Source: Cyanobium sp. CZS48M
GTDB taxonomy: Bacteria > Cyanobacteriota > Cyanobacteriia > PCC-6307 > Cyanobiaceae
Reading direction: 5' to 3'
Length of the DNA: 64,000 nt
NCBI GenBank assembly: GCA_030373145.1
Contig: JAUCZK010000003.1
Span: 62,001 to 126,000 of the forward strand
This document shows, one piece after another, positions 1 to 64,000 of this stretch (positions are counted from its first letter, which is position 1; each line of letters opens with the position of its first letter). The notes under the pieces are model-generated. The model was not told where the DNA came from. It was given only the letters and a program-made list of their open reading frames with translations, and did no database searches. The position numbers and the translations under genes were made by a program.

Positions 1-269
1 GGCTTCGGGCCCTCGGGCAGCAGGCAGCCGCTGTGGTGCTGTTCGGCGCGGCCCGGCAGGCCTTCGCCGACCTGCTGAGCGGCAGCGGCTATGGGGGCAC
101 GGTGCAGTTGGTGGAAGGCCAGGCCCAGGGTGTGCCCCTGGCCCGGCAGCTGGCCCACCGCCTCGGCTGCCCCACGGTTCTGCTCTCACCGGCCTGCGCC
201 AGCTTTGATCAATACAAGGATTTCGAAGCCCGCGGCGACCATTTCCGCGCCCTGGTGGACGCCCTCTGA
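1..269 (+). CDS. murD: UDP-N-acetylmuramoyl-L-alanine--D-glutamate ligase, C-terminal part (partial at window edge)
   Basis: Only the last ~88 codons are present; the reading frame is open to the first bases of the window, so the start lies outside. MurD adds D-glutamate to UDP-MurNAc-L-Ala in the cytoplasm during peptidoglycan precursor synthesis. The diagnostic C-terminal stretch [17 protein letters not shown] is visible: this is the Mur-ligase domain 3 motif with the Ser-Phe-Asp-x-Phe/Tyr pattern that binds D-Glu. It ends 36 bp before the convergent stop of the next gene. The family assignment rests on a short but very characteristic motif; no catalytic lysine or P-loop can be checked here. 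Confidence 0.9.
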
Positions 270-304
270 ACGGCCCCAGGACGCGGGACGTTCCACCCCT
301 GCGT

Positions 305-1033
305 TCACAGCAGCCCAGTGCTGGCCTCCTCACGGGGCGAGAGGGGTGCACCGATCTCCCAGGAGGCCAGGTACTGCTGGATGAAGATCGCCGCCAGGGG
401 AACGGTCACCAGCAGCGGCAACAGGCAGAACAGTGCCGAAATCAGAATCAAAGGGATGATTATCAACTGATAACCAATAAGTCCTATTGCGCTAGGCCCA
501 GAAGATAAATCATTGAAGCAAGCCCAGAAGGCGGGCCAGAGCGGCTCCTCAGTGGTGAACACTCGCCGCACGTAGATGGGGGTGAGCGCCATCACGATCA
601 GGCCTGGAATCACGCACAGCAGAATGCCAAGTCCGGTGGCGACGGAAACCAGCAACCCGGCCAGCACGTAGCGGCGGGGGTTGGCGCGCAGCAGGGCCAG
701 GCTCTCCCGGTAGTTCAGATGATGTCCCGTGGCGAACCAGAGGGCCGGCAGGGCGGAGATCATCACCCCCAGCAGGCCCCCCACCACCTGATAGAGGAGC
801 GTGAAGGGCAGGTTCAGTGCCGACGCCACCAGCTGGGTAACGCTCTCGCGCAGATCAGCCGAGACACCGCCCGTCACCGCCGTGGCGATCAAGGTGATGA
901 GCAGGCTGATCACCACCGAGACCACCGCCAGCGCGATCACCGTGAGCTGCAGGGCCAGATAGGTGCGCCAGTGGGTTTCAAACAGGTTCCAGGCCGACTG
1001 GAGGGTGGGTTTCGGTGCGGCTGACTGGCCCAT
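305..1033 (-). CDS. Multi-pass membrane protein, function unknown
   Basis: 242 aa from the ATG at 1033 (MGQSAAPKP); a longer in-frame ATG at 1141 would add 36 residues without membrane or domain character, so I prefer the internal start. After a cytoplasmic-looking N-terminus (SAWNLFETHWRTYL) there are about five to six hydrophobic segments, with a Gly/Pro-rich ILLCVIPGLIV helix near residue 145 typical of DUF975/YciC-like integral membrane proteins. The C-terminus is polar (SPREEASTGLL). It is divergent from the EVE-domain gene (135-bp gap) and convergent with murD. I cannot assign a substrate or role. Confidence 0.7.
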   Translation of the reverse strand: MGQSAAPKPTLQSAWNLFETHWRTYLALQLTVIALAVVSVVISLLITLIATAVTGGVSADLRESVTQLVASALNLPFTLLYQVVGGLLGVMISALPALWFATGHHLNYRESLALLRANPRRYVLAGLLVSVATGLGILLCVIPGLIVMALTPIYVRRVFTTEEPLWPAFWACFNDLSSGPSAIGLIGYQLIIIPLILISALFCLLPLLVTVPLAAIFIQQYLASWEIGAPLSPREEASTGLL

Positions 1034-1167
1034 CGCCGTCGTCTCGTCAGGTTGTTCCAGATGTTGTCTAGGGCGGGGGTGCGCCCAGGCCAACCCAACC
1101 GACACAAACCCGCTCGATACAATCAAGCTTCCCTGACCCAACGGCCCTGCAGGGCACCCCAGGCGAG

Positions 1168-1629
1168 ATGGCTTACTGGTTGATGAAAAGTGAGCCGGAT
1201 GTGTTTGGCATCAGCCATCTCGAGCGCGACGGCAGCACCCTTTGGGATGGCATCCGCAATTACCAGGCGCGCAATTTCATGCGCAGCATGACGGTCGGCG
1301 ATCAGGCCTTTTTCTACCACTCCAACACCAAGCCCCCGGGCATCATCGGCCTGATGGAGGTGATCGAAACGGGGCTGATCGATCCCAGCCAGTTCGATCC
1401 GGCCTCGAACTACTTCGATGCGGCCTCCAGCCGCGAAGCCCCCCGCTGGGACTGCGTGCGCCTCGCCCACCGGCGCACCTATCCCCAGCTGCTCAGCCTG
1501 GAGGCGTTGCGCAGCACCTTTGATGAGCAGGAGCTGCCGGTGGTGCGCCGGGGCAATCGCCTCTCGATCCTGCCGGTGCCCGAGGCCACGGCCCTGCGGC
1601 TGCTGGAACTGCTGGATCCCGGCCGATGA
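1168..1629 (+). CDS. EVE domain-containing protein
   Basis: 153 aa, essentially one EVE domain of the PUA-like fold (thymocyte nuclear protein 1 / YtfG-like family). Start MAYWLMKSEPDVF matches the family N-terminus, and WDGIRNYQARNFMR and FYHSNTKPPGIIGLMEV are the core motifs that line the pocket recognising modified bases. A weak purine-rich ribosome site (AGGCGAG) sits directly upstream. EVE domains bind modified nucleotides in DNA or RNA; the substrate here is unknown. The stop overlaps the ATG of the following membrane protein by 4 bp, so the two are probably translated together. Confidence 0.92.
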   Translation: MAYWLMKSEPDVFGISHLERDGSTLWDGIRNYQARNFMRSMTVGDQAFFYHSNTKPPGIIGLMEVIETGLIDPSQFDPASNYFDAASSREAPRWDCVRLAHRRTYPQLLSLEALRSTFDEQELPVVRRGNRLSILPVPEATALRLLELLDPGR

Positions 1630-2447
1630 GCCCTGAGCCCCGAGGACCCGGGGCCCGGCTGGCGGATGGAGCCCGCGAGGCCATGGCCGCGATCCAGGCC
1701 ATGCGGGGCTGGTTGAGGCAGGGACGCAGGGCTTACGGGCAAGCCCCCTGGCTGTTCAGTGGCTTCACGCTGATGGGCGGCAGCGCCCAACTGCTGGGCC
1801 AGTCGTTGCAGAACTGGGCCAGTGATGCCCTGGCGGTGGGGGAGGAACCCGTGGCGGTCTCGATGACCCTGATGCTGGCCGGGTTGCTGCTGAGCGTGGG
1901 AAGCCTTCTCTGGCTGAATGTGGGGCTGCTGCGGGGGGCCTGGATTGCCCTGGGCGGGCGACCGCCCCGGCTGGCCGAACTGGTGCGCTGGCAGACCGCC
2001 GCCATGGGCCGACTGCTGGCGGTGGCGCTGCTGCTGCTGCTGCTGAACCTGCTGATCGTCGCCACGGCCGGACTGGCAGCCGGTCTGGTGAGCCTGGTTC
2101 ACCCGCTGCTGGCTGTGGTGCCCCTGCTGATCGGCGCCACCCTGCTGGGGGGCCTGTTCGTGACGCAGATCTTCCAACTGCCGCTGGCCGTGGCCGCTGG
2201 CCTCTCGCCCGTGGCCACCTTCCGCCACGGCCGCACCCTGATGGCATCCCATGGCTGGCAGCTGCTGGCCCTGAGCCTCAGCCTCAGCCTGATCGTCCTG
2301 CTGCCCTTGGGGCTGGCCTTGCTGATCGCCTGGCCCCTGGCCGCGGGATTGCTGGTGGCCTGGCCCCTGGCCCTCTGCAGCCTGACGGCGGCCTACCAGG
2401 AGATCGTTGGCGCCGAAGACCGGACAGGCCTGGCAGGCGCCGCCTGA
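1626..2447 (+). CDS. Multi-pass membrane protein, function unknown
   Basis: 273 aa, beginning with the ATGA overlap with the EVE gene. The N-terminal ~40 residues are polar, followed by about six hydrophobic segments including LLAVALLLLLLNLLIVATAG and LIVLLPLGLALLIAWPLAAG. The block FRHGRTLMASHGWQLLALS between membrane segments looks conserved in charge pattern. Its general build resembles the membrane protein at 305-1033, though I see no clear sequence identity. Its 3' end overlaps the convergent DUF2811 gene by 55 bp. Coupling with an EVE protein is the only functional hint. Confidence 0.75.
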   Translation: MSPEPRGPGARLADGAREAMAAIQAMRGWLRQGRRAYGQAPWLFSGFTLMGGSAQLLGQSLQNWASDALAVGEEPVAVSMTLMLAGLLLSVGSLLWLNVGLLRGAWIALGGRPPRLAELVRWQTAAMGRLLAVALLLLLLNLLIVATAGLAAGLVSLVHPLLAVVPLLIGATLLGGLFVTQIFQLPLAVAAGLSPVATFRHGRTLMASHGWQLLALSLSLSLIVLLPLGLALLIAWPLAAGLLVAWPLALCSLTAAYQEIVGAEDRTGLAGAA

Positions 2448-2725
2448 TCGGGCTGCTGTTCGCCCGCCCGCTGGAACATGTTGGCCACGTAGCAGCGGGT
2501 GACCGCCCTGCTCTGCACTCCGTTCTGGACCAGAAAGCCCGCCAGCGCCGCCTGGATCAGGCGGTATTGATCCCAGTGGGGGTGGGCATCGATGAACTGA
2601 GCCATCGAGCTGAGCAGCGCTTCGGGCACATCGGCGCGGAAACTCACCACCCCGGTGTCCGGTTCAGCCAGGGCGCTCTGGGCGGCCGCGGCGACGGAAG
2701 CGGTCATGACCGGGGCGATGTCCAT
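2393..2725 (-). CDS. DUF2811 domain-containing protein
   Basis: 110 aa from ATG 2725 (MDIAPVMTAS); an alternative ATG lies at 2707. Residues ~28-85 (VSFRADVPEALLSSMAQF ... RYLIQ-like helix ... NGVQSRAVTRCYVANMF, abbreviated) match DUF2811, a small helical family found in cyanobacteria whose function is not known. The flanks are low in predicted structure and the C-terminus (QAAPARPVRS) is Pro/Ala rich. The longer open frame to 3031 is not needed for the domain and runs through noncoding-looking sequence. It overlaps the end of the upstream plus-strand membrane gene convergently. Confidence 0.8.
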   Translation of the reverse strand: MDIAPVMTASVAAAAQSALAEPDTGVVSFRADVPEALLSSMAQFIDAHPHWDQYRLIQAALAGFLVQNGVQSRAVTRCYVANMFQRAGEQQPDQAAPARPVRSSAPTISW

Positions 2726-3069
2726 GGACAAGGGGAGCTGGTGATGTCCTCCAGTTCCCCACAGCGCCGGGGCCGCGTCAACTCGGGGGCCCAGCCGAGG
2801 GAGCCGCTGCTCCCAACCCTGAGACTGGCTGCGGCGCAGGAGCACGGCCGGCCCGCGGCGCCGGCGGCAGCGGGCGTTGAAGTCGAACCAGGGGCCTGTC
2901 AAGGGGAGAGTCCAGCGGAGCCGGGTTCTCCCCAGACCCCTGCCGCCAGAGGCCATGCGGCCCCTGAACCTGTGGAAAACCTGTGCAAAAGACCGGGGCC
3001 CTGGCCACGCCCCTGGGGAGTGGGCCGGCAATCAGCAGTGCTGATCGCCCGCCAATCCCGCCGCCGGTC
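2726..3069. other. 344-bp intergenic stretch with a DnaA-box-like pair and a small palindrome
   Basis: No convincing gene: open frames here are G+C-driven shadows. Two DnaA-box-like nonamers occur 11 bp apart on one face of the helix, TGTGGAAAA at 2971-2979 and TGTGCAAAA at 2982-2990 (the complement of the first, TTTTCCACA, is the box form used in Synechococcus elongatus). A 15-bp inverted repeat ATCAGCAGTGCTGAT at 3031-3045 lies 25 bp past the DUF1818 stop and could be a weak 3'-end hairpin, but no U-tract follows on the minus strand. Confidence 0.45.
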
Positions 3070-3447
3070 TCACAGGGGCAGGGGCTCCAGGGCCCGCACC
3101 AGCCCAAGGCCTGCGCCCGGCGCCCAGGCGCCTTCCCAGCCCCGCAGCCCCGCAGCAGGCAGAAGAATGCAGCGCAATCCCCATTGGCCCGGGTCGCCAT
3201 CGAGGCCCAGCCACCAGCCGCCACGCTCCAGCTCAAGGCTGATCAATTCCTCCTCCATCAGCTGATCGGCGATGGCCTCCAGCTGCTCCAGCAGGCTGAG
3301 CAGGCCAGCGCGCAGACCCGAGGCCTCAGCGGCGGTGAGCTCCACCGCCCAGTCGGCGCCTCCGATCAGCAGGGGGAAGGGGACCTTCGACGGATCCCAG
3401 ACCAGCCTCCAACTCTCGGTTTCAGCGCTGTACCCGCTGGGGGTCAA
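3070..3447 (-). CDS. DUF1818 family protein
   Basis: 125 aa beginning MTPSGYSAETESWRLVWDP. The pattern of an N-terminal Trp-rich strand (WRLVWDPSKVPFPLLIGG), a helical AVELTAAEASGLRAGLLSL block and a strand pair ERGGWWLGLDGDP matches DUF1818, a cyanobacterial/plastid family without known activity. It begins 3 bp after the rpoZ stop, so both are very probably one transcript from the rpoZ promoter. The conserved pairing with the RNA polymerase omega gene is contextual only. Confidence 0.85.
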   Translation of the reverse strand: MTPSGYSAETESWRLVWDPSKVPFPLLIGGADWAVELTAAEASGLRAGLLSLLEQLEAIADQLMEEELISLELERGGWWLGLDGDPGQWGLRCILLPAAGLRGWEGAWAPGAGLGLVRALEPLPL

Positions 3448-3450
3448 GGA

Positions 3451-3681
3451 TCAGCCGGGCAGCAGGTCGGGCTGGTCCTGCTCGTCACTGAGCTCCACGA
3501 TCGCCCGCTGCACGGGCTTGACCATCGAGTCTTCGAGCAGGCCATCGAAATCATCGAAGCGGCGCTGCTTGGCGCGGAAGGCGATGCGAACCGTGGTGAG
3601 GTAACGGTTGCTCGACTGACCGATCAGACTTTCAGCCCGCTGGGCCAGTTCCTTGGGATGAACAGTGGGACCGGTGTACAT
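3451..3681 (-). CDS. rpoZ: DNA-directed RNA polymerase subunit omega
   Basis: 76 aa, matching the picocyanobacterial omega subunit: [19 protein letters not shown] (residues 9-27) then the highly conserved [20 protein letters not shown] and a C-terminus ending [11 protein letters not shown]. Omega helps assemble beta' into the RNA polymerase core. Length and both conserved blocks are full-size for the family. The gene is divergent from the Hsp70 gene at 3760 with a 78-bp gap that must hold both promoters, and DUF1818 follows 3 bp downstream. Confidence 0.95.
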
Positions 3682-3759
3682 CGAAACGAACCCATTTCCA
3701 TCAGCTTAGTTCAGCCACTCCCTGGGCCACTGCCCCGCACCCATGACTGCCCCGCTCCC

Positions 3760-5343
3760 ATGGCCGTGACCGGCACCCTGGCGATCGACCTGGGCAGCAG
3801 CACCACGGTGCTGGCCTTTCAGCCCAGCGCCGGCGGCCCGCCGGAACTGCTGGCCATTCCGCCCTACAGCAGCGACGATCCCTGCGTGGTGCCCAGCCTG
3901 ATCTGGCTGGCAAGCCCCCAGAGCGTCCAGCCCCTGATCGGCCGCCAGGTGCTCGATGCGGGCCTGGCCGCCAGCGGCGGCGGCGGCCTCTGCCGCGACT
4001 TCAAACGCCGGATCGGTGCCCTCGCGGGCGAGGACGGTCCGGCGGCGGCGGGGCCGGGCGGCGGCGGCGAACCGCTGACCCCTGAGCAGGCCGGCAGCCT
4101 TCTGATCACCCGCCTTTGGCAGGCCCTGCCCGCAGGCGTTGAGCCCACCCGGCTGGTGCTCACCGCCCCGATCGAGGGGTACCGGGGCTACCGCCAGTGG
4201 CTGCAGCAACTCAGCAGCCTGATCCCCGTGCAGGAGGTGGCCCTGGTGGATGAGCCCACCGCGGCCGCCATCGGCGCGGGCCTGCCGGCGGGCAGCCGGG
4301 TGCTGGTGGTGGACCTGGGGGGCGGCACGATCGATCTCTCGCTCGTGGCCCTCCAGGGCGGCGAGGGACGGGCGGCACCGATCGCCCAGTTGCTGCGCTT
4401 CGGCGGCCGGGACCTCGATGGTGGCCGCCAGGCCTTGCGCTGCGCCGAGGTGATCGGCAAGGCCGGCAGCGCCCTCGGCGGCCGCGACATCGACCGCTGG
4501 ATCGCGGCGAGCCTTGCCCCGGACCTGGGGGACGACCCCGGCCTGCTGGAGATCAGCGAGCGGCTCAAGTGCGGCCTGAGCGAGGCCGAGGAGGTGACGG
4601 CCATCTGGAGCGCTGCCGGAGCCGCCAGCCGCGCCCTGTGCCTTGATCGCCTCCAGCTCGATCGGATCCTGCGGGAGCGGGGGCTGCTGCAGCTGCTCGA
4701 CGACCTGCTGGAGCGGGTGCTGGCGGCGGCGCGGGCCAAGGGACTGGACCAGGACCAGATCGATGCGGTGCTGCCGGTGGGGGGCACCAGCCGCCTGCCC
4801 AGCATTCGCCACTGGCTGGCGGAGCGCTGCGGCTCCATCCCCGTGCGCGACCAGCGGCCAGTGGAGGCGGTGGCCCTCGGCGCCCTCGCCCTCACCCCGG
4901 GGGTGCGGCTCAAGGACGTGCTGGCCCGGGGGGTGTCGCTGCGCTGCTGGGATCAGCGCGGCGGGGAACACCGCTGGCATCCCCTCTTCCTGGCTGGCCA
5001 GAGCTGGCCCACCGACCAGCCCCTGGAGATGGTGCTCAGCTGCAGCCGCGATGGGCAGCGCAGCCTGGAGCTGGTGCTCGGGGAGCCGATCGAGGAGGAC
5101 CGCAGTGAGGTGGTCTTCATCGACGGGTTGCCCCAGGTGCGGCGGCGGCCCGCTGGCGAGGCCAGAACACAGCTGTGGGGCTGCCAGCCCGCGCCCGTGC
5201 CCCTCGATCCCCCCGGCAGCTGCGGCCTCGACCGGCTGCGGCTGCGCTTCAGCATCGACGCCGATGGGCAGTTGCTGCTGGAGAGCGAAGATCTGCTCAG
5301 CGGCAGCCTCAACGCCGCACGGGTGCTCGGTGCGGTGCGCTGA
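3760..5343 (+). CDS. Hsp70 family (DnaK-like) chaperone lacking the C-terminal lid
   Basis: 527 aa from ATG 3760; the open frame extends upstream but AIDLGSSTTVL, the phosphate-1 loop, begins at residue 9 from this ATG as in DnaK. Also visible are DEPTAAAIGAG (~164), VVDLGGGTIDLS (~183, phosphate 2) and the adenosine motif PVGGTSRLPS (~339). About 140 residues follow the nucleotide-binding domain, enough for a beta-sandwich substrate domain but not the helical lid of a 630-640 aa DnaK. It is therefore an Hsp70 homolog distinct from housekeeping DnaK. The membrane-anchored gene at 5452 lies 108 bp downstream on the same strand. A PPC-like partner is not visible. Confidence 0.88.
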   Translation: MAVTGTLAIDLGSSTTVLAFQPSAGGPPELLAIPPYSSDDPCVVPSLIWLASPQSVQPLIGRQVLDAGLAASGGGGLCRDFKRRIGALAGEDGPAAAGPGGGGEPLTPEQAGSLLITRLWQALPAGVEPTRLVLTAPIEGYRGYRQWLQQLSSLIPVQEVALVDEPTAAAIGAGLPAGSRVLVVDLGGGTIDLSLVALQGGEGRAAPIAQLLRFGGRDLDGGRQALRCAEVIGKAGSALGGRDIDRWIAASLAPDLGDDPGLLEISERLKCGLSEAEEVTAIWSAAGAASRALCLDRLQLDRILRERGLLQLLDDLLERVLAAARAKGLDQDQIDAVLPVGGTSRLPSIRHWLAERCGSIPVRDQRPVEAVALGALALTPGVRLKDVLARGVSLRCWDQRGGEHRWHPLFLAGQSWPTDQPLEMVLSCSRDGQRSLELVLGEPIEEDRSEVVFIDGLPQVRRRPAGEARTQLWGCQPAPVPLDPPGSCGLDRLRLRFSIDADGQLLLESEDLLSGSLNAARVLGAVR

Positions 5344-5451
5344 AGCCGCTCCATGGCGCCAGTGGCAGTGGACGACGCGGGGGCTGCCCCCTGTTGACGT
5401 TTCCTGGGCCACTGCGTTCATAGAACGGAGACTGAGAGTTCACATCAGCAC

Positions 5452-6282
5452 TTGGCCATCCGCCGCCACAGGCTTCCGCGCTTCTGGCTGGCTCTCACCC
5501 TCGGCCTGGTGGCCACCGGAGTGGGCGGAGCCTGGTGGTGGGAATCGCAATTGCCGCGCCGGCTGGAGCAGGCCGCCAACGAGGGGCGCTTCGACGACTG
5601 CATCCGCTACAGCGATCAGCTGGCCTCCCTGCGCTGGTTGAGCGGGCGCTCACCGGCGGAGCAGGGCCGCTGCCGACGGGCCAAGGCTGAACAGCTCTGG
5701 CGGCAGCAGAAGCCCGAGGAGGCCCTCAAGCTGCAACTGCTGCTGGCCAATTCCGTGGCGGGCACCGAGGCCGACCGGCAGCAGCTGCTGGCCTGGCAGC
5801 AGGACCTCAAGAACCGGGCCCTGGCCCGCTTCCAGCAGGGCGACCTGGAGGGGGCCTTAGCCCTGCTCAAGCCCATGGGAGAACATCACCGGCCCGACGG
5901 CTCTGCCTTGGGTGACAACCTGCGGGAGTTCTGGTCGCGCAACCAGCTGCAACAGCAGCGGGCCGTGAAACTCGTGGCTGAGAAGCGCTGGTGGGAAGCC
6001 CTTGATGCCCTCAACCGCATCGATCACCCCTGGTGGACCACCGCCACAGCCCCCCTGCGGGAGCAGGTGGACCAGGCGATCGCTGGGCTGAAGAGCAAGG
6101 AACAGGAGCACCACAGCCACGGCGATCAACCGATCGACAGCGTGCCGATCGCCAGCCTCGATGCCGCCGTGCAACGCCAGCTGGCCACGGGCGTCGACGA
6201 GTGGACCGCCTTCACCAAGGCCTGCGCCGAGCTGGGCGGCCGGGTGGTGGAGTCGGGTCCTGAGACCACCTGCCGCCGCTGA
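5452..6282 (+). CDS. Membrane-anchored helical-repeat protein, function unknown
   Basis: 276 aa with a TTG start (no ATG or GTG is in frame between the preceding stop near 5395 and here; the exact start is uncertain). Basic N-terminus RRHRLPR then one transmembrane segment (FWLALTLGLVATGVGGAWWW), and ~240 residues of charged amphipathic helices with a TPR-like rhythm (WRQQKPEEALKLQ, FQQGDLEGALALL, EKRWWEALDALN). The C-terminus GRVVESGPETTCRR carries a single Cys. It follows the lid-less Hsp70 on the same strand, suggesting a chaperone-associated role, which is inference. Domain databases may not name it. Confidence 0.7.
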   Translation: MAIRRHRLPRFWLALTLGLVATGVGGAWWWESQLPRRLEQAANEGRFDDCIRYSDQLASLRWLSGRSPAEQGRCRRAKAEQLWRQQKPEEALKLQLLLANSVAGTEADRQQLLAWQQDLKNRALARFQQGDLEGALALLKPMGEHHRPDGSALGDNLREFWSRNQLQQQRAVKLVAEKRWWEALDALNRIDHPWWTTATAPLREQVDQAIAGLKSKEQEHHSHGDQPIDSVPIASLDAAVQRQLATGVDEWTAFTKACAELGGRVVESGPETTCRR

Positions 6283-6353
6283 AGCCCCCCCGGGGCCAGC
6301 CTCCACCCTGGGGGCCCATGACAGGATTGGTCCATCCACTGGGTCCCCAGCGC

Positions 6354-6575
6354 ATGAAGGCCGGAGAACAGGTCCAGGTCAGCCAGAGCGTGGTCGTGTA
6401 CACCCACCCGGAGCACCGCGGCAAGGCCTTCGACCTTCTCGGACAGCAGGGCGAGGTGCTGCAGGTGCTCGACGACTGGAAGGGCAAGCCCATCAGCCCC
6501 ACCCTGCCGGTGATCGTGGCCTTCGGACGCTTCCGCGCCCACTTCCGCCCCGACGAGCTTGAAGCGGTGGGCTGA
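6354..6575 (+). CDS. ftrV: Ferredoxin-thioredoxin reductase, variable (alpha) chain
   Basis: 73 aa from the internal ATG 6354 (MKAGEQVQV); an in-frame ATG at 6318 would add 12 residues, but family members begin at the VGD/AGE strand. The SH3-like barrel is clear: VVVYTHPEHRGKAFD, GEVLQVLDDWKGKPISPTLPVIVAF and FRAHFRPDELE. FtrV cups the catalytic Fe-S chain FtrC and passes electrons from ferredoxin to thioredoxins in the light. FtrC is not in this window. The stop is 5 bp from the convergent pyrR stop. Confidence 0.93.
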   Translation: MKAGEQVQVSQSVVVYTHPEHRGKAFDLLGQQGEVLQVLDDWKGKPISPTLPVIVAFGRFRAHFRPDELEAVG

Positions 6576-6580
6576 GGGGC

Positions 6581-7144
6581 CTAGCCGGCGCGAATCAGGA
6601 ACACGCCGTCTTCGCCGTCGGTCTGGCGCAGGCAGAGCTGAATCGATTCCTGGCGGTTGGTGGGCACCAGGCGGCCACAGAAATCGGGCTGAATCGGCAG
6701 CTCCCGGTGGCCACGGTCCACCATCACCAGCAGCCGCACGAGATCTGGACGCCCCCAGGTGTGCAGGGCCTCCAGCGCCGCCCGCACCGTGCGGCCGGTG
6801 AAGATCACGTCATCCACCAGCACCAGTTGGCGCCCTTCGATGTCGGAGGGCAGCTGGGTGGCCTCCACCAGGCGGGTGCCCACCCGCTCCAGGTCATCGC
6901 GGTGGAAGGTGGGATCAAGGCTGCCCTGGTCGATCGGGTGGCCGCAGAGCTCCTGCAGTTGCTCGGCCAGCACCCGGGCCAGGGCCACCCCCCTGGTGGG
7001 GATGCCCAGCAGCAGCAGCTGGCGACTGTCGATCACCCCTTCGAGCACCTGGGAGGCCAGGCGGCGCACCGTGCGGGCGAGATCGTCGGCGGAGAGGATC
7101 TCCAGCCGCCGCTGATCGGGTGACGGTGCCGTGGAAGTGTTCAC
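6581..7144 (-). CDS. pyrR: Bifunctional pyr operon regulator / uracil phosphoribosyltransferase PyrR
   Basis: 187 aa from GTG 7144 (start VNTSTAPSPDQRRLEILS); the frame is open to 7450 but upstream sequence has no family similarity and would overlap gpmI. Type-I phosphoribosyltransferase: the PRPP loop VLVDDVIFTGRTVRAAL (residues ~104-120), GIPTRGVALA (flexible loop region) and the PyrR-specific DPTFHRDDLERVGT. PyrR makes UMP from uracil and in Firmicutes attenuates pyr operons; an RNA-binding role in cyanobacteria is uncertain and I see no PyrR-type leader here. It is divergent from gpmI (142-bp gap). Confidence 0.9.
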   Translation of the reverse strand: MNTSTAPSPDQRRLEILSADDLARTVRRLASQVLEGVIDSRQLLLLGIPTRGVALARVLAEQLQELCGHPIDQGSLDPTFHRDDLERVGTRLVEATQLPSDIEGRQLVLVDDVIFTGRTVRAALEALHTWGRPDLVRLLVMVDRGHRELPIQPDFCGRLVPTNRQESIQLCLRQTDGEDGVFLIRAG

Positions 7145-7286
7145 AAGGAACGGAAGTTGGTCGATCCATCGTATGGACGCAAGAATGTTGCCAAAAGCTG
7201 ACGACCCCATTTCGCGGCCTGGATCATCGGCCTTCAGGAGTAACTTGACCCTGGAAGACGCTTGAATAACCATTCGGGAAGTCAGG

Positions 7287-8951
7287 GTGAGCGCAAATCC
7301 CAGCTCCGGATCTCCGACCCTTCCCTCCGGTCGGGAATCAGCTTCGAGTCGCTTGCGCGACGGAGCGATTCCCCCCGTGGTGCTGACCATTCTTGATGGC
7401 TGGGGCTTTCGTGAGGAGGCACGGCATAACGCTATCCAGGGGGCGAGCACGCCGGTGATGGATGCCCTCTGGGAGGCCTATCCCCACACCCTGATCCAGG
7501 CCAGCGGCGGAGAGGTGGGTCTGCCCGACGGCCAGATGGGCAATTCCGAGGTGGGCCATCTCACGATCGGCTCCGGCCGGATCATCCGTCAGGAGCTGGT
7601 GCGGATCGGCAAGGCCGTGCGCGACGGCAGCCTGGCGGCCAATCCGTCCCTCAACGAGCTGGCGGATCGGCTGCTGCGCGATGGCGGCACCCTGCATCTG
7701 CTCGGACTGGGCTCCGATGGCGGCGTTCACAGTCACATCGACCACATCGGTGGGCTGCTGCAGTGGGCCGCCAGCCGAGGCCTCAGCGACATCTGCCTGC
7801 ATGTGATCACCGACGGCCGCGATACGCCCCCCCAGAGCGCCATCTCCTACCTGGAGTCCATCGCAGCCCAGGTGGAGGCCGCCGGGGTCGGGCGGATCAG
7901 CACCATCTGTGGCCGTTACTGGGCCATGGACCGCGACAACCGCTGGGAGCGCACCGAAAAGGCGTACCGCCTGCTGAGCGAGGAGGGCGAGATCAGTTCC
8001 CTCTCCTTCCAGGAGGCGATCGAAGCGGCCTACGCCGACGGCATCAACGACGAATTCCTGGAACCCCTGCGGCTGGCACCCGGCGTCCTCAAGCCCGGCG
8101 ATGGCTTGATCTGTTTCAACTTCAGGCCCGATCGGGTGCGCCAGCTGATCCGCTCCCTGGTGCTCGACGACTTCGACCAGTTTGAGCGCCAGCGCATCAG
8201 CCCCCTGCATGTGGTCACCTTCACCCAGTACGAACTGGGCCTGCCCGTGGCGGTGGCGTTTCCGCCGGAATCCCTCGATGGCCTGCTCGGTCAGGTGGTC
8301 TCCGCCCACGGACTGCGCCAGCTGCGCACGGCCGAAACCGAGAAGTATCCCCACGTCACTTACTTCCTCAACGGTGGCATCGAACAGCCTTTCCCCGGTG
8401 AAGATCGCCACCTGGTTCCATCCCCGCGCGTCGCCACCTACGACCAGGCCCCGGCCATGTCTGCCGACCAGCTCACCGACAACTGCATCGCCGCCCTCAA
8501 CAAAGGCGTGTATTCCCTGGTGGTGATCAACTATGCCAACCCCGACATGGTGGGGCACACCGGCCGGATGGACGCCACCCAGCAGGCCATCGCCACCGTG
8601 GACCACTGCGTCGGCCGCCTGGTGGAAGCCACCAATCGCCTGGGCGGCACCCTGCTGATCACCGCTGACCACGGCAATGCCGAGCTGATGGAAGGGGAGG
8701 ATGGACGCCCCTGGACCGCCCACACCACCAACCCGGTGCCGGTGATCCTGGTGGAAGGCGAAAAGCGCAAGCTCGGAGGCCATGGGGCCGCTCCCCAGCT
8801 GCGCCAGGGTGGCGGCCTGGCCGACATCGCCCCCACCCTGCTGCAGATCCTGGGGCTGCCCCAGCCAGCGAGCATGACGGGCACCTCCCTGGTGGAACCC
8901 CTGAACCTGATCAGCCCCCCGGCCACCTTCGCCGCAGCCGTCAAGGCCTGA
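7287..8951 (+). CDS. gpmI: 2,3-bisphosphoglycerate-independent phosphoglycerate mutase
   Basis: 554 aa with a GTG start preceded by CAGG. It interconverts 3- and 2-phosphoglycerate in glycolysis and carbon partitioning. The alkaline-phosphatase-type core is complete: metal-binding [11 protein letters not shown] (~33), phosphoserine motif [12 protein letters not shown] (~78), the long phosphotransferase insert ([24 protein letters not shown]) and C-terminal metal ligands [16 protein letters not shown] and TAHTTNPVP. The N-terminal ~30 residues are Ser-rich and not conserved, so an internal start is possible. secG follows 21 bp downstream and may share the transcript. Confidence 0.96.
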
Positions 8952-8972
8952 GCCGTTCGTTAGGTTGGCTGA

Positions 8973-9203
8973 ATGCTCACCACTGTTCTCTCCTGGATCT
9001 GGTCGGCCATCGGCCTGTTGCTGATCGGTAGCGTGCTGTTGCACAGCCCCAAGGGCGATGGCATGGGCGGCCTGGCCAGCAGTGGCGGCTCCATGTTCAG
9101 CAGTGCCCGCAGCGCCGAGGACACCCTCAACCGCATCAGCTGGACGCTGCTGGGCCTGTTCCTCGCCCTGGCCGTGGTGCTCAGTGCCGGCTGGTTGCGC
9201 TGA
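8973..9203 (+). CDS. secG: Preprotein translocase subunit SecG
   Basis: 76 aa. Two hydrophobic helices (residues ~5-22, LSWIWSAIGLLLIGSVLL, and ~55-73) flank the conserved SecG loop HSPKGDGMGGLASSGGSMF, whose Gly-rich GGLAS-GG pattern is the family signature. SecG assists SecYE in export across plasma and thylakoid membranes. It follows gpmI closely, an arrangement I believe is common in picocyanobacteria. Length is normal. Confidence 0.95.
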   Translation: MLTTVLSWIWSAIGLLLIGSVLLHSPKGDGMGGLASSGGSMFSSARSAEDTLNRISWTLLGLFLALAVVLSAGWLR

Positions 9204-9277
9204 GGCGACTGAGGCGGCCTGGTCCGCACAGCTGTCCAGCTCGCGAGCTCGCTTTCCCTTCGTCTCCGTTCCCGCCT

Positions 9278-9766
9278 GTGGATCCGATCAAACGCCGCGG
9301 ACTGCTCTCCTCCCTGGCCGTGGTGCTGGGCGCGGTCTGGGGAGGTGCCAGAGCCGAGGCGGCGTCCAAGGCCGCCGATCCCAGCTGGCAGCTCAGTGAC
9401 AGTGAATGGCGCAAGCGCCTGAGCCCCGCCGCCTACAACGTGCTGCGGCGCGAAGGAACTGAACGCCCGTTCAGCAGCCCCCTCAACAGCGAGAAGCGCC
9501 AGGGAACCTTCCTATGCGCCGGCTGCCGCCTGCCCCTGTTCAGCTCTTCGGCGAAATTCGAGAGCGGCACCGGCTGGCCCAGCTTCTTTCAGCCCCTGCC
9601 CGGTGGGATCGTCACCAAAACCGACTTCAAATTGCTGGTGCCCCGCACCGAATACCACTGCCGCCGCTGCGGCGGCCACCAGGGTCACGTCTTCAACGAT
9701 GGGCCCCGGCCCACAGGCAAGCGCTACTGCAACAACGGCGTGGCCCTCGACTTCAAGGCCGGCTGA
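9278..9766 (+). CDS. msrB: Exported peptide-methionine (R)-S-oxide reductase MsrB
   Basis: 162 aa from GTG 9278. N-terminus DPIKRRGLLSSLAVVLGAVWGGARAEAAS is a signal peptide with adjacent arginines before the hydrophobic stretch (Tat-like, lacking a full S-R-R-x-F-L-K) and an A-x-A type cleavage site around residue 28. The MsrB domain follows: zinc ligands CAGC and CRRCGGHQGHVF, substrate strand TGWPSFFQP, and resolving/catalytic Cys in RYCNNGVALDF. MsrB repairs methionine-R-sulfoxide using thioredoxin; the export signal implies action in the periplasm or thylakoid lumen. 74 bp after secG. Confidence 0.92.
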   Translation: MDPIKRRGLLSSLAVVLGAVWGGARAEAASKAADPSWQLSDSEWRKRLSPAAYNVLRREGTERPFSSPLNSEKRQGTFLCAGCRLPLFSSSAKFESGTGWPSFFQPLPGGIVTKTDFKLLVPRTEYHCRRCGGHQGHVFNDGPRPTGKRYCNNGVALDFKAG

Positions 9767-9861
9767 AGCCCCGCGACCGGCGGGATCGGCCCAGGCCCAG
9801 AGCCCCCGGATCAAGGCAGCAACGATCAGGCGCCCTGAACAGCAGAAAACCTGAACAGCAC

Positions 9862-9885
9862 AAAAAAAGGGGGGCTGTGCCCCCC
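9862..9885 (-). terminator. Rho-independent terminator of groES-groEL
   Basis: Read on the minus strand, a 7-bp perfect stem GGGGGGC / GCCCCCC with a 3-nt loop is followed by seven T residues. It lies 59 bp beyond the groEL stop codon at 9944. The A-run is on the plus strand side at 9862-9868, so polarity is unambiguous for the minus-strand operon. Confidence 0.92.
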
Positions 9886-9943
9886 TCTGCTGGGATCGAT
9901 CCGGATGGATGGCGGAGCGGTTTGAGCGCTCCGCCGCTGGGGA

Positions 9944-11596
<1,653 letters not shown>

Positions 11597-11677
11597 CTAA
11601 GGGGACGAGGATGAATTGAAGGGTAACCAGATCTCCGAAGGTTGGAGAATCTGACATCGCCGATCAACAAGCGGTGC

Positions 11678-11989
11678 TCAGTTGACGATCGCGAGGATGT
11701 CTTTCTCGGAGAGGAGAACGAACTCGTTGCCGCCGAGCTTGATGTCGGTGCCGGCGTACTTGCTGTACAGAACCTTGTCGCCCACGCTCACTTCGGGAGC
11801 CTGGCGGGTCCCGTCGTCACTGCGCTTGCCGGGGCCGACCTGCACCACCTCACCCACCTGGGGCTTTTCCTGGGCGGTGTCAGGCAGAAGGATGCCTCCA
11901 GCCGTCTTTTCGTCCGAATCGGACACCTTAATGAACACGCGGTCCCCAAGGGGTTTGACCGTGGAAACGCTCAGAGAAACAGCAGCCAT
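11678..11989 (-). CDS. groS: 10 kDa co-chaperonin GroES
   Basis: 103 aa from ATG 11989 ([19 protein letters not shown]); the longer frame to 12049 would run into the CIRCE element and is rejected. All family marks are present: [10 protein letters not shown], the mobile loop [12 protein letters not shown] that binds GroEL, and the C-terminal strand [26 protein letters not shown]. First gene of the groES-groEL operon. Confidence 0.97.
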
Positions 11990-12042
11990 GAATCCATGCA
12001 AATGCGACAAAGTGACGCCTGCGGCGCCACGACAACGGCGAG

Positions 12043-12069
12043 TTGGCACTCGGGCCCGTTGACTGCCAA
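12043..12069 (-). promoter_or_regulatory. CIRCE operator (HrcA-binding inverted repeat) upstream of groES
   Basis: TTGGCACTC at 12043-12051, exactly 9 bp, then GACTGCCAA at 12061-12069. This matches the CIRCE consensus TTAGCACTC-N9-GAGTGCTAA at 15 of 18 positions with the invariant N9 spacing, and the two arms are complementary at 8 of 9. It ends 53 bp upstream of the groES start, where the HrcA repressor would block transcription until heat stress. hrcA itself is not in the window. Confidence 0.85.
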
Positions 12070-12259
12070 CTTAGGCCAAGCGCCTGCACCTCTGCCATCC
12101 GATCCCTGTGCGGGTCACCGAACCTGCCCAGTCAGTTCCCACCGCCAGCCGCCGTGGCCTTGACGGACAGGCGGCGGCCTCAGTGGAGCTGGCATGGGGG
12201 AGTGGTAAGGTTGCGCCGCTTAAGGCGGGGTGCACCCGCTGCGCGAACCCTTTTCTTGA

Positions 12260-13741
<1,482 letters not shown>

Positions 13742-13779
13742 GTTCCACCATCCCATCCCCTTCCTGAGCACCCGTCACC

Positions 13780-14187
13780 ATGACTCTCAACCTTCGCGTT
13801 CTGGCTCCCGACCAGAGTGTCTTCGACGGCACTGCCGATGAGGTGATCCTGCCCAGCACCTCCGGCCAGGTGGGCATCCTCACCGGCCATGTCTCGATGC
13901 TCACGGCCCTTGATGTGGGCGTGATGCGCCTGCGGGCCGGCAAGGACTGGACCAGCATCGCCCTGATGGGTGGCTTTGCCGAAGTGGAGGCCAATGAGGT
14001 CACCGTGCTGGTGAACGGTGCCGAGCTGGGCTCACGCATCGACGCCGGCAAGGCCGAGCAGGAGCTGGAGCTGGCTGAGCAGAAGGCAGCCGGATTTGAA
14101 GGGCAGCCCGCCAGCACCGAAAAGGTCAAGGCTCAGCAGGACCTGGCCCGCTCCCGCGCCAGGCTCCAGGCCACCAGAGCCAACTGA
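13780..14187 (+). CDS. atpC: ATP synthase F1 subunit epsilon
   Basis: 135 aa. N-terminal beta-sandwich with MTLNLRVLAPDQSVFDG, the conserved LPSTSGQVGILTGHVSMLTAL, and a C-terminal helical hairpin (AGKAEQELELAEQKAAGF... KAQQDLARSRARLQATRAN) that can inhibit rotation. It follows atpD by 38 bp and precedes the transaldolase-family gene by 16 bp. Confidence 0.96.
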   Translation: MTLNLRVLAPDQSVFDGTADEVILPSTSGQVGILTGHVSMLTALDVGVMRLRAGKDWTSIALMGGFAEVEANEVTVLVNGAELGSRIDAGKAEQELELAEQKAAGFEGQPASTEKVKAQQDLARSRARLQATRAN

Positions 14188-14203
14188 GGCGGCGGGGCTC
14201 TGC

Positions 14204-14878
14204 ATGAGCCTGCGATTCTTTCTCGATTCGGCCGATCCTCTCGACTGGGAGGAATGGATGTCCACTGGGTTTTTCCACGGCATCACCACCAATCCCACGC
14301 TGCTGCGACAGGCCGGCCAGGTCTGCAGCGTCTCTCACCTGCGCTCCCTCAGCCGGCGGGCCCTCGATTTCGGCTGCCAGGAGCTGCATCTGCAGGCCTG
14401 GGGGCGCGAGCCCGAAGCGCTGCTGGATTGCGCCCTGGCCCTCGCTGAGCTGGGCCCGGGGCAGATCACCATCAAGGTTCCGCTCACCAGGGCCGGCACC
14501 ACCGCGGCGACGGCGCTGATCGCCCGCGGCATTCCGCTCACCTTCACCGCCTGCTACGAAGCCCCCCAGGTGCTGGTGGCCGCAGCCCTCGGCGCCCGCT
14601 ACGTCGCCCCCTACCTGGGCCGCATCCAGGACCTGGGCCGGGATGCGGCCCAGGAGCTGATCACGATGCAGCAGTGCGTGGATCACAGCGGCTCGAGCCT
14701 GAAGCTGCTGGTGGCCAGCCTGCGGGTCACCGGCGACCTCAGCCGCCTGGCGGCGGCCGGGATGACCACCTTCACCCTCTCCCCCCAGCTGGCGGCGGCC
14801 CTGTTCAGCTGCGAGGCCAGCAACGCCGCCGCGGCCCGCTTCGACGCCGATGCCGACGCCACCCTGGTGCAGCAGTGA
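14204..14878 (+). CDS. Transaldolase family protein (fructose-6-phosphate aldolase / TalC-like)
   Basis: 224 aa from ATG 14204. Small TIM-barrel transaldolase: start RFFLDSADPLDWEEW, active-site strand GITTNPTLLRQ (~28), ITIKVPLTRAGTTAATAL with the Schiff-base lysine in IKVP (~91), TFTACYEAPQVLVAAALGARYVAPYLGRIQDLG. Size matches the ~220-aa FSA/TalC subgroup rather than the ~330-aa housekeeping transaldolase. Substrate (fructose-6-P or sedoheptulose-7-P) cannot be decided from sequence. Its stop overlaps the GTG of the next gene by 4 bp. Confidence 0.88.
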   Translation: MSLRFFLDSADPLDWEEWMSTGFFHGITTNPTLLRQAGQVCSVSHLRSLSRRALDFGCQELHLQAWGREPEALLDCALALAELGPGQITIKVPLTRAGTTAATALIARGIPLTFTACYEAPQVLVAAALGARYVAPYLGRIQDLGRDAAQELITMQQCVDHSGSSLKLLVASLRVTGDLSRLAAAGMTTFTLSPQLAAALFSCEASNAAAARFDADADATLVQQ

Positions 14879-16008
14879 GCAGCAAGGGACAGGAACTCGG
14901 TCTGCAGCTGAGGGCCTGGCACAGGGCCGGCACCCCGGGACTCAGCAACGGCAGGGCCATCGCCAACCGGCTGGTGGATCTGCTCGGGGCCGAGGAGCGC
15001 CTCAAGGGCCCTGTGCGCGATCTGGCCGACCAGCCCCTGCTGCTGCGGGCCCTCCAGGAGAGCGGCGCCGGCCGCAGCACCTCCGTGCAGCTGCTGGCCG
15101 AGCAGCTGGGCAGCACCTATGCCCCAGCCGTGCTGGAGGAACTGCTCGATCTGCTGGAGGCGGCCACGGGGGTGACGATCACCCGGCCCCAGGGTCCTGG
15201 GCCCAGCGCTGGCTCCGCCGCCGCCCAGAGGCCTGAGCCGCAGTCGGCGGGGCGGTCGCTGGGGCACTCGCTGCGGGCCATGGGCCCAGGAGTGGCCCTG
15301 GCGGCGGGCGCGGCTCTTGTGCTGCGCTGGCTCAGCGGTGAACTGGACCGCTGGCTGTTCCGGTCGTGGGGCTGGCAGGGCTGGCTGGTGCTGGCGCTCA
15401 CCCTGGCACTGCTGCAGGCCCTCAGCCTCGGCCCGCTGAAGTGGACACGGCGCCAGTGGCCCCTGGAGCAGGCCGATGCCAGCGAACCCCGCCAGGCCTG
15501 GCGCTGGATCACCGCCCCCTGGATCCACCACAACCCCCTCGAAGCGGTGCTGAATGTGGCGCTGCTGCTGCTGATCCTGAGGGCTCCCTCACCGCTCCCC
15601 CTGGCCGATGTGGTGCTGCGCTACACCCTCACCAGCCTGGCCACCACGGCCCTGGCGCTGCTGGTGGCGGAGCGGCGCACCGGCGAGCGGCGCTGGGATG
15701 GGGCCGCCGGAGCGGTGAGCGCCCTGATCGGCCTGGCGGCCGGGTCCAGCCTGCTGCACTGGCGTGCGCTCTCCTTCAACCTGGGCCCGATCGAGATTCC
15801 CAGCTGGGTGCTGCTGCTGGTGTACGGCGCCCTGCAGCTGGGCTGGCAGCTGCCCCGCCAGAGCGAGGACGATGACAGCCGCCCCCTGGATCGCCTGCTC
15901 AGCAGCCAGTGGTGGTGGGGCCTGGCACTGGGGGTGGCCTGGGCGCTGGTCAACCGCTTGGACACCCTGCTGCAGCTGGCTCTGAAGGCGAGGGGAGCCG
16001 GGGGCTGA
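14875..16008 (+). CDS. Rhomboid-like integral membrane protein without the catalytic serine (predicted pseudoprotease)
   Basis: 377 aa from a GTG overlapping the transaldolase stop. Residues 1-130 are soluble and helical; residues ~137-370 hold six or more membrane segments. WRWITAPWIHHNPLEAVLN (209-227) resembles the rhomboid TM2 loop with its H-x4-H-x3-N spacing, here H218-x4-Glu223-x3-Asn227. The TM4 GxSG position reads GAAG (276-279), with Ala where the nucleophile should be. I see no TM6 His-x-x-Gly. If homologous to rhomboids it is catalytically dead. Family call is from motif spacing only; it could be an unrelated membrane protein. Confidence 0.6.
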   Translation: MSSKGQELGLQLRAWHRAGTPGLSNGRAIANRLVDLLGAEERLKGPVRDLADQPLLLRALQESGAGRSTSVQLLAEQLGSTYAPAVLEELLDLLEAATGVTITRPQGPGPSAGSAAAQRPEPQSAGRSLGHSLRAMGPGVALAAGAALVLRWLSGELDRWLFRSWGWQGWLVLALTLALLQALSLGPLKWTRRQWPLEQADASEPRQAWRWITAPWIHHNPLEAVLNVALLLLILRAPSPLPLADVVLRYTLTSLATTALALLVAERRTGERRWDGAAGAVSALIGLAAGSSLLHWRALSFNLGPIEIPSWVLLLVYGALQLGWQLPRQSEDDDSRPLDRLLSSQWWWGLALGVAWALVNRLDTLLQLALKARGAGG

Positions 16009-16057
16009 GCGGGATCAGATCACTTCAGATCTGGTTTCTAATCTGGGTTCAGCTCTG

Positions 16058-18295
16058 CTACCCCGCACTGATCGCGGCCATGTAGCGCCCCCACAGCTCG
16101 GCCACCAGGGCGCCGCTGGCCGCCTGGGCCGGCCGGTTGTCGTCGTTGCCCATCCAGATGGCGGTGAGGATCTCCAGCGATGGGGAATAGCCGATGAAGA
16201 GCACGTCAACGCCGTTGTCGGTGGTGCCGGTCTTGCCGCGGCCATCGGCCACCACCGCCGCCGCCCGGCCCGTGCCGCTGCGCACCACCGCCGCCAGCAG
16301 ACCGTCCATCACGGCGGCATCGCTCTCGCGCAGCAGCTGGCGGGGCTGCTCACCGATGGGGGTGGTCACCCCCCGCTCCGGGCAGGTGGCGAGGCTGTAG
16401 ATCGAGCGGCAGATGCCCAGGTCGTAGATCTTGCTGACGCCATGCATCGGCACGCTGCGGCCCCCGTTGGCCACCACGGCATAGGCCCGGGCCAACTCGT
16501 AGAGCAGGGTTTCACGGCCGCCGAGCATGGTGTTGAAGTCGGCGTCGAGGGGGGTGCTGATCCCCAGCTGACGGGCCTTGCGCACCACCTGCTTCAGGCC
16601 GGCTTTCTGCGCCAGGCGCAGGGCCACCACGTTCTCGGAATCGGCGAAACCCCGGGCCACACTGATGCTGCCGCTGCCACCACCGCCATGGCGACAGCCG
16701 GCCACGTAGGAGAGGGGGGCACAGGAGATGGCCTCCTCGGGGCTGGTGCCGGCCTCCAGCGCCGCCAGGTAGGGGAAAAGCTTGAAGGTGGAGCCGGGCT
16801 GGCGCAGGGCCTGGACACGGTCGAAGCTGGAGCGGGAATAATCACCGCCACCCACATAGGCGAGGATCTTGCCGCTGCGGTAATTGAGCGAGATCAGGGC
16901 CCCCTGGGTGAGCCCCACCCCCGCGGCTGGCCCCTCAAGGAAGCGCTGCAACTGCTGCTGGGCGAGCTGCTGCAGCTTCGGATCGATCGTGCTCACCACG
17001 TAGTAGTTGCCGCCTGAGGTCTTCTGCGAGAGGTTGAGGCCGAAGCGGGTGCCCTCCAGCTCGCCAAGCACGTAGTCGCTGAAGAAGGGATAGCTGGAGA
17101 AGCTGGAGTCGCGGCAGGCCGAAGGATCGATGTTGAGGGGTCGCCGCTGGGCATCGATCAGTTGCTGATCGCCCAGATAGCCCTGCTCATGCATCAGCTT
17201 GAGCACCAGGTCGCGGCGCTCACGGCCGGCGGTGGGATCCTTGGTGTTGCAGGGGCTGTAGCCATTGGGGCTGGGCAGCAGGCCCACCAGGAAGGCCGCC
17301 TGTCCCACGTCGAGATCCGTGGCCGACTTGCGGAAATAGAGCCTGGAGGCCTGCTCGAAGCCATCGGTGCCGAGGCCCAGATGGGCCCGGTCGAGGTACA
17401 TCTTCAGGATCTGGTTCTTGCTGTAGCCCACCTCCAGCTGCAGGGCCACCCACAGCTCCCGCAGCTTGCGGCTGAGGCTGTAGTCGGTGCCCACTTCGGG
17501 GTAGTAGATGCGGGCCACCTGCTGGGTGAGTCCGCTGCCGCCGCCGCTGCCCAGCAGCACCGAGCGCATGGTCCCAAACAGATCGACCCCGCTGTTCCAG
17601 CCGAAGCGCGCCTCCTCCGAGGCCATCAGCGCCTGGCGCAGGTGCAGGGGATAGGCCTGCAGGGAGGGCAGAGCGGTGGCGGAGCCCTCCTTGGCGTCAA
17701 TCTGCTGACCGGAGGACGAGACGATCTTCACGGAGCCCGAGATCAGGCGAATGCGTGAGCCACCACCGACGGAGGAGACCAGCAGCAGACCGCCCACCAG
17801 CAGTCCGGAGCCCAGCAGGCTGCCCAGGCCCAGCAGGTGCAGGGCCTGCTCCAGCGGGCTGCGGAAGTGCAGGTAGCGCAGGCGTGGAGCCGATCCCCTG
17901 AGCGGCGAGCCCAGCTGCACCTGATCGCCATGGCGCAGGCGGATGGAGCGGATGCGGCGGTCACGGTGGAAGAGGCCGTTGGCGGAGTTGAAGTCTTCGA
18001 GGGCGAAATCGCGCTCGCCGGGGCGCGGCTTCTCCAGGATCGCGTGCACACGGCTGAGGCTCTCCGCCTCGATCGGCAGCTCACAGGCTGGATCGCGGCC
18101 GATGCGGTAGCGCCCCTCCGAGAGCACGGTACGGCTGATCCGCCGCTCCCCGAGCCAGAGCTCCGCCACGGCCTGGCGTTCCAGCAGCTGGCCCCACGCC
18201 AGGCGAATGGCGGCGGGGCGCCCATCGGGCCCTCCACGCCTCCAGGCGGCCAAGAAACGGCGCCAGGCGCTGCCTGGAGTGGACGGCTCGACCAT
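16058..18295 (-). CDS. FHA domain-fused class A penicillin-binding protein (glycosyltransferase 51 + transpeptidase)
   Basis: 745 aa. Order: cytoplasmic FHA domain (~60-142) with YRIGRDP, SRVHAI and NSANGLF phosphopeptide-binding motifs; one transmembrane helix (~150-175); GT51 domain with SEEARFGWNSGVD (catalytic Glu ~227) and SGLTQQVAR; transpeptidase domain with Ser502-Thr-Phe-Lys505, Ser553-Glu-Asn555 and Lys688-Thr-Gly690. All catalytic residues are present, so it should polymerise and cross-link peptidoglycan in the periplasm, while its FHA head faces the cytoplasm and could read phosphothreonine. It is divergent (56-bp gap) from the kinase/phosphatase cluster. Confidence 0.92.
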   Translation of the reverse strand: MVEPSTPGSAWRRFLAAWRRGGPDGRPAAIRLAWGQLLERQAVAELWLGERRISRTVLSEGRYRIGRDPACELPIEAESLSRVHAILEKPRPGERDFALEDFNSANGLFHRDRRIRSIRLRHGDQVQLGSPLRGSAPRLRYLHFRSPLEQALHLLGLGSLLGSGLLVGGLLLVSSVGGGSRIRLISGSVKIVSSSGQQIDAKEGSATALPSLQAYPLHLRQALMASEEARFGWNSGVDLFGTMRSVLLGSGGGSGLTQQVARIYYPEVGTDYSLSRKLRELWVALQLEVGYSKNQILKMYLDRAHLGLGTDGFEQASRLYFRKSATDLDVGQAAFLVGLLPSPNGYSPCNTKDPTAGRERRDLVLKLMHEQGYLGDQQLIDAQRRPLNIDPSACRDSSFSSYPFFSDYVLGELEGTRFGLNLSQKTSGGNYYVVSTIDPKLQQLAQQQLQRFLEGPAAGVGLTQGALISLNYRSGKILAYVGGGDYSRSSFDRVQALRQPGSTFKLFPYLAALEAGTSPEEAISCAPLSYVAGCRHGGGGSGSISVARGFADSENVVALRLAQKAGLKQVVRKARQLGISTPLDADFNTMLGGRETLLYELARAYAVVANGGRSVPMHGVSKIYDLGICRSIYSLATCPERGVTTPIGEQPRQLLRESDAAVMDGLLAAVVRSGTGRAAAVVADGRGKTGTTDNGVDVLFIGYSPSLEILTAIWMGNDDNRPAQAASGALVAELWGRYMAAISAG

Positions 18296-18351
18296 GCGGA
18301 GCTGAACAGGCAGGCCCTGGGGATACGCTACGCGCAGCGATCTCCCCGCCC

Positions 18352-18627
18352 GTGCTGAGCCAGCGCGATCCCTGGGAGCCCTTCAGGCTCTGGCTGGCCA
18401 TCACGATCGGGCTCTATGCGATCCGGGCCAGTTTTGCCGCCACCTGGGTGGGGGCCATTCCCGGCTGGGTGCTGCTGGTGATGGTGCTGGTGGCCCTGCT
18501 GCTGGCCAGCAAGGCCCTGCTCTTTCCCGGCCGGGTGACCCCGCAGCGCACGGGCGATGGTGGCTGGTGGAGCGACCTGCAGGACGACTGGCGCCTGTGG
18601 TGGCGCCGCCGCCGGGGCAACCCATGA
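18352..18627 (+). CDS. Small two-helix membrane protein, first gene of the kinase/phosphatase cluster
   Basis: 91 aa from GTG 18352. Two hydrophobic helices (LWLAITIGLYAIRASFAA and GWVLLVMVLVALLLASKALLF) and a strongly basic, Trp-rich tail DDWRLWWRRRRGNP that should sit in the cytoplasm. No family recognised. It overlaps the following FHA gene by 4 bp (ATGA), which makes it a real member of the operon rather than a chance ORF. Confidence 0.72.
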   Translation: MLSQRDPWEPFRLWLAITIGLYAIRASFAATWVGAIPGWVLLVMVLVALLLASKALLFPGRVTPQRTGDGGWWSDLQDDWRLWWRRRRGNP

Positions 18628-19340
18628 CCCCACCTCCAGCCCAGCTGCGCCTGCGGGATCAGCCGGACAAGCTGGCCCGGCTCGATCCCACCCGGCCCCT
18701 GACGATCGGACGGGAGGGCAACAACCGCCTCTGCATGCCTGAGCAGCTCGGGCTCTCCCCCCACCACGCCGTGGTGCGCCACTCCAGCAGCCACCAGAGC
18801 TGGGTGGTCTGCGACTGGCAGAGCGTCGATGGCACCTTCCTGCGCGGGGAGCGTCTGCAGCAATGCCGGCCCTTGGCCGATGGCGATGAGATCCGGCTCG
18901 GGCTGCGTGGTCCAGTGCTGATCTTCGAGCTCACCGCTGCGGCCCCCGCGGTTCAGCCAGCGGCCCGGGCGGCAGCGGCGCCAGCGGCCCAGCCGGCGGC
19001 GGCAGCGGTCAGCAGCCTCGACATCGCTGGCCAGCAGATCCCCCTGGAGCAGATCCGATCGGCCACGGTGCAGAGCCGGCCCCGCCACCCCCACATCTTC
19101 AGCTGGTGGCTGCTGGTCTGCCTGGGCGGTCTGCTGCTGCTGCCGTTCCCCGTCCTGTTCTGGCCCCTGGAACTGGCGGCCCTGGCCGGCTGGATCCTGC
19201 TGGGCTCCCGCAAGGAGCACACCCTCACGGTGGTGCTGCGGGATGGCCGCGCCCAGCGCCGCAGCTTCGCCAACCGGCTCACGGCCCTCTCCCATCGCAA
19301 CGGGATCCGCAAGGCCATCGGCCAGAGTCTGGAGGCCTGA
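18624..19340 (+). CDS. FHA domain membrane protein
   Basis: 238 aa from the ATG that overlaps the previous stop. FHA domain at ~15-103: LTIGREGNNRL, LSPHHAVVRH and SVDGTFLRGERL correspond to the GR, SxxH and S-x-N/D-G-T loops that bind phosphothreonine (the usual Asn is Asp here). A Pro/Ala-rich linker (~105-135) leads to two adjacent hydrophobic helices (~152-190) and a C-terminal basic tail. It would present its FHA domain at the membrane, beside a Ser/Thr kinase encoded 19 bp downstream. Confidence 0.88.
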   Translation: MTPPPAQLRLRDQPDKLARLDPTRPLTIGREGNNRLCMPEQLGLSPHHAVVRHSSSHQSWVVCDWQSVDGTFLRGERLQQCRPLADGDEIRLGLRGPVLIFELTAAAPAVQPAARAAAAPAAQPAAAAVSSLDIAGQQIPLEQIRSATVQSRPRHPHIFSWWLLVCLGGLLLLPFPVLFWPLELAALAGWILLGSRKEHTLTVVLRDGRAQRRSFANRLTALSHRNGIRKAIGQSLEA

Positions 19341-19359
19341 ACGCCGAAGCCAGCCCTCC

Positions 19360-20694
19360 GTGACCTGGATCCTGCCGGAAGGCGCCAGCCTTGATCTGGA
19401 GGGGATCTCCAGCCCACTGCAGGTGCTGCGCGGGCTCGGTGGCGGCAGCCAGGGCCAGGTGTTTGAGGTGGAGGTGGCCGGCGAGCGCCTGGCCCTGAAG
19501 TGGTATCTGCCGGCCTGCATCGCCCGCGATCCCCACCTGAAGCGGCGCCTGGGCGAGAGCATCCGCGCCACCGCCCCCAGCGAGGCCTTCCTCTGGCCCC
19601 TGGCCCTGGTGACGCCCGGCCCTGGCGCCTTGCCGCTGCTGCGGCTCGGCGAACCGGGCTTCGGCTATCTGATGGAGCTGCGGCCGCCGGGGTTCGTGGG
19701 GGCCCATGAGCACGTAGGCGGCCACCTGGCCATCGGTCTTCTCCAGGTGCTGCGGGCCAGCTTTTCCCTGGCTGAGGCCTTCCATGCCCTGCACCTCAAG
19801 GGCCTCTGTTACAAAGACATCTCCCTGGGCAACCTGTTCCTTGAGCCCTCCAGCGGCCGCATCCTGATCTGCGACAACGACAACGTGGATGTGGATGGGC
19901 GGGATCTGGGCAGCGTGCTCGGCACCCCGGGATTCATGGCCCCGGAGATCCTGATGGGCCGGGCCCGGCCGGGGGCCAACAGCGACCTCTTCTCCCTGGC
20001 GGTGCTGATCTTCCGCCTGCTCACCCGCCACGATCCGCTGCGGGGCCGGAGGGAGCTGGTGATCCGCTGCCTGGATGAGCCCGCCCGGCGCCGTCTCTAC
20101 GGCGAAGACCCCCTGTTCATCTTCGATCCGGTGGATGCGAGCAACCGCCCCGATCCGATCGAGCACGCCGCGGCCCTGATCACTTGGCCGATCTACCCCG
20201 AGCCGATCCAACGGCTGTTTGAGCAGACCTTCTGCGCCGGGATGCAGGAACCCCAGCTTCGGGCGCTCACCGGCCAGTGGATGGCGGCCCTGGCCGCGGC
20301 CCTCGACCAGCGTCAGCTCTGTGGCTCCTGCGGCCAGGAAACCTTCCCCGCTCCCAGCGAACCGGCCCCCCTGTGCTGGAGCTGCGGCTGCCCGCTGCCC
20401 CCCCCCACCAGGCTGCGGCTGCCCCACGGCCTGGTGACGGCGGCGGCCGGCAACGAGCTGCATCCACACCACTTCGATCGCCTCCTGAGCCTGCGCCTGG
20501 ATCAGCCCCTGGCCCGGGTGGAGGCCCATCCCAGCGCTGGCGGCCTGCTGGGGCTGCGCAACCTCAGCGACCAGGCCTGGCGGGCCGAGCTGAACACCGG
20601 CCAGCAGCTGGTGCTGGGGCCGGGACAAGCCTGTAATCTCGCGCCACTGGTGCGGCTGATCACGCCGTCCGGAGCGGTCGAGCTGCCCTGCTGA
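19360..20694 (+). CDS. Ser/Thr protein kinase with C-terminal zinc ribbon (TerY-P-triad type)
   Basis: 444 aa from GTG 19360. Kinase fold: Gly-rich loop LGGGSQGQVFEV (26-36), ALKWY with Lys47, catalytic loop YKDISLGNLF (Asp153, Asn158; Tyr-Lys-Asp in place of His-Arg-Asp), CDNDN (171-175) at the DFG position, and GTPGFMAPEI (APE). After the kinase domain come two CxxC pairs, Cys321/324 and Cys339/342, forming a probable zinc ribbon, then a beta-rich C-terminal domain (LARVEAHPSAGGLLGLRN). Catalytic Lys and Asp are kept, so activity is plausible. The DFG change is unusual. Confidence 0.88.
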   Translation: MTWILPEGASLDLEGISSPLQVLRGLGGGSQGQVFEVEVAGERLALKWYLPACIARDPHLKRRLGESIRATAPSEAFLWPLALVTPGPGALPLLRLGEPGFGYLMELRPPGFVGAHEHVGGHLAIGLLQVLRASFSLAEAFHALHLKGLCYKDISLGNLFLEPSSGRILICDNDNVDVDGRDLGSVLGTPGFMAPEILMGRARPGANSDLFSLAVLIFRLLTRHDPLRGRRELVIRCLDEPARRRLYGEDPLFIFDPVDASNRPDPIEHAAALITWPIYPEPIQRLFEQTFCAGMQEPQLRALTGQWMAALAAALDQRQLCGSCGQETFPAPSEPAPLCWSCGCPLPPPTRLRLPHGLVTAAAGNELHPHHFDRLLSLRLDQPLARVEAHPSAGGLLGLRNLSDQAWRAELNTGQQLVLGPGQACNLAPLVRLITPSGAVELPC

Positions 20695-20716
20695 GCCCCC
20701 CTCGAGCTTGGATCCG

Positions 20717-21499
20717 ATGCCCTTCCCCAACGTCAGGCTCGCCAACCGGCCGCTGCACTTCATCTACATCTGCGATTGCTCCGGCTCGATGGCGGCCCAG
20801 GGCAAGATCCAGGCCCTGAACCAGGCCATTCGTCAGTCGTTGCCGGGTATGGCAGAGGTGGCCCGCCAGAACCCGGAGGCGCGGGTGCTGGTGCGGGCGG
20901 TGAGCTTCGCCGACCGGGCAGCCTGGCACCTGCAGCAGCCCACGGAGGTGCAGCAGCTGCAGTGGCTGGATCTGCAGGCCGGCGGCATCACGGCCATGGG
21001 CGAAGCGCTGGAGCTGGTGGCGGCGGCGCTGCAGTCGCCGCCAATGGAGGAGCGGGCCCTGCCGCCGGTGCTGGTGCTGATCTCCGACGGCCAGCCCACC
21101 GACGACTTCGACGCCGGCCTGGCGGCGCTGATGCGCCAGCCCTGGGCCCAGAAGGCGGTGCGTCTGGCGATCGCCATGGGCCACGACGCCGACACCGAGG
21201 TGCTGCAGCAGTTCATCGGCAGCGATCCGGGCGGCGGACTGCCTGCCGGAGAAATCCCCGGCGCCAGCGGCCGGAAGCCCCTGCACCGCTCCGGCCGCTC
21301 GCCCAGGCGCCCCCTGCAGGCCAGCAATGCCACGTCCCTGGCCCAGTACATCCAGTGGGCCTCCACCGCCGTGGTGGGCGCCGCCTCAATGCCAGCCAGT
21401 CGGATGGCGGGCTCGGGGCCCCAGGCCAACATCCCCCTGCCGGATCTGCCCCCCACCTTGATGGATCTCACCGACGACGTCGGTCCCCTGGTGTGGTGA
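20717..21499 (+). CDS. von Willebrand factor A domain protein (TerY-like)
   Basis: 260 aa from ATG 20717; a TTG at 20708 would add three residues. MIDAS metal site is complete: DCSGSM (Asp20-x-Ser22-x-Ser24), a Thr in GGITAMGEAL, and ISDGQPTDDF. This is the TerY type of soluble vWA domain, used as a metal-dependent protein-binding module. The last ~70 residues (GASGRKPLHRSGRSPRRP onward) are low-complexity and basic. Its stop overlaps the GTG of the PP2C gene by 4 bp, tying the two together. Confidence 0.88.
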   Translation: MPFPNVRLANRPLHFIYICDCSGSMAAQGKIQALNQAIRQSLPGMAEVARQNPEARVLVRAVSFADRAAWHLQQPTEVQQLQWLDLQAGGITAMGEALELVAAALQSPPMEERALPPVLVLISDGQPTDDFDAGLAALMRQPWAQKAVRLAIAMGHDADTEVLQQFIGSDPGGGLPAGEIPGASGRKPLHRSGRSPRRPLQASNATSLAQYIQWASTAVVGAASMPASRMAGSGPQANIPLPDLPPTLMDLTDDVGPLVW

Positions 21500-22779
21500 T
21501 CGGCTGGTGCCCGCCGCTGCAGGCCCGGCGCATCGGGGCGGCCCACCAGCGCCAGGGCCGCCCCTGCCAGGACGCGGTGGCCGTCGCCCAGTGCCGCAGC
21601 CACGACGGCCAGACTGCGCAGGTAATGGCCGTGGCCGATGGCCACGGCGGTGAGCGTTATCCCCTCAGCGACGTGGGCAGCGCCCTGGCCTGTGAGCAGG
21701 CGCTGCTGGCGGTGGAGGAGCACCTGGGCGCCACGGCCCTGGGAGGGCCCCAGGCACCCGACCTCGACGCCTGGACCAACTGGCTGGCCACAGGGCTGCC
21801 CGAACAGATCCACGGCCGCTGGCTGGCCCTGGTGCGGAACCACTGGCAGCAGCAGGCCAGCCCCCCCGAAGCCGAGGTGCTACGGCTCTATGGCACCACC
21901 CTGGGGTTGGTGGTGATGACTCCCAGCTGGTGGGGGTACACCGGTCTGGGCGACTGGGACCTGGTGCGCCTGAACGCTGATGGGCCGGCGGAGCTGCTGA
22001 GCGAGGAGCCGGCCGAGGTGGGCAGCGGCGAAGCCACCGGCAGCCTCTGCCTGGAGCAGGCCGCCCAGCTGTTTCGCAGCGGGCTCCTGCCGATCGAGGC
22101 CCCGGGAGCCCGTTTCGGGCTGATGCTCAGCACCGATGGCATCCGCAAGTCGTGCGCCACCGACACGGATTTCCTGGTGCTCGCCGCCCACCTGATCGCC
22201 ACCCCCACCGCCGGCGCCAGCGAGGCACTGGCGGCCAATCTGGAGCAGATCACCAGCGAGGGCAGCGGCGACGATGTGTCGGTGGCGATGGCCCTGCATG
22301 GCAGCTTCGACCCCACCACAGAGCTGCCGGCTGCTGTTGAGCGCCCCCCCGAGGCCAGGAGCCTGCCGGCCCTGCTGCCGGCGCTGCTGGGGGGCCTGCT
22401 GCTGCTCAGCACCGGCGTCGGTGCCAGCTGGTACTGGCTGCAGCAGCGGGACCTGCTGCTGCAGCAGGCTGAGGCCGTGCGCCGCCAGAGCCGCCAGCTC
22501 TGCGCGGGCCCACCCGGCGCCATCGCCGGCACCCTCAGCAGCAGGCGCAGCCAGTTCATGGGTCTGCTCCAGGGACGCCTGAAGGCCGCGCCTCTGCTGG
22601 CCGCGGCCGAACTCGATCCCCTCGGGGCCCTGATCGCCAGCAGCTTCGATCCCGCCAGCGGTGGGATGGTGCAAGGGCAGGCCCTGAGCGCCCTCGGCCT
22701 CTGCCCGCTACTCCTGGCTGCCTTGCAGCGCCAATGGCGAGCCACTCCCACCCCCATCCCTGATCCCCCCGCCCGATGA
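21496..22779 (+). CDS. PP2C family Ser/Thr phosphatase with membrane anchor
   Basis: 427 aa from GTG 21496. PP2C metal-binding motifs: AVADGHGGERYP (Asp-Gly-His-Gly-Gly), GYTGLGDWDLV, MLSTDGIRKS and GSGDDVSVAMA (Asp pair). After ~285 residues there is one transmembrane helix (LPALLPALLGGLLLLSTGVGASWYW) and ~115 residues probably on the other side, with LCAGPPGAIAGTLSSRRS. It should dephosphorylate the products of the adjacent kinase. Start and stop both overlap neighbours by 4 bp, so it sits in a translationally coupled chain. Confidence 0.9.
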   Translation: MIGWCPPLQARRIGAAHQRQGRPCQDAVAVAQCRSHDGQTAQVMAVADGHGGERYPLSDVGSALACEQALLAVEEHLGATALGGPQAPDLDAWTNWLATGLPEQIHGRWLALVRNHWQQQASPPEAEVLRLYGTTLGLVVMTPSWWGYTGLGDWDLVRLNADGPAELLSEEPAEVGSGEATGSLCLEQAAQLFRSGLLPIEAPGARFGLMLSTDGIRKSCATDTDFLVLAAHLIATPTAGASEALAANLEQITSEGSGDDVSVAMALHGSFDPTTELPAAVERPPEARSLPALLPALLGGLLLLSTGVGASWYWLQQRDLLLQQAEAVRRQSRQLCAGPPGAIAGTLSSRRSQFMGLLQGRLKAAPLLAAAELDPLGALIASSFDPASGGMVQGQALSALGLCPLLLAALQRQWRATPTPIPDPPAR

Positions 22780-23774
22780 ACGACCACCAGCTTGGAGTCG
22801 CCCTCAGGCAGCAGGTGCTCAGCGACCTCCAGCAGGGCCGAGGGACCGAGGGTCGCCGCCTGCAGGCGCTGGCCGGCGATCTCTGCGGCGAAGAGCAGCT
22901 CAAGCTGCTGCCGGCCCTGCGTCATCTGCTGCTCTCGGCCGCCTTCGCCAGTGCGGTCAGCCAGAGTCCGCCCCTGGGCGGTTCGCGGCTGCAGCCCCGG
23001 CTGATGCAGGAACTGGAGGAGGTGTTCAACCCCACCATCTGCCAACGCATGGAGAGCGTGGTGGAAGGCCTGCTCGGCCAGTCGCTCGCCCAGGCCAGGG
23101 ACTCCGTTTCAGAGCCAGCGCCAGCACAGCTGGCGCCCAGACCCGCGCCGGCGCGCGCCACTCCCAGGCCAGCAGTGCCAGCTCGTGCACCTCGACCAGC
23201 GCCAGCCAGCCGAGGCGGGGGCAATAATGCTCTGCTCAGTGGTCTCGCCTTTCTGAGCGGCGGCCTGGCGGTGGCCCTGGTGGGCGCCGTGCTGCTGCTG
23301 CGGCAGTCGCCCCCCAGCAGCGTGGAGATCCCCTCCACCCCCGGGCCCAGGGCGGTGGCGCCAGCCCCCAGCGCGAAACCGCTCGCACCACCCCAGCAGC
23401 CGAACCTGCCGGAACCGGAGCCCATCACCCCGCCGCAGCCGCCAGCCGCCAACACCGACCAGGCGATCGCCGCCGTGGAGGGCCTCTACGCAGCCCTCAG
23501 CGGCAAGTCGTACGGCCAGGCCCGCCGCTTCTTCGGGGGCACGGCGGCCGATCAGTTCGATCCCGCCTTCTTCAACCAGTTTGAGCGGGTGAGCGTGGCC
23601 GATCTGCGCGAAACCGGCCAGGAAGGCTCCATCGTCTCCCTTCAGGGGGTGGTCACCTTCGCCTACCCCGACGGCAGCGTCCAGAGCGAAAGTCGCCGCT
23701 TCAGCGTCGACACCGCCAGCACCCCTGCCCTGATCACCGCCAGCGAGTTCGGGGGGGTGATCAAGGCCCGCTGA
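22776..23774 (+). CDS. Membrane protein with Pro/Ala linker and C-terminal NTF2/ARC6-like domain; last gene of the cluster
   Basis: 332 aa. N-terminal ~95 residues are helical and cytoplasmic ([25 protein letters not shown]); a Pro/Ala/Arg-rich linker (~113-145); one transmembrane helix (LAFLSGGLAVALVGAVLLL); a Pro-rich stretch; then ~105 residues (AIAAVEGLYAALSGKSYGQARRFF...) resembling the small alpha-beta domain often found at the C-terminus of cyanobacterial Ser/Thr kinases. That likeness is by eye. It starts with a 4-bp overlap with the PP2C gene and ends 13 bp from the convergent PSRP-3 gene. Confidence 0.72.
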   Translation: MNDHQLGVALRQQVLSDLQQGRGTEGRRLQALAGDLCGEEQLKLLPALRHLLLSAAFASAVSQSPPLGGSRLQPRLMQELEEVFNPTICQRMESVVEGLLGQSLAQARDSVSEPAPAQLAPRPAPARATPRPAVPARAPRPAPASRGGGNNALLSGLAFLSGGLAVALVGAVLLLRQSPPSSVEIPSTPGPRAVAPAPSAKPLAPPQQPNLPEPEPITPPQPPAANTDQAIAAVEGLYAALSGKSYGQARRFFGGTAADQFDPAFFNQFERVSVADLRETGQEGSIVSLQGVVTFAYPDGSVQSESRRFSVDTASTPALITASEFGGVIKAR

Positions 23775-23787
23775 GCCGGCCGGACGA

Positions 23788-25112
<1,325 letters not shown>

Positions 25113-25141
<29 letters not shown>

Positions 25142-26432
25142 GGGCGGCGGCGCTCAGCACCTCGTGGCCTGTCTCGGTCACCACCACGTCGTCCTCGATG
25201 CGGATGCCGATCCCCTTCCAGCGCTCTTCGATCGCAGGCTGTCCCTCCGGCACCTCCAGTCGGTCGCTCACGTAGAGCCCAGGCTCCACCGTCAGCACCA
25301 TGCCCGGCTCCAGCGGCTGGGGATGCTCCCCGAGGCGGTAAGCGCCCACATCGTGAACATCAAGGCCCAGCCAGTGACCGGTGCGGTGCATGTAGAGGTG
25401 GCGGTAGGCCCCCTGCTCGATCAACTCGTCGACCGTGCCCCGAAGCAGGCCGAGCTGCACCAGGCCCTCCACCAGCACCCGCAGGGCCGCCCCATGCACC
25501 TGCTCAGCATCGGCGCCTGGAGCCACGCTGGCGATGGCCGCCAACTGGGCCTCGAGCACCAGCTCGTAGAGGGCCCGCTGTTCGCCGCTGAAGCGGCCGC
25601 TGATCGGGAAGGTGCGCGTGATATCACCGTTGTAATAATCCGAAACACTGCAGCCGGCATCGATCAGCAGCAGATCCCCATCACGGAGGAGCGCATCGTT
25701 GCGGATGTAATGGAGCACGCAGGCGTTGTCGCCGCCGGCCACGATCGAGCCGTAGGCGGGTCCGCGGGCACCCTGCTCCAGGAAATGCTGCTCGATCACC
25801 GCCTGGATCTGGCGCTCGCTCAGACCCGCACGGGCCACCTCCCGGGCCAGCTCATGGGCTTCGGCGGAAATACGCGCCGCCTCCCGCAGCCGCTCCAGTT
25901 CGGCCGGGCTCTTGCGCAGGCGCATGTCCTGCAGGATCGGGCAGGGGGCCACCAGCCCCAGGGCGGCATGGCCCGTGCGCGGGGCACGATCGAGCTGCTG
26001 GCCCCAGGCCTGCAGCACCAGAGGCTCCACAACAGCGTCGCGGCCCACCCGGAAGGCGATCCCCTCGGCGCCCTGGAGGTAGTCGGCGAGGCGGCTGGCC
26101 AGCTCGGCGCGGGGGTGGGCCAGATCGGCGCCGAACTTCTCCACCGCCCCCTCGCAGCCCCAGCGGAAGCCGTTCCAGACCTCGGCGGAGGGATCCCTGG
26201 GCTCAACGAAGAGCACGAAGGGGTTGTCGCTCTGGTGGGGCAGGAAGAGGGCGACGGCCCCCGGCTCATCGAAGCCGGTGAGATACCAGAAGTCGCTCTG
26301 CTGGCGGAAGGGATACTCCACATCGGCGTGGTGCCGCACCAGTGGGGCCGCGGGAATCACCGCCGCCGCACCGCCCAGGGCCTCCAGGAAACGCACACGA
26401 CGCTGGTGGAACTCGGCCTGGGGGATCACCAT
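25113..26432 (-). CDS. pepP: Xaa-Pro aminopeptidase (aminopeptidase P)
   Basis: 439 aa from ATG 26432 (MVIPQAEFHQRR); the open frame continues upstream only as a shadow of the CNNM gene. N-terminal AMP_N domain (FRQQSDFWYLTGFDEPGAVALF) and C-terminal pita-bread fold with metal ligands LIDAGCSVSDYYNGDITRTF (two Asp), HRTGHWLGLDVHD (His), LTVEPGLYV (Glu) and IGIRIEDDVVV (Glu). It removes N-terminal residues preceding proline in the cytosol. Divergent from the CNNM gene by 84 bp. Confidence 0.95.
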
Positions 26433-26516
26433 GGGGTCTGCGCCTCTAGCGAGAAGATGGCATACCCCATTGAATGAACGTGTTCCCATGCCGCGATCGG
26501 CCGCGACATCAGCCCG

Positions 26517-27530
26517 ATGAATGAGCTTCTGGGTCTGGCTGCCTTGGTGGTGGTGATCCTGATCGGCTCGGCTGCCTGCTCCGGAGTGGAGGCGGCCATG
26601 CTCACGGTCAATCCCCTGCGGGTGCACGAACTGGCCAGCAGGCCGCGGCGGGTGCGGGGGGCCAAGGCGCTGCTGGCGTTGAAGAACCGCATGGGCCGGG
26701 CCCTGGCCGTGCTGGTGATCCTCAACAACGGCTTCAACATCTTCGGCAGCCTGATGCTGGGCAGCTACGCCGGCTGGGTGTTCTCCACGCTCGGCGTCAA
26801 CCGGATCGCCCTGCCGCTCTTCTCCGTGGGGCTCACCGTGCTGGTGATCATGCTCGGCGAGATCCTTCCCAAGGCCCTGGGCAGCCGCCTGTCGCTGCCG
26901 GTGTCGCTGGCCAGCGCCGCGCCGGTGAGCCTGCTGCTGCGGCTGATGCTGCCGCTGGTGTTGCTGCTGGAGCGGATGATGCCGGCGATCACCGCCGAGA
27001 GCGAACTCACCACCGACGAGGAGGAGATCCGCCTGCTGGCGCGGCTGGGCTCGCAGAAAGGCCAGATCGAAGCCGACGAGGCGGCGATGATCGCCAAGGT
27101 GTTTCAGCTCAACGACCTCACAGCACGGGATCTGATGGTGCCCCGGGTGGCGGCTCCCACGGTGTCGGGCCATGCGCCGCTGGAGAGCGTGCGCGATCTG
27201 CTGCTCACCAACACCGCAGGCTGGTGGGTGGTGCTCGGTGAAGAGGTGGATGAGGTGCTGGGGGTGGCCAGCCGCGAGAGCCTGCTGGTGGCCCTGGTGG
27301 AGGGTCGCGGCAGCCACAGCGCCCTCAGCCTCACCGAACCTGTGGAGTTCGTGCCGGAGATGATCCGTGCCGACCGTCTGCTCACCGCCTTCCGCCGCAG
27401 CAGCCATTCGGTGCGGGTGGTGGTGGATGAATTCGGCGGGTTCGTGGGGGTGATCGGTGCCGACGCCGTGCTGGCGGTGCTGGCGGGCTGGTGGCGCCGG
27501 CCCCAGCCCGTCGGGGAGGCCCAGGGATGA
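26517..27530 (+). CDS. CNNM/DUF21 transmembrane protein with CBS pair (CorC/hemolysin-like)
   Basis: 337 aa. DUF21 transmembrane domain (~1-175): ACSGVEAAMLTVNPLRVHELA, KNRMGRALAVLVILNNGFN, and LVIMLGEILPKALGSR. A CBS pair follows (~205-325): ARDLMVPRVAAPTV and VRVVVDEFGGFVGVIGADAVL. The C-terminal CorC_HlyC domain of longer homologs is missing. These proteins are linked with magnesium or other cation transport at the membrane. ATGA overlap with the GTPase gene makes it the first gene of a five-gene run to ald. Confidence 0.88.
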   Translation: MNELLGLAALVVVILIGSAACSGVEAAMLTVNPLRVHELASRPRRVRGAKALLALKNRMGRALAVLVILNNGFNIFGSLMLGSYAGWVFSTLGVNRIALPLFSVGLTVLVIMLGEILPKALGSRLSLPVSLASAAPVSLLLRLMLPLVLLLERMMPAITAESELTTDEEEIRLLARLGSQKGQIEADEAAMIAKVFQLNDLTARDLMVPRVAAPTVSGHAPLESVRDLLLTNTAGWWVVLGEEVDEVLGVASRESLLVALVEGRGSHSALSLTEPVEFVPEMIRADRLLTAFRRSSHSVRVVVDEFGGFVGVIGADAVLAVLAGWWRRPQPVGEAQG

Positions 27531-28855
27531 GCCCAGCGGCCATGGCCCCGCCACCGGTCCTCGATCGTTGTGAGCAGCTGCTGCTGCGCTGGCGCGCCCA
27601 GCTGGCCCTCAGTGCCCGGGAGCGCTCCAGCCTGGGGCCGGAGCTGGCCGCCTTCGATCGTCAGCTGGCTCGGCTGCGGCGCCGGGAGCTCCGTCTGGCT
27701 GTGCTCGGCCGGGTGGGTGTGGGCAAATCCAGCCTGCTCAATGCCCTGCTCGGGGAACCCCGTTTCGCCACCGACCTGGCCCATGGCTCCACCAGGGAGC
27801 AGCAGCGCCAGCCCTGGCCCGGGGCGATGGCCGGGCCGCTGCAGGTGCAGCTGGTGGACACCCCCGGCATCGATGAGGTGGCCGCCGCCGCCCGCCATCG
27901 CCTCGCCGCCCGGGTGGCCCTGGGGGCTGATCTGGTGCTGATGGTGCTCGATGGCGACCTCAGCCGGGTGGAAGCCGAAGCCGTGCAGCAGTTGCTGAGC
28001 TCAGGCAAGCCCCTGCTGCTGGTGGTCAACCGCCTCGACGCCTGGCCGGAAGGGGAGCGGCAGGCCCTGCTGGCCAGCATCCGCCGCCGGCTTCCCGCCG
28101 GCGCCCGGGAGCTGGAGCTGGTGGCCGTTGCCGCCGCGCCCCGGGCCGGAGTGCTGCGGCCCGACGGGCGGGTGCGCAGCGAGCCACAGCCGCCGCAGGT
28201 GGAGCCCCTGCGCCAGCGGCTCAACGGCCTGCTGCAGGCCCATGGGGAACTGCTGCTGGCCCTCAACGCCCTGGCGGCCGGGGATCGCTTCAACCAGCGC
28301 CTTTCGCACTGGCGGCTGCAGCAGCACCGCCGGCAGGCCCAGACCCTGATCGGACGCTTCGCCGCCCTCAAGGCCACCGGTGTGGCCGCCAACCCCCTGA
28401 TCCTGCTGGATCTGGCCGCTGGACTGGCCCTGGACACGGCCCTGGTGCTGCAGCTCTGCGAGCTCTACGGGCTGCAGCTGAGTGGTCCCCAGGCCAGGGC
28501 ACTGCTGGGCCGCCTCTCCGGCCACAGCGCCCTGCTGGGCGGCGCCCAGCTGGCCCTGCAACTGCTGCTGGGGGCCGTGCGCAATGTGCTGTTGCTGGCG
28601 GCGCCGGCCACCGCCGGGTTGTCCCTGGCTCCGGCGGCGCCGGTGGCCCTGGCCCAGGCGGCCCTGGCGATCCAGACCACCCGCCGGACCGGGCGCCTGG
28701 CGGCGGCCGCCCTGCTCAAGGGTGCCCAGCGCGGCCGCGCCCGCCCCGGGGCTCTGCTGCGCCGCCTGGGGCGCCATGACCCCCAGGCCCGCCAATGGCT
28801 GGAGCAGTGGCAGCAGGAGGGCCGAGAGCCTGTGAGCGCCAGCCTGCTGCCGTGA
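27527..28855 (+). CDS. GTP-binding protein (YcjX/DUF697-like GTPase)
   Basis: 442 aa from the ATG overlapping the CNNM stop. G1 GRVGVGKSSLLNAL (~57), G3 LVDTPGID, G4 VVNRLDAWP. The second half has hydrophobic stretches (LILLDLAAGLALDTALVLQL, LLLAAPATAGLSLAPAAPVALA) in the pattern of DUF697, which often follows Era-like GTPase domains in cyanobacterial and plastid proteins. Probably membrane associated. Function unknown. 4-bp overlap with nadD on the 3' side. Confidence 0.85.
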   Translation: MSPAAMAPPPVLDRCEQLLLRWRAQLALSARERSSLGPELAAFDRQLARLRRRELRLAVLGRVGVGKSSLLNALLGEPRFATDLAHGSTREQQRQPWPGAMAGPLQVQLVDTPGIDEVAAAARHRLAARVALGADLVLMVLDGDLSRVEAEAVQQLLSSGKPLLLVVNRLDAWPEGERQALLASIRRRLPAGARELELVAVAAAPRAGVLRPDGRVRSEPQPPQVEPLRQRLNGLLQAHGELLLALNALAAGDRFNQRLSHWRLQQHRRQAQTLIGRFAALKATGVAANPLILLDLAAGLALDTALVLQLCELYGLQLSGPQARALLGRLSGHSALLGGAQLALQLLLGAVRNVLLLAAPATAGLSLAPAAPVALAQAALAIQTTRRTGRLAAAALLKGAQRGRARPGALLRRLGRHDPQARQWLEQWQQEGREPVSASLLP

Positions 28856-29466
28856 GTGACTCCGCCGGCCAGCCGGCCTTGGTGGCCCTGTTCGGCACCA
28901 GCGCCGATCCACCCACCCTGGGCCACCGCAGCCTGCTGGCGGGGCTCAGCCAGCGCTACCCCCTGGTGAGGACCTGGGCCAGCGACAACCCCTTCAAGAG
29001 CCATGGGGCACCCCTGGCCGTGCGGGCCGCCCTGCTGGAGGCGGTGGTGGAGGGGCTGGGGAGTCCCAACCTCCGCCTCGACCAGAGCCTGAGCAGCCCC
29101 AGGGCCCTCGACACCCTGGAGCGGGCGGCGCGGCAATGGCCCCAGGCGGAGCTGGTGTTCGTGGTGGGCAGCGACCTGCTGCCCCAGATCCAGCGCTGGT
29201 ACGCGGCCGACGAAATCCTGCGCCGCTGCCATCTCGCGGTGGTGCCGAGGCTGGGCTGGCCGCTCGACTCCCTGCAGATCGAGCAGCTCAACCGCCGCGG
29301 TGGCCAGGTGGAGGTGCTGCCCCTGCAGATCCCGGCCACGGCCAGTTCCGCCATCCGCCGGCACCCCGACCCCCAACTGGTGCCGCCGGAGCTCTGGCCG
29401 GTGCTGCTGGAGCAGAATCTCTACGGTCTGCGCTCCTGCCAGGCCAGCCGCCCTCCCCTGCGCTGA
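28852..29466 (+). CDS. nadD: Nicotinate-nucleotide adenylyltransferase
   Basis: 204 aa from GTG 28852. Nucleotidyltransferase fold: ALFGTSADPPTLGHRSLL holds the (H/T)xGH motif with Thr in the first place, ASDNPFKSH is the phosphate/nicotinate loop, FVVGSDLLPQIQRWYAADEIL and a C-terminal SSAIRR (ISSTxIR-type) motif. It adenylates nicotinate mononucleotide to deamido-NAD. Direct 1-bp TGATG overlap with nadE, the next enzyme of the pathway, confirms the assignment. Confidence 0.93.
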   Translation: MSDSAGQPALVALFGTSADPPTLGHRSLLAGLSQRYPLVRTWASDNPFKSHGAPLAVRAALLEAVVEGLGSPNLRLDQSLSSPRALDTLERAARQWPQAELVFVVGSDLLPQIQRWYAADEILRRCHLAVVPRLGWPLDSLQIEQLNRRGGQVEVLPLQIPATASSAIRRHPDPQLVPPELWPVLLEQNLYGLRSCQASRPPLR

Positions 29467-31196
29467 TGCGTCTCGCCCTGGCCCAGATCAATCCCCTCGT
29501 GGGGGATCTGCGCGGCAATGCCGCCCAGCTGCTGGAGCAGAGCCAGCGGGCGGCGGCGGCGGGCGCCGATCTGGTGATCAGCCCTGAGCTGTCGCTCTGG
29601 GGCTACCCCCCGCGCGACCTGCTGCTGCGCCCCTCGCTGCTGCAGCTGCAGGGGCAGGTGCTGGAGACCCTCGCCGCCGAGCTGCCGCCGGATCTGGGGC
29701 TACTGCTGGGCCTGGTGGAGCCGATCGCCGGCCGCGAGCTGCCGGCCCTGCACAACGCCGCCGCCCTGGTGCACCGGGGCAGCTGGCGGGTGGTGGCCCG
29801 CAAGCGGCTGCTGCCCAGCTACGACGTCTTCGATGAACGGCGCTACTTCCAGCCCGGAGACCAGGCCTGCCTGCTGGAGTGGCCGGGGGGCGGTCGGGTC
29901 TGGCGGTTGGGGCTCACCATCTGCGAAGACCTCTGGGTGGAGGAGCGGGTGCAGGGCCACCGGCTGGCGGGGGCCGACCCGGTCGCGGAGCTGGCACCCC
30001 AACGCCCTGATCTGCTGCTGAACCTCTCCGCCTCCCCCTTCGCCCAGGGCAAACCGGAGCTGCGCCTGGAGCTGGCGGCGGCGGCGGCGGCCCGGCTGGG
30101 CTGTCCGGTGGTCTACGTGAACCAGGTGGGGGGCAACGACGAGCTGGTCTTCGACGGGGGCAGCTTCGTGATCGATCCCCAGGCCCGGGTGCTGCGCCAG
30201 CTGCCCTGCGCCCAGGTGGCCCTTGAGCTCTGGGAGCCCAGTCCCCGGGACCCGGCAGCAGCACGGACACCTGCAGCGGCGCCAGCGGCCCCGGCTGCGG
30301 CACCGCCGCAGCCGCCGGAGCAGCTGTTCCGGGTGCTGGTGCTGGGGGTGTCCGACTACGCCCGCAAATGCGGCTTCCAGCGGGTGGTGCTGGGGTTGAG
30401 CGGCGGAATCGATTCGGCTCTGGTGGCGGTGATCGCCGCAGCGGCCCTGGGGGCTGAGCGGGTGCAGGCCCTGCTGATGCCTTCCCCCTACAGCTCAGCT
30501 GGCTCGCGCCTCGATGCGATCGATCTCGCCGACCGGCTGGGACTGCCCCACCAGACCGTGGCGATCGAATCGCTGATGGGGGCCTTCCACCACAGCCTGG
30601 ATCCCGTTCTGGAGGGGGGACCCCAGGGGCTGACGGCCGAAAATCTGCAGTCACGCATCCGCGGCACCCTGCTGATGGCGGTGGCCAACCAGCAGAGTCG
30701 CCTGCTGCTCTCCACCGGCAACAAGTCGGAGCTGGCGGTGGGCTACTGCACCCTCTACGGCGACATGAACGGCGGGCTGGCGGTGATCGGCGATCTCTAC
30801 AAGACCACCGTTTTCCGGCTCTGCCACTGGCTCGACAGCGAGGCCGCCCTGGTTTGCCGCCGGTCCCTGGGCCTGCCCGCCAGCGGCGAGCTGATCGGCG
30901 CGGCGATCCGCACCAAGCCCCCCAGCGCCGAATTGCGGCCCGACCAGCTCGACAGCGATTCCCTGCCCGACTACGACCAGCTCGATCCCCTGCTCAGGGC
31001 CTACATCGAGGAGCTGCGCTCCCCCGAAGAGCTGATCGCCACTGGAGAGGTGGAGGCCGAGCTGGCGCGGCGGGTGTACCAGCTGCTGCGCCGCGCCGAA
31101 TTCAAGCGGCGCCAGGCGGCGCCCCTGCTGAAGGTGAGCGGCCGGGCTTTCGGTGGCGGCTGGCGCATGCCCATCGCCGCCGGACCACTCAGCTGA
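29466..31196 (+). CDS. nadE: Glutamine-dependent NAD+ synthetase
   Basis: 576 aa. N-terminal nitrilase-type glutaminase: SPELSLWGYPPRD (Glu41), ARKRLLPSYDVFDERRYF (Lys), TICEDLWV (nucleophile Cys). C-terminal synthetase: GLSGGIDSALVAV P-loop, STGNKSELAVGYCTLYGDMNGG and FKRRQAAPLLKVSGRAFG. Between the domains an Ala/Pro-rich linker (~262-280) is longer than usual. It converts deamido-NAD to NAD using glutamine, completing the pathway begun by NadD one base upstream. Confidence 0.96.
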   Translation: MRLALAQINPLVGDLRGNAAQLLEQSQRAAAAGADLVISPELSLWGYPPRDLLLRPSLLQLQGQVLETLAAELPPDLGLLLGLVEPIAGRELPALHNAAALVHRGSWRVVARKRLLPSYDVFDERRYFQPGDQACLLEWPGGGRVWRLGLTICEDLWVEERVQGHRLAGADPVAELAPQRPDLLLNLSASPFAQGKPELRLELAAAAAARLGCPVVYVNQVGGNDELVFDGGSFVIDPQARVLRQLPCAQVALELWEPSPRDPAAARTPAAAPAAPAAAPPQPPEQLFRVLVLGVSDYARKCGFQRVVLGLSGGIDSALVAVIAAAALGAERVQALLMPSPYSSAGSRLDAIDLADRLGLPHQTVAIESLMGAFHHSLDPVLEGGPQGLTAENLQSRIRGTLLMAVANQQSRLLLSTGNKSELAVGYCTLYGDMNGGLAVIGDLYKTTVFRLCHWLDSEAALVCRRSLGLPASGELIGAAIRTKPPSAELRPDQLDSDSLPDYDQLDPLLRAYIEELRSPEELIATGEVEAELARRVYQLLRRAEFKRRQAAPLLKVSGRAFGGGWRMPIAAGPLS

Positions 31197-31298
31197 GCCA
31201 TGAGTTGAGCCATGGGATGAGCAATCCGTGCCCAATCCGTGGCGAAAGCTGGCGATCGGGCGGCCAGCCCGCCAACCTGGAAGGAGCTTCTCAGTGGC

Positions 31299-32438
31299 AT
31301 GGCCAGCATGGGCCCAGCGGCACCGATCGCGAGCATCGGTGTTCCCCGGGAGATCAAACGGGATGAACAGCGGGTGGCCCTCAGCCCGGATGGGGTGAGG
31401 GAGCTGGTGTCCCAGGGCCTGGAGGTGCGCGTCGAGGCCGGAGCCGGCCAGGGGGCCGGCATGGAGGACGCCAGCTACGCCGAGGCCGGAGCCCGCCTGG
31501 TGGGACGCGAGGAGGCCTGGGGTGCCCATCTGGTGGTGAAGGTGAAGGAACCCCAGGCGGAGGAGTTTCCCTTCCTGCGCGGTGATCAGGTGCTGTTCAC
31601 CTATCTGCACCTGGCGGCCTATCCCGAGGTGGGCCGCGCCCTGCTGGAGGCGGGCACCACCGGCGTGGCCTACGAAACCGTCCAGCTCGACAACGGCAAC
31701 CTGCCGCTGCTGGCGCCGATGAGCGAGATCGCCGGCCGGCTGGCTGCCCAGGTGGGGGCCCATCTGCTCGAGAAGCCCCATGGCGGCAGGGGGGTGCTGA
31801 TGGGCGGTTGCGCCGGGGTGCGGCCGGCGCGGGTGATCGTGCTCGGTGCCGGCACCGTGGGCTGGCATGCCGCCCGGGTGGCCGCGGCCATGGACGCGGA
31901 GGTGTTCCTGCTGGACCACACACCCCAGCGCCTGCGCCAGCTGGAGCCCCAGCGGATCGGGCGGATGGTGAGCCTGGTGAGCAGTAACAGTCTGATTGAG
32001 CGGTTGGTGCCCAGCGCTGATCTGGTGGTGGGCGCCGTGCTCACCCCCGGCAGCCGGGCCCCCACCCTGGTGGATGAGGAGGTGGTCAAGCGGATGAAGC
32101 CCGGCTCGGTGATCGTCGATGTGGCGATCGATCAGGGGGGTTGCATCGCCACCAGCCGCGAGACCACCCACACCGATCCCGTGGTGACCATCCACGGCGT
32201 CCAGCACTATGCCGTGGGCAACATGCCCGGCGCCGTGCCCTTCACCTCCACTGAGGCTCTGGTCAGCGTCACCCTGCCCTACATCATGGGCATCGCCGGG
32301 CGGGGTCTGGTGGAAGCGGTCACCGAGCGCCCCGAGCTGCTCTCCGGCCTCAACACAGTGGATGGGGCGGTGTGTCATCCCGGCGTGGCCAAGGCCCTGG
32401 GGATGCCGACCCGCCATCCGATGGCCTGTCTGCGCTGA
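31299..32438 (+). CDS. ald: Alanine dehydrogenase
   Basis: 379 aa from ATG 31299, 12 bp after AAGGAG; an ATG at 31308 and a longer one at 31239 are alternatives. Family marks: SIGVPREIKRDEQRVAL (substrate Arg), VVKVKEPQ (Lys), FTYLHLAAYPE (His), VIVLGAGTVGWHAARVA (Rossmann), VDVAIDQGGC (catalytic Asp) and VQHYAVGNMPGAVP. It reversibly deaminates alanine to pyruvate with NAD. Placement ~100 bp behind nadD-nadE suggests loose co-transcription. Its 3' end overlaps DUF3326 convergently by 89 bp. Confidence 0.95.
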   Translation: MASMGPAAPIASIGVPREIKRDEQRVALSPDGVRELVSQGLEVRVEAGAGQGAGMEDASYAEAGARLVGREEAWGAHLVVKVKEPQAEEFPFLRGDQVLFTYLHLAAYPEVGRALLEAGTTGVAYETVQLDNGNLPLLAPMSEIAGRLAAQVGAHLLEKPHGGRGVLMGGCAGVRPARVIVLGAGTVGWHAARVAAAMDAEVFLLDHTPQRLRQLEPQRIGRMVSLVSSNSLIERLVPSADLVVGAVLTPGSRAPTLVDEEVVKRMKPGSVIVDVAIDQGGCIATSRETTHTDPVVTIHGVQHYAVGNMPGAVPFTSTEALVSVTLPYIMGIAGRGLVEAVTERPELLSGLNTVDGAVCHPGVAKALGMPTRHPMACLR

Positions 32439-33516
32439 GCTGCTCCATCGCCGGCAGGGGCCGCCGCAGGGCCGCCGGCTGAAGACCCTCCCGCAGGGCC
32501 AGCACGAGGCCCGCCGCCTCCGCGTAACTGGCGGCGGCGATCGCACTCAGGCCAAGGCCCTCGGCGTTCACCTGCAGCAGGCAGGGGTTGCCCTCCACGG
32601 CGATCAGGGGGATTCCCCGCTCCGCGCAGGCCAGGACCGCTTCACCGCCGAGGGCACCGGCGGGGGCCACCACCGCTCCGATCCGGCCGGGATGGATCAC
32701 GGCCTCGTCAAGGAACCCAGAGCCAGAGCCAAACCCAGGCCCAGACCCACTGCGCAGGGGGATCAGGTCGGGGGCCCGGCTCAGGCCCACCAGCACACAG
32801 GTCAGGAAGGTATGACCCAGTTCCTCCGCCGCCGCCAGGGGATCCAGGCGTGGGTCCAGGGCCAGGGGGGCCAGGGCCGGGGCATGGGCGCAGGGCAGGC
32901 CCAGCTGGCGGCTGAGCAGGTGGCTGATCACGGCTTCAGCCCCGGCCAGGGCATCCACGCCGCTGCCCTGGCGGTAGGAGGCCAGGGCTTCGCTGCCGGG
33001 GTCGTCGGGGAAACGGGCCACCACAGCGATGGCGGTGGCGCCGGCCTGACGCAGGCGCTCCCCCGCCCGGATCAGGGCATCGGGGCGGCCGATGCGGCCG
33101 CTGCTCACCCCGCTGGGGCCCAGCGAAAGGCTCACCTCCAGGGGCACGTCGGTGCTGATCACTGGGCCGATCGAGAGGCCCAGGCTGGCGCGGCAGGCCT
33201 CCGCCGCCTGTCGGTGGCGCAGGCGCAGCTCCTCCTCGATGCCGGCATCCAGCAGCAGGCCCACCCGCTGCGACGCCACCGGCGCCAGGGCCAGATCGCC
33301 CGCCGCGAATCGATTCAGGGCCCAGCCCTCCACGTAGTGGATCCGCGGATCACTCCAGTAGAGGGAGGCCGCATTGAGGACATTGGGATGGGTGATCAGG
33401 CAGCCGGAGGCCGCCGCCAGAAGCCGGGCCGCCGGCAGGCCATCACCGGCATAGCCACCGATGGCGCAGCCGATGCCGGTGGGAATCACCAGCAGGGTGG
33501 GCAGGGGCCGGCTCAT
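32350..33516 (-). CDS. DUF3326 domain-containing protein
   Basis: 388 aa. LLVIPTGIGCAIGGYAGDGLP at the N-terminus, HPNVLNAASLYW and GWALNRFAAGDLALAPV are typical of DUF3326, a family frequent in cyanobacteria and plants, function unknown. A short SGSGPGFGSGSGF insert (~262-274) and the Asp/Pro-rich last ~35 residues are probably disordered. The C-terminal extension lies inside the 89-bp overlap with ald. Its ATG overlaps the stop of the upstream 65-aa gene by 4 bp. Confidence 0.85.
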   Translation of the reverse strand: MSRPLPTLLVIPTGIGCAIGGYAGDGLPAARLLAAASGCLITHPNVLNAASLYWSDPRIHYVEGWALNRFAAGDLALAPVASQRVGLLLDAGIEEELRLRHRQAAEACRASLGLSIGPVISTDVPLEVSLSLGPSGVSSGRIGRPDALIRAGERLRQAGATAIAVVARFPDDPGSEALASYRQGSGVDALAGAEAVISHLLSRQLGLPCAHAPALAPLALDPRLDPLAAAEELGHTFLTCVLVGLSRAPDLIPLRSGSGPGFGSGSGFLDEAVIHPGRIGAVVAPAGALGGEAVLACAERGIPLIAVEGNPCLLQVNAEGLGLSAIAAASYAEAAGLVLALREGLQPAALRRPLPAMEQLSADRPSDGGSASPGPWPRRDDTPPHPLC

Positions 33517-33710
33517 GGCAGCACCAGCAGCACCGCCTCGATGCGCAGCCGCCGCCGCTCCTTAGACCCCCCAGTGGCCGGCAGAGCAGCCGTGATGGCC
33601 CAGCGCAGAGCCTCCCCCTGCCCCCGCTCGGCCAGGGCGGAGCGCACCTGGGGCAGCAGCGGCCCGGGGGCGGCATCCAACCAGAAGTCGACTGTTGAGA
33701 GCCGGAGCAC
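33513..33710 (-). CDS. Small conserved-looking protein upstream of DUF3326
   Basis: 65 aa from GTG 33710 (VLRLSTVDFWLDAAPG), the only sensible start between the ferredoxin stop at 33722 and the conserved-looking part. Strand-helix pattern with QVRSALAERGQGEALRWAITAA followed by RRLRIEAVLLVLP. No family recognised. The 4-bp overlap with DUF3326 and 11-bp distance from the ferredoxin gene on the same strand are the main evidence that it is real. Longer frames up to 33923 overlap the ferredoxin gene and are unlikely. Confidence 0.6.
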   Translation of the reverse strand: MLRLSTVDFWLDAAPGPLLPQVRSALAERGQGEALRWAITAALPATGGSKERRRLRIEAVLLVLP

Positions 33711-33721
33711 AGGCGGGAGCT

Positions 33722-34045
33722 TCAGCGCTGGAACTGGCCGAACTGGGCCTCGTAAAGCGCATCTTCCTGGCCCGCCAGCAGGCTCAGATCGCTGCGGGGA
33801 TAGGAGACACAAAGCAGGGCATAGCCCTCGGCCCGCAATTCGGCCTTGACACCCATGGCATCGGGCTGGTGCACCTCCCCCTGGCGCAGCCGGGCCGCAC
33901 AGGTGGTGCAGACGCCGGAGCAACAGGAGCTGGGCAGGGGCACACCCGCCTGCTCCGCTGCCGCCAGCACGGTCTGATCGGCCCGGCAGGGAAAGGTGTG
34001 GCTGACGCCGCCAAGCTCGGCGGTCACGGTGAAGCTGTCACTCAT
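33722..34045 (-). CDS. 2Fe-2S ferredoxin (plant type)
   Basis: 107 aa. The [2Fe-2S] ligands follow the plant-type spacing: C-x4-C-x2-C in SSCCSGVCTTCAARL, with a more distant Cys in YALLCVSYP. N-terminal strands VTAELGGVSHTFPC and helix TVLAAAEQAGVPLP complete the beta-grasp fold. The C-terminus DALYEAQFGQFQR is slightly longer than photosynthetic PetF. It is a soluble one-electron carrier; partner unknown. First gene of the minus-strand run ferredoxin-65 aa-DUF3326. Confidence 0.92.
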   Translation of the reverse strand: MSDSFTVTAELGGVSHTFPCRADQTVLAAAEQAGVPLPSSCCSGVCTTCAARLRQGEVHQPDAMGVKAELRAEGYALLCVSYPRSDLSLLAGQEDALYEAQFGQFQR

Positions 34046-34087
34046 GGCGTGGTGGGGACGCGGCAGGGGAGCTGTGGCTCCAGCGGT

Positions 34088-34855
34088 TCATGGCTCCATC
34101 TTCCTGGACGGCGGGTCCCCAGCCAGGGGCAGCTCCAGCCACTGGCCGGGATGGGGCGCCAGATATTCCGGCGGCTGCAACTCTGCAGGGCCGCAGGCCG
34201 GAGCCGTCAGGCAGAGATCGAAGCTGATCGAGAGGCGCAGGTCGTCCTCGTCGTCGCTGGGCAGCACGGCGTGGTCGGTGCTGGAGGGGAAGAGCAGCAG
34301 CAGGCCCGCCTGGGGGGCCACGTCGTGCCAGCCGGCATTGAGGGGATGACCCTTGGCGATCGGCCCGTCATGACCCACCGCCAGACCGGGCACCAGCTCA
34401 TTGCTGTGGCGTCCATTGAACAGGCGCAGGCAACCGTTACGGCCACTGCCATCGCCGTTGAGGTAGTACACGGCGCTGAGGTGGGCGTTGGGGTGGTGAT
34501 GGCGGCCCACCACCTGGCCGGGCTCCGCCACCACGGGCCAGCAACGCTGCAGATGCAGCCTGATGCGATCGAGATCAAAACCAAGATCCCGCAGGTAGTG
34601 CTGGGCTTCACGGCTCACCTGCTGCAGCAGCCAGCTGAACTCAGGCCGCTGATGCAGTTGCCAGACGCCATGGAGATCCCCGGTCCAGGCGCAATCCGGA
34701 TCGGGGTTGGACTGCAGCTCGCCGCGCAGGGACAGCACCTGCTGGAGCATCAGGGCCGAATCGAGGGGATCCGGCCTCAGTTGCACCCTGGCGATCGCCA
34801 GGGGAAAGAGGCTGAGGATCGCTCGATCCGGCTCAGGCCATGGCTGTGGCACCAC
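34088..34855 (-). CDS. Putative 2-oxoglutarate/Fe(II) oxygenase, TIGR02466 family
   Basis: 255 aa. The TIGR02466 pattern is present: [21 protein letters not shown] supplies HxxxxxHxS type metal ligands, a double-stranded helix core [31 protein letters not shown] gives the distal His and the Arg that would bind 2-oxoglutarate. Family members are putative oxygenases of unknown substrate. The start overlaps the end of atpG by 23 bp on the same strand, so it may be read through from the atp operon. An 18-bp palindrome with GCGATCGC lies in its 5' coding part (34786-34803). Confidence 0.78.
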
Positions 34856-35786
34856 CCACCACTTCCAGGATCTCCTGAGTGATGGCCGCCTGGCGGGCCT
34901 TGTTGTAGTCGAGGGTGAGGCTCTTGGCGAGGGCCTTGGCGTTGTCGCTGGCGTTGTTCATCGCCGTCATCCGGCTGGCCAGTTCACTGGCCGCCGACTC
35001 CTGCAGCGACCGCAGCAACTGGTTCTCCAGATAGAGGGGCAGGAGGGCGTTGAGCAACTGATCCGGGCTCTGCTCGAAGACAAAGTCGGATTCCAGGGCC
35101 GGCTCCGCGTTCGTCGCGGTACCGCGCTCCACCGCCAGCTGCCCTTCCCGGGTGGTGAGACGGAAGATCTCGTCGTCAGGGCTGGCGATGCCCTGGGGAT
35201 CAAGGGGCAGCAGGGTCTGGGTAACCGGAGCACTGCTCACCAGGTTGATGAACTTGGTGTACACCATCTCCACGCGGTCGGTGGAGCCAGAGAGGAATTC
35301 GGCCAGGATCTGATCACCGATGCCGCGGGCCTCGTCAGCGTTCGGAACCTGATCCAGCCCTGTGAAGGTGGCCGTGATCGGATAGGACCGGTTCTGGAAA
35401 TAGGTGATGGCCTTGCGGCCGATCAGCACCAGCGAAATCTCGTAGCCCTGACCCTTCAACTCAGCGAAGCGCTGTTCCGTGCGCTTGATGATGTTGGCGT
35501 TGTAACCGCCGCAGAGGCCCCGGTCGGCACTGACCACCAGCAGGGTGATGTGACGCAGGGGGCGCTCCTGCTCCAGCAGGGGCGTGTTGACCACGTCCTC
35601 GAAGCGCAGGCGGGATTGCAGATTCTCCAGAACCCGTGCCAGGCGGTCAGCGAAGGGCCTGGAGCGCAGCACCTGCTCCTGAGCGCGCCGCACTTTGGCG
35701 GCAGCCACCAGGCGCATGGCCTCGGTGATCTTGCGCGTGTTCTTGACCGAACTGATCCGGTCGCGGATTTCCTTGAGGTTGGCCAT
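34833..35786 (-). CDS. atpG: ATP synthase F1 subunit gamma
   Basis: 317 aa. The rotor shaft: N-terminal helix [31 protein letters not shown] and C-terminal helix [14 protein letters not shown]...[17 protein letters not shown]. The photosynthetic-type insertion (~195-230, [20 protein letters not shown]...) is present but carries no Cys pair, so it is the cyanobacterial form rather than the thiol-regulated chloroplast form. Last atp gene of the operon. Confidence 0.97.
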
Positions 35787-35798
35787 GGATGGGGGACC

Positions 35799-37379
<1,581 letters not shown>

Positions 37380-37928
37380 CTAGCCGGCCTTGGCCAGCGC
37401 CAGTCCGAGTCGACGCACCTGACCGGCCAGGCTGGCGTCGATCACCTGGGAACCCACGCTGACAACGAACCCACCGATGAGGGTTGGATCGATGTGCAGA
37501 TCGAAGTCCACCTTGTCGGTGCCGGCCATGGCCAGAACCTTGGTGTGCAGGGCCTGCTGTTGCTCCTCGCTCAGGGGGGAGGCGGAGGTGATGCGGGCCA
37601 GGGAGATGCCGCGCTGCTCCCGGTAGAGCTCCAGGAAACGATCCAGGACCGCATCGAGGATGGAGATGCGTTGACGATCGGCCAGCACCTTGAGCAGGAT
37701 CAAGAAGGTCGGGGTGATCTCGTTCTCAAAGAGGGTCACGAGGACCTTCTTTTTAGCCTCGGGCTCAATCACTGGGGAGACGAACGCGGCCCGCAGCTCG
37801 GGAGAGTGATGCCAGATCTCGAGCAGATCCTTGGCCTCCTTGGCCAACAGGTCGGCTTCTTGGCGCTGATCAGCCACCTGAAGCAGGGCTTCGGCGTAAG
37901 GGGTGGAAATGGAGTTGAGCAGTGGCAT
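37380..37928 (-). CDS. atpH: ATP synthase F1 subunit delta
   Basis: 182 aa. N-terminal helical bundle (ISTPYAEALLQVADQR), middle FLILLKVLADRQRISILDAVLDRFLELY and C-terminal VDFDLHIDPTLIGGFVVSVGSQVIDASLAGQV are the OSCP/delta signature. It joins F1 to the peripheral stalk. Its ATG overlaps the atpF stop by one base. Confidence 0.95.
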   Translation of the reverse strand: MPLLNSISTPYAEALLQVADQRQEADLLAKEAKDLLEIWHHSPELRAAFVSPVIEPEAKKKVLVTLFENEITPTFLILLKVLADRQRISILDAVLDRFLELYREQRGISLARITSASPLSEEQQQALHTKVLAMAGTDKVDFDLHIDPTLIGGFVVSVGSQVIDASLAGQVRRLGLALAKAG

Positions 37929-38458
37929 CAGGCTTGCCCGAGGCTGTTGATGGATTGGTCGATGAAGCGGGCCTGGGCGTCAGCATCGAGCTTGCCGGGC
38001 AGGGATGCCAGAGCCCTGTCAATGGCCCGGCGGGCCGCTTCACGGCGCAGCTGCTCGCTCACCCTGGCGGCTTCCGAATCAAGGTCGGCGTCGGCACCGT
38101 GCTTGAGGCGGGCCATCTCATCGACGGTGCGGCGCTCACTCTCCAGGCGCAGAGCGTCGGCCCGGGCCTTGGCATCGCTGCGGATCGTCTCAGCCTTCTT
38201 CTGGGCGTCGGCCAGATTCTGCTTGGCGACGGCCAGCTCGGCGCTGGTCTCCTGAAGGCGCTGCTCAGCGTCCTGGAGATCGGAGAGGATGGTGGCGCGC
38301 CTGGCCTCGAGAATCCCACCGAGCACCTTGGGCAGGAACCACACCAACGCGGCGATCACGATCGCCAGGTTGATGATGTTGGTGTCGAAGAGGTTGAGGT
38401 TGAGGCCGAAGCCCCCCTCACTGGCCAGGACGAAAGGAATCAAGGGGATGGTGCTCAT
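37928..38458 (-). CDS. atpF: ATP synthase F0 subunit b
   Basis: 176 aa. A single membrane helix ([21 protein letters not shown]) near residue 30 is followed by a long charged coiled coil, the peripheral stalk. The segment [17 protein letters not shown] is typical of cyanobacterial b. Overlaps the b' gene by 4 bp and atpH by one base. Confidence 0.95.
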
Positions 38459-38925
38459 TGGGCCGCCAGCAGACGGGTGACGATCAGATCGCCGAGCCGG
38501 TCGGCTTCAGCGTTGAGGCTGTCTTCAGCCTGCTTGCGCAGGCTGTCGATCTCAAGCCGGGCAGCCTCACGGCTGCCGTTGGCTTCCGCCTGGGCCGCGG
38601 CCAGGGCGCTGCGATAGAGACGGTCCATCTCCTGCTCGGCAGCCACGATCGTGGCCTGGGCCTGCTGGCGGGCTTCGCGCAGCTGCTGGCGCAGATCGGT
38701 CTCCAGCCGCTCGGTCTGGGCCAACTGCTGCTTGGCTTCGGCACGGCTGGTGGAGATGTAGCTCTCACGCTCCTCGACGGTCTTGCCGACAGGGCGGAAA
38801 AAGAGGGCGTTGAGAATGAAGGTGAGGAGGACCACCTGAACCGCCATCAGCGGCAGGGTGGCATCGAGGTCGAACAGACCTCCCTCGGGAGCACCTGCTG
38901 CGGCAAGCAGTAGCCAGCTGGTCAT
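38455..38925 (-). CDS. atpG': ATP synthase F0 subunit b'
   Basis: 156 aa. Membrane helix [23 protein letters not shown] followed by [10 protein letters not shown] and a coiled coil. The second b-type subunit (b', also called AtpF2 or AtpX) is a mark of photosynthetic ATP synthases, which build the peripheral stalk as a b/b' heterodimer. It ends in a 4-bp overlap with atpF and lies 132 bp after atpE. Confidence 0.94.
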
Positions 38926-39057
38926 GGGGCGGGGACGCTGGAGGGATCGAGGGAACCGCGCCGACCTGGGGCCGGAGGGGTCGGATTGGAACAGTCAGTG
39001 GGAGAAGGGATCGGGGACCGTGGCCTCTGCCCCGGTGCCCCGTTCCTGCCGGAGGAA

Positions 39058-40192
<1,135 letters not shown>

Positions 40193-40256
40193 CGAGGGGT
40201 ACAGAGGTGCCGCTGAAGCGACGGATGGGGTGATCAGGGAATCGAGGAATCGCTGA

Positions 40257-40793
40257 TCAGGGGCGGACGAAGGCCTGAAGCAGAAGCGCCGGCTTGTAGA
40301 GCAGGAACCCGATCAGGGCCGGAAGGATCTCCAGCTGAGGAACCCGGGAGCAGCCCAGCACGAGCACCACCGGAACCAGCAGCTGACCTTTGCCCACCTG
40401 TTTGGAGTCGGGGCCGATACGTCCGACGCTGCGAGCCAGAAGCCGCAGGTAGAGCATGCCGGAAACCGCTCCAACCGAGAGGCTCAGAGCTGTGGTGCGA
40501 TCGAACAGGTAGGCGGCCACGGGGACAGCCAACACTGAAACGACCAGGGTGGAGAGCAACAGACGCCGTTGCAGGCGCAGGTACTCGTCCATGCCGTTGT
40601 CGATCTCGTCCACCACGGGGATGGACTCGGGGGATGGGGCCGGCGGCACCAGGGTGGGGACCGCCAGTTCTCTCCCGGCCAGGCCACGCAGCAGAGACGA
40701 CCGCAGATCAGAAGCCTCCTGGGGGGAACCCTCAGGGGAATCAGGACCGGCTGAAGGGCCGGATGCGGGGGTGGCCTGCAAGCGCGTCAGCAC
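40257..40793 (-). CDS. atpI: ATP synthase protein I (assembly factor)
   Basis: 178 aa, first gene of the atp operon, the usual place for the non-structural AtpI/Atp1 c-ring assembly factor. The N-terminal ~65 residues are disordered-looking and acidic/Pro-rich; [30 protein letters not shown] starts the conserved part with about four membrane helices. The extension is longer than in E. coli AtpI and an internal start is possible. Family assignment rests on position and on the [10 protein letters not shown] pattern. Confidence 0.85.
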
Positions 40794-40828
40794 ATCGGAA
40801 AAGGCGCGCGGAATCTATCACGAAGCTG

Positions 40829-42052
40829 TTACATCCCAGTGCCGGAGGCCTCGCCGCCAGGGGCCAGCAACAGCAGGCGGCGGCTCCAGAGCCGGCGCGC
40901 CACCGCCGCCTGCTGAACGGGCGGCCAGCCCAGGGACAGCCCCCCGATCGGGGTGAACTCCGGGGCCGTCTCCAGGGCCTTCAGCAATGCCAGCTCCTGG
41001 TCGTCGAGCTCGATCGGCCTGAGGTCAGGGTCGAGCAGGGTCGCCCCCGGCCAGCCCCAGAGGCAGGGGTTGCGGCGGCCGCCGGCCGCCAGCAGGTCCC
41101 CGTCGCTGTCCCAGGAGCTCAGGCGCAGGGGACCTCGGCTGAGGAAGAACTCGAAGTGGCTGATGTCGGGGTCGAGGCTCTCCACCAGCGCCCAACGCTG
41201 GCGATCGGGCAGGGCCCGGGCCCGCTCCAGCAACTCCCCCTGCAGCAGCCGGGCCGGATCCCAGACCTCGGGGTTGGAGAAGCCGGCAAACTCCAGGCCA
41301 GCGCTGGCCACGAAACGGAACAGGCCGTCGAGCTGATAGCTGGTTTCCTGGGGGTGGAGGTACATGTCGGCGAAATTGGCGTCCGCCGCGGTGTCGAGGG
41401 CCCAGCGCTGCTCGTGGTGGCGGCGCAGGCGGTTGCCCTCCGGCAGCTGCTCGAGAAGGGCACGACCCAGGCGCAGTCCCTCGCCATCGCCCACCACCTG
41501 CAGGGCCGTGAGGGCCCGCTGCACCCGGTGGATCTCCCAGCGGCCGCCGTCGGCATAGAGGAAGAGGTGCAGCAGCCCACCGGGCTTCAACAGCGCCGCC
41601 AGGGCCTGCAGCCCCGCCTCAGGCTGGCGCAGGTGGTGCAGCACCCCCACTGAATTGATCAGATCGAACGGGCCTTCGCCATCGAGCTCCAGCAGGCTGC
41701 GCTGCTCGATCCGCAACGACGGGCAGTGGCGGGCGCCACCGGAGCGGCGCAGCCGTTCGCGGGCCACCTCCAGGGCACCGGAGCTGATGTCAACCGCCAG
41801 GACCTCCGCGCCGGGGTTGAGATGAACCAGGTAGTCGGTGCTGACGCCGGTGCCGCAGCCGGCGTCCAGCAGCCGTGGGGGCGGGCCCGCCTCCGGCAGG
41901 CGGCCCGTGCAGGCACTGCTGACGCAGGGGTAGCTCCAGCGCCAGTTGTAACCCGGTGGGGGGCCGTCCTGGAGCGGATCCCCGGGGTAGGGGAAGCGGT
42001 CGTAGAAGGCGCTCACCGCCGGCGTGGCGGCATCGGCGGGGCCAGAGCTCAT
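40829..42052 (-). CDS. Class I SAM-dependent methyltransferase, substrate unknown
   Basis: 407 aa. N-terminal AFYDRFPYPGDPLQDGPPPGYNWRW, then the SAM motifs LLDAGCGTGVSTDYL (motif I), EVLAVDISSGALEVA (motif II) and DLINSVGVLHHLRQPEAGL (post II), and a long C-terminal region of ~200 aa rich in Leu and Arg. Homologs in picocyanobacteria are annotated only as methyltransferases; the second half has an unknown role. It starts 168 bp from divergent apcE. Downstream it is 35 bp from atpI on the same strand, so read-through into the atp operon is possible. Confidence 0.85.
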   Translation of the reverse strand: MSSGPADAATPAVSAFYDRFPYPGDPLQDGPPPGYNWRWSYPCVSSACTGRLPEAGPPPRLLDAGCGTGVSTDYLVHLNPGAEVLAVDISSGALEVARERLRRSGGARHCPSLRIEQRSLLELDGEGPFDLINSVGVLHHLRQPEAGLQALAALLKPGGLLHLFLYADGGRWEIHRVQRALTALQVVGDGEGLRLGRALLEQLPEGNRLRRHHEQRWALDTAADANFADMYLHPQETSYQLDGLFRFVASAGLEFAGFSNPEVWDPARLLQGELLERARALPDRQRWALVESLDPDISHFEFFLSRGPLRLSSWDSDGDLLAAGGRRNPCLWGWPGATLLDPDLRPIELDDQELALLKALETAPEFTPIGGLSLGWPPVQQAAVARRLWSRRLLLLAPGGEASGTGM

Positions 42053-42100
42053 CGGCGAAGCATGCGATCCATGGGGAGCTTTTCATGGGCCGCCCCCCCC

Positions 42101-42121
42101 AGCGGGCCCCTGGGGGCCGCT
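42101..42121. promoter_or_regulatory. Near-perfect palindrome in the methyltransferase-apcE divergent region
   Basis: AGCGGGCCCCTGGGGGCCGCT: 21 bp, symmetric about the central T with one G-G mismatch. It lies 49 bp upstream of the methyltransferase start and 100 bp upstream of apcE. It may be an operator or an RNA hairpin of the apcE leader; no known consensus recognised, and high G+C makes such palindromes less rare. Confidence 0.35.
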
Positions 42122-42220
42122 GCAGACAATCCAGCGCGGTCCGCTGCAAACATTTGTTCATGGCGGCCGGGAGGGCAGGAGCCCAGCCGTAACGTGGCCA
42201 GGCCCGGTACACGCCCGTTC

Positions 42221-45200
42221 ATGACCGTGACCGCCAGCAGCGGCAGCACCAGGGTCAGCCCTCAGCGCTACGACACCCTGCCGCTCTCCAGCGTCCGTCA
42301 GGCGGAGCAACAGGATCGCTTCCCCGAGAAGGTTGAGCTCGAGACCCTGCTCACCTTCTACCGAAGCGGCTCGGCCCGCGTTGAAGCGGCTCGTCTGATC
42401 TCCGCCAATGCCGACGCGATCGTCGCCAAGGCCGCCAACCGCATCTTCGCCGGCGGCACGCCGCTCTCCTATCTCGATGCTCCCCTGACCCCCTTCAATG
42501 TGGGACAGGCGGAGACCACCACGCTGGCCAGCGACCAGGTGGCCGCCGCCACCTCCGTGCTCACCTTCGCCCAGGGCAGCGGTGGCGCCGGTCTGCTGGG
42601 ACGGATCCTCGAAGGGGTCCAGGCCGATGCCGACGTGCGCGTGGTGCTCCCCGCCGGCTTCAGCCCGATCAGCGTGGCGCGCTACGGCACCGAGCGCATG
42701 CGCAAGTCGCTGCGCGACATGGGCTGGTTCCTGCGCTACGTGGGCTATGCCCTGGTGGCCGGCGATCCCAGCATCCTGGCGGTGAACACCCGCGGGCTGC
42801 GCGATGTGCTCGAGAAGGCCTGCTCCCTGGCCGCCACCAACGTGGCCCTGCAGGAGATGCGCGCCGCCGCTGCCAACCTGTTCCGCAAGGATTCGGAAGC
42901 CAGGCAGCTGGTGATCGACTGCTTCAACGTGCTGCTCAAGGAGCTGGCGGTTCCCACCCCCTCGGCCCGCCAGCGTCTGGGCAGCCCCGAGAACCAGGGT
43001 CTGCAGCTCCCGGCCACCTACGCCCTGGCCGCCGAATCCCGCCAGCGCTTCGTGATGAAGCCGGGCCTCTCCGGCCGCGAAAAGGCCGAGGTGATCCGGG
43101 CCGCCTACCGGCAGGTGTTCGAGCGCGACATCGTCAAGGGCTACTCCCAGGTGGTGGCCCCCGTGGAAGCCACCCAGGTATCCCAGGGTCAACTCTCGAT
43201 GCGGGAGTTCATCCGCGCCCTGGGGCGCAGCAAGGAATACCGGCGGCAGTTTTACGGCCGCTTCTCCAACAGCCGGGTGGTGGAACTGGCGTTCCGCCAT
43301 TTCCTCGGCCGCGGCGTGAGCACGATCGAAGAATTCCGTCGCTACTTCGCCATCGTCAGCCAGCAGGGACTGCCCGGACTGGTGGATTCCCTGATCAACA
43401 CCCAGGAGTACGCCCAGACCTTCGGGGAGGAAACCGTTCCTTACCTGCGCGGTCTTGGTGAAGAGGCCCAGGAAAGCGCTGGCTGGGGATCGAACCGCAA
43501 GCTGTTTCGCTTCAGTGCGCCCTTCGAGGGTGCCCCGCAGTACATCACGCTCTACGCGGCGTACCGCCAGCCCTTGCCCGATCAGCACCCCTACGGCGGC
43601 GGCAACGACCCCCTGGGCCTGAATTACGGCGCCATCTTCCCCTCGGGAACGGCCTCGGTGGCCACCCGGCCGGCCCCCTTCAACGACGACACCCGCCGCA
43701 TCCTGGTGGGCAACGGCATGGCCGAACCTGGCCAGATGGACAGCCCCCAGTTCCGGGCCTCCACCCCCCGGCGCGTGGGCCCCAAGGTGGTGAGGTTGCA
43801 GCAGATCGCCACCGGTGGCGCCTCGGTGCCCCGCCGCGGCGGTCAGCCCAGCATCCGCGGCACCGAAGCCAGCACCCAGGCGGTGATCAGGGCCGTGTAT
43901 GTGCAGGTGCTCGGCACCAGCGGCTACGCCGGCGAGCAGCTCAAGGTGGAGGAGATCAAGCTCGAGAACGGCGACATCAGCCTGCGCGAATTCATTCGCC
44001 AGGTGGCGCGCTCCACGGCGTTCCGGCGCCGGTACTGGTCGAACCTCTACATCACCAAGGCGATCGAGGTGATGCACCGCCGCCTGATCGGGCGGCCCAC
44101 CTTCGGGCGGCGTGAGCTCAACAGCTATTTCGACACGGCGGCACGCCAGGGCTTCTACGGCGTCGTCGACGCCATGCTCAACAGCACCGAGTATCTGGCG
44201 GCCTTCGGAGAGGACACGGTCCCCTACGAGCGCTTCGTCACCCCCGCCGACCTCAATGCCCGCAGGATTCCCGCCCTGCGCCGGGCCCTCGACCCCTCCG
44301 CCACTCCTGACCTCACCCCAGTGAGCCGACCCCAGGTGGGCACGGTCGGCAGTTTCCGCAGCAGTGGTGACCTCACGCCACGGAACCTGCCCGACCGCCG
44401 CCTGCGCCAGGTGGTGGGTGGCTGGACCGCCCGTTTCGCCGAAGGTCAAGAGACCCCGGCCAGCGCCACCAGCGGCTCTCCCCAGAGTCTGCGCCAACCC
44501 CCGGAGCCCAGCCGTCGCTGGAGCGTGGGCCCATCCCGCCCCGGCAGCAGCTCCACTGGCTGGAGCTCAAAGGTCGGCAGCTCGGCGCGGCCGGCCAGCT
44601 CCCCGGCTCGCGGCCCGATCACCATCGCCGGCGGCTGGAGTGCCCAGGTCAGCACCAATGGCTTCAGCCCCGCCGTGGCGCCCCAGCCCGGAGCGGCCAT
44701 GGCCAAGGCCCTAGGTGGAGGCCGCCCCCAGGGCTTCAGCCGTCGCCGCAGCCTCGGCCAGCCGGTGATGCTGCTGCCCGAGGCCGATGAGGCCATGCTC
44801 CAGCAGGTGGTGGAAGCCACCTACCGGCAACTGCTGAACCGGATCCCCCTGGCCGCTGAGCGCCTGGGCGATGCCGAATCGCAGCTGCGCGATGGGCGCC
44901 TCTCGGTGTCGGAGTTCGTGGCGGCGATCGCCGGCTCCGATCTCTTCCAGCAGCGGCTCAACCGCATGGCGCCGCTGCGGGCGGCTTCGGCGGCCTACCT
45001 GGCCCTGCTGGGGCGAGCCGCCCAACCCAAGGAAGTGAGCCGGTATCTGGCCACCCGCGGCAAGAAGGGTCAGCTGGCCGCGCTCGACGACCTGCTTTCG
45101 GGCAAGGAGTTCGCCAACAGCTTCGGCCGTGACACCGTTCCCTACCTCAGGGGCATGGCCACCGCCAATGGCATCCCCCTGGCCACGGTGAACCGCACGG

Positions 45201-45256
45201 CCCTGCTCTATGCCGGCAACGCCGGCCTGACGCCACCGCCGCGCGGAGTGATCTGA
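42221..45256 (+). CDS. apcE: Phycobilisome core-membrane linker (L_CM)
   Basis: 1011 aa from ATG 42221 (MTVTASSGSTRVSP). N-terminal allophycocyanin-like domain (~20-240) with the PB-loop region and chromophore-binding Cys201 candidate in LRDVLEKACSLAATN. Then three linker (REP) domains at ~277-410, ~545-672 and ~852-978, each with the VIRAAYRQVF / FIRALGRS / NTQEY..FGEDTVPY pattern. Arms between them are low-complexity, longest at ~690-850 (Ser/Pro/Gly). Three REPs predict a tricylindrical core. ApcE organises the core, is a terminal emitter and anchors it to the thylakoid. A terminator separates it from apcABC. Confidence 0.97.
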   Translation: MTVTASSGSTRVSPQRYDTLPLSSVRQAEQQDRFPEKVELETLLTFYRSGSARVEAARLISANADAIVAKAANRIFAGGTPLSYLDAPLTPFNVGQAETTTLASDQVAAATSVLTFAQGSGGAGLLGRILEGVQADADVRVVLPAGFSPISVARYGTERMRKSLRDMGWFLRYVGYALVAGDPSILAVNTRGLRDVLEKACSLAATNVALQEMRAAAANLFRKDSEARQLVIDCFNVLLKELAVPTPSARQRLGSPENQGLQLPATYALAAESRQRFVMKPGLSGREKAEVIRAAYRQVFERDIVKGYSQVVAPVEATQVSQGQLSMREFIRALGRSKEYRRQFYGRFSNSRVVELAFRHFLGRGVSTIEEFRRYFAIVSQQGLPGLVDSLINTQEYAQTFGEETVPYLRGLGEEAQESAGWGSNRKLFRFSAPFEGAPQYITLYAAYRQPLPDQHPYGGGNDPLGLNYGAIFPSGTASVATRPAPFNDDTRRILVGNGMAEPGQMDSPQFRASTPRRVGPKVVRLQQIATGGASVPRRGGQPSIRGTEASTQAVIRAVYVQVLGTSGYAGEQLKVEEIKLENGDISLREFIRQVARSTAFRRRYWSNLYITKAIEVMHRRLIGRPTFGRRELNSYFDTAARQGFYGVVDAMLNSTEYLAAFGEDTVPYERFVTPADLNARRIPALRRALDPSATPDLTPVSRPQVGTVGSFRSSGDLTPRNLPDRRLRQVVGGWTARFAEGQETPASATSGSPQSLRQPPEPSRRWSVGPSRPGSSSTGWSSKVGSSARPASSPARGPITIAGGWSAQVSTNGFSPAVAPQPGAAMAKALGGGRPQGFSRRRSLGQPVMLLPEADEAMLQQVVEATYRQLLNRIPLAAERLGDAESQLRDGRLSVSEFVAAIAGSDLFQQRLNRMAPLRAASAAYLALLGRAAQPKEVSRYLATRGKKGQLAALDDLLSGKEFANSFGRDTVPYLRGMATANGIPLATVNRTALLYAGNAGLTPPPRGVI

Positions 45257-45662
45257 TCCCCGGCTGAACGCTCACCCCCGGACGTAAGTTCGGGGGTTTT
45301 CTTCATGGAAAGCTGATCTCTTCAGCTTCAACTTTGATGAGGAATGAGGCCACCAGACGCCAGAAGGCCTGCAAAGTGTCAACAAATTCAGGGCTGTTCC
45401 CTTAGGCGTGCAACAGGCCAGAGTCGTTGCCGGCCAAGGGATCTGACCCAATCGCACTGCCGTGAAGAACTGTTACCGGCCCAGGGAGTGGCGGCCCCCT
45501 CTGCCGCAGAATGACTCGGCGGTCGGCAAGCCTGATCGCCAGCCCACTCTCCCGATCAAACCGTCGGCGTTCACGTCAACGAAGAGAAGGAGCGAGGGGC
45601 ATCCCTTACCCACCGGATATCGGTCTCCATTACGGCGACCGCTTGTTTCGAGGCAGAACTGC
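45257..45662 (+). other. 406-bp apcE-apcA intergenic region holding the apcE terminator and the apcA leader
   Basis: Contains the apcE terminator at 45275-45300 and a 7-bp hairpin (arms AAGCTGA/TCAGCTT, 5-nt loop) at 45310-45328, then ~330 bp without an ORF that looks real. The length and position fit a strong promoter plus a long 5' leader for apcABC, as known for phycobilisome operons. No firm -10 element could be picked by eye, and the bases just before the apcA ATG show no good Shine-Dalgarno. Confidence 0.6.
45275..45300 (+). terminator. Rho-independent terminator of apcE
   Basis: 9-bp stem CCCCCGGAC / GTTCGGGGG (one G-T pair) closing on a GTAA tetraloop at 45275-45296, immediately followed by TTTT and a further TTC. 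It begins 19 bp after the apcE stop, so apcE and apcABC form separate transcripts. Confidence 0.93.
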
Positions 45663-46148
45663 ATGAGCATCGTCTCCAACTCGATCATCAACGCGGACGC
45701 CGAAGCCCGCTACCTCAGCCCTGGCGAACTCGACCAGATCAAGTCCTTCGTCGCCGGCGGTCAACGCCGGCTGCGGGTGGCTCAGGTCTTGGGCGAGAGT
45801 CGCGAGCGGATTGTGAAGCAGGCCGGCGGCGCCCTTTTTCAGAAGCGTCCCGACCTGATCTCACCCGGCGGCAACGCCTACGGCGAGGAAATGACAGCCA
45901 CCTGTCTGCGTGACGTCGACTATTACCTGCGCCTGGTGACCTACGGCGTCGTCGCGGGTGATGTCACCCCGATCGAAGAAATCGGCATCATCGGTGCACG
46001 CGAGATGTATCGCGCGCTCGGCACTCCCCTGGAGGCCATGGCCGAGGTTGTCCGTGAGCTCAAGAACGCCTCCCTGGGGCTACTCACGGGAGCCGACGCC
46101 GAAGAGGCAGGCTTCTACTTCGACTACGTCATCGGCGCCCTCTCCTGA
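45663..46148 (+). CDS. apcA: Allophycocyanin alpha chain
   Basis: 161 aa from ATG 45663 ([20 protein letters not shown]); a longer frame to 45462 lies in the leader. Phycocyanobilin-binding Cys81 in [18 protein letters not shown]. Hallmark [27 protein letters not shown]. Alpha and beta chains make the trimeric discs of the phycobilisome core that receive energy from rods. First gene of apcABC, 40 bp before apcB. Confidence 0.98.
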
Positions 46149-46188
46149 GGCTTCGCCTCTCCTTGCCCACCGCCTCCTCCCAGGACAC

Positions 46189-46677
46189 ATGCAAGACGCG
46201 ATCACCAACGTCATCAACCAGTCCGACGTTCAGGGCCTCTACCTGGACGACTCCTCGATCGGACGGCTGGAGCAGTACTTCTCCAGCGGCGAGCTCCGTG
46301 TCCGCGCAGCGGCCACCGTCGGTGCCAACTCGGCAGCGATCATCAAGGAAGCCGTCGCCAAGACCCTGCTGTACTCGGACATCACCCGTCCGGGCGGCAA
46401 CATGTACACCACCCGTCGCTATGCAGCCTGCATCCGCGACCTGGATTACTACCTGCGCTACGCCACCTACGCCATGCTGGCGGGTGACACCTCGATCCTC
46501 GACGAGCGGGTGCTGAACGGGCTCAAGGAGACCTACAACTCCCTGGGCGTGCCCATCGGTGCCACCGTGCAGTCGATCCAGGCCATCAAGGAAGCCGCCG
46601 CTTCGCTGGTGGGTCCCGAGGCCGGCCGCGAACTCGGCACCTACCTCGACTACATCAGCTCCGGCCTGGGCAACTGA
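46189..46677 (+). CDS. apcB: Allophycocyanin beta chain
   Basis: 162 aa from ATG 46189 with AGGA 6 bp upstream. Cys81 in [22 protein letters not shown] binds phycocyanobilin; Asn71 in [13 protein letters not shown] is the residue methylated in beta phycobiliproteins. N-terminal [20 protein letters not shown] is typical. Second gene of the operon. Confidence 0.98.
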
Positions 46678-46712
46678 TCCCGACCCAACGCCCAACCCGC
46701 GAGGATCACCAC

Positions 46713-46913
46713 ATGCGCCTGTTCAAGATCACAGCCTGCATTCCCTGCCCTGAAAAGGTCAGGAGTCAGCGGGAACTGCAGAACACCTTCTTCACCAAGT
46801 GGGTGCCCTACGAGAGCTGGTTCGCTGAACAGCAGCGGATCATGAAGCAGGGGGGCAAGATCCTCAAGGTTGAACTGGTCACGGGTCGCCGTCAGGTCAA
46901 CGTCGGCAACTGA
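46713..46913 (+). CDS. apcC: Phycobilisome 7.8 kDa core linker
   Basis: 66 aa: MRLFKITACIPCPEKVRSQRELQNTFFTKWVPY and IMKQGGKILKVELVTGRRQVNVGN are the CpcD-like fold of the small core linker L_C, which caps allophycocyanin trimers in the core cylinders. GAGGA lies 8 bp upstream of the ATG. Third gene of apcABC, followed by a strong terminator. Confidence 0.97.
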   Translation: MRLFKITACIPCPEKVRSQRELQNTFFTKWVPYESWFAEQQRIMKQGGKILKVELVTGRRQVNVGN

Positions 46914-46955
46914 GCACTGCTCCGAGAGCTCGCCCCTGACCGTCCCCAGCGTCCA

Positions 46956-46983
46956 AGCCCGGCCAACGCCGGGCTTTTTTTTG
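46956..46983 (+). terminator. Rho-independent terminator of apcABC
   Basis: Perfect 8-bp stem AGCCCGGC / GCCGGGCT with a CAAC loop at 46956-46975 and an uninterrupted run of eight T residues. It lies 42 bp past the apcC stop. Confidence 0.95.
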
Positions 46984-47063
46984 TCCTCACCCCCCTTTCG
47001 CCAAGGCTGCGGCCACGGCTGAATGGGGACCTGCACTCCCCGCGCCAGTCTTTGCCGGCCCCC

Positions 47064-48308
47064 ATGACCCGACGCCCCAGGAGCCCAGCCCATTCACGCT
47101 CGAAGACCCAGCTGAGCGTGGCGGAAGACAGCCCAGCTCAGCCGGCCCTGACCTGGGCCAATTGGCCCGCTGAAGCCAGGCTGCTGCTGGTGATGGTGGG
47201 GATCTGGTGCCTGGCCGGGCTGCTGATCCTGGGCTCGGCCAGCTGGTGGGTGGCCGCCCGGGAAAACGGTGATCCAGCGTTCTACCTCAAACGCCAGGCC
47301 ATCTGGATGGTGGCTAGCTGGGGGCTGCTCTGGCTGGCGATGCGCACCTCCCTGCGGCGCTGGCTGCGGCTGGCCGGGCCGGCGGTGCTGATCGGCTGTG
47401 TGCTGATCGCCGCCACCCTGGTGGCGGGCAGCACGGTCAATGGCGCCAGCCGCTGGCTGGTGCTGGGACCGATCCAGATTCAGCCCTCCGAGCTGGTGAA
47501 ACCCTTCGTGGTGCTGCAGGGGGCCGCTCTGTTCGCCCACTGGAAGCGCATCGGCCTGGATCAGAAAGTGCTCTGGCTGGGCACCTTTGGCGTCCTGCTG
47601 CTGCTGATCCTCAAGCAACCCAACCTCAGCACCGCCGCCCTCACGGGACTGCTGCTCTGGTTCATGGCCCTGGCGGCCGGCCTGCCCCTGTTCGCTCTGC
47701 TGGGCACCGCAGCCGCCGGAGCGGCCCTGGGCGCCGGCAGCATCATGATCAACGAGTACCAGCGGCTGCGGGTGGTCTCCTTCCTCAACCCCTGGCGCGA
47801 CGCCCAGGGTGATGGCTATCAGCTGGTGCAGAGCCTGCTGGCCATTGGCTCCGGTGGCGTGCTCGGTGAAGGATTCGGGCTCTCGACTCAGAAATTGCAG
47901 TACCTGCCGATCCAGTCGACGGATTTCATCTTCGCGGTCTTCGCGGAGGAGTTCGGCTATGTGGGCTCGGTGGTGCTGCTGCTGTTCCTGGTGCTGTTCG
48001 GATTCGTGGGGCTGAGGGTGGCCCTGGGCTGCCGCAGCAACCAGCAGCGGCTGGTGGCCATCGGGGCCACCACATTGCTGGTGGGCCAGTCGATCCTCAA
48101 CATCGCCGTGGCCAGCGGCTCGATGCCCACCACCGGCCTGCCGCTGCCGATGATTAGCTACGGCGGCAACTCGCTGCTCGCCAGCCTGCTCAGCGCCGGC
48201 CTGCTGATCCGCTGCTCACTGGAATCGCGAGGCTGGGAAAGCCGGCCCCTGGGCCGCCGCCGGGCCTCCTCCGACGGGGCCGGCCCCAACCCTGCCCCGA
48301 TAGGCTGA
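47064..48308 (+). CDS. ftsW: Cell division protein FtsW (SEDS family)
   Basis: 414 aa from ATG 47064 (MTRRPRSPAHSR); a TTG at 47052 gives four more residues. SEDS polytopic protein with about ten membrane helices. Signatures: ASRWLVLGPIQIQPSELVKP (catalytic-loop Gln-Pro-Ser-Glu and Lys), GDGYQLVQSLLAIGSGGVLGEGFG, STDFIFAVFAEEFGYVG and GLPLPMISYGGNSLLASL. FtsW is the septal glycosyltransferase that works with PBP3; RodA is the close alternative, but the tail and loop read as FtsW in picocyanobacteria. Confidence 0.9.
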   Translation: MTRRPRSPAHSRSKTQLSVAEDSPAQPALTWANWPAEARLLLVMVGIWCLAGLLILGSASWWVAARENGDPAFYLKRQAIWMVASWGLLWLAMRTSLRRWLRLAGPAVLIGCVLIAATLVAGSTVNGASRWLVLGPIQIQPSELVKPFVVLQGAALFAHWKRIGLDQKVLWLGTFGVLLLLILKQPNLSTAALTGLLLWFMALAAGLPLFALLGTAAAGAALGAGSIMINEYQRLRVVSFLNPWRDAQGDGYQLVQSLLAIGSGGVLGEGFGLSTQKLQYLPIQSTDFIFAVFAEEFGYVGSVVLLLFLVLFGFVGLRVALGCRSNQQRLVAIGATTLLVGQSILNIAVASGSMPTTGLPLPMISYGGNSLLASLLSAGLLIRCSLESRGWESRPLGRRRASSDGAGPNPAPIG

Positions 48309-48412
48309 AACCCTGTTCTGGAGCCCCAGGTCTGGCCCTCTCTGATCTTGCCCTCTGGAGTGAGCAGCTGCTGCAGCGCTCCCTCTCCGCGCCAGGGCCA
48401 CTCACCTTCACG

Positions 48413-49045
48413 GTGGTGTTCGGAGCTGGGTTGCTCACCAGCCTCGGACCGTGCTCGCTGTCGCTGCTGCCGATCACCGTGGCCTACATGGCCGGCTTCT
48501 CCAGCCCGGAGGCGCCGGGGCGGGCCTGGCAGCGCAGCCTCAGCTTTGCGGCGGGAATCGTGGCGGCCCTGGTGCTGCTGGGGGGCACCACCTCCCTGCT
48601 GGGGCGGCTCTACGGCCAGGTGCCCGGGGTGGTTCCCACCGTGGTGGCGCTGCTGGCGGTGCTGATGGGCCTCAACCTGCTGGGGCTGGTGCGCCTGCCC
48701 CTGCCGGCGGGGCCCGATCCCGAGCTCTGGCGCCAGCGGGTGCCCGCCCCCCTCGCCCCCCTGGCGGCCGGCGCCGCCTTCGGGCTGGCCGCCAGCCCCT
48801 GCACCACGCCGGTGCTGGCGGTGCTGCTGGCCTGGATCGCCCAGCAGGGCCAGCCGCTGGTGGGCATGCTGCTGCTCACCTGCTTCGGAGCGGGCCAGGT
48901 GATTCCCCTGATGCTGGCGGGCACGGCGGCGGCGGCGATGCCGAAGCTGCTGGCCCTGCGGGAGCGCAGCCGCTGGATCCCGCCGATCAGTGGCGTGGTG
49001 CTGCTGGCCAGCGGCGGGCTCACCCTGCTGGCCCAGCTGCCATGA
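48413..49045 (+). CDS. ccdA: Cytochrome c biogenesis protein CcdA
   Basis: 210 aa from GTG 48413. Polytopic thiol carrier with the two redox cysteines in [13 protein letters not shown] and [14 protein letters not shown]. It passes electrons across the thylakoid membrane to keep apocytochrome thiols reduced. The GTG cuts into the first membrane helix; the frame is open upstream to codons reading [17 protein letters not shown], which resembles the usual N-terminus but has no ATG, GTG or TTG (a CTG lies at 48332), so the true start is doubtful. 4-bp overlap with ccs1. Confidence 0.9.
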
Positions 49046-50364
49046 GGGCCCTCAATCGTCTGGCCGCCTGGATCTCGGATCTGCGCCTGGCCATCGGCCT
49101 GCTGCTGGTGATCGCCCTGGCCAGTGGCCTGGGCACGATCATTCCCCAGCAGGAGAGCGCCGAGGTGTACCACCAGGCCTACGACGCCAGGCCCTGGCTG
49201 GGCCTGCTGGATGGCGACTGGATCCTGAAGCTGGAGCTGGACCACGTCTATGCCAGCAGCTGGTTTTTGGCGCTGCTGGCCTGGCTGGGGCTCTCGCTGG
49301 TGCTCTGCAGCTGGCGGCGCCAGTGGCCCGCCCTGCAGGCGGCCCTGCGCTGGATCGACTACCGCTCGCCGCGCCAGCTGAGCAAGTTGAGCCTGGCCGA
49401 ATCGCTGGCCACATCGCAGCCCAGGGCCGACCTCGACGCCCTCGCCCAGCTGCTGGCGGGCCAGCGCTGGCAGCTCAAGACCCAGGGGGATCGGCTGGCG
49501 GCCCGGCGCGGGATTCCAGGCCGGGTGGGGCCCCTGCTGGTCCATGCCGGCCTGGTGGTGCTGATGGTGGGGGCCTCCTGGGGCGCCCTGGCCGGGCAGC
49601 GGCTGGAGCGCTTCCTGGCACCCGGCCACGACCTGCAGCTGCTGAACCAGCGCGGCGAGAACCAGATGACCCTGGCGATTGATGCCTTTCGGATCGAGCG
49701 TGATCCCGCCGGGCGGCCCGAGCAGTTCCGCTCCCAGTTGCGCCTGCTCGATCCCGACGGGGAGCCGCTGCAGCGCAGCGAGATCAGCGTCAACCATCCC
49801 CTGCGCTTCCGCGGGATGACTGTGTATCAGGCCGACTGGTCGCTGGCGGCGATCACCGTGCAGCTGGGGCGCAGCCCCCTGCTGCAGCTGCCGTTGCGCA
49901 GCCTGCCTGAGCTGGGGGAGCAGGTGTGGGGCCTGGCCCTGCCCACCCAGCCGGACGGATCAGAACCGGTGCTGCTGGCCCTCAGCAGTGAGCTGGGACC
50001 GATCGAGGTGTATTCGGCCCAGGCCCAGCTGATCGGCCAGATCACCCCCGGCGGCGACGCCCTGGAAATCGCCGGCCTGCCCCTGAAGGTGGTGGAGGTG
50101 ATGCCCGCCAGTGGCCTGCTGCTGAAGCGGGATCCTGGGGTGCCGCTGGTGTATGCCGGCTTCGCCATTGCCCTGCTGGGGGGCGGCCTGAGCATGATCG
50201 CCACCCGCCAGCTCTGGGCCATCGCCGACGACGATCAGGGCCAGCTGCACGTGGGCGGACTCTGCAACCGCAATCTCACAGCACTGGCGAGGGAACTGCC
50301 GCTGCTGCTGGAGCAACTGAGGGCGGGCTCGGAGCTCAGCAAGCCTGCCGCTGGCCATGGCTGA
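49042..50364 (+). CDS. ccs1: Cytochrome c biogenesis protein Ccs1/ResB
   Basis: 440 aa. Three N-terminal membrane helices ([67 protein letters not shown]), a large lumenal beta domain, and a fourth helix ([20 protein letters not shown]). [11 protein letters not shown] and QLEADF-type strands are ResB features. With CcsA (not in this window) it delivers heme to c-type cytochromes. Overlap with ccdA supports a system II maturation pair. 3' end overlaps queF convergently by 29 bp. Confidence 0.93.
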
Positions 50365-50797
50365 CCCGGATCACCGTGTGCACATTGCCGCGGGGGTTGA
50401 AGTCGGCCTCCAGCTGCATCCACACCGGTGCGGCCACGGCCACCAGATCATCCAGGATGCGATTGGCCACCTCCTCATGGGAGATGCTGCGGTCGCGCCA
50501 GCTGTTCACGTAGAGCTTGAGGGCCTTGAGTTCCAGCACGCTGGGACCGGGCTGATAGATCAGGCGCAGCACCGCGAAGTCGGGATAGCCGGAGAAGGGG
50601 CACTTGCAGGTGAACTCCGGCAGCTCGATCGACACCTCATAGGCGCGTCCGCAGCGGGGGTTCTCAAAGCAGATCAGCGGCGCCTCCTCGCTGATGATCC
50701 TCTCGCTGTAACGCGGGCTGACGGTGCCCCCCGGGGACTCAGTGGCTGCAGCGGGTGAGGAGGAGGCAGTGGTGCTGCTGCTGAAAGGGGATGGCAT
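50336..50797 (-). CDS. queF: NADPH-dependent 7-cyano-7-deazaguanine (preQ0) reductase
   Basis: 153 aa of the short, unimodular QueF type. Catalytic Cys in [22 protein letters not shown]-site [15 protein letters not shown](S)ISHEE and the Glu/His in [11 protein letters not shown]. It reduces preQ0 to preQ1 for queuosine in tRNA. The first ~25 residues ([16 protein letters not shown]) are low-complexity. No preQ1 riboswitch is visible upstream. Confidence 0.94.
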
Positions 50798-51034
50798 CAG
50801 TGATCGTAGGAACGGCCAATCAGTGAAGATTACTGAAGCAGGCCTGGCTTTGTTCGCCTTGAACAGCCAAGTTCGCTAGAAATGATCCGAAGGACAAAAC
50901 GTTGGACACGTATCGGAGAGCCCCTTAGCCCTCCTGTCGGAAGTAGCCCCCCGCAAGGCGAAGCAACGCTCCTTCCCACGAAGCGGCACAGACCCCACGG
51001 GGCCGGTGATCTCCATCCCTTCGAGGCTCCAGTC

Positions 51035-51259
51035 ATGACCACAGACCAACTTGTCTACCGGGGTGTCCCCTACAGCAGCCATCAGCACCAGCCGCTCGCC
51101 AGCGTTGAAGCGGTGGAGCATGTGTACCGCGGCGTTCACTACAGCGAGCCGCTGAGGCATGAACCCCTGCCGGTGGATGAAAGCCTCGAGCTTCACTACC
51201 GCGGGCACGTCTATCACCACCGCCAGCAGCAGGCCCAGCTTGACCTGCAGGCGGGCTGA
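51035..51259 (+). CDS. DUF4278 domain-containing protein
   Basis: 74 aa from ATG 51035 (MTTDQLVYRGVPYSS). Three YRG motifs, LVYRGVPYS, HVYRGVHYS and LHYRGHVYH, are the DUF4278 mark: a short strand repeat found in cyanobacterial proteins, function unknown. A longer frame to 50882 is not supported. The gene stands alone, with 237 bp upstream and a hairpin downstream. Confidence 0.85.
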   Translation: MTTDQLVYRGVPYSSHQHQPLASVEAVEHVYRGVHYSEPLRHEPLPVDESLELHYRGHVYHHRQQQAQLDLQAG

Positions 51260-51274
51260 AGCGCGCCAGCCTGA

Positions 51275-51949
<675 letters not shown>

Positions 51950-51969
51950 TCGTTTCGCTCCAGCTCAGC

Positions 51970-52000
51970 AGCCGGGGATCCCATGGGTCTCCGGCTTTTC
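51970..52000 (+). terminator. Rho-independent terminator of glnB
   Basis: AGCCGGGGATCC at the 5' arm pairs with GGGTCTCCGGCT (two G-T pairs) to give a 12-bp hairpin at 51970-51996, followed by TTTTCTGTG. It lies between the convergent glnB and tlyA stops and points along the plus strand. Confidence 0.9.
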
Positions 52001-52005
52001 TGTGT

Positions 52006-52827
52006 TCAGTCCTCAGACAGGGTGCGGCTCACCAGCGCGCGGATCGACTCGGGCGTCACGGGCGCATCAGCCGGTGCGGGCTCCGAGCGCAGCCAGAGCA
52101 GGTATTCGTGGTTGCCGGCGGGGCCGGTGAGCGGTGAGGCGATCAGGCCCCAGGGCCAGAGGCCAAGCGTCGCGGCGGCGGCGCTCACCGCCGTGATCGC
52201 ATCGGCATGGGCGACTGGGTCGCGCACCACACCACCTTTGCCCACCCGCTCGCGGCCCACCTCGAACTGGGGTTTCACCAGCAGCACGGCCTCGGCGGCG
52301 GCGGGCTGCAGCAGGGCCCGCAGGGCCGGCAGCACCAGGGCCAGGGAGATGAAGGAGACATCGGCCACGGCCAGATCGGGCCAGGGGTCAGTGGGGCCGT
52401 AGAGATCTTCTGGACTGAGGCGGCGCAGGTTCGTGCGCTCGCGCAGCACCACCCGCGGGTCGGTGCGCAGGCTCCAGGCGGTCTGGCCGTAGCCCACATC
52501 GATGCCGTACACCCGCTCGGCGCCGTGCTGGAGCAGACAGTCGCTGAAGCCGCCGGTGGAGATGCCGCCATCGAGGCAGACGCGCCCCGCCACCTGCAGC
52601 GGAAAGCTCTCCAGGGCCGCCACCAGCTTCTCGCCGCCGCGGGAGACGAAGCGGGGCGGATGGCTCACCTCGGGCCTGAGCTCTGGGGGCACTTCATGGC
52701 CGGGCTTGTCCAGCACCCGGTCGCCGCTGCGCACCCGCCCGGCACGGATCAACTGCTGCGCCTGCTGACGGCTGGCGGCCAGGCCCAGCGCCACCAGATG
52801 CTGATCGAGCCGCTGCTTGCCTGCCAT
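52006..52827 (-). CDS. tlyA: TlyA family 23S/16S rRNA 2'-O-methyltransferase (hemolysin A)
   Basis: 273 aa. N-terminal S4 RNA-binding domain (~1-60, RLDQHLVALGLAASRQQAQQLI) and FtsJ-like methyltransferase with FVSRGGEKLVAAL, motif I CLDGGISTGGFSDCLLQ, GIDVGYGQTAWSLR and KPQFEVGRERVGKGGVVRD. Motif I has Gly-Gly-Ile where most members have Val-Gly-Ala, a small change. TlyA methylates rRNA. Divergent from purB by 56 bp. Confidence 0.92.
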   Translation of the reverse strand: MAGKQRLDQHLVALGLAASRQQAQQLIRAGRVRSGDRVLDKPGHEVPPELRPEVSHPPRFVSRGGEKLVAALESFPLQVAGRVCLDGGISTGGFSDCLLQHGAERVYGIDVGYGQTAWSLRTDPRVVLRERTNLRRLSPEDLYGPTDPWPDLAVADVSFISLALVLPALRALLQPAAAEAVLLVKPQFEVGRERVGKGGVVRDPVAHADAITAVSAAAATLGLWPWGLIASPLTGPAGNHEYLLWLRSEPAPADAPVTPESIRALVSRTLSED

Positions 52828-52883
52828 CGGGATCCCGTGGGGGTCGACCCATAGATTGACCAGGAAGTTGCCACGCGCTGGCC

Positions 52884-54179
52884 TTGATCGAGCGTTACAC
52901 CCTGCCCGAAATGGGCAACCTCTGGAGCGAAGAGGCCAAGTTCCAGAGCTGGCTGGATGTGGAGATCGCCGCCACCGACGCCAACTGCCAGCTGGGCCGT
53001 GTGCCCCAGGAGGCCATGGCCGCGATCCGCGAGCGGGCCCGCTTCGAAGTGCCGCGCATCCTGGAGATCGAGGCGGAGGTGCGCCACGACGTGATCGCCT
53101 TCCTCACCAACGTCAATGAGCACGTGGGCGATGCCGGCCGCTACATCCACGTGGGCATGACCAGCTCGGATGTGCTCGACACGGGCCTGGCCCTGCAGCT
53201 CAAGGCGTCGGTGGCGGCGCTGCGGCTGGAACTCGATCAACTGGCCACCGCCCTGCGGACCCTGGCCAGGGAGCACAAGGACACGGTGATGATCGGCCGC
53301 TCCCATGCGATCCATGGCGAGCCGATCACCTTCGGCTTCAAGGTGGCGGGCTGGCTGGCGGAAACGGAGCGCAACCGGGAGCGGCTGCAGCGGCTGGCCC
53401 AGGTGGTGGCGGTGGGTCAGGTGAGCGGGGCCATGGGCACCTACGCCAACACCGACCCCGAGGTGGAGGCCCTCACCTGCGCCAGCCTGGGGCTGGAGCC
53501 CGACACCGCCAGCACCCAGGTGATCGGCCGTGACCGCCACGCCGAATACATCCTGACCCTGGCACTGGTGGGCACCTCGCTGGAGCGGTTCACGACGGAG
53601 ATCCGCAACCTGCAGCGCACCGATGTGCTGGAAGTGGAGGAGAACTTCGCCAAGGGGCAGAAGGGCAGCTCGGCGATGCCCCACAAGCGCAATCCGATCC
53701 GCAGCGAGCGGATCAGCGGTCTGGCGCGGGTGTTGCGCAGCTACACGATCGCGGCCCTGGAGAACGTGGCCCTCTGGCACGAGCGCGACATCAGCCACAG
53801 CTCGGTGGAGCGGATGATGCTGCCCGATTGCTCCTGCACGCTGCACTTCATGCTGCGGGAAACCACCGAGGTGGTGAAGGGTCTGGGGGTCTACCCGGAG
53901 AACATGGCCCGCAACCTGAATGTGTACGGCGGCGTGGTGTTCAGCCAGCGGGTGCTGCTGGCCCTGGTGGAGAGCGGCCTCAGCCGCGAAGACGCCTACC
54001 GGATCGTGCAGCGCCACGCCCACGACGCCTGGAACCGCGAGGGGGGCGACTTCCGCGCCAACCTGGCCGCCGACCCCGAGCTGAGCGCACGGCTGAACAG
54101 CGCTCAGCTTGACGCCTGTTTTTCCAGCGACCTGCACCGCGCCCAGCTGGATGTGATCTGGGAGCGGCTGGGGATCTGA
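52884..54179 (+). CDS. purB: Adenylosuccinate lyase
   Basis: 431 aa from TTG 52884 (MIERYTLPEMGNLWSEEAKF matches family N-termini). Fumarase/aspartase superfamily signature GSSAMPHKRNPIRSE (~266-280), catalytic His region GMTSSDVLDT and GRSHAIHGEPITFGFK. Cleaves SAICAR and adenylosuccinate in purine synthesis. Full length; stop is 42 bp from the convergent helicase stop. Confidence 0.96.
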   Translation: MIERYTLPEMGNLWSEEAKFQSWLDVEIAATDANCQLGRVPQEAMAAIRERARFEVPRILEIEAEVRHDVIAFLTNVNEHVGDAGRYIHVGMTSSDVLDTGLALQLKASVAALRLELDQLATALRTLAREHKDTVMIGRSHAIHGEPITFGFKVAGWLAETERNRERLQRLAQVVAVGQVSGAMGTYANTDPEVEALTCASLGLEPDTASTQVIGRDRHAEYILTLALVGTSLERFTTEIRNLQRTDVLEVEENFAKGQKGSSAMPHKRNPIRSERISGLARVLRSYTIAALENVALWHERDISHSSVERMMLPDCSCTLHFMLRETTEVVKGLGVYPENMARNLNVYGGVVFSQRVLLALVESGLSREDAYRIVQRHAHDAWNREGGDFRANLAADPELSARLNSAQLDACFSSDLHRAQLDVIWERLGI

Positions 54180-54221
54180 GCCTGCTGGATTTGCAATCCC
54201 GCTCCGCTTAAGGCTCCGCGC

Positions 54222-57098
54222 TCAGGCCGTTTGGGGTGCTGCTGCCGGGCGCTCCATGGCCGGGGTGGCAGGAGCGGACGGTGAGACGGGAGCGGCTTCG
54301 GCGCGCAGATCAACGAATTCCGACACCGGAAAACGGTTGATCGCCTGCAGCGCCTTGCGAGCGGTGGTGCGCAGCTGCTCGCTGATCGCTTCGGCATAGG
54401 GCACCTGGGCGAGCAGATCGACGGTGCGGCGCAGGATGCGCACGATGTCGCCTTCATCGAGGGAGGTGTTGGCGATCACGTCGTTCCAGCTGCTGCCACG
54501 GGCCCAGGCATGCACCAGCCCCATCAGCTCGGGCTCCCACCAGGCGGGCACCACCACATGGGCCCGCTCCTGATGGCGCAGCAGCTCCCGGCGCAGACCG
54601 CTCACATCGTGCAGGGCCTCCTCCGAGCGCGGTGGCGGCGGGAAACCGCTCCAGAGGTCGGGGCGGTTCACCTCGGTGCTGATCGCCTCGAACACCGCCG
54701 CCAGCTCCGCCGGGTTGAGCTCATCGAGGTGGCCGCTCATCAGGGCCAGGCCCAGCCAGAGCTCGTTGTCGCCGCGCAGGGCGGCCACGGTGCGGCCCAC
54801 TTCGGTGGGCTCCAGGCCATCGGGCCCGGCCAGGGCACCGAAGGCGCGCAGGATCTCGATCAGGGCCAGGAAGGTGTCCCAGTGGCGGTTGGCGCGGTGG
54901 TGGAGCAGGCGCTGGCGCTCCTCGATCTCCTCGCCCAGCTCCTCCATCCGCCGCCGTTGCTTCTTGAGCTGGCGCCGGTCGCCCCAGCGGTGGGCGGGAT
55001 GCTGCTCCAGCTCCTCCTCCAGCTGCTGCACCAGCTCCGCCTGGCTGAGCACCTCCCCGGCCAGGTCGTACTGGGGGGTGTGCATGTCGTGGCGGCGGGC
55101 CATGGAGGCCACCGCCAGGGCCAGGCCACCGCTGGCGTTGTCGCCGTGGCGAATCTCGCCGGCGTGCCCCAGTCGTGGGGCCGCGATCGAGTCCACCTGC
55201 AGGCAGCTCAACTCGGCATGGAGGCTCACCACCCCATGGCAGGGCACCAGGATCCAGACGTTCTCATCGGTGAGGCAGAGCAGCAGCGGAAACTGGCCGG
55301 AGCCCTGCTGTTTGGCCACAATCACCGCCGGTGTCACCCGGGCCCGCAGCGGCGGCGCCTTGAGGCTCACCAGGGTGCCCTCACTGGCAAACTGCAGCGC
55401 CAGGGTGAGTTCGTGGGCCAGGGTTTCCTCGGCCTGCTGCTGCAGGATGCGCTGGATGCGCCGCTCCTCCCGCAGCCGCTCCCGCTGCTTCTCGTAGGTC
55501 TCGAAGTCCTCCCAGGGGATGTCGGCGGTGGGGCCCGCCAGCTGGGCCAGCTGGGCGCGCAGGGAGGCGATGTTGGATTCATCCTCCACCAGATCCAGGG
55601 TGGCCAGGTAACGGCCGAAGCTGCGCTCCACCAGCTGCTGGGCCTTGGCCAGGTCGTAGCGCTGCAGCAGGTTCAGCACCATGCCGTAACTGGGGGTGAA
55701 CTGGCTCACCAGCGGATCGGCGGGGCTGGTGGCCAGCTGTCCCGCCTCGCGCACCCCCTCGAAGCGGCTCTGCACCGTCACCACATAGCCCTGGACATCG
55801 AGTCCGCGCCGCCCGGCCCGGCCCGCCATCTGCAGGAACTCGCTGCCCATCAGCGGCCGGTGGCCCCGCTCGGTGCGCTTGGAGAGGGCGGAGATCACCG
55901 TGGTGCGCGCCGGCATGTTGATTCCCGCCGCCAGGGTTTCGGTGGCGAACACCACCTTGATCAGCCCCTGCTGAAACAGCTCCTCGATCAGTTCCTTCCA
56001 GGCCGGCAGCACCCCGGCGTGGTGGGCGGCGATGCCGCGGGTGAGGGCCTCGGCGTGGCCGCCCTCACGCACCGCCTCGGGGGTGGCGGCCACGAAAGCA
56101 TCGAGCCGGGCCACGATTCGGGCCTGCTCCTGCTCATTCACCAGACAGACGCGGCCCAGGTCGCGCACCGCCTTGTCGCAGGCGCGGCGGCTGAAGATGA
56201 AATAGATGGCGGGCAGCATGTCGCGCTCGGCCATCTGGGCCACCACGAAGGGCAGCGGCGCCGCCTCCGGCTGGGGCGGCTTCGGGCTCCTGCCCTTGCG
56301 CCGCTCCCCCTTGGGCGCCCGCCACACCTTGCAATTGGGGTGCAGGCCGGTGCCCTCGTCGTTGAGCAGGGGATGGAGCCCCTTGGCGCTGCAGAAGCTG
56401 AAGGCCAGCGGCACCGGCCGGTGGTCGCTCACCACCAGGGTGGTGGGCCCATGCACCCGCTCGATCCAGTCGGTGAGCTGACCGGCATTGGCCACCGTGG
56501 CCGAAAGGGCCACCAGCTGCACCGGCGGCGGGCAGTGAATGATCGATTCCTCCCAGACCGTGCCGCGCTGGGAATCGTTCATGTAGTGGCACTCATCGAG
56601 CACCACCGCCTCCACATCGGCGAGGGGATCGTCACCCCGATCCACCTCCGCGTAGAGCATGTTGCGGAAGATCTCGGTGGTCATCACCACGATCGGCGCC
56701 TCGCGGTTCACGCTCAGATCACCGGTCATCAGCCCCACCCGTTCAGCCCCGAACTGCTCACGGAAATCGCGCAGTTTCTGGTTGGAGAGCGCCTTGAGCG
56801 GCGTGGTGTAAAACACCTTCTGCCCATGGGCCAGGGCCCGGTGGATGGCGTACTCGCCCACCAGCGTTTTGCCCGAGCCGGTGGGGGCGCTCACCACCAC
56901 CGAATGGCCCTGGTTGAGGGCATCGATCGCCTCCAGCTGGAAGGGATCGAGGGGGAAGGGGAACAGCTGATCGAGGGGCGGCACCTCAGTTGGATCCCCG
57001 GCCAGATCCTTCACCGCCTCTGGAGTACTGATCTCGGCCGAACGTTCTGGGGCCGCCGCCGGATCAGGTGGAGCGTCGGAACCGGCGGTTTGCATCAC
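54222..57098 (-). CDS. DEAD/DExH-box RNA helicase, Ski2/Mtr4 type
   Basis: 958 aa (start MMQTAGSD; a second ATG one codon in). RecA1: VVVSAPTGSGKTLVGEYA, PLKALSNQKLRDF, VVLDECHYMND (DEVH-type DECH), LSATVAN. RecA2: FATETLAAGINMPARTT and QMAGRAGRRGLDVQGYV. A long C-terminal part includes a coiled coil (~705-745, QLKKQRRRMEELGEEIEERQ) and the DSHCT-like helical domain near the end (LHDVSGLRRELLRHQ, VVPAWWEPELMGLVHAWARG). Plants and cyanobacteria carry such Ski2-like RNA helicases; target RNA is unknown. Divergent from bioF. Confidence 0.92.
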   Translation of the reverse strand: MMQTAGSDAPPDPAAAPERSAEISTPEAVKDLAGDPTEVPPLDQLFPFPLDPFQLEAIDALNQGHSVVVSAPTGSGKTLVGEYAIHRALAHGQKVFYTTPLKALSNQKLRDFREQFGAERVGLMTGDLSVNREAPIVVMTTEIFRNMLYAEVDRGDDPLADVEAVVLDECHYMNDSQRGTVWEESIIHCPPPVQLVALSATVANAGQLTDWIERVHGPTTLVVSDHRPVPLAFSFCSAKGLHPLLNDEGTGLHPNCKVWRAPKGERRKGRSPKPPQPEAAPLPFVVAQMAERDMLPAIYFIFSRRACDKAVRDLGRVCLVNEQEQARIVARLDAFVAATPEAVREGGHAEALTRGIAAHHAGVLPAWKELIEELFQQGLIKVVFATETLAAGINMPARTTVISALSKRTERGHRPLMGSEFLQMAGRAGRRGLDVQGYVVTVQSRFEGVREAGQLATSPADPLVSQFTPSYGMVLNLLQRYDLAKAQQLVERSFGRYLATLDLVEDESNIASLRAQLAQLAGPTADIPWEDFETYEKQRERLREERRIQRILQQQAEETLAHELTLALQFASEGTLVSLKAPPLRARVTPAVIVAKQQGSGQFPLLLCLTDENVWILVPCHGVVSLHAELSCLQVDSIAAPRLGHAGEIRHGDNASGGLALAVASMARRHDMHTPQYDLAGEVLSQAELVQQLEEELEQHPAHRWGDRRQLKKQRRRMEELGEEIEERQRLLHHRANRHWDTFLALIEILRAFGALAGPDGLEPTEVGRTVAALRGDNELWLGLALMSGHLDELNPAELAAVFEAISTEVNRPDLWSGFPPPPRSEEALHDVSGLRRELLRHQERAHVVVPAWWEPELMGLVHAWARGSSWNDVIANTSLDEGDIVRILRRTVDLLAQVPYAEAISEQLRTTARKALQAINRFPVSEFVDLRAEAAPVSPSAPATPAMERPAAAPQTA

Positions 57099-57164
57099 CC
57101 AATCTTATGGGCTGCCCAGCAAGCAAAGTGGAGTGAGTGCAACTGCCCTGGCGGCGCCTTCCGC

Positions 57165-58361
57165 GTGGCCCGTGATCCGCTCGATTCAATTCAGCAGGCC
57201 CTCGGCCGGGTGCCAGAGCAGCGGCAGCGGCGGCTGCGCATGTTCCGCCCCGGCCCAGGCGCCACCCTGCTGCCAGGCGATGGCGAGACCGGCCCAGCCC
57301 AGGGGCCCCTGCTTGATCTGGCCAGTAACGACTACCTCGGGCTCAGCGCCCACCCCAACCTCAAGGCGGCGGCCATGGCCGCGATCCAGAGCGAGGGGGT
57401 GGGCTCGGGCGGATCAAGGCTGGTGAGCGGCACGCGGCCCTGCCACATCAGCCTCGAGGCGGCCCTCGCCCAGTGGCTGGGGCGCCAGCGGGTGCTGCTC
57501 TTCCCCAGCGGCTTTCAGGCCAACCTGGCGGGGGTGCTGGCCCTGGCCGATCGCCACAGTGAGGTGATCGCCGACCGGCTGATCCACCACTCCCTGCTGG
57601 TGGGGATCCAGGCCAGCGGCGCCCGCCTGCGCCGCTTTCGCCACAACGACCTCTCAGACCTGCGGCGCCTGCTGCAGCGCGGCGCCCGGGGCGAGCCGCA
57701 GCGGCGGCGGCTGGTGGTGAGCGAGAGCTTGTTCAGCATGGAAGGCACCAGCCCAGATTTGCCCGGCATTGCCGCCGCCTGCCAGGAGTTCGGCGCCCTG
57801 CTGCTGCTGGATGAAGCCCATGGCCTCGGCCTGCTCGGCCCCGGCGGCCGCGGCCTGGCCTGGGGTGTGGCGGGGGTGAGCCTGGTGAGCGGCACCTTCG
57901 GCAAGGCCTTCGGCGCCGGTGGGGCCTTCCTCGCCGCCGATGACCCCTTGGGCGAGTGGCTGCTGCAGAGCTCCGGCGCCTTTCGCTACACCACCGCCCT
58001 GGCCCCGCCGCTGGCGGCCGCGGCCGCAGCGGCCCTGGAGCTGCTCCAGGCCGATCCAGGCCAGGGCGCCGCCCTGCTGCGGCGGGCCCGGCGCTGGCGG
58101 GAGGCCCTCGCCGCCGCCGGCTGGCGGCGGCCCCCTGGCGAGGGTCCGGTGTTGCCGCTGCACGTGGGTGAGGACGCCCTCGCCCTCGACCTGCAGCGCC
58201 ACCTGGAGCAGGCCGGCCTGCTGGCAGTGGCCATCCGCCCGCCCACGGTGCCGCCGGGCACGGCGCGGCTGCGGCTGGTGCTGCGCCGCGACCTGCCCCA
58301 CGGCAGCCTTGAGCGCCTGCTCCAGGCCCTGGCCAGCTGGCCCCACGCCCCCATCCCATGA
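57165..58361 (+). CDS. bioF: 8-amino-7-oxononanoate synthase
   Basis: 398 aa from GTG 57165 (VARDPLDSIQQALGRV), the only plausible start before the conserved part. Alpha-oxoamine synthase, PLP-dependent: LLDLASNDYLGLSAHP, GSGGSRLVSGTRPCHISLEAAL, SLFSMEGTSPDL, LLLLDEAHGLGLLGPGG and GTFGKAFGAGGAFLA with the PLP lysine. First gene of the biotin cluster; 4-bp overlap with the esterase gene. Confidence 0.94.
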   Translation: MARDPLDSIQQALGRVPEQRQRRLRMFRPGPGATLLPGDGETGPAQGPLLDLASNDYLGLSAHPNLKAAAMAAIQSEGVGSGGSRLVSGTRPCHISLEAALAQWLGRQRVLLFPSGFQANLAGVLALADRHSEVIADRLIHHSLLVGIQASGARLRRFRHNDLSDLRRLLQRGARGEPQRRRLVVSESLFSMEGTSPDLPGIAAACQEFGALLLLDEAHGLGLLGPGGRGLAWGVAGVSLVSGTFGKAFGAGGAFLAADDPLGEWLLQSSGAFRYTTALAPPLAAAAAAALELLQADPGQGAALLRRARRWREALAAAGWRRPPGEGPVLPLHVGEDALALDLQRHLEQAGLLAVAIRPPTVPPGTARLRLVLRRDLPHGSLERLLQALASWPHAPIP

Positions 58362-59056
58362 ACCGTGCTGCGCTGCAACTGATCGCCATGCACGGCTGGG
58401 CCGGCGACAGTCGGGCCTGGGGTCCCTGGCAGGAGGCGGCGGGCCGCCGGGGCTGGGGCTGGCAAAGCGGCGAGCGCGGCTACGGCCAGCTGGCCCCCAG
58501 CAGCCCCCAGTGGCCGCAGCACAGCGGCCCCCGGGCCGTGATCGTGCATTCACTTGGGCTGCACCTGCTGCCGGAGACGGTGCTGGCGGGGGCCGAGGCG
58601 GTGGTGCTGCTGGCCAGCTTCGGGCGCTTCGTGCCCGCTGGGCCCGGTGGCCGGCGCTGGCGGCAGGCCCTGCGCGGCATGGGCCAGCGCCTGGAGGCCG
58701 GCGACACCGCCGCCATGCTCAACGACTTCCTGCGCGAAGCCGCGGCTCCCGCCGCGGTGGAGCGGCTGCCGGCGGGGCCCGCCTCGGCCTCCATGCCGGC
58801 CGAAGGGATTGAGCGCTTGCGCCAGGATCTGCGGCGGCTGGAGCAATGCAGCGCCGTGCCCGCCGCCTACCCCACCGGCGCCCGCAGCCTGATCGTGGAG
58901 GCCGGAGCTGATCGCATCGTGGCCGCCGAGAGCCGATCGGCCCTGGCCCAGGCCCTGCCGGCCGCCGAGCGCTGGCCCCTGGCCGGAGCCGGCCACAGCC
59001 TGCTGGAGTGCGACCTGATTGAGCCGATGCTGGACTGGCTGGAGGCCGGGCTCTGA
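58358..59056 (+). CDS. Alpha/beta hydrolase, probable pimeloyl-ACP methyl ester esterase (BioK-like)
   Basis: 232 aa. LIAMHGWAGDSRAWGPW oxyanion motif, nucleophile Ser in VIVHSLGLHLLP, and a late GAGHSLLECD supplying His; Asp around AGADRIV. BioH in E. coli and BioK in Synechococcus (known to replace BioH) end the fatty-acid-like pimelate pathway by removing the methyl that BioC adds. Position directly between bioF and bioC, overlapping both, makes that role very likely. Confidence 0.85.
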   Translation: MNRAALQLIAMHGWAGDSRAWGPWQEAAGRRGWGWQSGERGYGQLAPSSPQWPQHSGPRAVIVHSLGLHLLPETVLAGAEAVVLLASFGRFVPAGPGGRRWRQALRGMGQRLEAGDTAAMLNDFLREAAAPAAVERLPAGPASASMPAEGIERLRQDLRRLEQCSAVPAAYPTGARSLIVEAGADRIVAAESRSALAQALPAAERWPLAGAGHSLLECDLIEPMLDWLEAGL

Positions 59057-59886
59057 TGGTGCTGCTACGCACAGCCCCCTCCATGGCCGATCGCGTACGG
59101 CTGGCCTTCAGCCGCCGTGCCCGCCACTACAACGCCGCCGCCAGCCTGCAGCGGGCCGTGGCCTGGCGACTGGCCCGCCACTGTCGCCACCTGCCCCTCC
59201 CGGCCGGCCCGATGGCGGATCTGGGGGCGGGCACCGGTTTGCTCAGCAACGCCCTGGAGCAACAGCGGCCCGGCCTGGACCTGCTGCGCCTCGATGCCTG
59301 CGCGGCCCTGCTGGAGCAGGGAGCCCGCCAACAGACCGAGGCATCGGCCCTGGCCAGCCCCGCTGCTGCAGCTACCCAGCTGCTCTGGGACCTCAACGAC
59401 GGCCTGCCCGACGGCCTGGACGGCGCGGCGTTGCTGGTGTCGAGCTTCGCGCTGCACTGGCTGGAGGATCCCTGCGCCAGCCTGGGTCAGTGGTGCGACG
59501 CCCTGGCGCCGGGGGGCTGGCTTGGGCTGGCCGTGCCCATCGCCGGCAGCTTTCCCCAGTGGCACCAGGCCGCGGCCGCCGCCGGCGTGGCCTGCACCGC
59601 CCTGCCCCTGCCCGAGGGGGACCGCCTGCTGGCCGTGGCTGCCCCACGCCTGCAGCTGCGCCTGGCCACGTCCCTGCGCTTCAGCCAGCGCGGCCCCAGC
59701 GGCCGGTCCCTGCTGCGCCCCATGGGCGCCATCGGTGCGGGCAGCAGCAGGGCCAAACCCCTGGGGGTGGGAGGCTGGCGGCGGCTGGAGGCCCACTGGC
59801 CTCACGACCCCGACGGCCCCAGGAGCCTGAGCTGGGACGTGCTGCTGCTGCTGGGCCGCCGAACCCCCATGGGGCTGAAGCGATGA
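59056..59886 (+). CDS. bioC: Malonyl-ACP O-methyltransferase
   Basis: 276 aa. FSRRARHYNAAASLQRAVAWRLA is a BioC-type N-terminus, MADLGAGTGLLSNAL is SAM motif I, and SSFALHWLEDPCASLGQWCDAL is the family's FALHWL motif. It methylates malonyl-ACP to disguise it for pimelate synthesis. It starts with a one-base overlap with the esterase and ends in a 4-bp overlap with bioD. Confidence 0.93.
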   Translation: MVLLRTAPSMADRVRLAFSRRARHYNAAASLQRAVAWRLARHCRHLPLPAGPMADLGAGTGLLSNALEQQRPGLDLLRLDACAALLEQGARQQTEASALASPAAAATQLLWDLNDGLPDGLDGAALLVSSFALHWLEDPCASLGQWCDALAPGGWLGLAVPIAGSFPQWHQAAAAAGVACTALPLPEGDRLLAVAAPRLQLRLATSLRFSQRGPSGRSLLRPMGAIGAGSSRAKPLGVGGWRRLEAHWPHDPDGPRSLSWDVLLLLGRRTPMGLKR

Positions 59887-60521
59887 CACGGCTGGTGGTC
59901 TGCGGCACCGACACCGATGTGGGCAAGACCGTGGTGAGCGCCCTGCTGGTGCAGGGCCTTGGGGCCCACTACTGGAAGCCGGTGCAGTGCGGTCTGGAGG
60001 AGGGGGGCGACACCGCCCGGGTGGCGGCCCTGCTGGGGCTCACCCCCAGCGAGGCCGCGGAGCGGCTGCTGCCGGAGGCCTACCGCTTCAACCATCCGGT
60101 CTCACCCCACTGGGCCGCGGAGCTGGAGCAGCGGCCGATCGAGCTGGAGCGCCTGGCACTGCCCCTGGTGAGGGGTCCGCTGGTGGTGGAAACCGCCGGC
60201 GGCCTGCTGGTGCCCCTACGCCTCGACAGCCTCCAGATCGATCAGATCAGCCGCTGGGGCCTGCCGGTACTGCTGGTGGCCCGCAGCGGCCTGGGCACCC
60301 TCAACCACACCCTGCTGTCGGTGGAAGCCCTGCGCACCAGGGGCATCCCCCTGCTGGGCCTGGTGCTCAACGGCCCCCTCCACCCCGACAACCCCCGCAC
60401 CCTGGAGACAATGACCGGGGCGCGGGTGCTGGCCTGCCTGCCCCCCCTGCCCCGGCTCGATCGCCAGGCCCTCGCCGAGCACTGGCAGGCCAGCGGCCTG
60501 GCCCGTAGCCTGGCCCGATGA
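59883..60521 (+). CDS. bioD: Dethiobiotin synthase
   Basis: 212 aa. P-loop VVCGTDTDVGKTVVSALL, YWKPVQCGLEEGGDT and VETAGGLLVPL are the BioD motifs. It closes the ureido ring of dethiobiotin with ATP and CO2. Overlaps bioC at its start and the 51-aa ORF at its end, each by 4 bp. Confidence 0.95.
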   Translation: MTRLVVCGTDTDVGKTVVSALLVQGLGAHYWKPVQCGLEEGGDTARVAALLGLTPSEAAERLLPEAYRFNHPVSPHWAAELEQRPIELERLALPLVRGPLVVETAGGLLVPLRLDSLQIDQISRWGLPVLLVARSGLGTLNHTLLSVEALRTRGIPLLGLVLNGPLHPDNPRTLETMTGARVLACLPPLPRLDRQALAEHWQASGLARSLAR

Positions 60522-60673
60522 CACGTGGAAATCTGCTGGTGAGCGCGTCGGTGGCCCTGCTCTGCAGCGGCATCCTGGTGCTCTTCACCGATGTGGAAGT
60601 GGGGATGGTGCACTGGTTCAACTGCGGACCCTGGGCCTCCGAAGCAGCCCGCCTGGAGAAGCGGTGCCGCTGA
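60518..60673 (+). CDS. 51-aa single-helix membrane protein between bioD and bioA
   Basis: ATG 60518 overlaps the bioD stop by 4 bp and the frame ends at 60673, 19 bp before the bioA TTG. Reads MTRGNLLVSASVALLCSG..., one membrane helix (~6-23) then an amphipathic C-terminal part with two Cys (FNCGPWASEAARLEKRCR). Too short for most gene callers. The ATGA coupling in an operon built this way throughout is the main support. No homolog recognised. Confidence 0.55.
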   Translation: MTRGNLLVSASVALLCSGILVLFTDVEVGMVHWFNCGPWASEAARLEKRCR

Positions 60674-60692
60674 TGCAGCCCCAGCCGAACCC

Positions 60693-61961
60693 TTGAGCTG
60701 GCATCCCCATCTCTGGCACCCCACCACCCAGGTGGCCCGGGCCGATCCGCCCCTGCGGGCGGTGGCCGGCCGCGGCGCCTTGCTCGAGCTCGACGACGGC
60801 CGTGAGCTGATCGATGCCATCAGCAGCTGGTGGGTCACCCTGCACGGCCATGGCGAGCCCAGCATCGCCGCGGCGGTGGCAGAGCAGGCCCTGCGGCTGG
60901 AGCAGGTGATCTTCGCCAACTTCCGCCATCCCCAGGCCGAGCGCCTGGCCGAGCGGCTCAGTGCCGCCTCCGGGCTGCAGCGGCTGTTCTTCTCCGACGA
61001 CGGCTCCACCGCCGTGGAGGTGGCCCTGAAGATGGCCTGGCAGTGGTGGCGCAACCAGGGTTCAACGCGGCGTCAGCTGATCGCCTTCGATGGGGCCTAT
61101 CACGGCGACACCTTCGGGGCCATGGCCCTGGGGGAGCGCTCGCTCTTCTCCGCCCCGTTCGAGCCGCTGCTCTCGCCCGTGGCCCGCGCTCCCTGGCCCG
61201 CCACCTGGTGGGACGATCCGGAGGTGGAGCGCAAGGAAGCCGAAGCCCTCTCGGCGCTGGAGCGACTGCTGGAGGTGCCTACCGCCGCAGTGATCCTGGA
61301 GCCGCTGGTGCAGGGGGCCAGCGGCATGGCGATGGTGCGCGAGGGCTTCCTGCGCGAGCTGGAGCAACGGGTGCGTCAGGCCGGCGCCCTGCTGATCGCC
61401 GATGAAGTGATGACGGGCTTCGGCCGCACCGGCGCCCTCTTCGCCTGCGGCCGGGCTGGCATCAGACCCGATCTCGTCGCCCTCTCCAAGGGCCTCACCG
61501 GCGGCTTCCTGCCCATGGGCGTCACCCTGGCGAGCGAGCAGATCCACCAGGGCTTCATCAGCGACGACCCCAGCCACACCCTGTACCACGGCCACAGCTT
61601 CACGGCCAATCCGCTCGGCTGCGCCGCCGCCAACGCCAGCCTGGATCTGCTCCAGCAGCAGCCCGCCCTCCACGAGGGCTTTGAGGCCCGCCACCGGCCC
61701 CATCTGCAGGCCCTGTCGGGCCACCCCCTGGTGCAGCGGCCCCGGCTGTGCGGCACCATCGCCGCCTTCGATCTGGCGGTGGAGCGGCCCGGCTATCTCC
61801 ATCCCGCCGGCCGCCAGCTGCAGCGCCACGCCCTCGAGGCCGGGGTGTTCCTGCGGCCCCTGGGCCATGTGGTCTATCTGCTGCCGCCGCTCTGCCTCAG
61901 CGAGCAGCAGCTGCAGCAGTGCTACGCCGTGATCCGCTCAGGCCTCGATCAGCTCAGCTGA
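60693..61961 (+). CDS. bioA: Adenosylmethionine-8-amino-7-oxononanoate aminotransferase
   Basis: 422 aa from TTG 60693 (MSWHPHLWHPTTQ); the longer frame to 60591 runs through the 51-aa ORF. Class III aminotransferase: LIDAISSWWVTLHGHGEP, FFSDDGSTAVEVALKMA, FDGAYHGDTFGAMALG, LLIADEVMTGFGRTG and LVALSKGLTGGFLPMG with the PLP lysine. Makes DAPA from KAPA using SAM as amino donor. Last gene of the biotin operon; bioB is elsewhere. Confidence 0.93.
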   Translation: MSWHPHLWHPTTQVARADPPLRAVAGRGALLELDDGRELIDAISSWWVTLHGHGEPSIAAAVAEQALRLEQVIFANFRHPQAERLAERLSAASGLQRLFFSDDGSTAVEVALKMAWQWWRNQGSTRRQLIAFDGAYHGDTFGAMALGERSLFSAPFEPLLSPVARAPWPATWWDDPEVERKEAEALSALERLLEVPTAAVILEPLVQGASGMAMVREGFLRELEQRVRQAGALLIADEVMTGFGRTGALFACGRAGIRPDLVALSKGLTGGFLPMGVTLASEQIHQGFISDDPSHTLYHGHSFTANPLGCAAANASLDLLQQQPALHEGFEARHRPHLQALSGHPLVQRPRLCGTIAAFDLAVERPGYLHPAGRQLQRHALEAGVFLRPLGHVVYLLPPLCLSEQQLQQCYAVIRSGLDQLS

Positions 61962-61969
61962 GGCCCGTT

Positions 61970-62236
61970 TCAGGGTCCCGCCAGGATTGCTGATTCCACA
62001 TCGGCGCGGCTGAGGCCATAGGGAAACAGGCGCACCGTGACGCTGCCGTCCTGCTCCCAGCTCACCTTCAGTTCCTCCACCTCCAGCTCGATGCGGGCAC
62101 TCCAGGAGGGCTGCTTCAGGTCCCAGAGGCAGGGCTCGGCGCGGTCCCGGCAGGCGCCCAGATCACTCAGCCACTGCTCCAGCGCCGGCAGCGGGTGGTT
62201 GTAGAGGGGCGTCTGAAGGGGCGGTAAGGAGCTCAT
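61970..62236 (-). CDS. DUF3143 family protein
   Basis: 88 aa. TPLYNHPLPALEQWLSDLGA and WSARIELEVEELKVSW plus FPYGLSRADVESAILAGP are the DUF3143 pattern, a small cyanobacterial family of unknown role. It overlaps the 3' end of the J-domain gene by 74 bp on the same strand, in a different frame, and stops 8 bp from convergent bioA. Tight nesting implies co-transcription with the J-domain gene. Confidence 0.88.
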   Translation of the reverse strand: MSSLPPLQTPLYNHPLPALEQWLSDLGACRDRAEPCLWDLKQPSWSARIELEVEELKVSWEQDGSVTVRLFPYGLSRADVESAILAGP

Positions 62237-62771
62237 CCCCGGGCAGGACTGCGGTGGAGTCTTCAGTGTGCCGCTCGGCGGGGCGCTCGATCGGAGCGGT
62301 GAGCGGTGGCTGGGTGACCAGCTCCACCCCGCGCCACCAGGCCAGGCCCAGCCCCAGCACCAGGCTGAAGAGCAACGCCATCGCCAGCAGCACCAGGGCG
62401 AACCATTCCCCCCCCGAGAAGGCCCGCCGCGCAGAGAGGGGACGACGCTCCGCGGCCAGTCCGGGCATCACGGGCCCAGGCGCCTTGGCGGCCGCTGGGC
62501 TGAGGGCCTCGACGCGCTGCAGCAGGGCCAGGCGCAGCTGGCTGTCGTAGGCGGAGCGGCGCTGGGGGTCCCCCAGCACCAGATAGGCCTCCTGAAGTCG
62601 CCGGAACTGATCCTCGGCCTCGGCCAGCGGCAGGGTGGTGGTATCGGGGTGGTACAGCTTGCTCAGGGAGCGGAAGGCCTGCCGCAGGTCCTGGGCTGTG
62701 GCCGTACTCGGCAGACCGAGCAGGCCATAGAGGGATGGGCCCGTGACCGGGTGCTCGCCGCCTGCCACCAA
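62163..62771 (-). CDS. Membrane-anchored J-domain protein
   Basis: 202 aa. J domain ~12-78 with the HPD motif in LSKLYHPDTTTLP and EDQFRRLQEAYLVLGDPQRRSAYD; then a linker, one membrane helix (~123-145, WFALVLLAMALLFSLVLGLGLAW) and a ~55-aa Pro/Ala/Asp-rich tail. The HPD motif means it should stimulate an Hsp70 ATPase at the membrane. Partner not shown here; the lid-less Hsp70 of this window is a candidate only in principle. Divergent from rsmG. Confidence 0.88.
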   Translation of the reverse strand: MVAGGEHPVTGPSLYGLLGLPSTATAQDLRQAFRSLSKLYHPDTTTLPLAEAEDQFRRLQEAYLVLGDPQRRSAYDSQLRLALLQRVEALSPAAAKAPGPVMPGLAAERRPLSARRAFSGGEWFALVLLAMALLFSLVLGLGLAWWRGVELVTQPPLTAPIERPAERHTEDSTAVLPGDELLTAPSDAPLQPPAAGAGAVAE

Positions 62772-62824
62772 CCACGCGCCATGGTTGGGTGATCCTAGAG
62801 AGCTCCACCATCGGTGCTGCAGTG

Positions 62825-63568
62825 ATGACGGCCCCCGCCGACCCGGTTCCCGCTGGCCTCTGGGACAGCCTGGGCTGGGAGCCCACCCCCGAGCAGCTGC
62901 GGCAGTTGATGGCCCTGCAGCAGCAACTGCGCCACTGGAACGCCCGCCTCAACCTCACCCGCCTGGTGGATGGCGACGATTACTGGATCGCCCAGGTGTA
63001 CGACAGCCTCTGGCCCTGGCGTGAGCTGCTCAACGGTCCCCAGCCCCCCGCACAGCCCTTGCGCTGTCTGGATGTGGGCACCGGCGGCGGCTTCCCCGGC
63101 CTGGCCCTGGCGATCGCCCTGCCGCACGCCCGGCTCACCCTGGTGGATTCCGTCGGCCGCAAAGCTGAAGCGGTGAAAGCCATGGCCGCCAGCCTGGGCC
63201 TGGGCGAGCGGGTGCAGGTGCGCTGGGAGCGGGCGGAGGCCACCGGCCACGCCTCCAGTTGCCGCGGCCAGCAGGACTGGGCCATGGCGCGGGCCGTGGC
63301 CGCCGCCCCGGTGGTGGCGGAGTACCTGGTGCCCCTGCTCAGGGCCAGCGGTCGGGCCCTGCTCTACCGCGGCCTGTGGAGCCCAGAGGATCAGACCTGC
63401 CTGGAGCGGGCCGCCATCAGCCTGCGCGCCGAGGTGGAGCGGGTGGAGCGGATCGACCTGCCGGGCGGACGGGGCGTGCGCCATGCGGTGGTGCTCAGGC
63501 CCAGTGCCCCATGCCCGGCCAGCTATCCCAGGGCCGTGGGTCTGCCGGCCAAGCAACCCCTGGCCTGA
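62825..63568 (+). CDS. rsmG: 16S rRNA (guanine527-N7)-methyltransferase RsmG
   Basis: 247 aa from ATG 62825; an ATG at 62789 adds twelve unlikely residues. HWNARLNLTRLVDGDDYWIAQVYDSL is the family N-terminal motif, CLDVGTGGGFPGLALAIALPHARLTLVDSVGRKAEAV the SAM fold, and WAMARAVAAAPVVAEYLVPLL a conserved helix. Methylates G527 of 16S rRNA. Its stop is directly abutted by the stop of the convergent next gene. Confidence 0.94.
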   Translation: MTAPADPVPAGLWDSLGWEPTPEQLRQLMALQQQLRHWNARLNLTRLVDGDDYWIAQVYDSLWPWRELLNGPQPPAQPLRCLDVGTGGGFPGLALAIALPHARLTLVDSVGRKAEAVKAMAASLGLGERVQVRWERAEATGHASSCRGQQDWAMARAVAAAPVVAEYLVPLLRASGRALLYRGLWSPEDQTCLERAAISLRAEVERVERIDLPGGRGVRHAVVLRPSAPCPASYPRAVGLPAKQPLA

Positions 63569-64000
63569 TCAGCCATCGGCCATCAGCCGCCGCACACGGC
63601 TGCCCCCCAGCCGCTCCCGCAGGCCGCGCAGCAGCGCCGGAATTCGCTGGGCCCAGGGGCTGCCCCCCAGCACCGCCAGCAGGTCGGCTTCGCTCACCTC
63701 CTGATCGAGGGCCTCGGCATTGGCGCCGGGGAACCAGTGGCTCCCCTGACCCAGCAGCCCGTAGCGGGCGCGGGCGTACGCCTCCAGGTCCCAGGCCTCC
63801 AGCAGGTTGTGCAGCCAGAGCAGCACCGGCAGGTTCAACCCACCAGGGGTGGCCTCCCAGGCGGGCAGGCCCTCACTCCAGCTCTCCAGCCAGGGGGCGC
63901 CGAGGGCCTCCAGCCGGGCATGCTCCAGCCGCTCCTGCACCGGGGCCAGCCAGCGCTCGGCCTCTGGCAGCAGGGCCACCGCCTGCAGGTGCAGGTCGAG
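63569..64000 (-). CDS. Aldo/keto reductase, C-terminal part with cysteine-free ferredoxin-like tail (partial)
   Basis: Frame open to the end of the window; only ~144 C-terminal residues are seen. LLEAWDLEAYARARYGLLGQGSHWFPGANAEALD ... RIPALLRGLRERLGG matches the C-terminal tail of cyanobacterial aldo/keto reductases whose other members carry 4Fe-4S cysteines here (CTGC...CGDCLPRCPE). No cysteine is present in the visible part. The TIM barrel would lie beyond the window. Assignment is by recall of the family and not checked by search. Confidence 0.6.
   Translation of the reverse strand, partial: LDLHLQAVALLPEAERWLAPVQERLEHARLEALGAPWLESWSEGLPAWEATPGGLNLPVLLWLHNLLEAWDLEAYARARYGLLGQGSHWFPGANAEALDQEVSEADLLAVLGGSPWAQRIPALLRGLRERLGGSRVRRLMADG

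Follow-up and report, generated by a model that had tools for sequence, protein, structure and literature searches.

A TerY-P-type kinase, vWA and phosphatase triad co-inherited with an FHA-bearing class A penicillin-binding protein in Cyanobium sp. CZS48M

A TerY-P triad, composed of a Ser/Thr kinase, a vWA protein and a PP2C phosphatase, appears to have been rewired in Cyanobium sp. CZS48M into a portable phospho-signalling unit that would control a peptidoglycan synthase, a reading that we put forward with moderate confidence. The unit lies in the window, our term for the whole stretch of 64,000 nucleotides that was analysed (GenBank assembly GCA_030373145.1, contig JAUCZK010000003.1, positions 62,001 to 126,000), and comprises six co-directional genes (g1 to g6) together with the divergent gene for PBP-c, a penicillin-binding protein with an FHA domain (Table 1). 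The co-inheritance of the signalling genes with this FHA-tagged wall enzyme points to an on/off switch reserved for wall synthesis.

Table 1. Features of the unit, in window coordinates
Feature	Position	Strand	Description
PBP-c	16058-18295	-	bifunctional class A penicillin-binding protein (GT51 + transpeptidase), N-terminal FHA (17909-18109), divergent from g1
PBP-c/g1 divergent intergenic region	18296-18351	strandless	56 bp
g1	18352-18627	+	91-aa membrane protein, family-less; one clear TM, possibly two
g2	18624-19340	+	FHA (18702-18902) + TM segment; C-terminal half weakly DUF6232-like
g3 Ser/Thr kinase	19360-20694	+	zinc ribbon ~20320-20385; probable degenerate C-terminal FHA-fold domain ~20392-20691
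g4 vWA, TerY/YegL-like	20717-21499	+	intact MIDAS D20, S22, S24, T92, D124
g5 PP2C phosphatase	21496-22779	+	one TM; predicted extracytoplasmic C-terminal part
g6	22776-23774	+	~100-aa N-terminal domain, Pro-rich linker, one TM, conserved C-terminal domain (weak VirB8-like signal)

The six-gene cluster proposed in a preliminary description of this DNA is real: all six genes are present on the same strand, with spacings of -4, +19, +22, -4 and -4 bp. The emphasis on tight junctions holds, but the count of four out of five was too low, since all five are tight. The start codons of the six genes are our own choice (GTG for the kinase, ATG for the vWA gene, GTG for PP2C). Pfam matches were obtained for g2 (FHA, 1.1e-12), the kinase (Pkinase, 1e-13), the vWA protein (VWA, 1.1e-7) and the phosphatase (PP2C_2, PF13672, 5.1e-24), and the same scan returned no family match for g1 or g6; a PHROGs search gave a generic kinase match alone. 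Simple hydropathy analysis places one clear TM segment in each of g1, g2, PP2C, g6 and PBP-c and none in the kinase or the vWA protein of the window, which agrees with the earlier statement that the triad is flanked by membrane proteins and an FHA membrane protein. That the FHA protein and the PP2C are both membrane-anchored holds for the window in this analysis but is less general for PP2C, which has at least one such segment in 31 of 46 cases from other genomes (27 of 28 for g6, 8 of 48 for the kinase, 0 of 46 for vWA, all by simple hydropathy).

The arrangement was compared across 49 loci from other genomes, which represent the 46 carriers besides the window's own and the genome G252. The kinase and vWA genes are neighbours on the same strand in all 46 loci with both, as are the vWA and PP2C genes (46/46). 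Overlaps of 1 or 4 bp join g1 to g2 in 45/45 loci and vWA to PP2C in 42/46, the latter pair staying within -12 to +30 bp in 46/46 and the kinase-vWA gap within this range in 38/46, and g1 and PBP-c are divergent in 45/45 other loci. The six-gene arrangement is not a product of chance. The less constant member is g6, found in 28 of the 46 loci that have PP2C, a count that includes a doubtful call at L100 (1062 bp of it coincide with the PP2C call) and is lowered by contig ends that cut some of the others. Profile comparison links g6 to a Prochlorococcus protein (L088:6643-7386; 75%, E 2.5e-5), and its C-terminus shows a weak VirB8/NTF2-like signal in 3 of 21 members (best E 0.0056). That its N-terminal ~100 residues are the adaptor domain of the Methylomonas plasmid cargo proteins and of a Bryobacterales TM protein was considered but is not claimed, the match being co-linear with probabilities of 5% and 2% only; whole g6 against one Methylomonas cargo protein gave a profile probability of 0.1%.

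Elsewhere, signalling genes of this kind belong to loci for metal resistance and phage defence. PMC11090510 describes TerY-P triads as a TerY-like vWA protein, a PP2C and a Ser/Thr kinase with a C-terminal zinc ribbon, credits the definition to Anantharaman et al. 2012 and hypothesises that such triads are metal-sensing, phosphorylation-dependent switches. Judged by its sequences, the window's kinase, vWA and PP2C set is a genuine TerY-P-type triad, as the preliminary description had proposed; the zinc ribbon, the MIDAS, the operon structure and homology to ter-plasmid proteins and to E. coli YegI, PphC and YegL all support this. The zinc-ribbon cysteines 321/324/339/342 are invariant in 21/21 aligned family kinases, as are K47, D153, N158 and D172, and the MIDAS residues are invariant in 20/20 aligned vWA proteins, YegL and that of the cyanobacterium G043 among them. 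Among the best 15 of 2241 records, plasmid vWA proteins reach a top identity of 51% with g4. The phosphatase carries a DGHGG motif and, in a search by PF13672 alone, is the sole match in the window's genome. Zinc ribbon and MIDAS imply metal binding, the metal dependence of the vWA protein being only implied by its intact MIDAS. The kinase probably possesses an additional, degenerate C-terminal FHA-fold domain, an assignment made by fold comparison alone: the best VIA match has a Z of 8.5, graded as middling by the tool, and nearly all 50 VIA rows are FHA domains, row 33 being a clear exception. For the same domain Foldseek gave no match at E <=0.001 (best E 0.03) and a Pfam scan no FHA match. 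In the model of the whole kinase, residues 177-212 and 222-275 are placed with low confidence.

Co-inheritance was assessed in a family sample of 251 genomes. The kinase and vWA genes occur in the same 47 genomes, PBP-c and g1 share a set of 46, g1 never without PBP-c, and all four are present in 45. The set is thus conserved as a block, in line with the expectation of the preliminary description, and an objection from scattered homologues therefore fails within the family sample. The kinase is present in 45 of the 46 PBP-c carriers, and the 46th, G252, was scored as lacking the kinase even though its contig goes no further than g2. Each carrier genome has one kinase, except for two in which it is split over contigs. 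A Fisher test on the co-occurrence gave 4e-46, a value that takes no account of relatedness and carries no weight here. G266 was counted as absent for all four genes and is probably an assembly gap, because a g6 fragment lies at a contig end beside PSRP3; the name PSRP3, like HAD and KaiB/KaiC-like, comes from reading translations without a family search. G210, which is 99% complete and has a TAL-PSRP3 interval without the unit, looks like a true absence. The carriers are small freshwater cyanobacteria; Synechococcus sp. WH 5701 is also a carrier.

Two Prochlorococcus genomes, sp. MIT 0701 and AG-412-I05 (G060 and G148), encode the triad without PBP-c, g1 and g2, and the triad can therefore work with something else; they were named with the help of a scan by two peptide patterns, which detects close relatives only. 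Close to the intact triad of MIT 0701 (L088) lie an FHA-FHA-ABC transporter, a Zn-peptidase and trypsin-TPR proteins, and in a Bryobacterales MAG the triad is accompanied by a PrsW-type protease and one more predicted TM protein. These two loci, and the metal binding implied by MIDAS and zinc ribbon, speak for a general switch for envelope or metal stress with outputs elsewhere, of which PBP-c would be just one client or a promoter-sharing neighbour; we regard this as rather unlikely, as the sole PBP-c carrier scored without the kinase has a truncated contig. Scans of the 56-bp divergent region for sigma-70 promoters and terminators found none.

The behaviour of the unit when it moves bears on the same alternative. 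Flanking genes are common to 34 of the 49 loci, and synteny alone therefore explains part of the adjacency. In G130, G167 and G188 the unit is far from the PSRP3 locus or on another contig and the divergent PBP-c is still attached, which argues against the stress switch; in G188 the rhomboid-like gene adjoins PSRP3 with no unit between them, an empty original site. The distances of PBP-c and the kinase are correlated at 0.87, and at 0.84 with PSRP3, a short and slow marker, partialled out, and none of 2000 permutations was as high (39 loci, from 42 with the full gene set after L076, L086 and L090, which are without PSRP3, had been dropped).

The FHA domains suggest how kinase and synthase may be connected. 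A phosphothreonine-reading FHA domain is recognised by the signature G-R, S-x-x-H and N-G, and class A PBPs by their catalytic motif residues, which we used to score PBP-c. PBP-c matches Transgly (1.7e-40), Transpeptidase (5.8e-22) and FHA (1.3e-14) in Pfam, thus has both GT51 and transpeptidase domains, retains its catalytic residues in nearly all family members, and has the phosphothreonine-site residues G, R, S, H, N and G in 46/46 proteins. The FHA domain of g2, detected in 28/28 members scanned (DUF6232 weakly in 8/28), is eroded in many family members (R 39/46, S 39/46, N 17/46), and the window copy keeps R and S with D in place of N. The preliminary description was right about the FHA domain of g2, but this domain is probably not the main reader, given its erosion and the invariance of the corresponding PBP-c residues. 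The description's view of a self-contained set of writer, eraser, reader and adaptor at 18352-23774 needs correction, the co-inherited FHA-PBP lying outside these boundaries, and its suggested link to the envelope is firmer than it could have known. Three FHA domains exceed the Pfam cut-off in the window's genome; g2 carries one and PBPs the other two, which again disfavours a general stress switch. Pkinase matches in the genome number four, of which three pass the cut-off, and it weighs against control of PBP-c by this unit that other kinases could feed the PBP FHA domains. The second FHA-PBP is a paralogue, ~40-46% identical to PBP-c among the matches listed, and occurs in carriers of the cluster and in non-carriers alike; the two were split at our own identity threshold (>=55% against <=46%).

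For the favoured reading, a unit controlling a wall synthase, we envisage that a complex of kinase and vWA protein would dock at the membrane on g2/g1 and that the kinase would phosphorylate threonine(s) on itself or on g1, g2 or g6. The canonical FHA domain of PBP-c could then bind the phosphothreonine, whereby the synthase would be placed or activated at the complex, and PP2C, whose C-terminal part is predicted to lie on the far side of the membrane, may strip the mark on an envelope cue and release PBP-c. The unit would in this way toggle an extra, conditional wall synthase, routine synthesis being done by the FHA-PBP paralogue encoded elsewhere. This would offer a possible reason why class A PBPs of cyanobacteria bear FHA domains, on which no paper was found among the matches listed.

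The kin of the triad raise two further alternatives. An anti-phage or conflict module is very unlikely: TerY-P triads accompany CoCoNuT systems, and those with an OB-fold serve as defence on their own, as PMC11090510 describes, the cyanobacterium G043 has a vWA-kinase-helicase-like set, a Rhodoferax plasmid encodes vWA-PP2C-kinase-AAA, g4 weakly matches PADLOC TerY (E 1.1e-3) and an ORF reading like a DEAD-box helicase adjoins PBP-c at the carrier locus L095, but the partner here is a wall synthase, the kinase is single and the flanks shared to the extent given above, and a Pfam scan of the six genes, the PBP, the rhomboid-like and the transaldolase gene returned nothing from nuclease, helicase or restriction families. 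A tellurite or metal-resistance (Ter) system is more improbable still. The kinase does resemble an enterobacterial ter-plasmid kinase encoded beside TerX/TerY/TerE/TerF (E 3e-17, best 15 of 2316 records); however, the absence of TerD-family genes noted earlier extends to the whole genome (0 matches, with positive controls in Bacillus subtilis and Deinobacterium), and g4 is without the TerY_C metal-binding domain (PF15616) up to E 0.1, against 9.9e-54 for the vWA beside that ter-plasmid kinase.

More tentatively, and with the balance rather against it, TerY-P triads at large may be portable phospho-switches that FHA tags direct to membrane effectors: a peptidoglycan synthase in the freshwater picocyanobacteria, an FHA-ABC exporter in MIT 0701 and a PrsW-type intramembrane protease in the acidobacterium, the last of which would be linked via an FHA-fold domain common to kinase and effector. 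If that were true, the unit would be the first such triad with cell-wall synthesis as its output. TerY-P triads are widespread, and a version tied genetically to a wall synthase that bears a phosphothreonine reader would give them a concrete output.

Compared with the described TerY-P triads, the unit likewise has vWA, PP2C and zinc-ribbon kinase in one operon, but no Ter, McrBC or nuclease partner was found, g1, g2 and the FHA-PBP are added, the PP2C has a TM segment, a probable FHA-fold follows the zinc ribbon and TerY_C is missing. The E. coli YegI-PphC(YegK)-YegL proteins are homologous (kinase 2e-9, vWA 6e-5, PP2C 3e-4), whereas YegI is longer and lacks one of the four ribbon cysteines, and no FHA or PBP gene is annotated over 17 kb of the yeg locus. 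The same kinase-vWA-PP2C order is found on plasmids of Methylomonas AM2-LC (L174) and Prevotella E2-28 (L175), with near full-length kinase similarity of 38% and 30%, respectively, among the matches listed; in the former the triad is followed by Sel1, Tim44-like, Clp_N and ClpX zinc-finger cargo, and annotation and scan show no PBP in either. The MIT 0701 triad's neighbouring FHA-FHA-ABC protein resembles that of the M. tuberculosis Rv1747/PknF pair, an ABC transporter with two FHA domains that is the subject of a title in the reference list of PMC6213207, although the kinase differs and the window has no such transporter.

In its working the unit may parallel the mycobacterial PknAB/FhaA/PbpA locus, but it is made of other parts. 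The mycobacterial kinase is a membrane PASTA kinase and the PBP there is of class B; the window kinase has no PASTA domain (Pfam) and no TM segment (hydropathy), is of the TerY-P type and is joined by a vWA protein. According to PMC11898655 the mycobacterial operon contains fhaA, fhaB, rodA, pbpA, pknA, pknB and the only Ser/Thr phosphatase, so that kinase, phosphatase, FHA protein and PBP are co-encoded as here, with FHA domains on separate proteins there and fused to a class A PBP here. This suggests that Ser/Thr phospho-control of wall synthesis arose independently in cyanobacteria and actinobacteria, with different kinases.

The six open reading frames of the cluster are co-directional, with spacings of −4, +19, +22, −4 and −4 bp, all five junctions being tight where the preliminary description had counted four. 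It had also called the set self-contained; on this point it fell short, as the partner directly upstream was overlooked. That partner, PBP-c, adjoins the first gene (g1) divergently at 56 bp and combines an N-terminal FHA domain with glycosyltransferase and transpeptidase domains, making it a class A penicillin-binding protein (PBP). Pfam assigns FHA (g2), Pkinase (g3), VWA (g4) and PP2C_2 (g5) in the cluster, and its scan gives no family for g1 and g6. By simple hydropathy g1, g2, PP2C, g6 and the PBP of the window possess one clear membrane segment each, in line with the anchoring claimed for the FHA protein and PP2C; none is found in the window kinase or vWA protein, and in other genomes a segment appears in 31/46 PP2C proteins and 8/48 kinases. 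The catalytic Lys, Asp, Asn and Asp of the kinase and its four zinc-ribbon cysteines are conserved in 21/21 aligned family members, and the MIDAS of the vWA protein is intact in 20/20, distant relatives included. The window genome holds one PF13672 phosphatase, g5 itself, and four Pkinase matches, three above the cut-off.

Coordinates of the unit (cluster plus PBP-c) and related loci (G, sampled genomes, G000 being that of the window; L, fetched loci)
Feature	Location	Strand	Content
Rhomboid-family gene	window 14674-16008		
PBP-c	window 16058-18295	−	
Six-gene cluster	window 18352-23774	+	
Second FHA-PBP of window genome	G000:C1:81946-84153		42% identical to PBP-c
Neighbours of relocated unit, G188	L092 13705-17281		PAS sensor-, KaiB-like and KaiC-like genes
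ORF beside PBP-c, G092	L095 1566-4418		DEAD-box helicase-like
Triad and neighbours, Prochlorococcus sp. MIT 0701	L088 3347-15200		
Bryobacterales MAG operon	L162 406-7206		PrsW-type intramembrane protease, TM protein, vWA, PP2C, kinase
Kinase and downstream genes, Holophagales MAG	L160 173-6307		kinase, then ATPase-like and recombinase-like genes
Methylomonas sp. AM2-LC plasmid	L174 7001-14430		kinase-vWA-PP2C operon, then five genes sharing a ~100-aa domain
Cyanobacterial set, G043	L045 5960-12187		vWA-kinase-helicase-like

Among 251 genomes from the family, the kinase occurs in 47 and the vWA gene in the identical 47, PBP-c in 46 and g1 in the identical 46, and the two sets overlap in 45; PBP-c was separated from its paralogue, which lies at 46% identity or less, by a threshold that we set at 55%. 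Two exceptions, G060 and G148, carry the kinase/vWA/PP2C triad without PBP-c or g1, the contig of a third (G252) stops just past g2, and the apparent absence of the unit from G266 is probably an assembly gap. Scattered homologues, named beforehand as grounds for refutation, are not seen for kinase, vWA, PBP-c or g1 in this sample. FHA-PBP paralogues are found in family genomes both with and without the cluster.

The comparison spans 49 loci, contributed by G252 together with the 46 carriers besides the window genome. All 45 loci with both genes have PBP-c and g1 in divergent orientation; an overlap of 1 or 4 bp joins g1 to g2 in 45/45 and vWA to PP2C in 42/46. The gene g6 is less constant than the others (28/46 fetched loci with PP2C, some of the remainder cut by contig ends). 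Both flanks, a rhomboid-like gene and the marker gene PSRP3, are retained in 34/49 loci; the rhomboid-family gene is syntenic in most carrier loci and not part of the moving unit. The unit is relocated in G130, G167 and G188 with PBP-c still present, and nothing occupies the usual site in G188, where ~290 bp separate the end of the rhomboid-like gene from PSRP3. Reading of translations names the genes adjoining the relocated unit in G188 and the ORF beside PBP-c in G092 (see table). Because the six compared unit genes of G130, PBP-c included, are closest to genomes of one other genus and PSRP3 is not, their sequences suggest transfer as a block. Over 39 loci the distances of PBP-c track those of the kinase (correlation 0.87, or 0.84 once PSRP3 is partialled out; 0/2000 permutations as high), which, PSRP3 being a short marker, counts as supporting rather than decisive.

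Three FHA domains exceed the Pfam cut-off in the window genome, two on PBPs and one on g2. Six residues typical of phosphothreonine binding are invariant in the PBP-c FHA of 46/46 proteins; in the g2 FHA (46 proteins) the Arg and the Ser persist in 39 each and the Asn in 17. The residues examined in the glycosyltransferase and transpeptidase domains of PBP-c are conserved, apart from gaps in one protein or two, a single K-to-R change and a position that has either E or D. The C-terminal domain of the kinase, modelled with a mean pLDDT of 92, has FHA domains as its best matches (VIA Z 8.5, Foldseek E 0.03) and in nearly all of the best 50, the one ranked 33 being a clear exception; Pfam finds no FHA there, and we regard the domain as a putative degenerate FHA fold. 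Gene content, conservation, co-inheritance and residue conservation of the unit are direct observations; that it controls wall synthesis through PBP-c we consider fairly probable. The kinase would make the phosphothreonine that PBP-c reads, PP2C would reverse this mark under the governance of its extracytoplasmic part, and vWA, g1 and g2 may assemble the complex at the membrane.

Family-type kinases (E < 1e-200) occur in 6/292 genomes of a phylum sample, all from the family itself, with distant matches in 11 others (best 3e-29). A scan for close relatives gave 60 loci. Cyanobacterial names belong to 57, with Synechococcus sp. WH 5701, Vulcanococcus limneticus, Cyanobium and Aphanothece strains and Prochlorococcus sp. 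MIT 0701 and AG-412-I05 among the named carriers; two, at 39%, come from MAGs, one named Holophagales and the other Bryobacterales. The remaining locus encodes a kinase 69% identical and sits in a MAG under the label Bifidobacterium breve (L126), probably as a stray contig or binning error. The two Prochlorococcus exceptions show that the tie between triad and PBP-c is not universal: in MIT 0701 neither PBP-c nor g1 or g2 lies beside it, and within ~7 kb upstream are an ABC transporter fused to two FHA domains, a Zn-peptidase, a g6-like protein, a trypsin-TPR protein and a DUF2939 protein, with a second trypsin-TPR protein downstream; the transporter, the Zn-peptidase and the two trypsin-TPR proteins may be an alternative envelope or secretion cargo. 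In the Bryobacterales operon the protease ends in a domain related to the C-terminal one of the kinase (95%, E 2.6e-8). The Holophagales stretch, starting near its kinase (39% identical to that of the window), has no vWA or PP2C gene in 7.5 kb, and its downstream genes were read from translation. On the Methylomonas plasmid four of the five cargo genes add Sel1, Tim44-like, Clp_N or ClpX zinc-finger parts, and the set in G043 resembles a conflict system.

The TerY-P triad, as defined in PMC11090510, comprises a TerY-like vWA protein, a PP2C-like enzyme and a kinase with a C-terminal zinc ribbon; all three are present in the cluster, and the likeness proposed earlier is upheld to that extent. 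An Enterobacter ter plasmid encodes a kinase that matches that of the window at 3e-17, and E. coli YegI, described in PMC13232886 as a membrane-bound autophosphorylating kinase dephosphorylated by PphC, does so at 2e-9. Ter-specific features are lacking: TerY_C was not found on the vWA protein, and TerD, already noted as missing nearby, is absent genome-wide. The 2007 survey of cyanobacterial kinases omitted WH5701 (PMC2176072), and among the papers listed by our literature search, which covered few subscription journals, none deals with FHA-PBPs or TerY-P triads in the wall synthesis of cyanobacteria. We file the unit as a variant of the TerY-P kind; its functional analogue is the mycobacterial operon that, according to PMC11898655, unites fhaA, fhaB, rodA, pbpA, pknA and pknB with the only Ser/Thr phosphatase.
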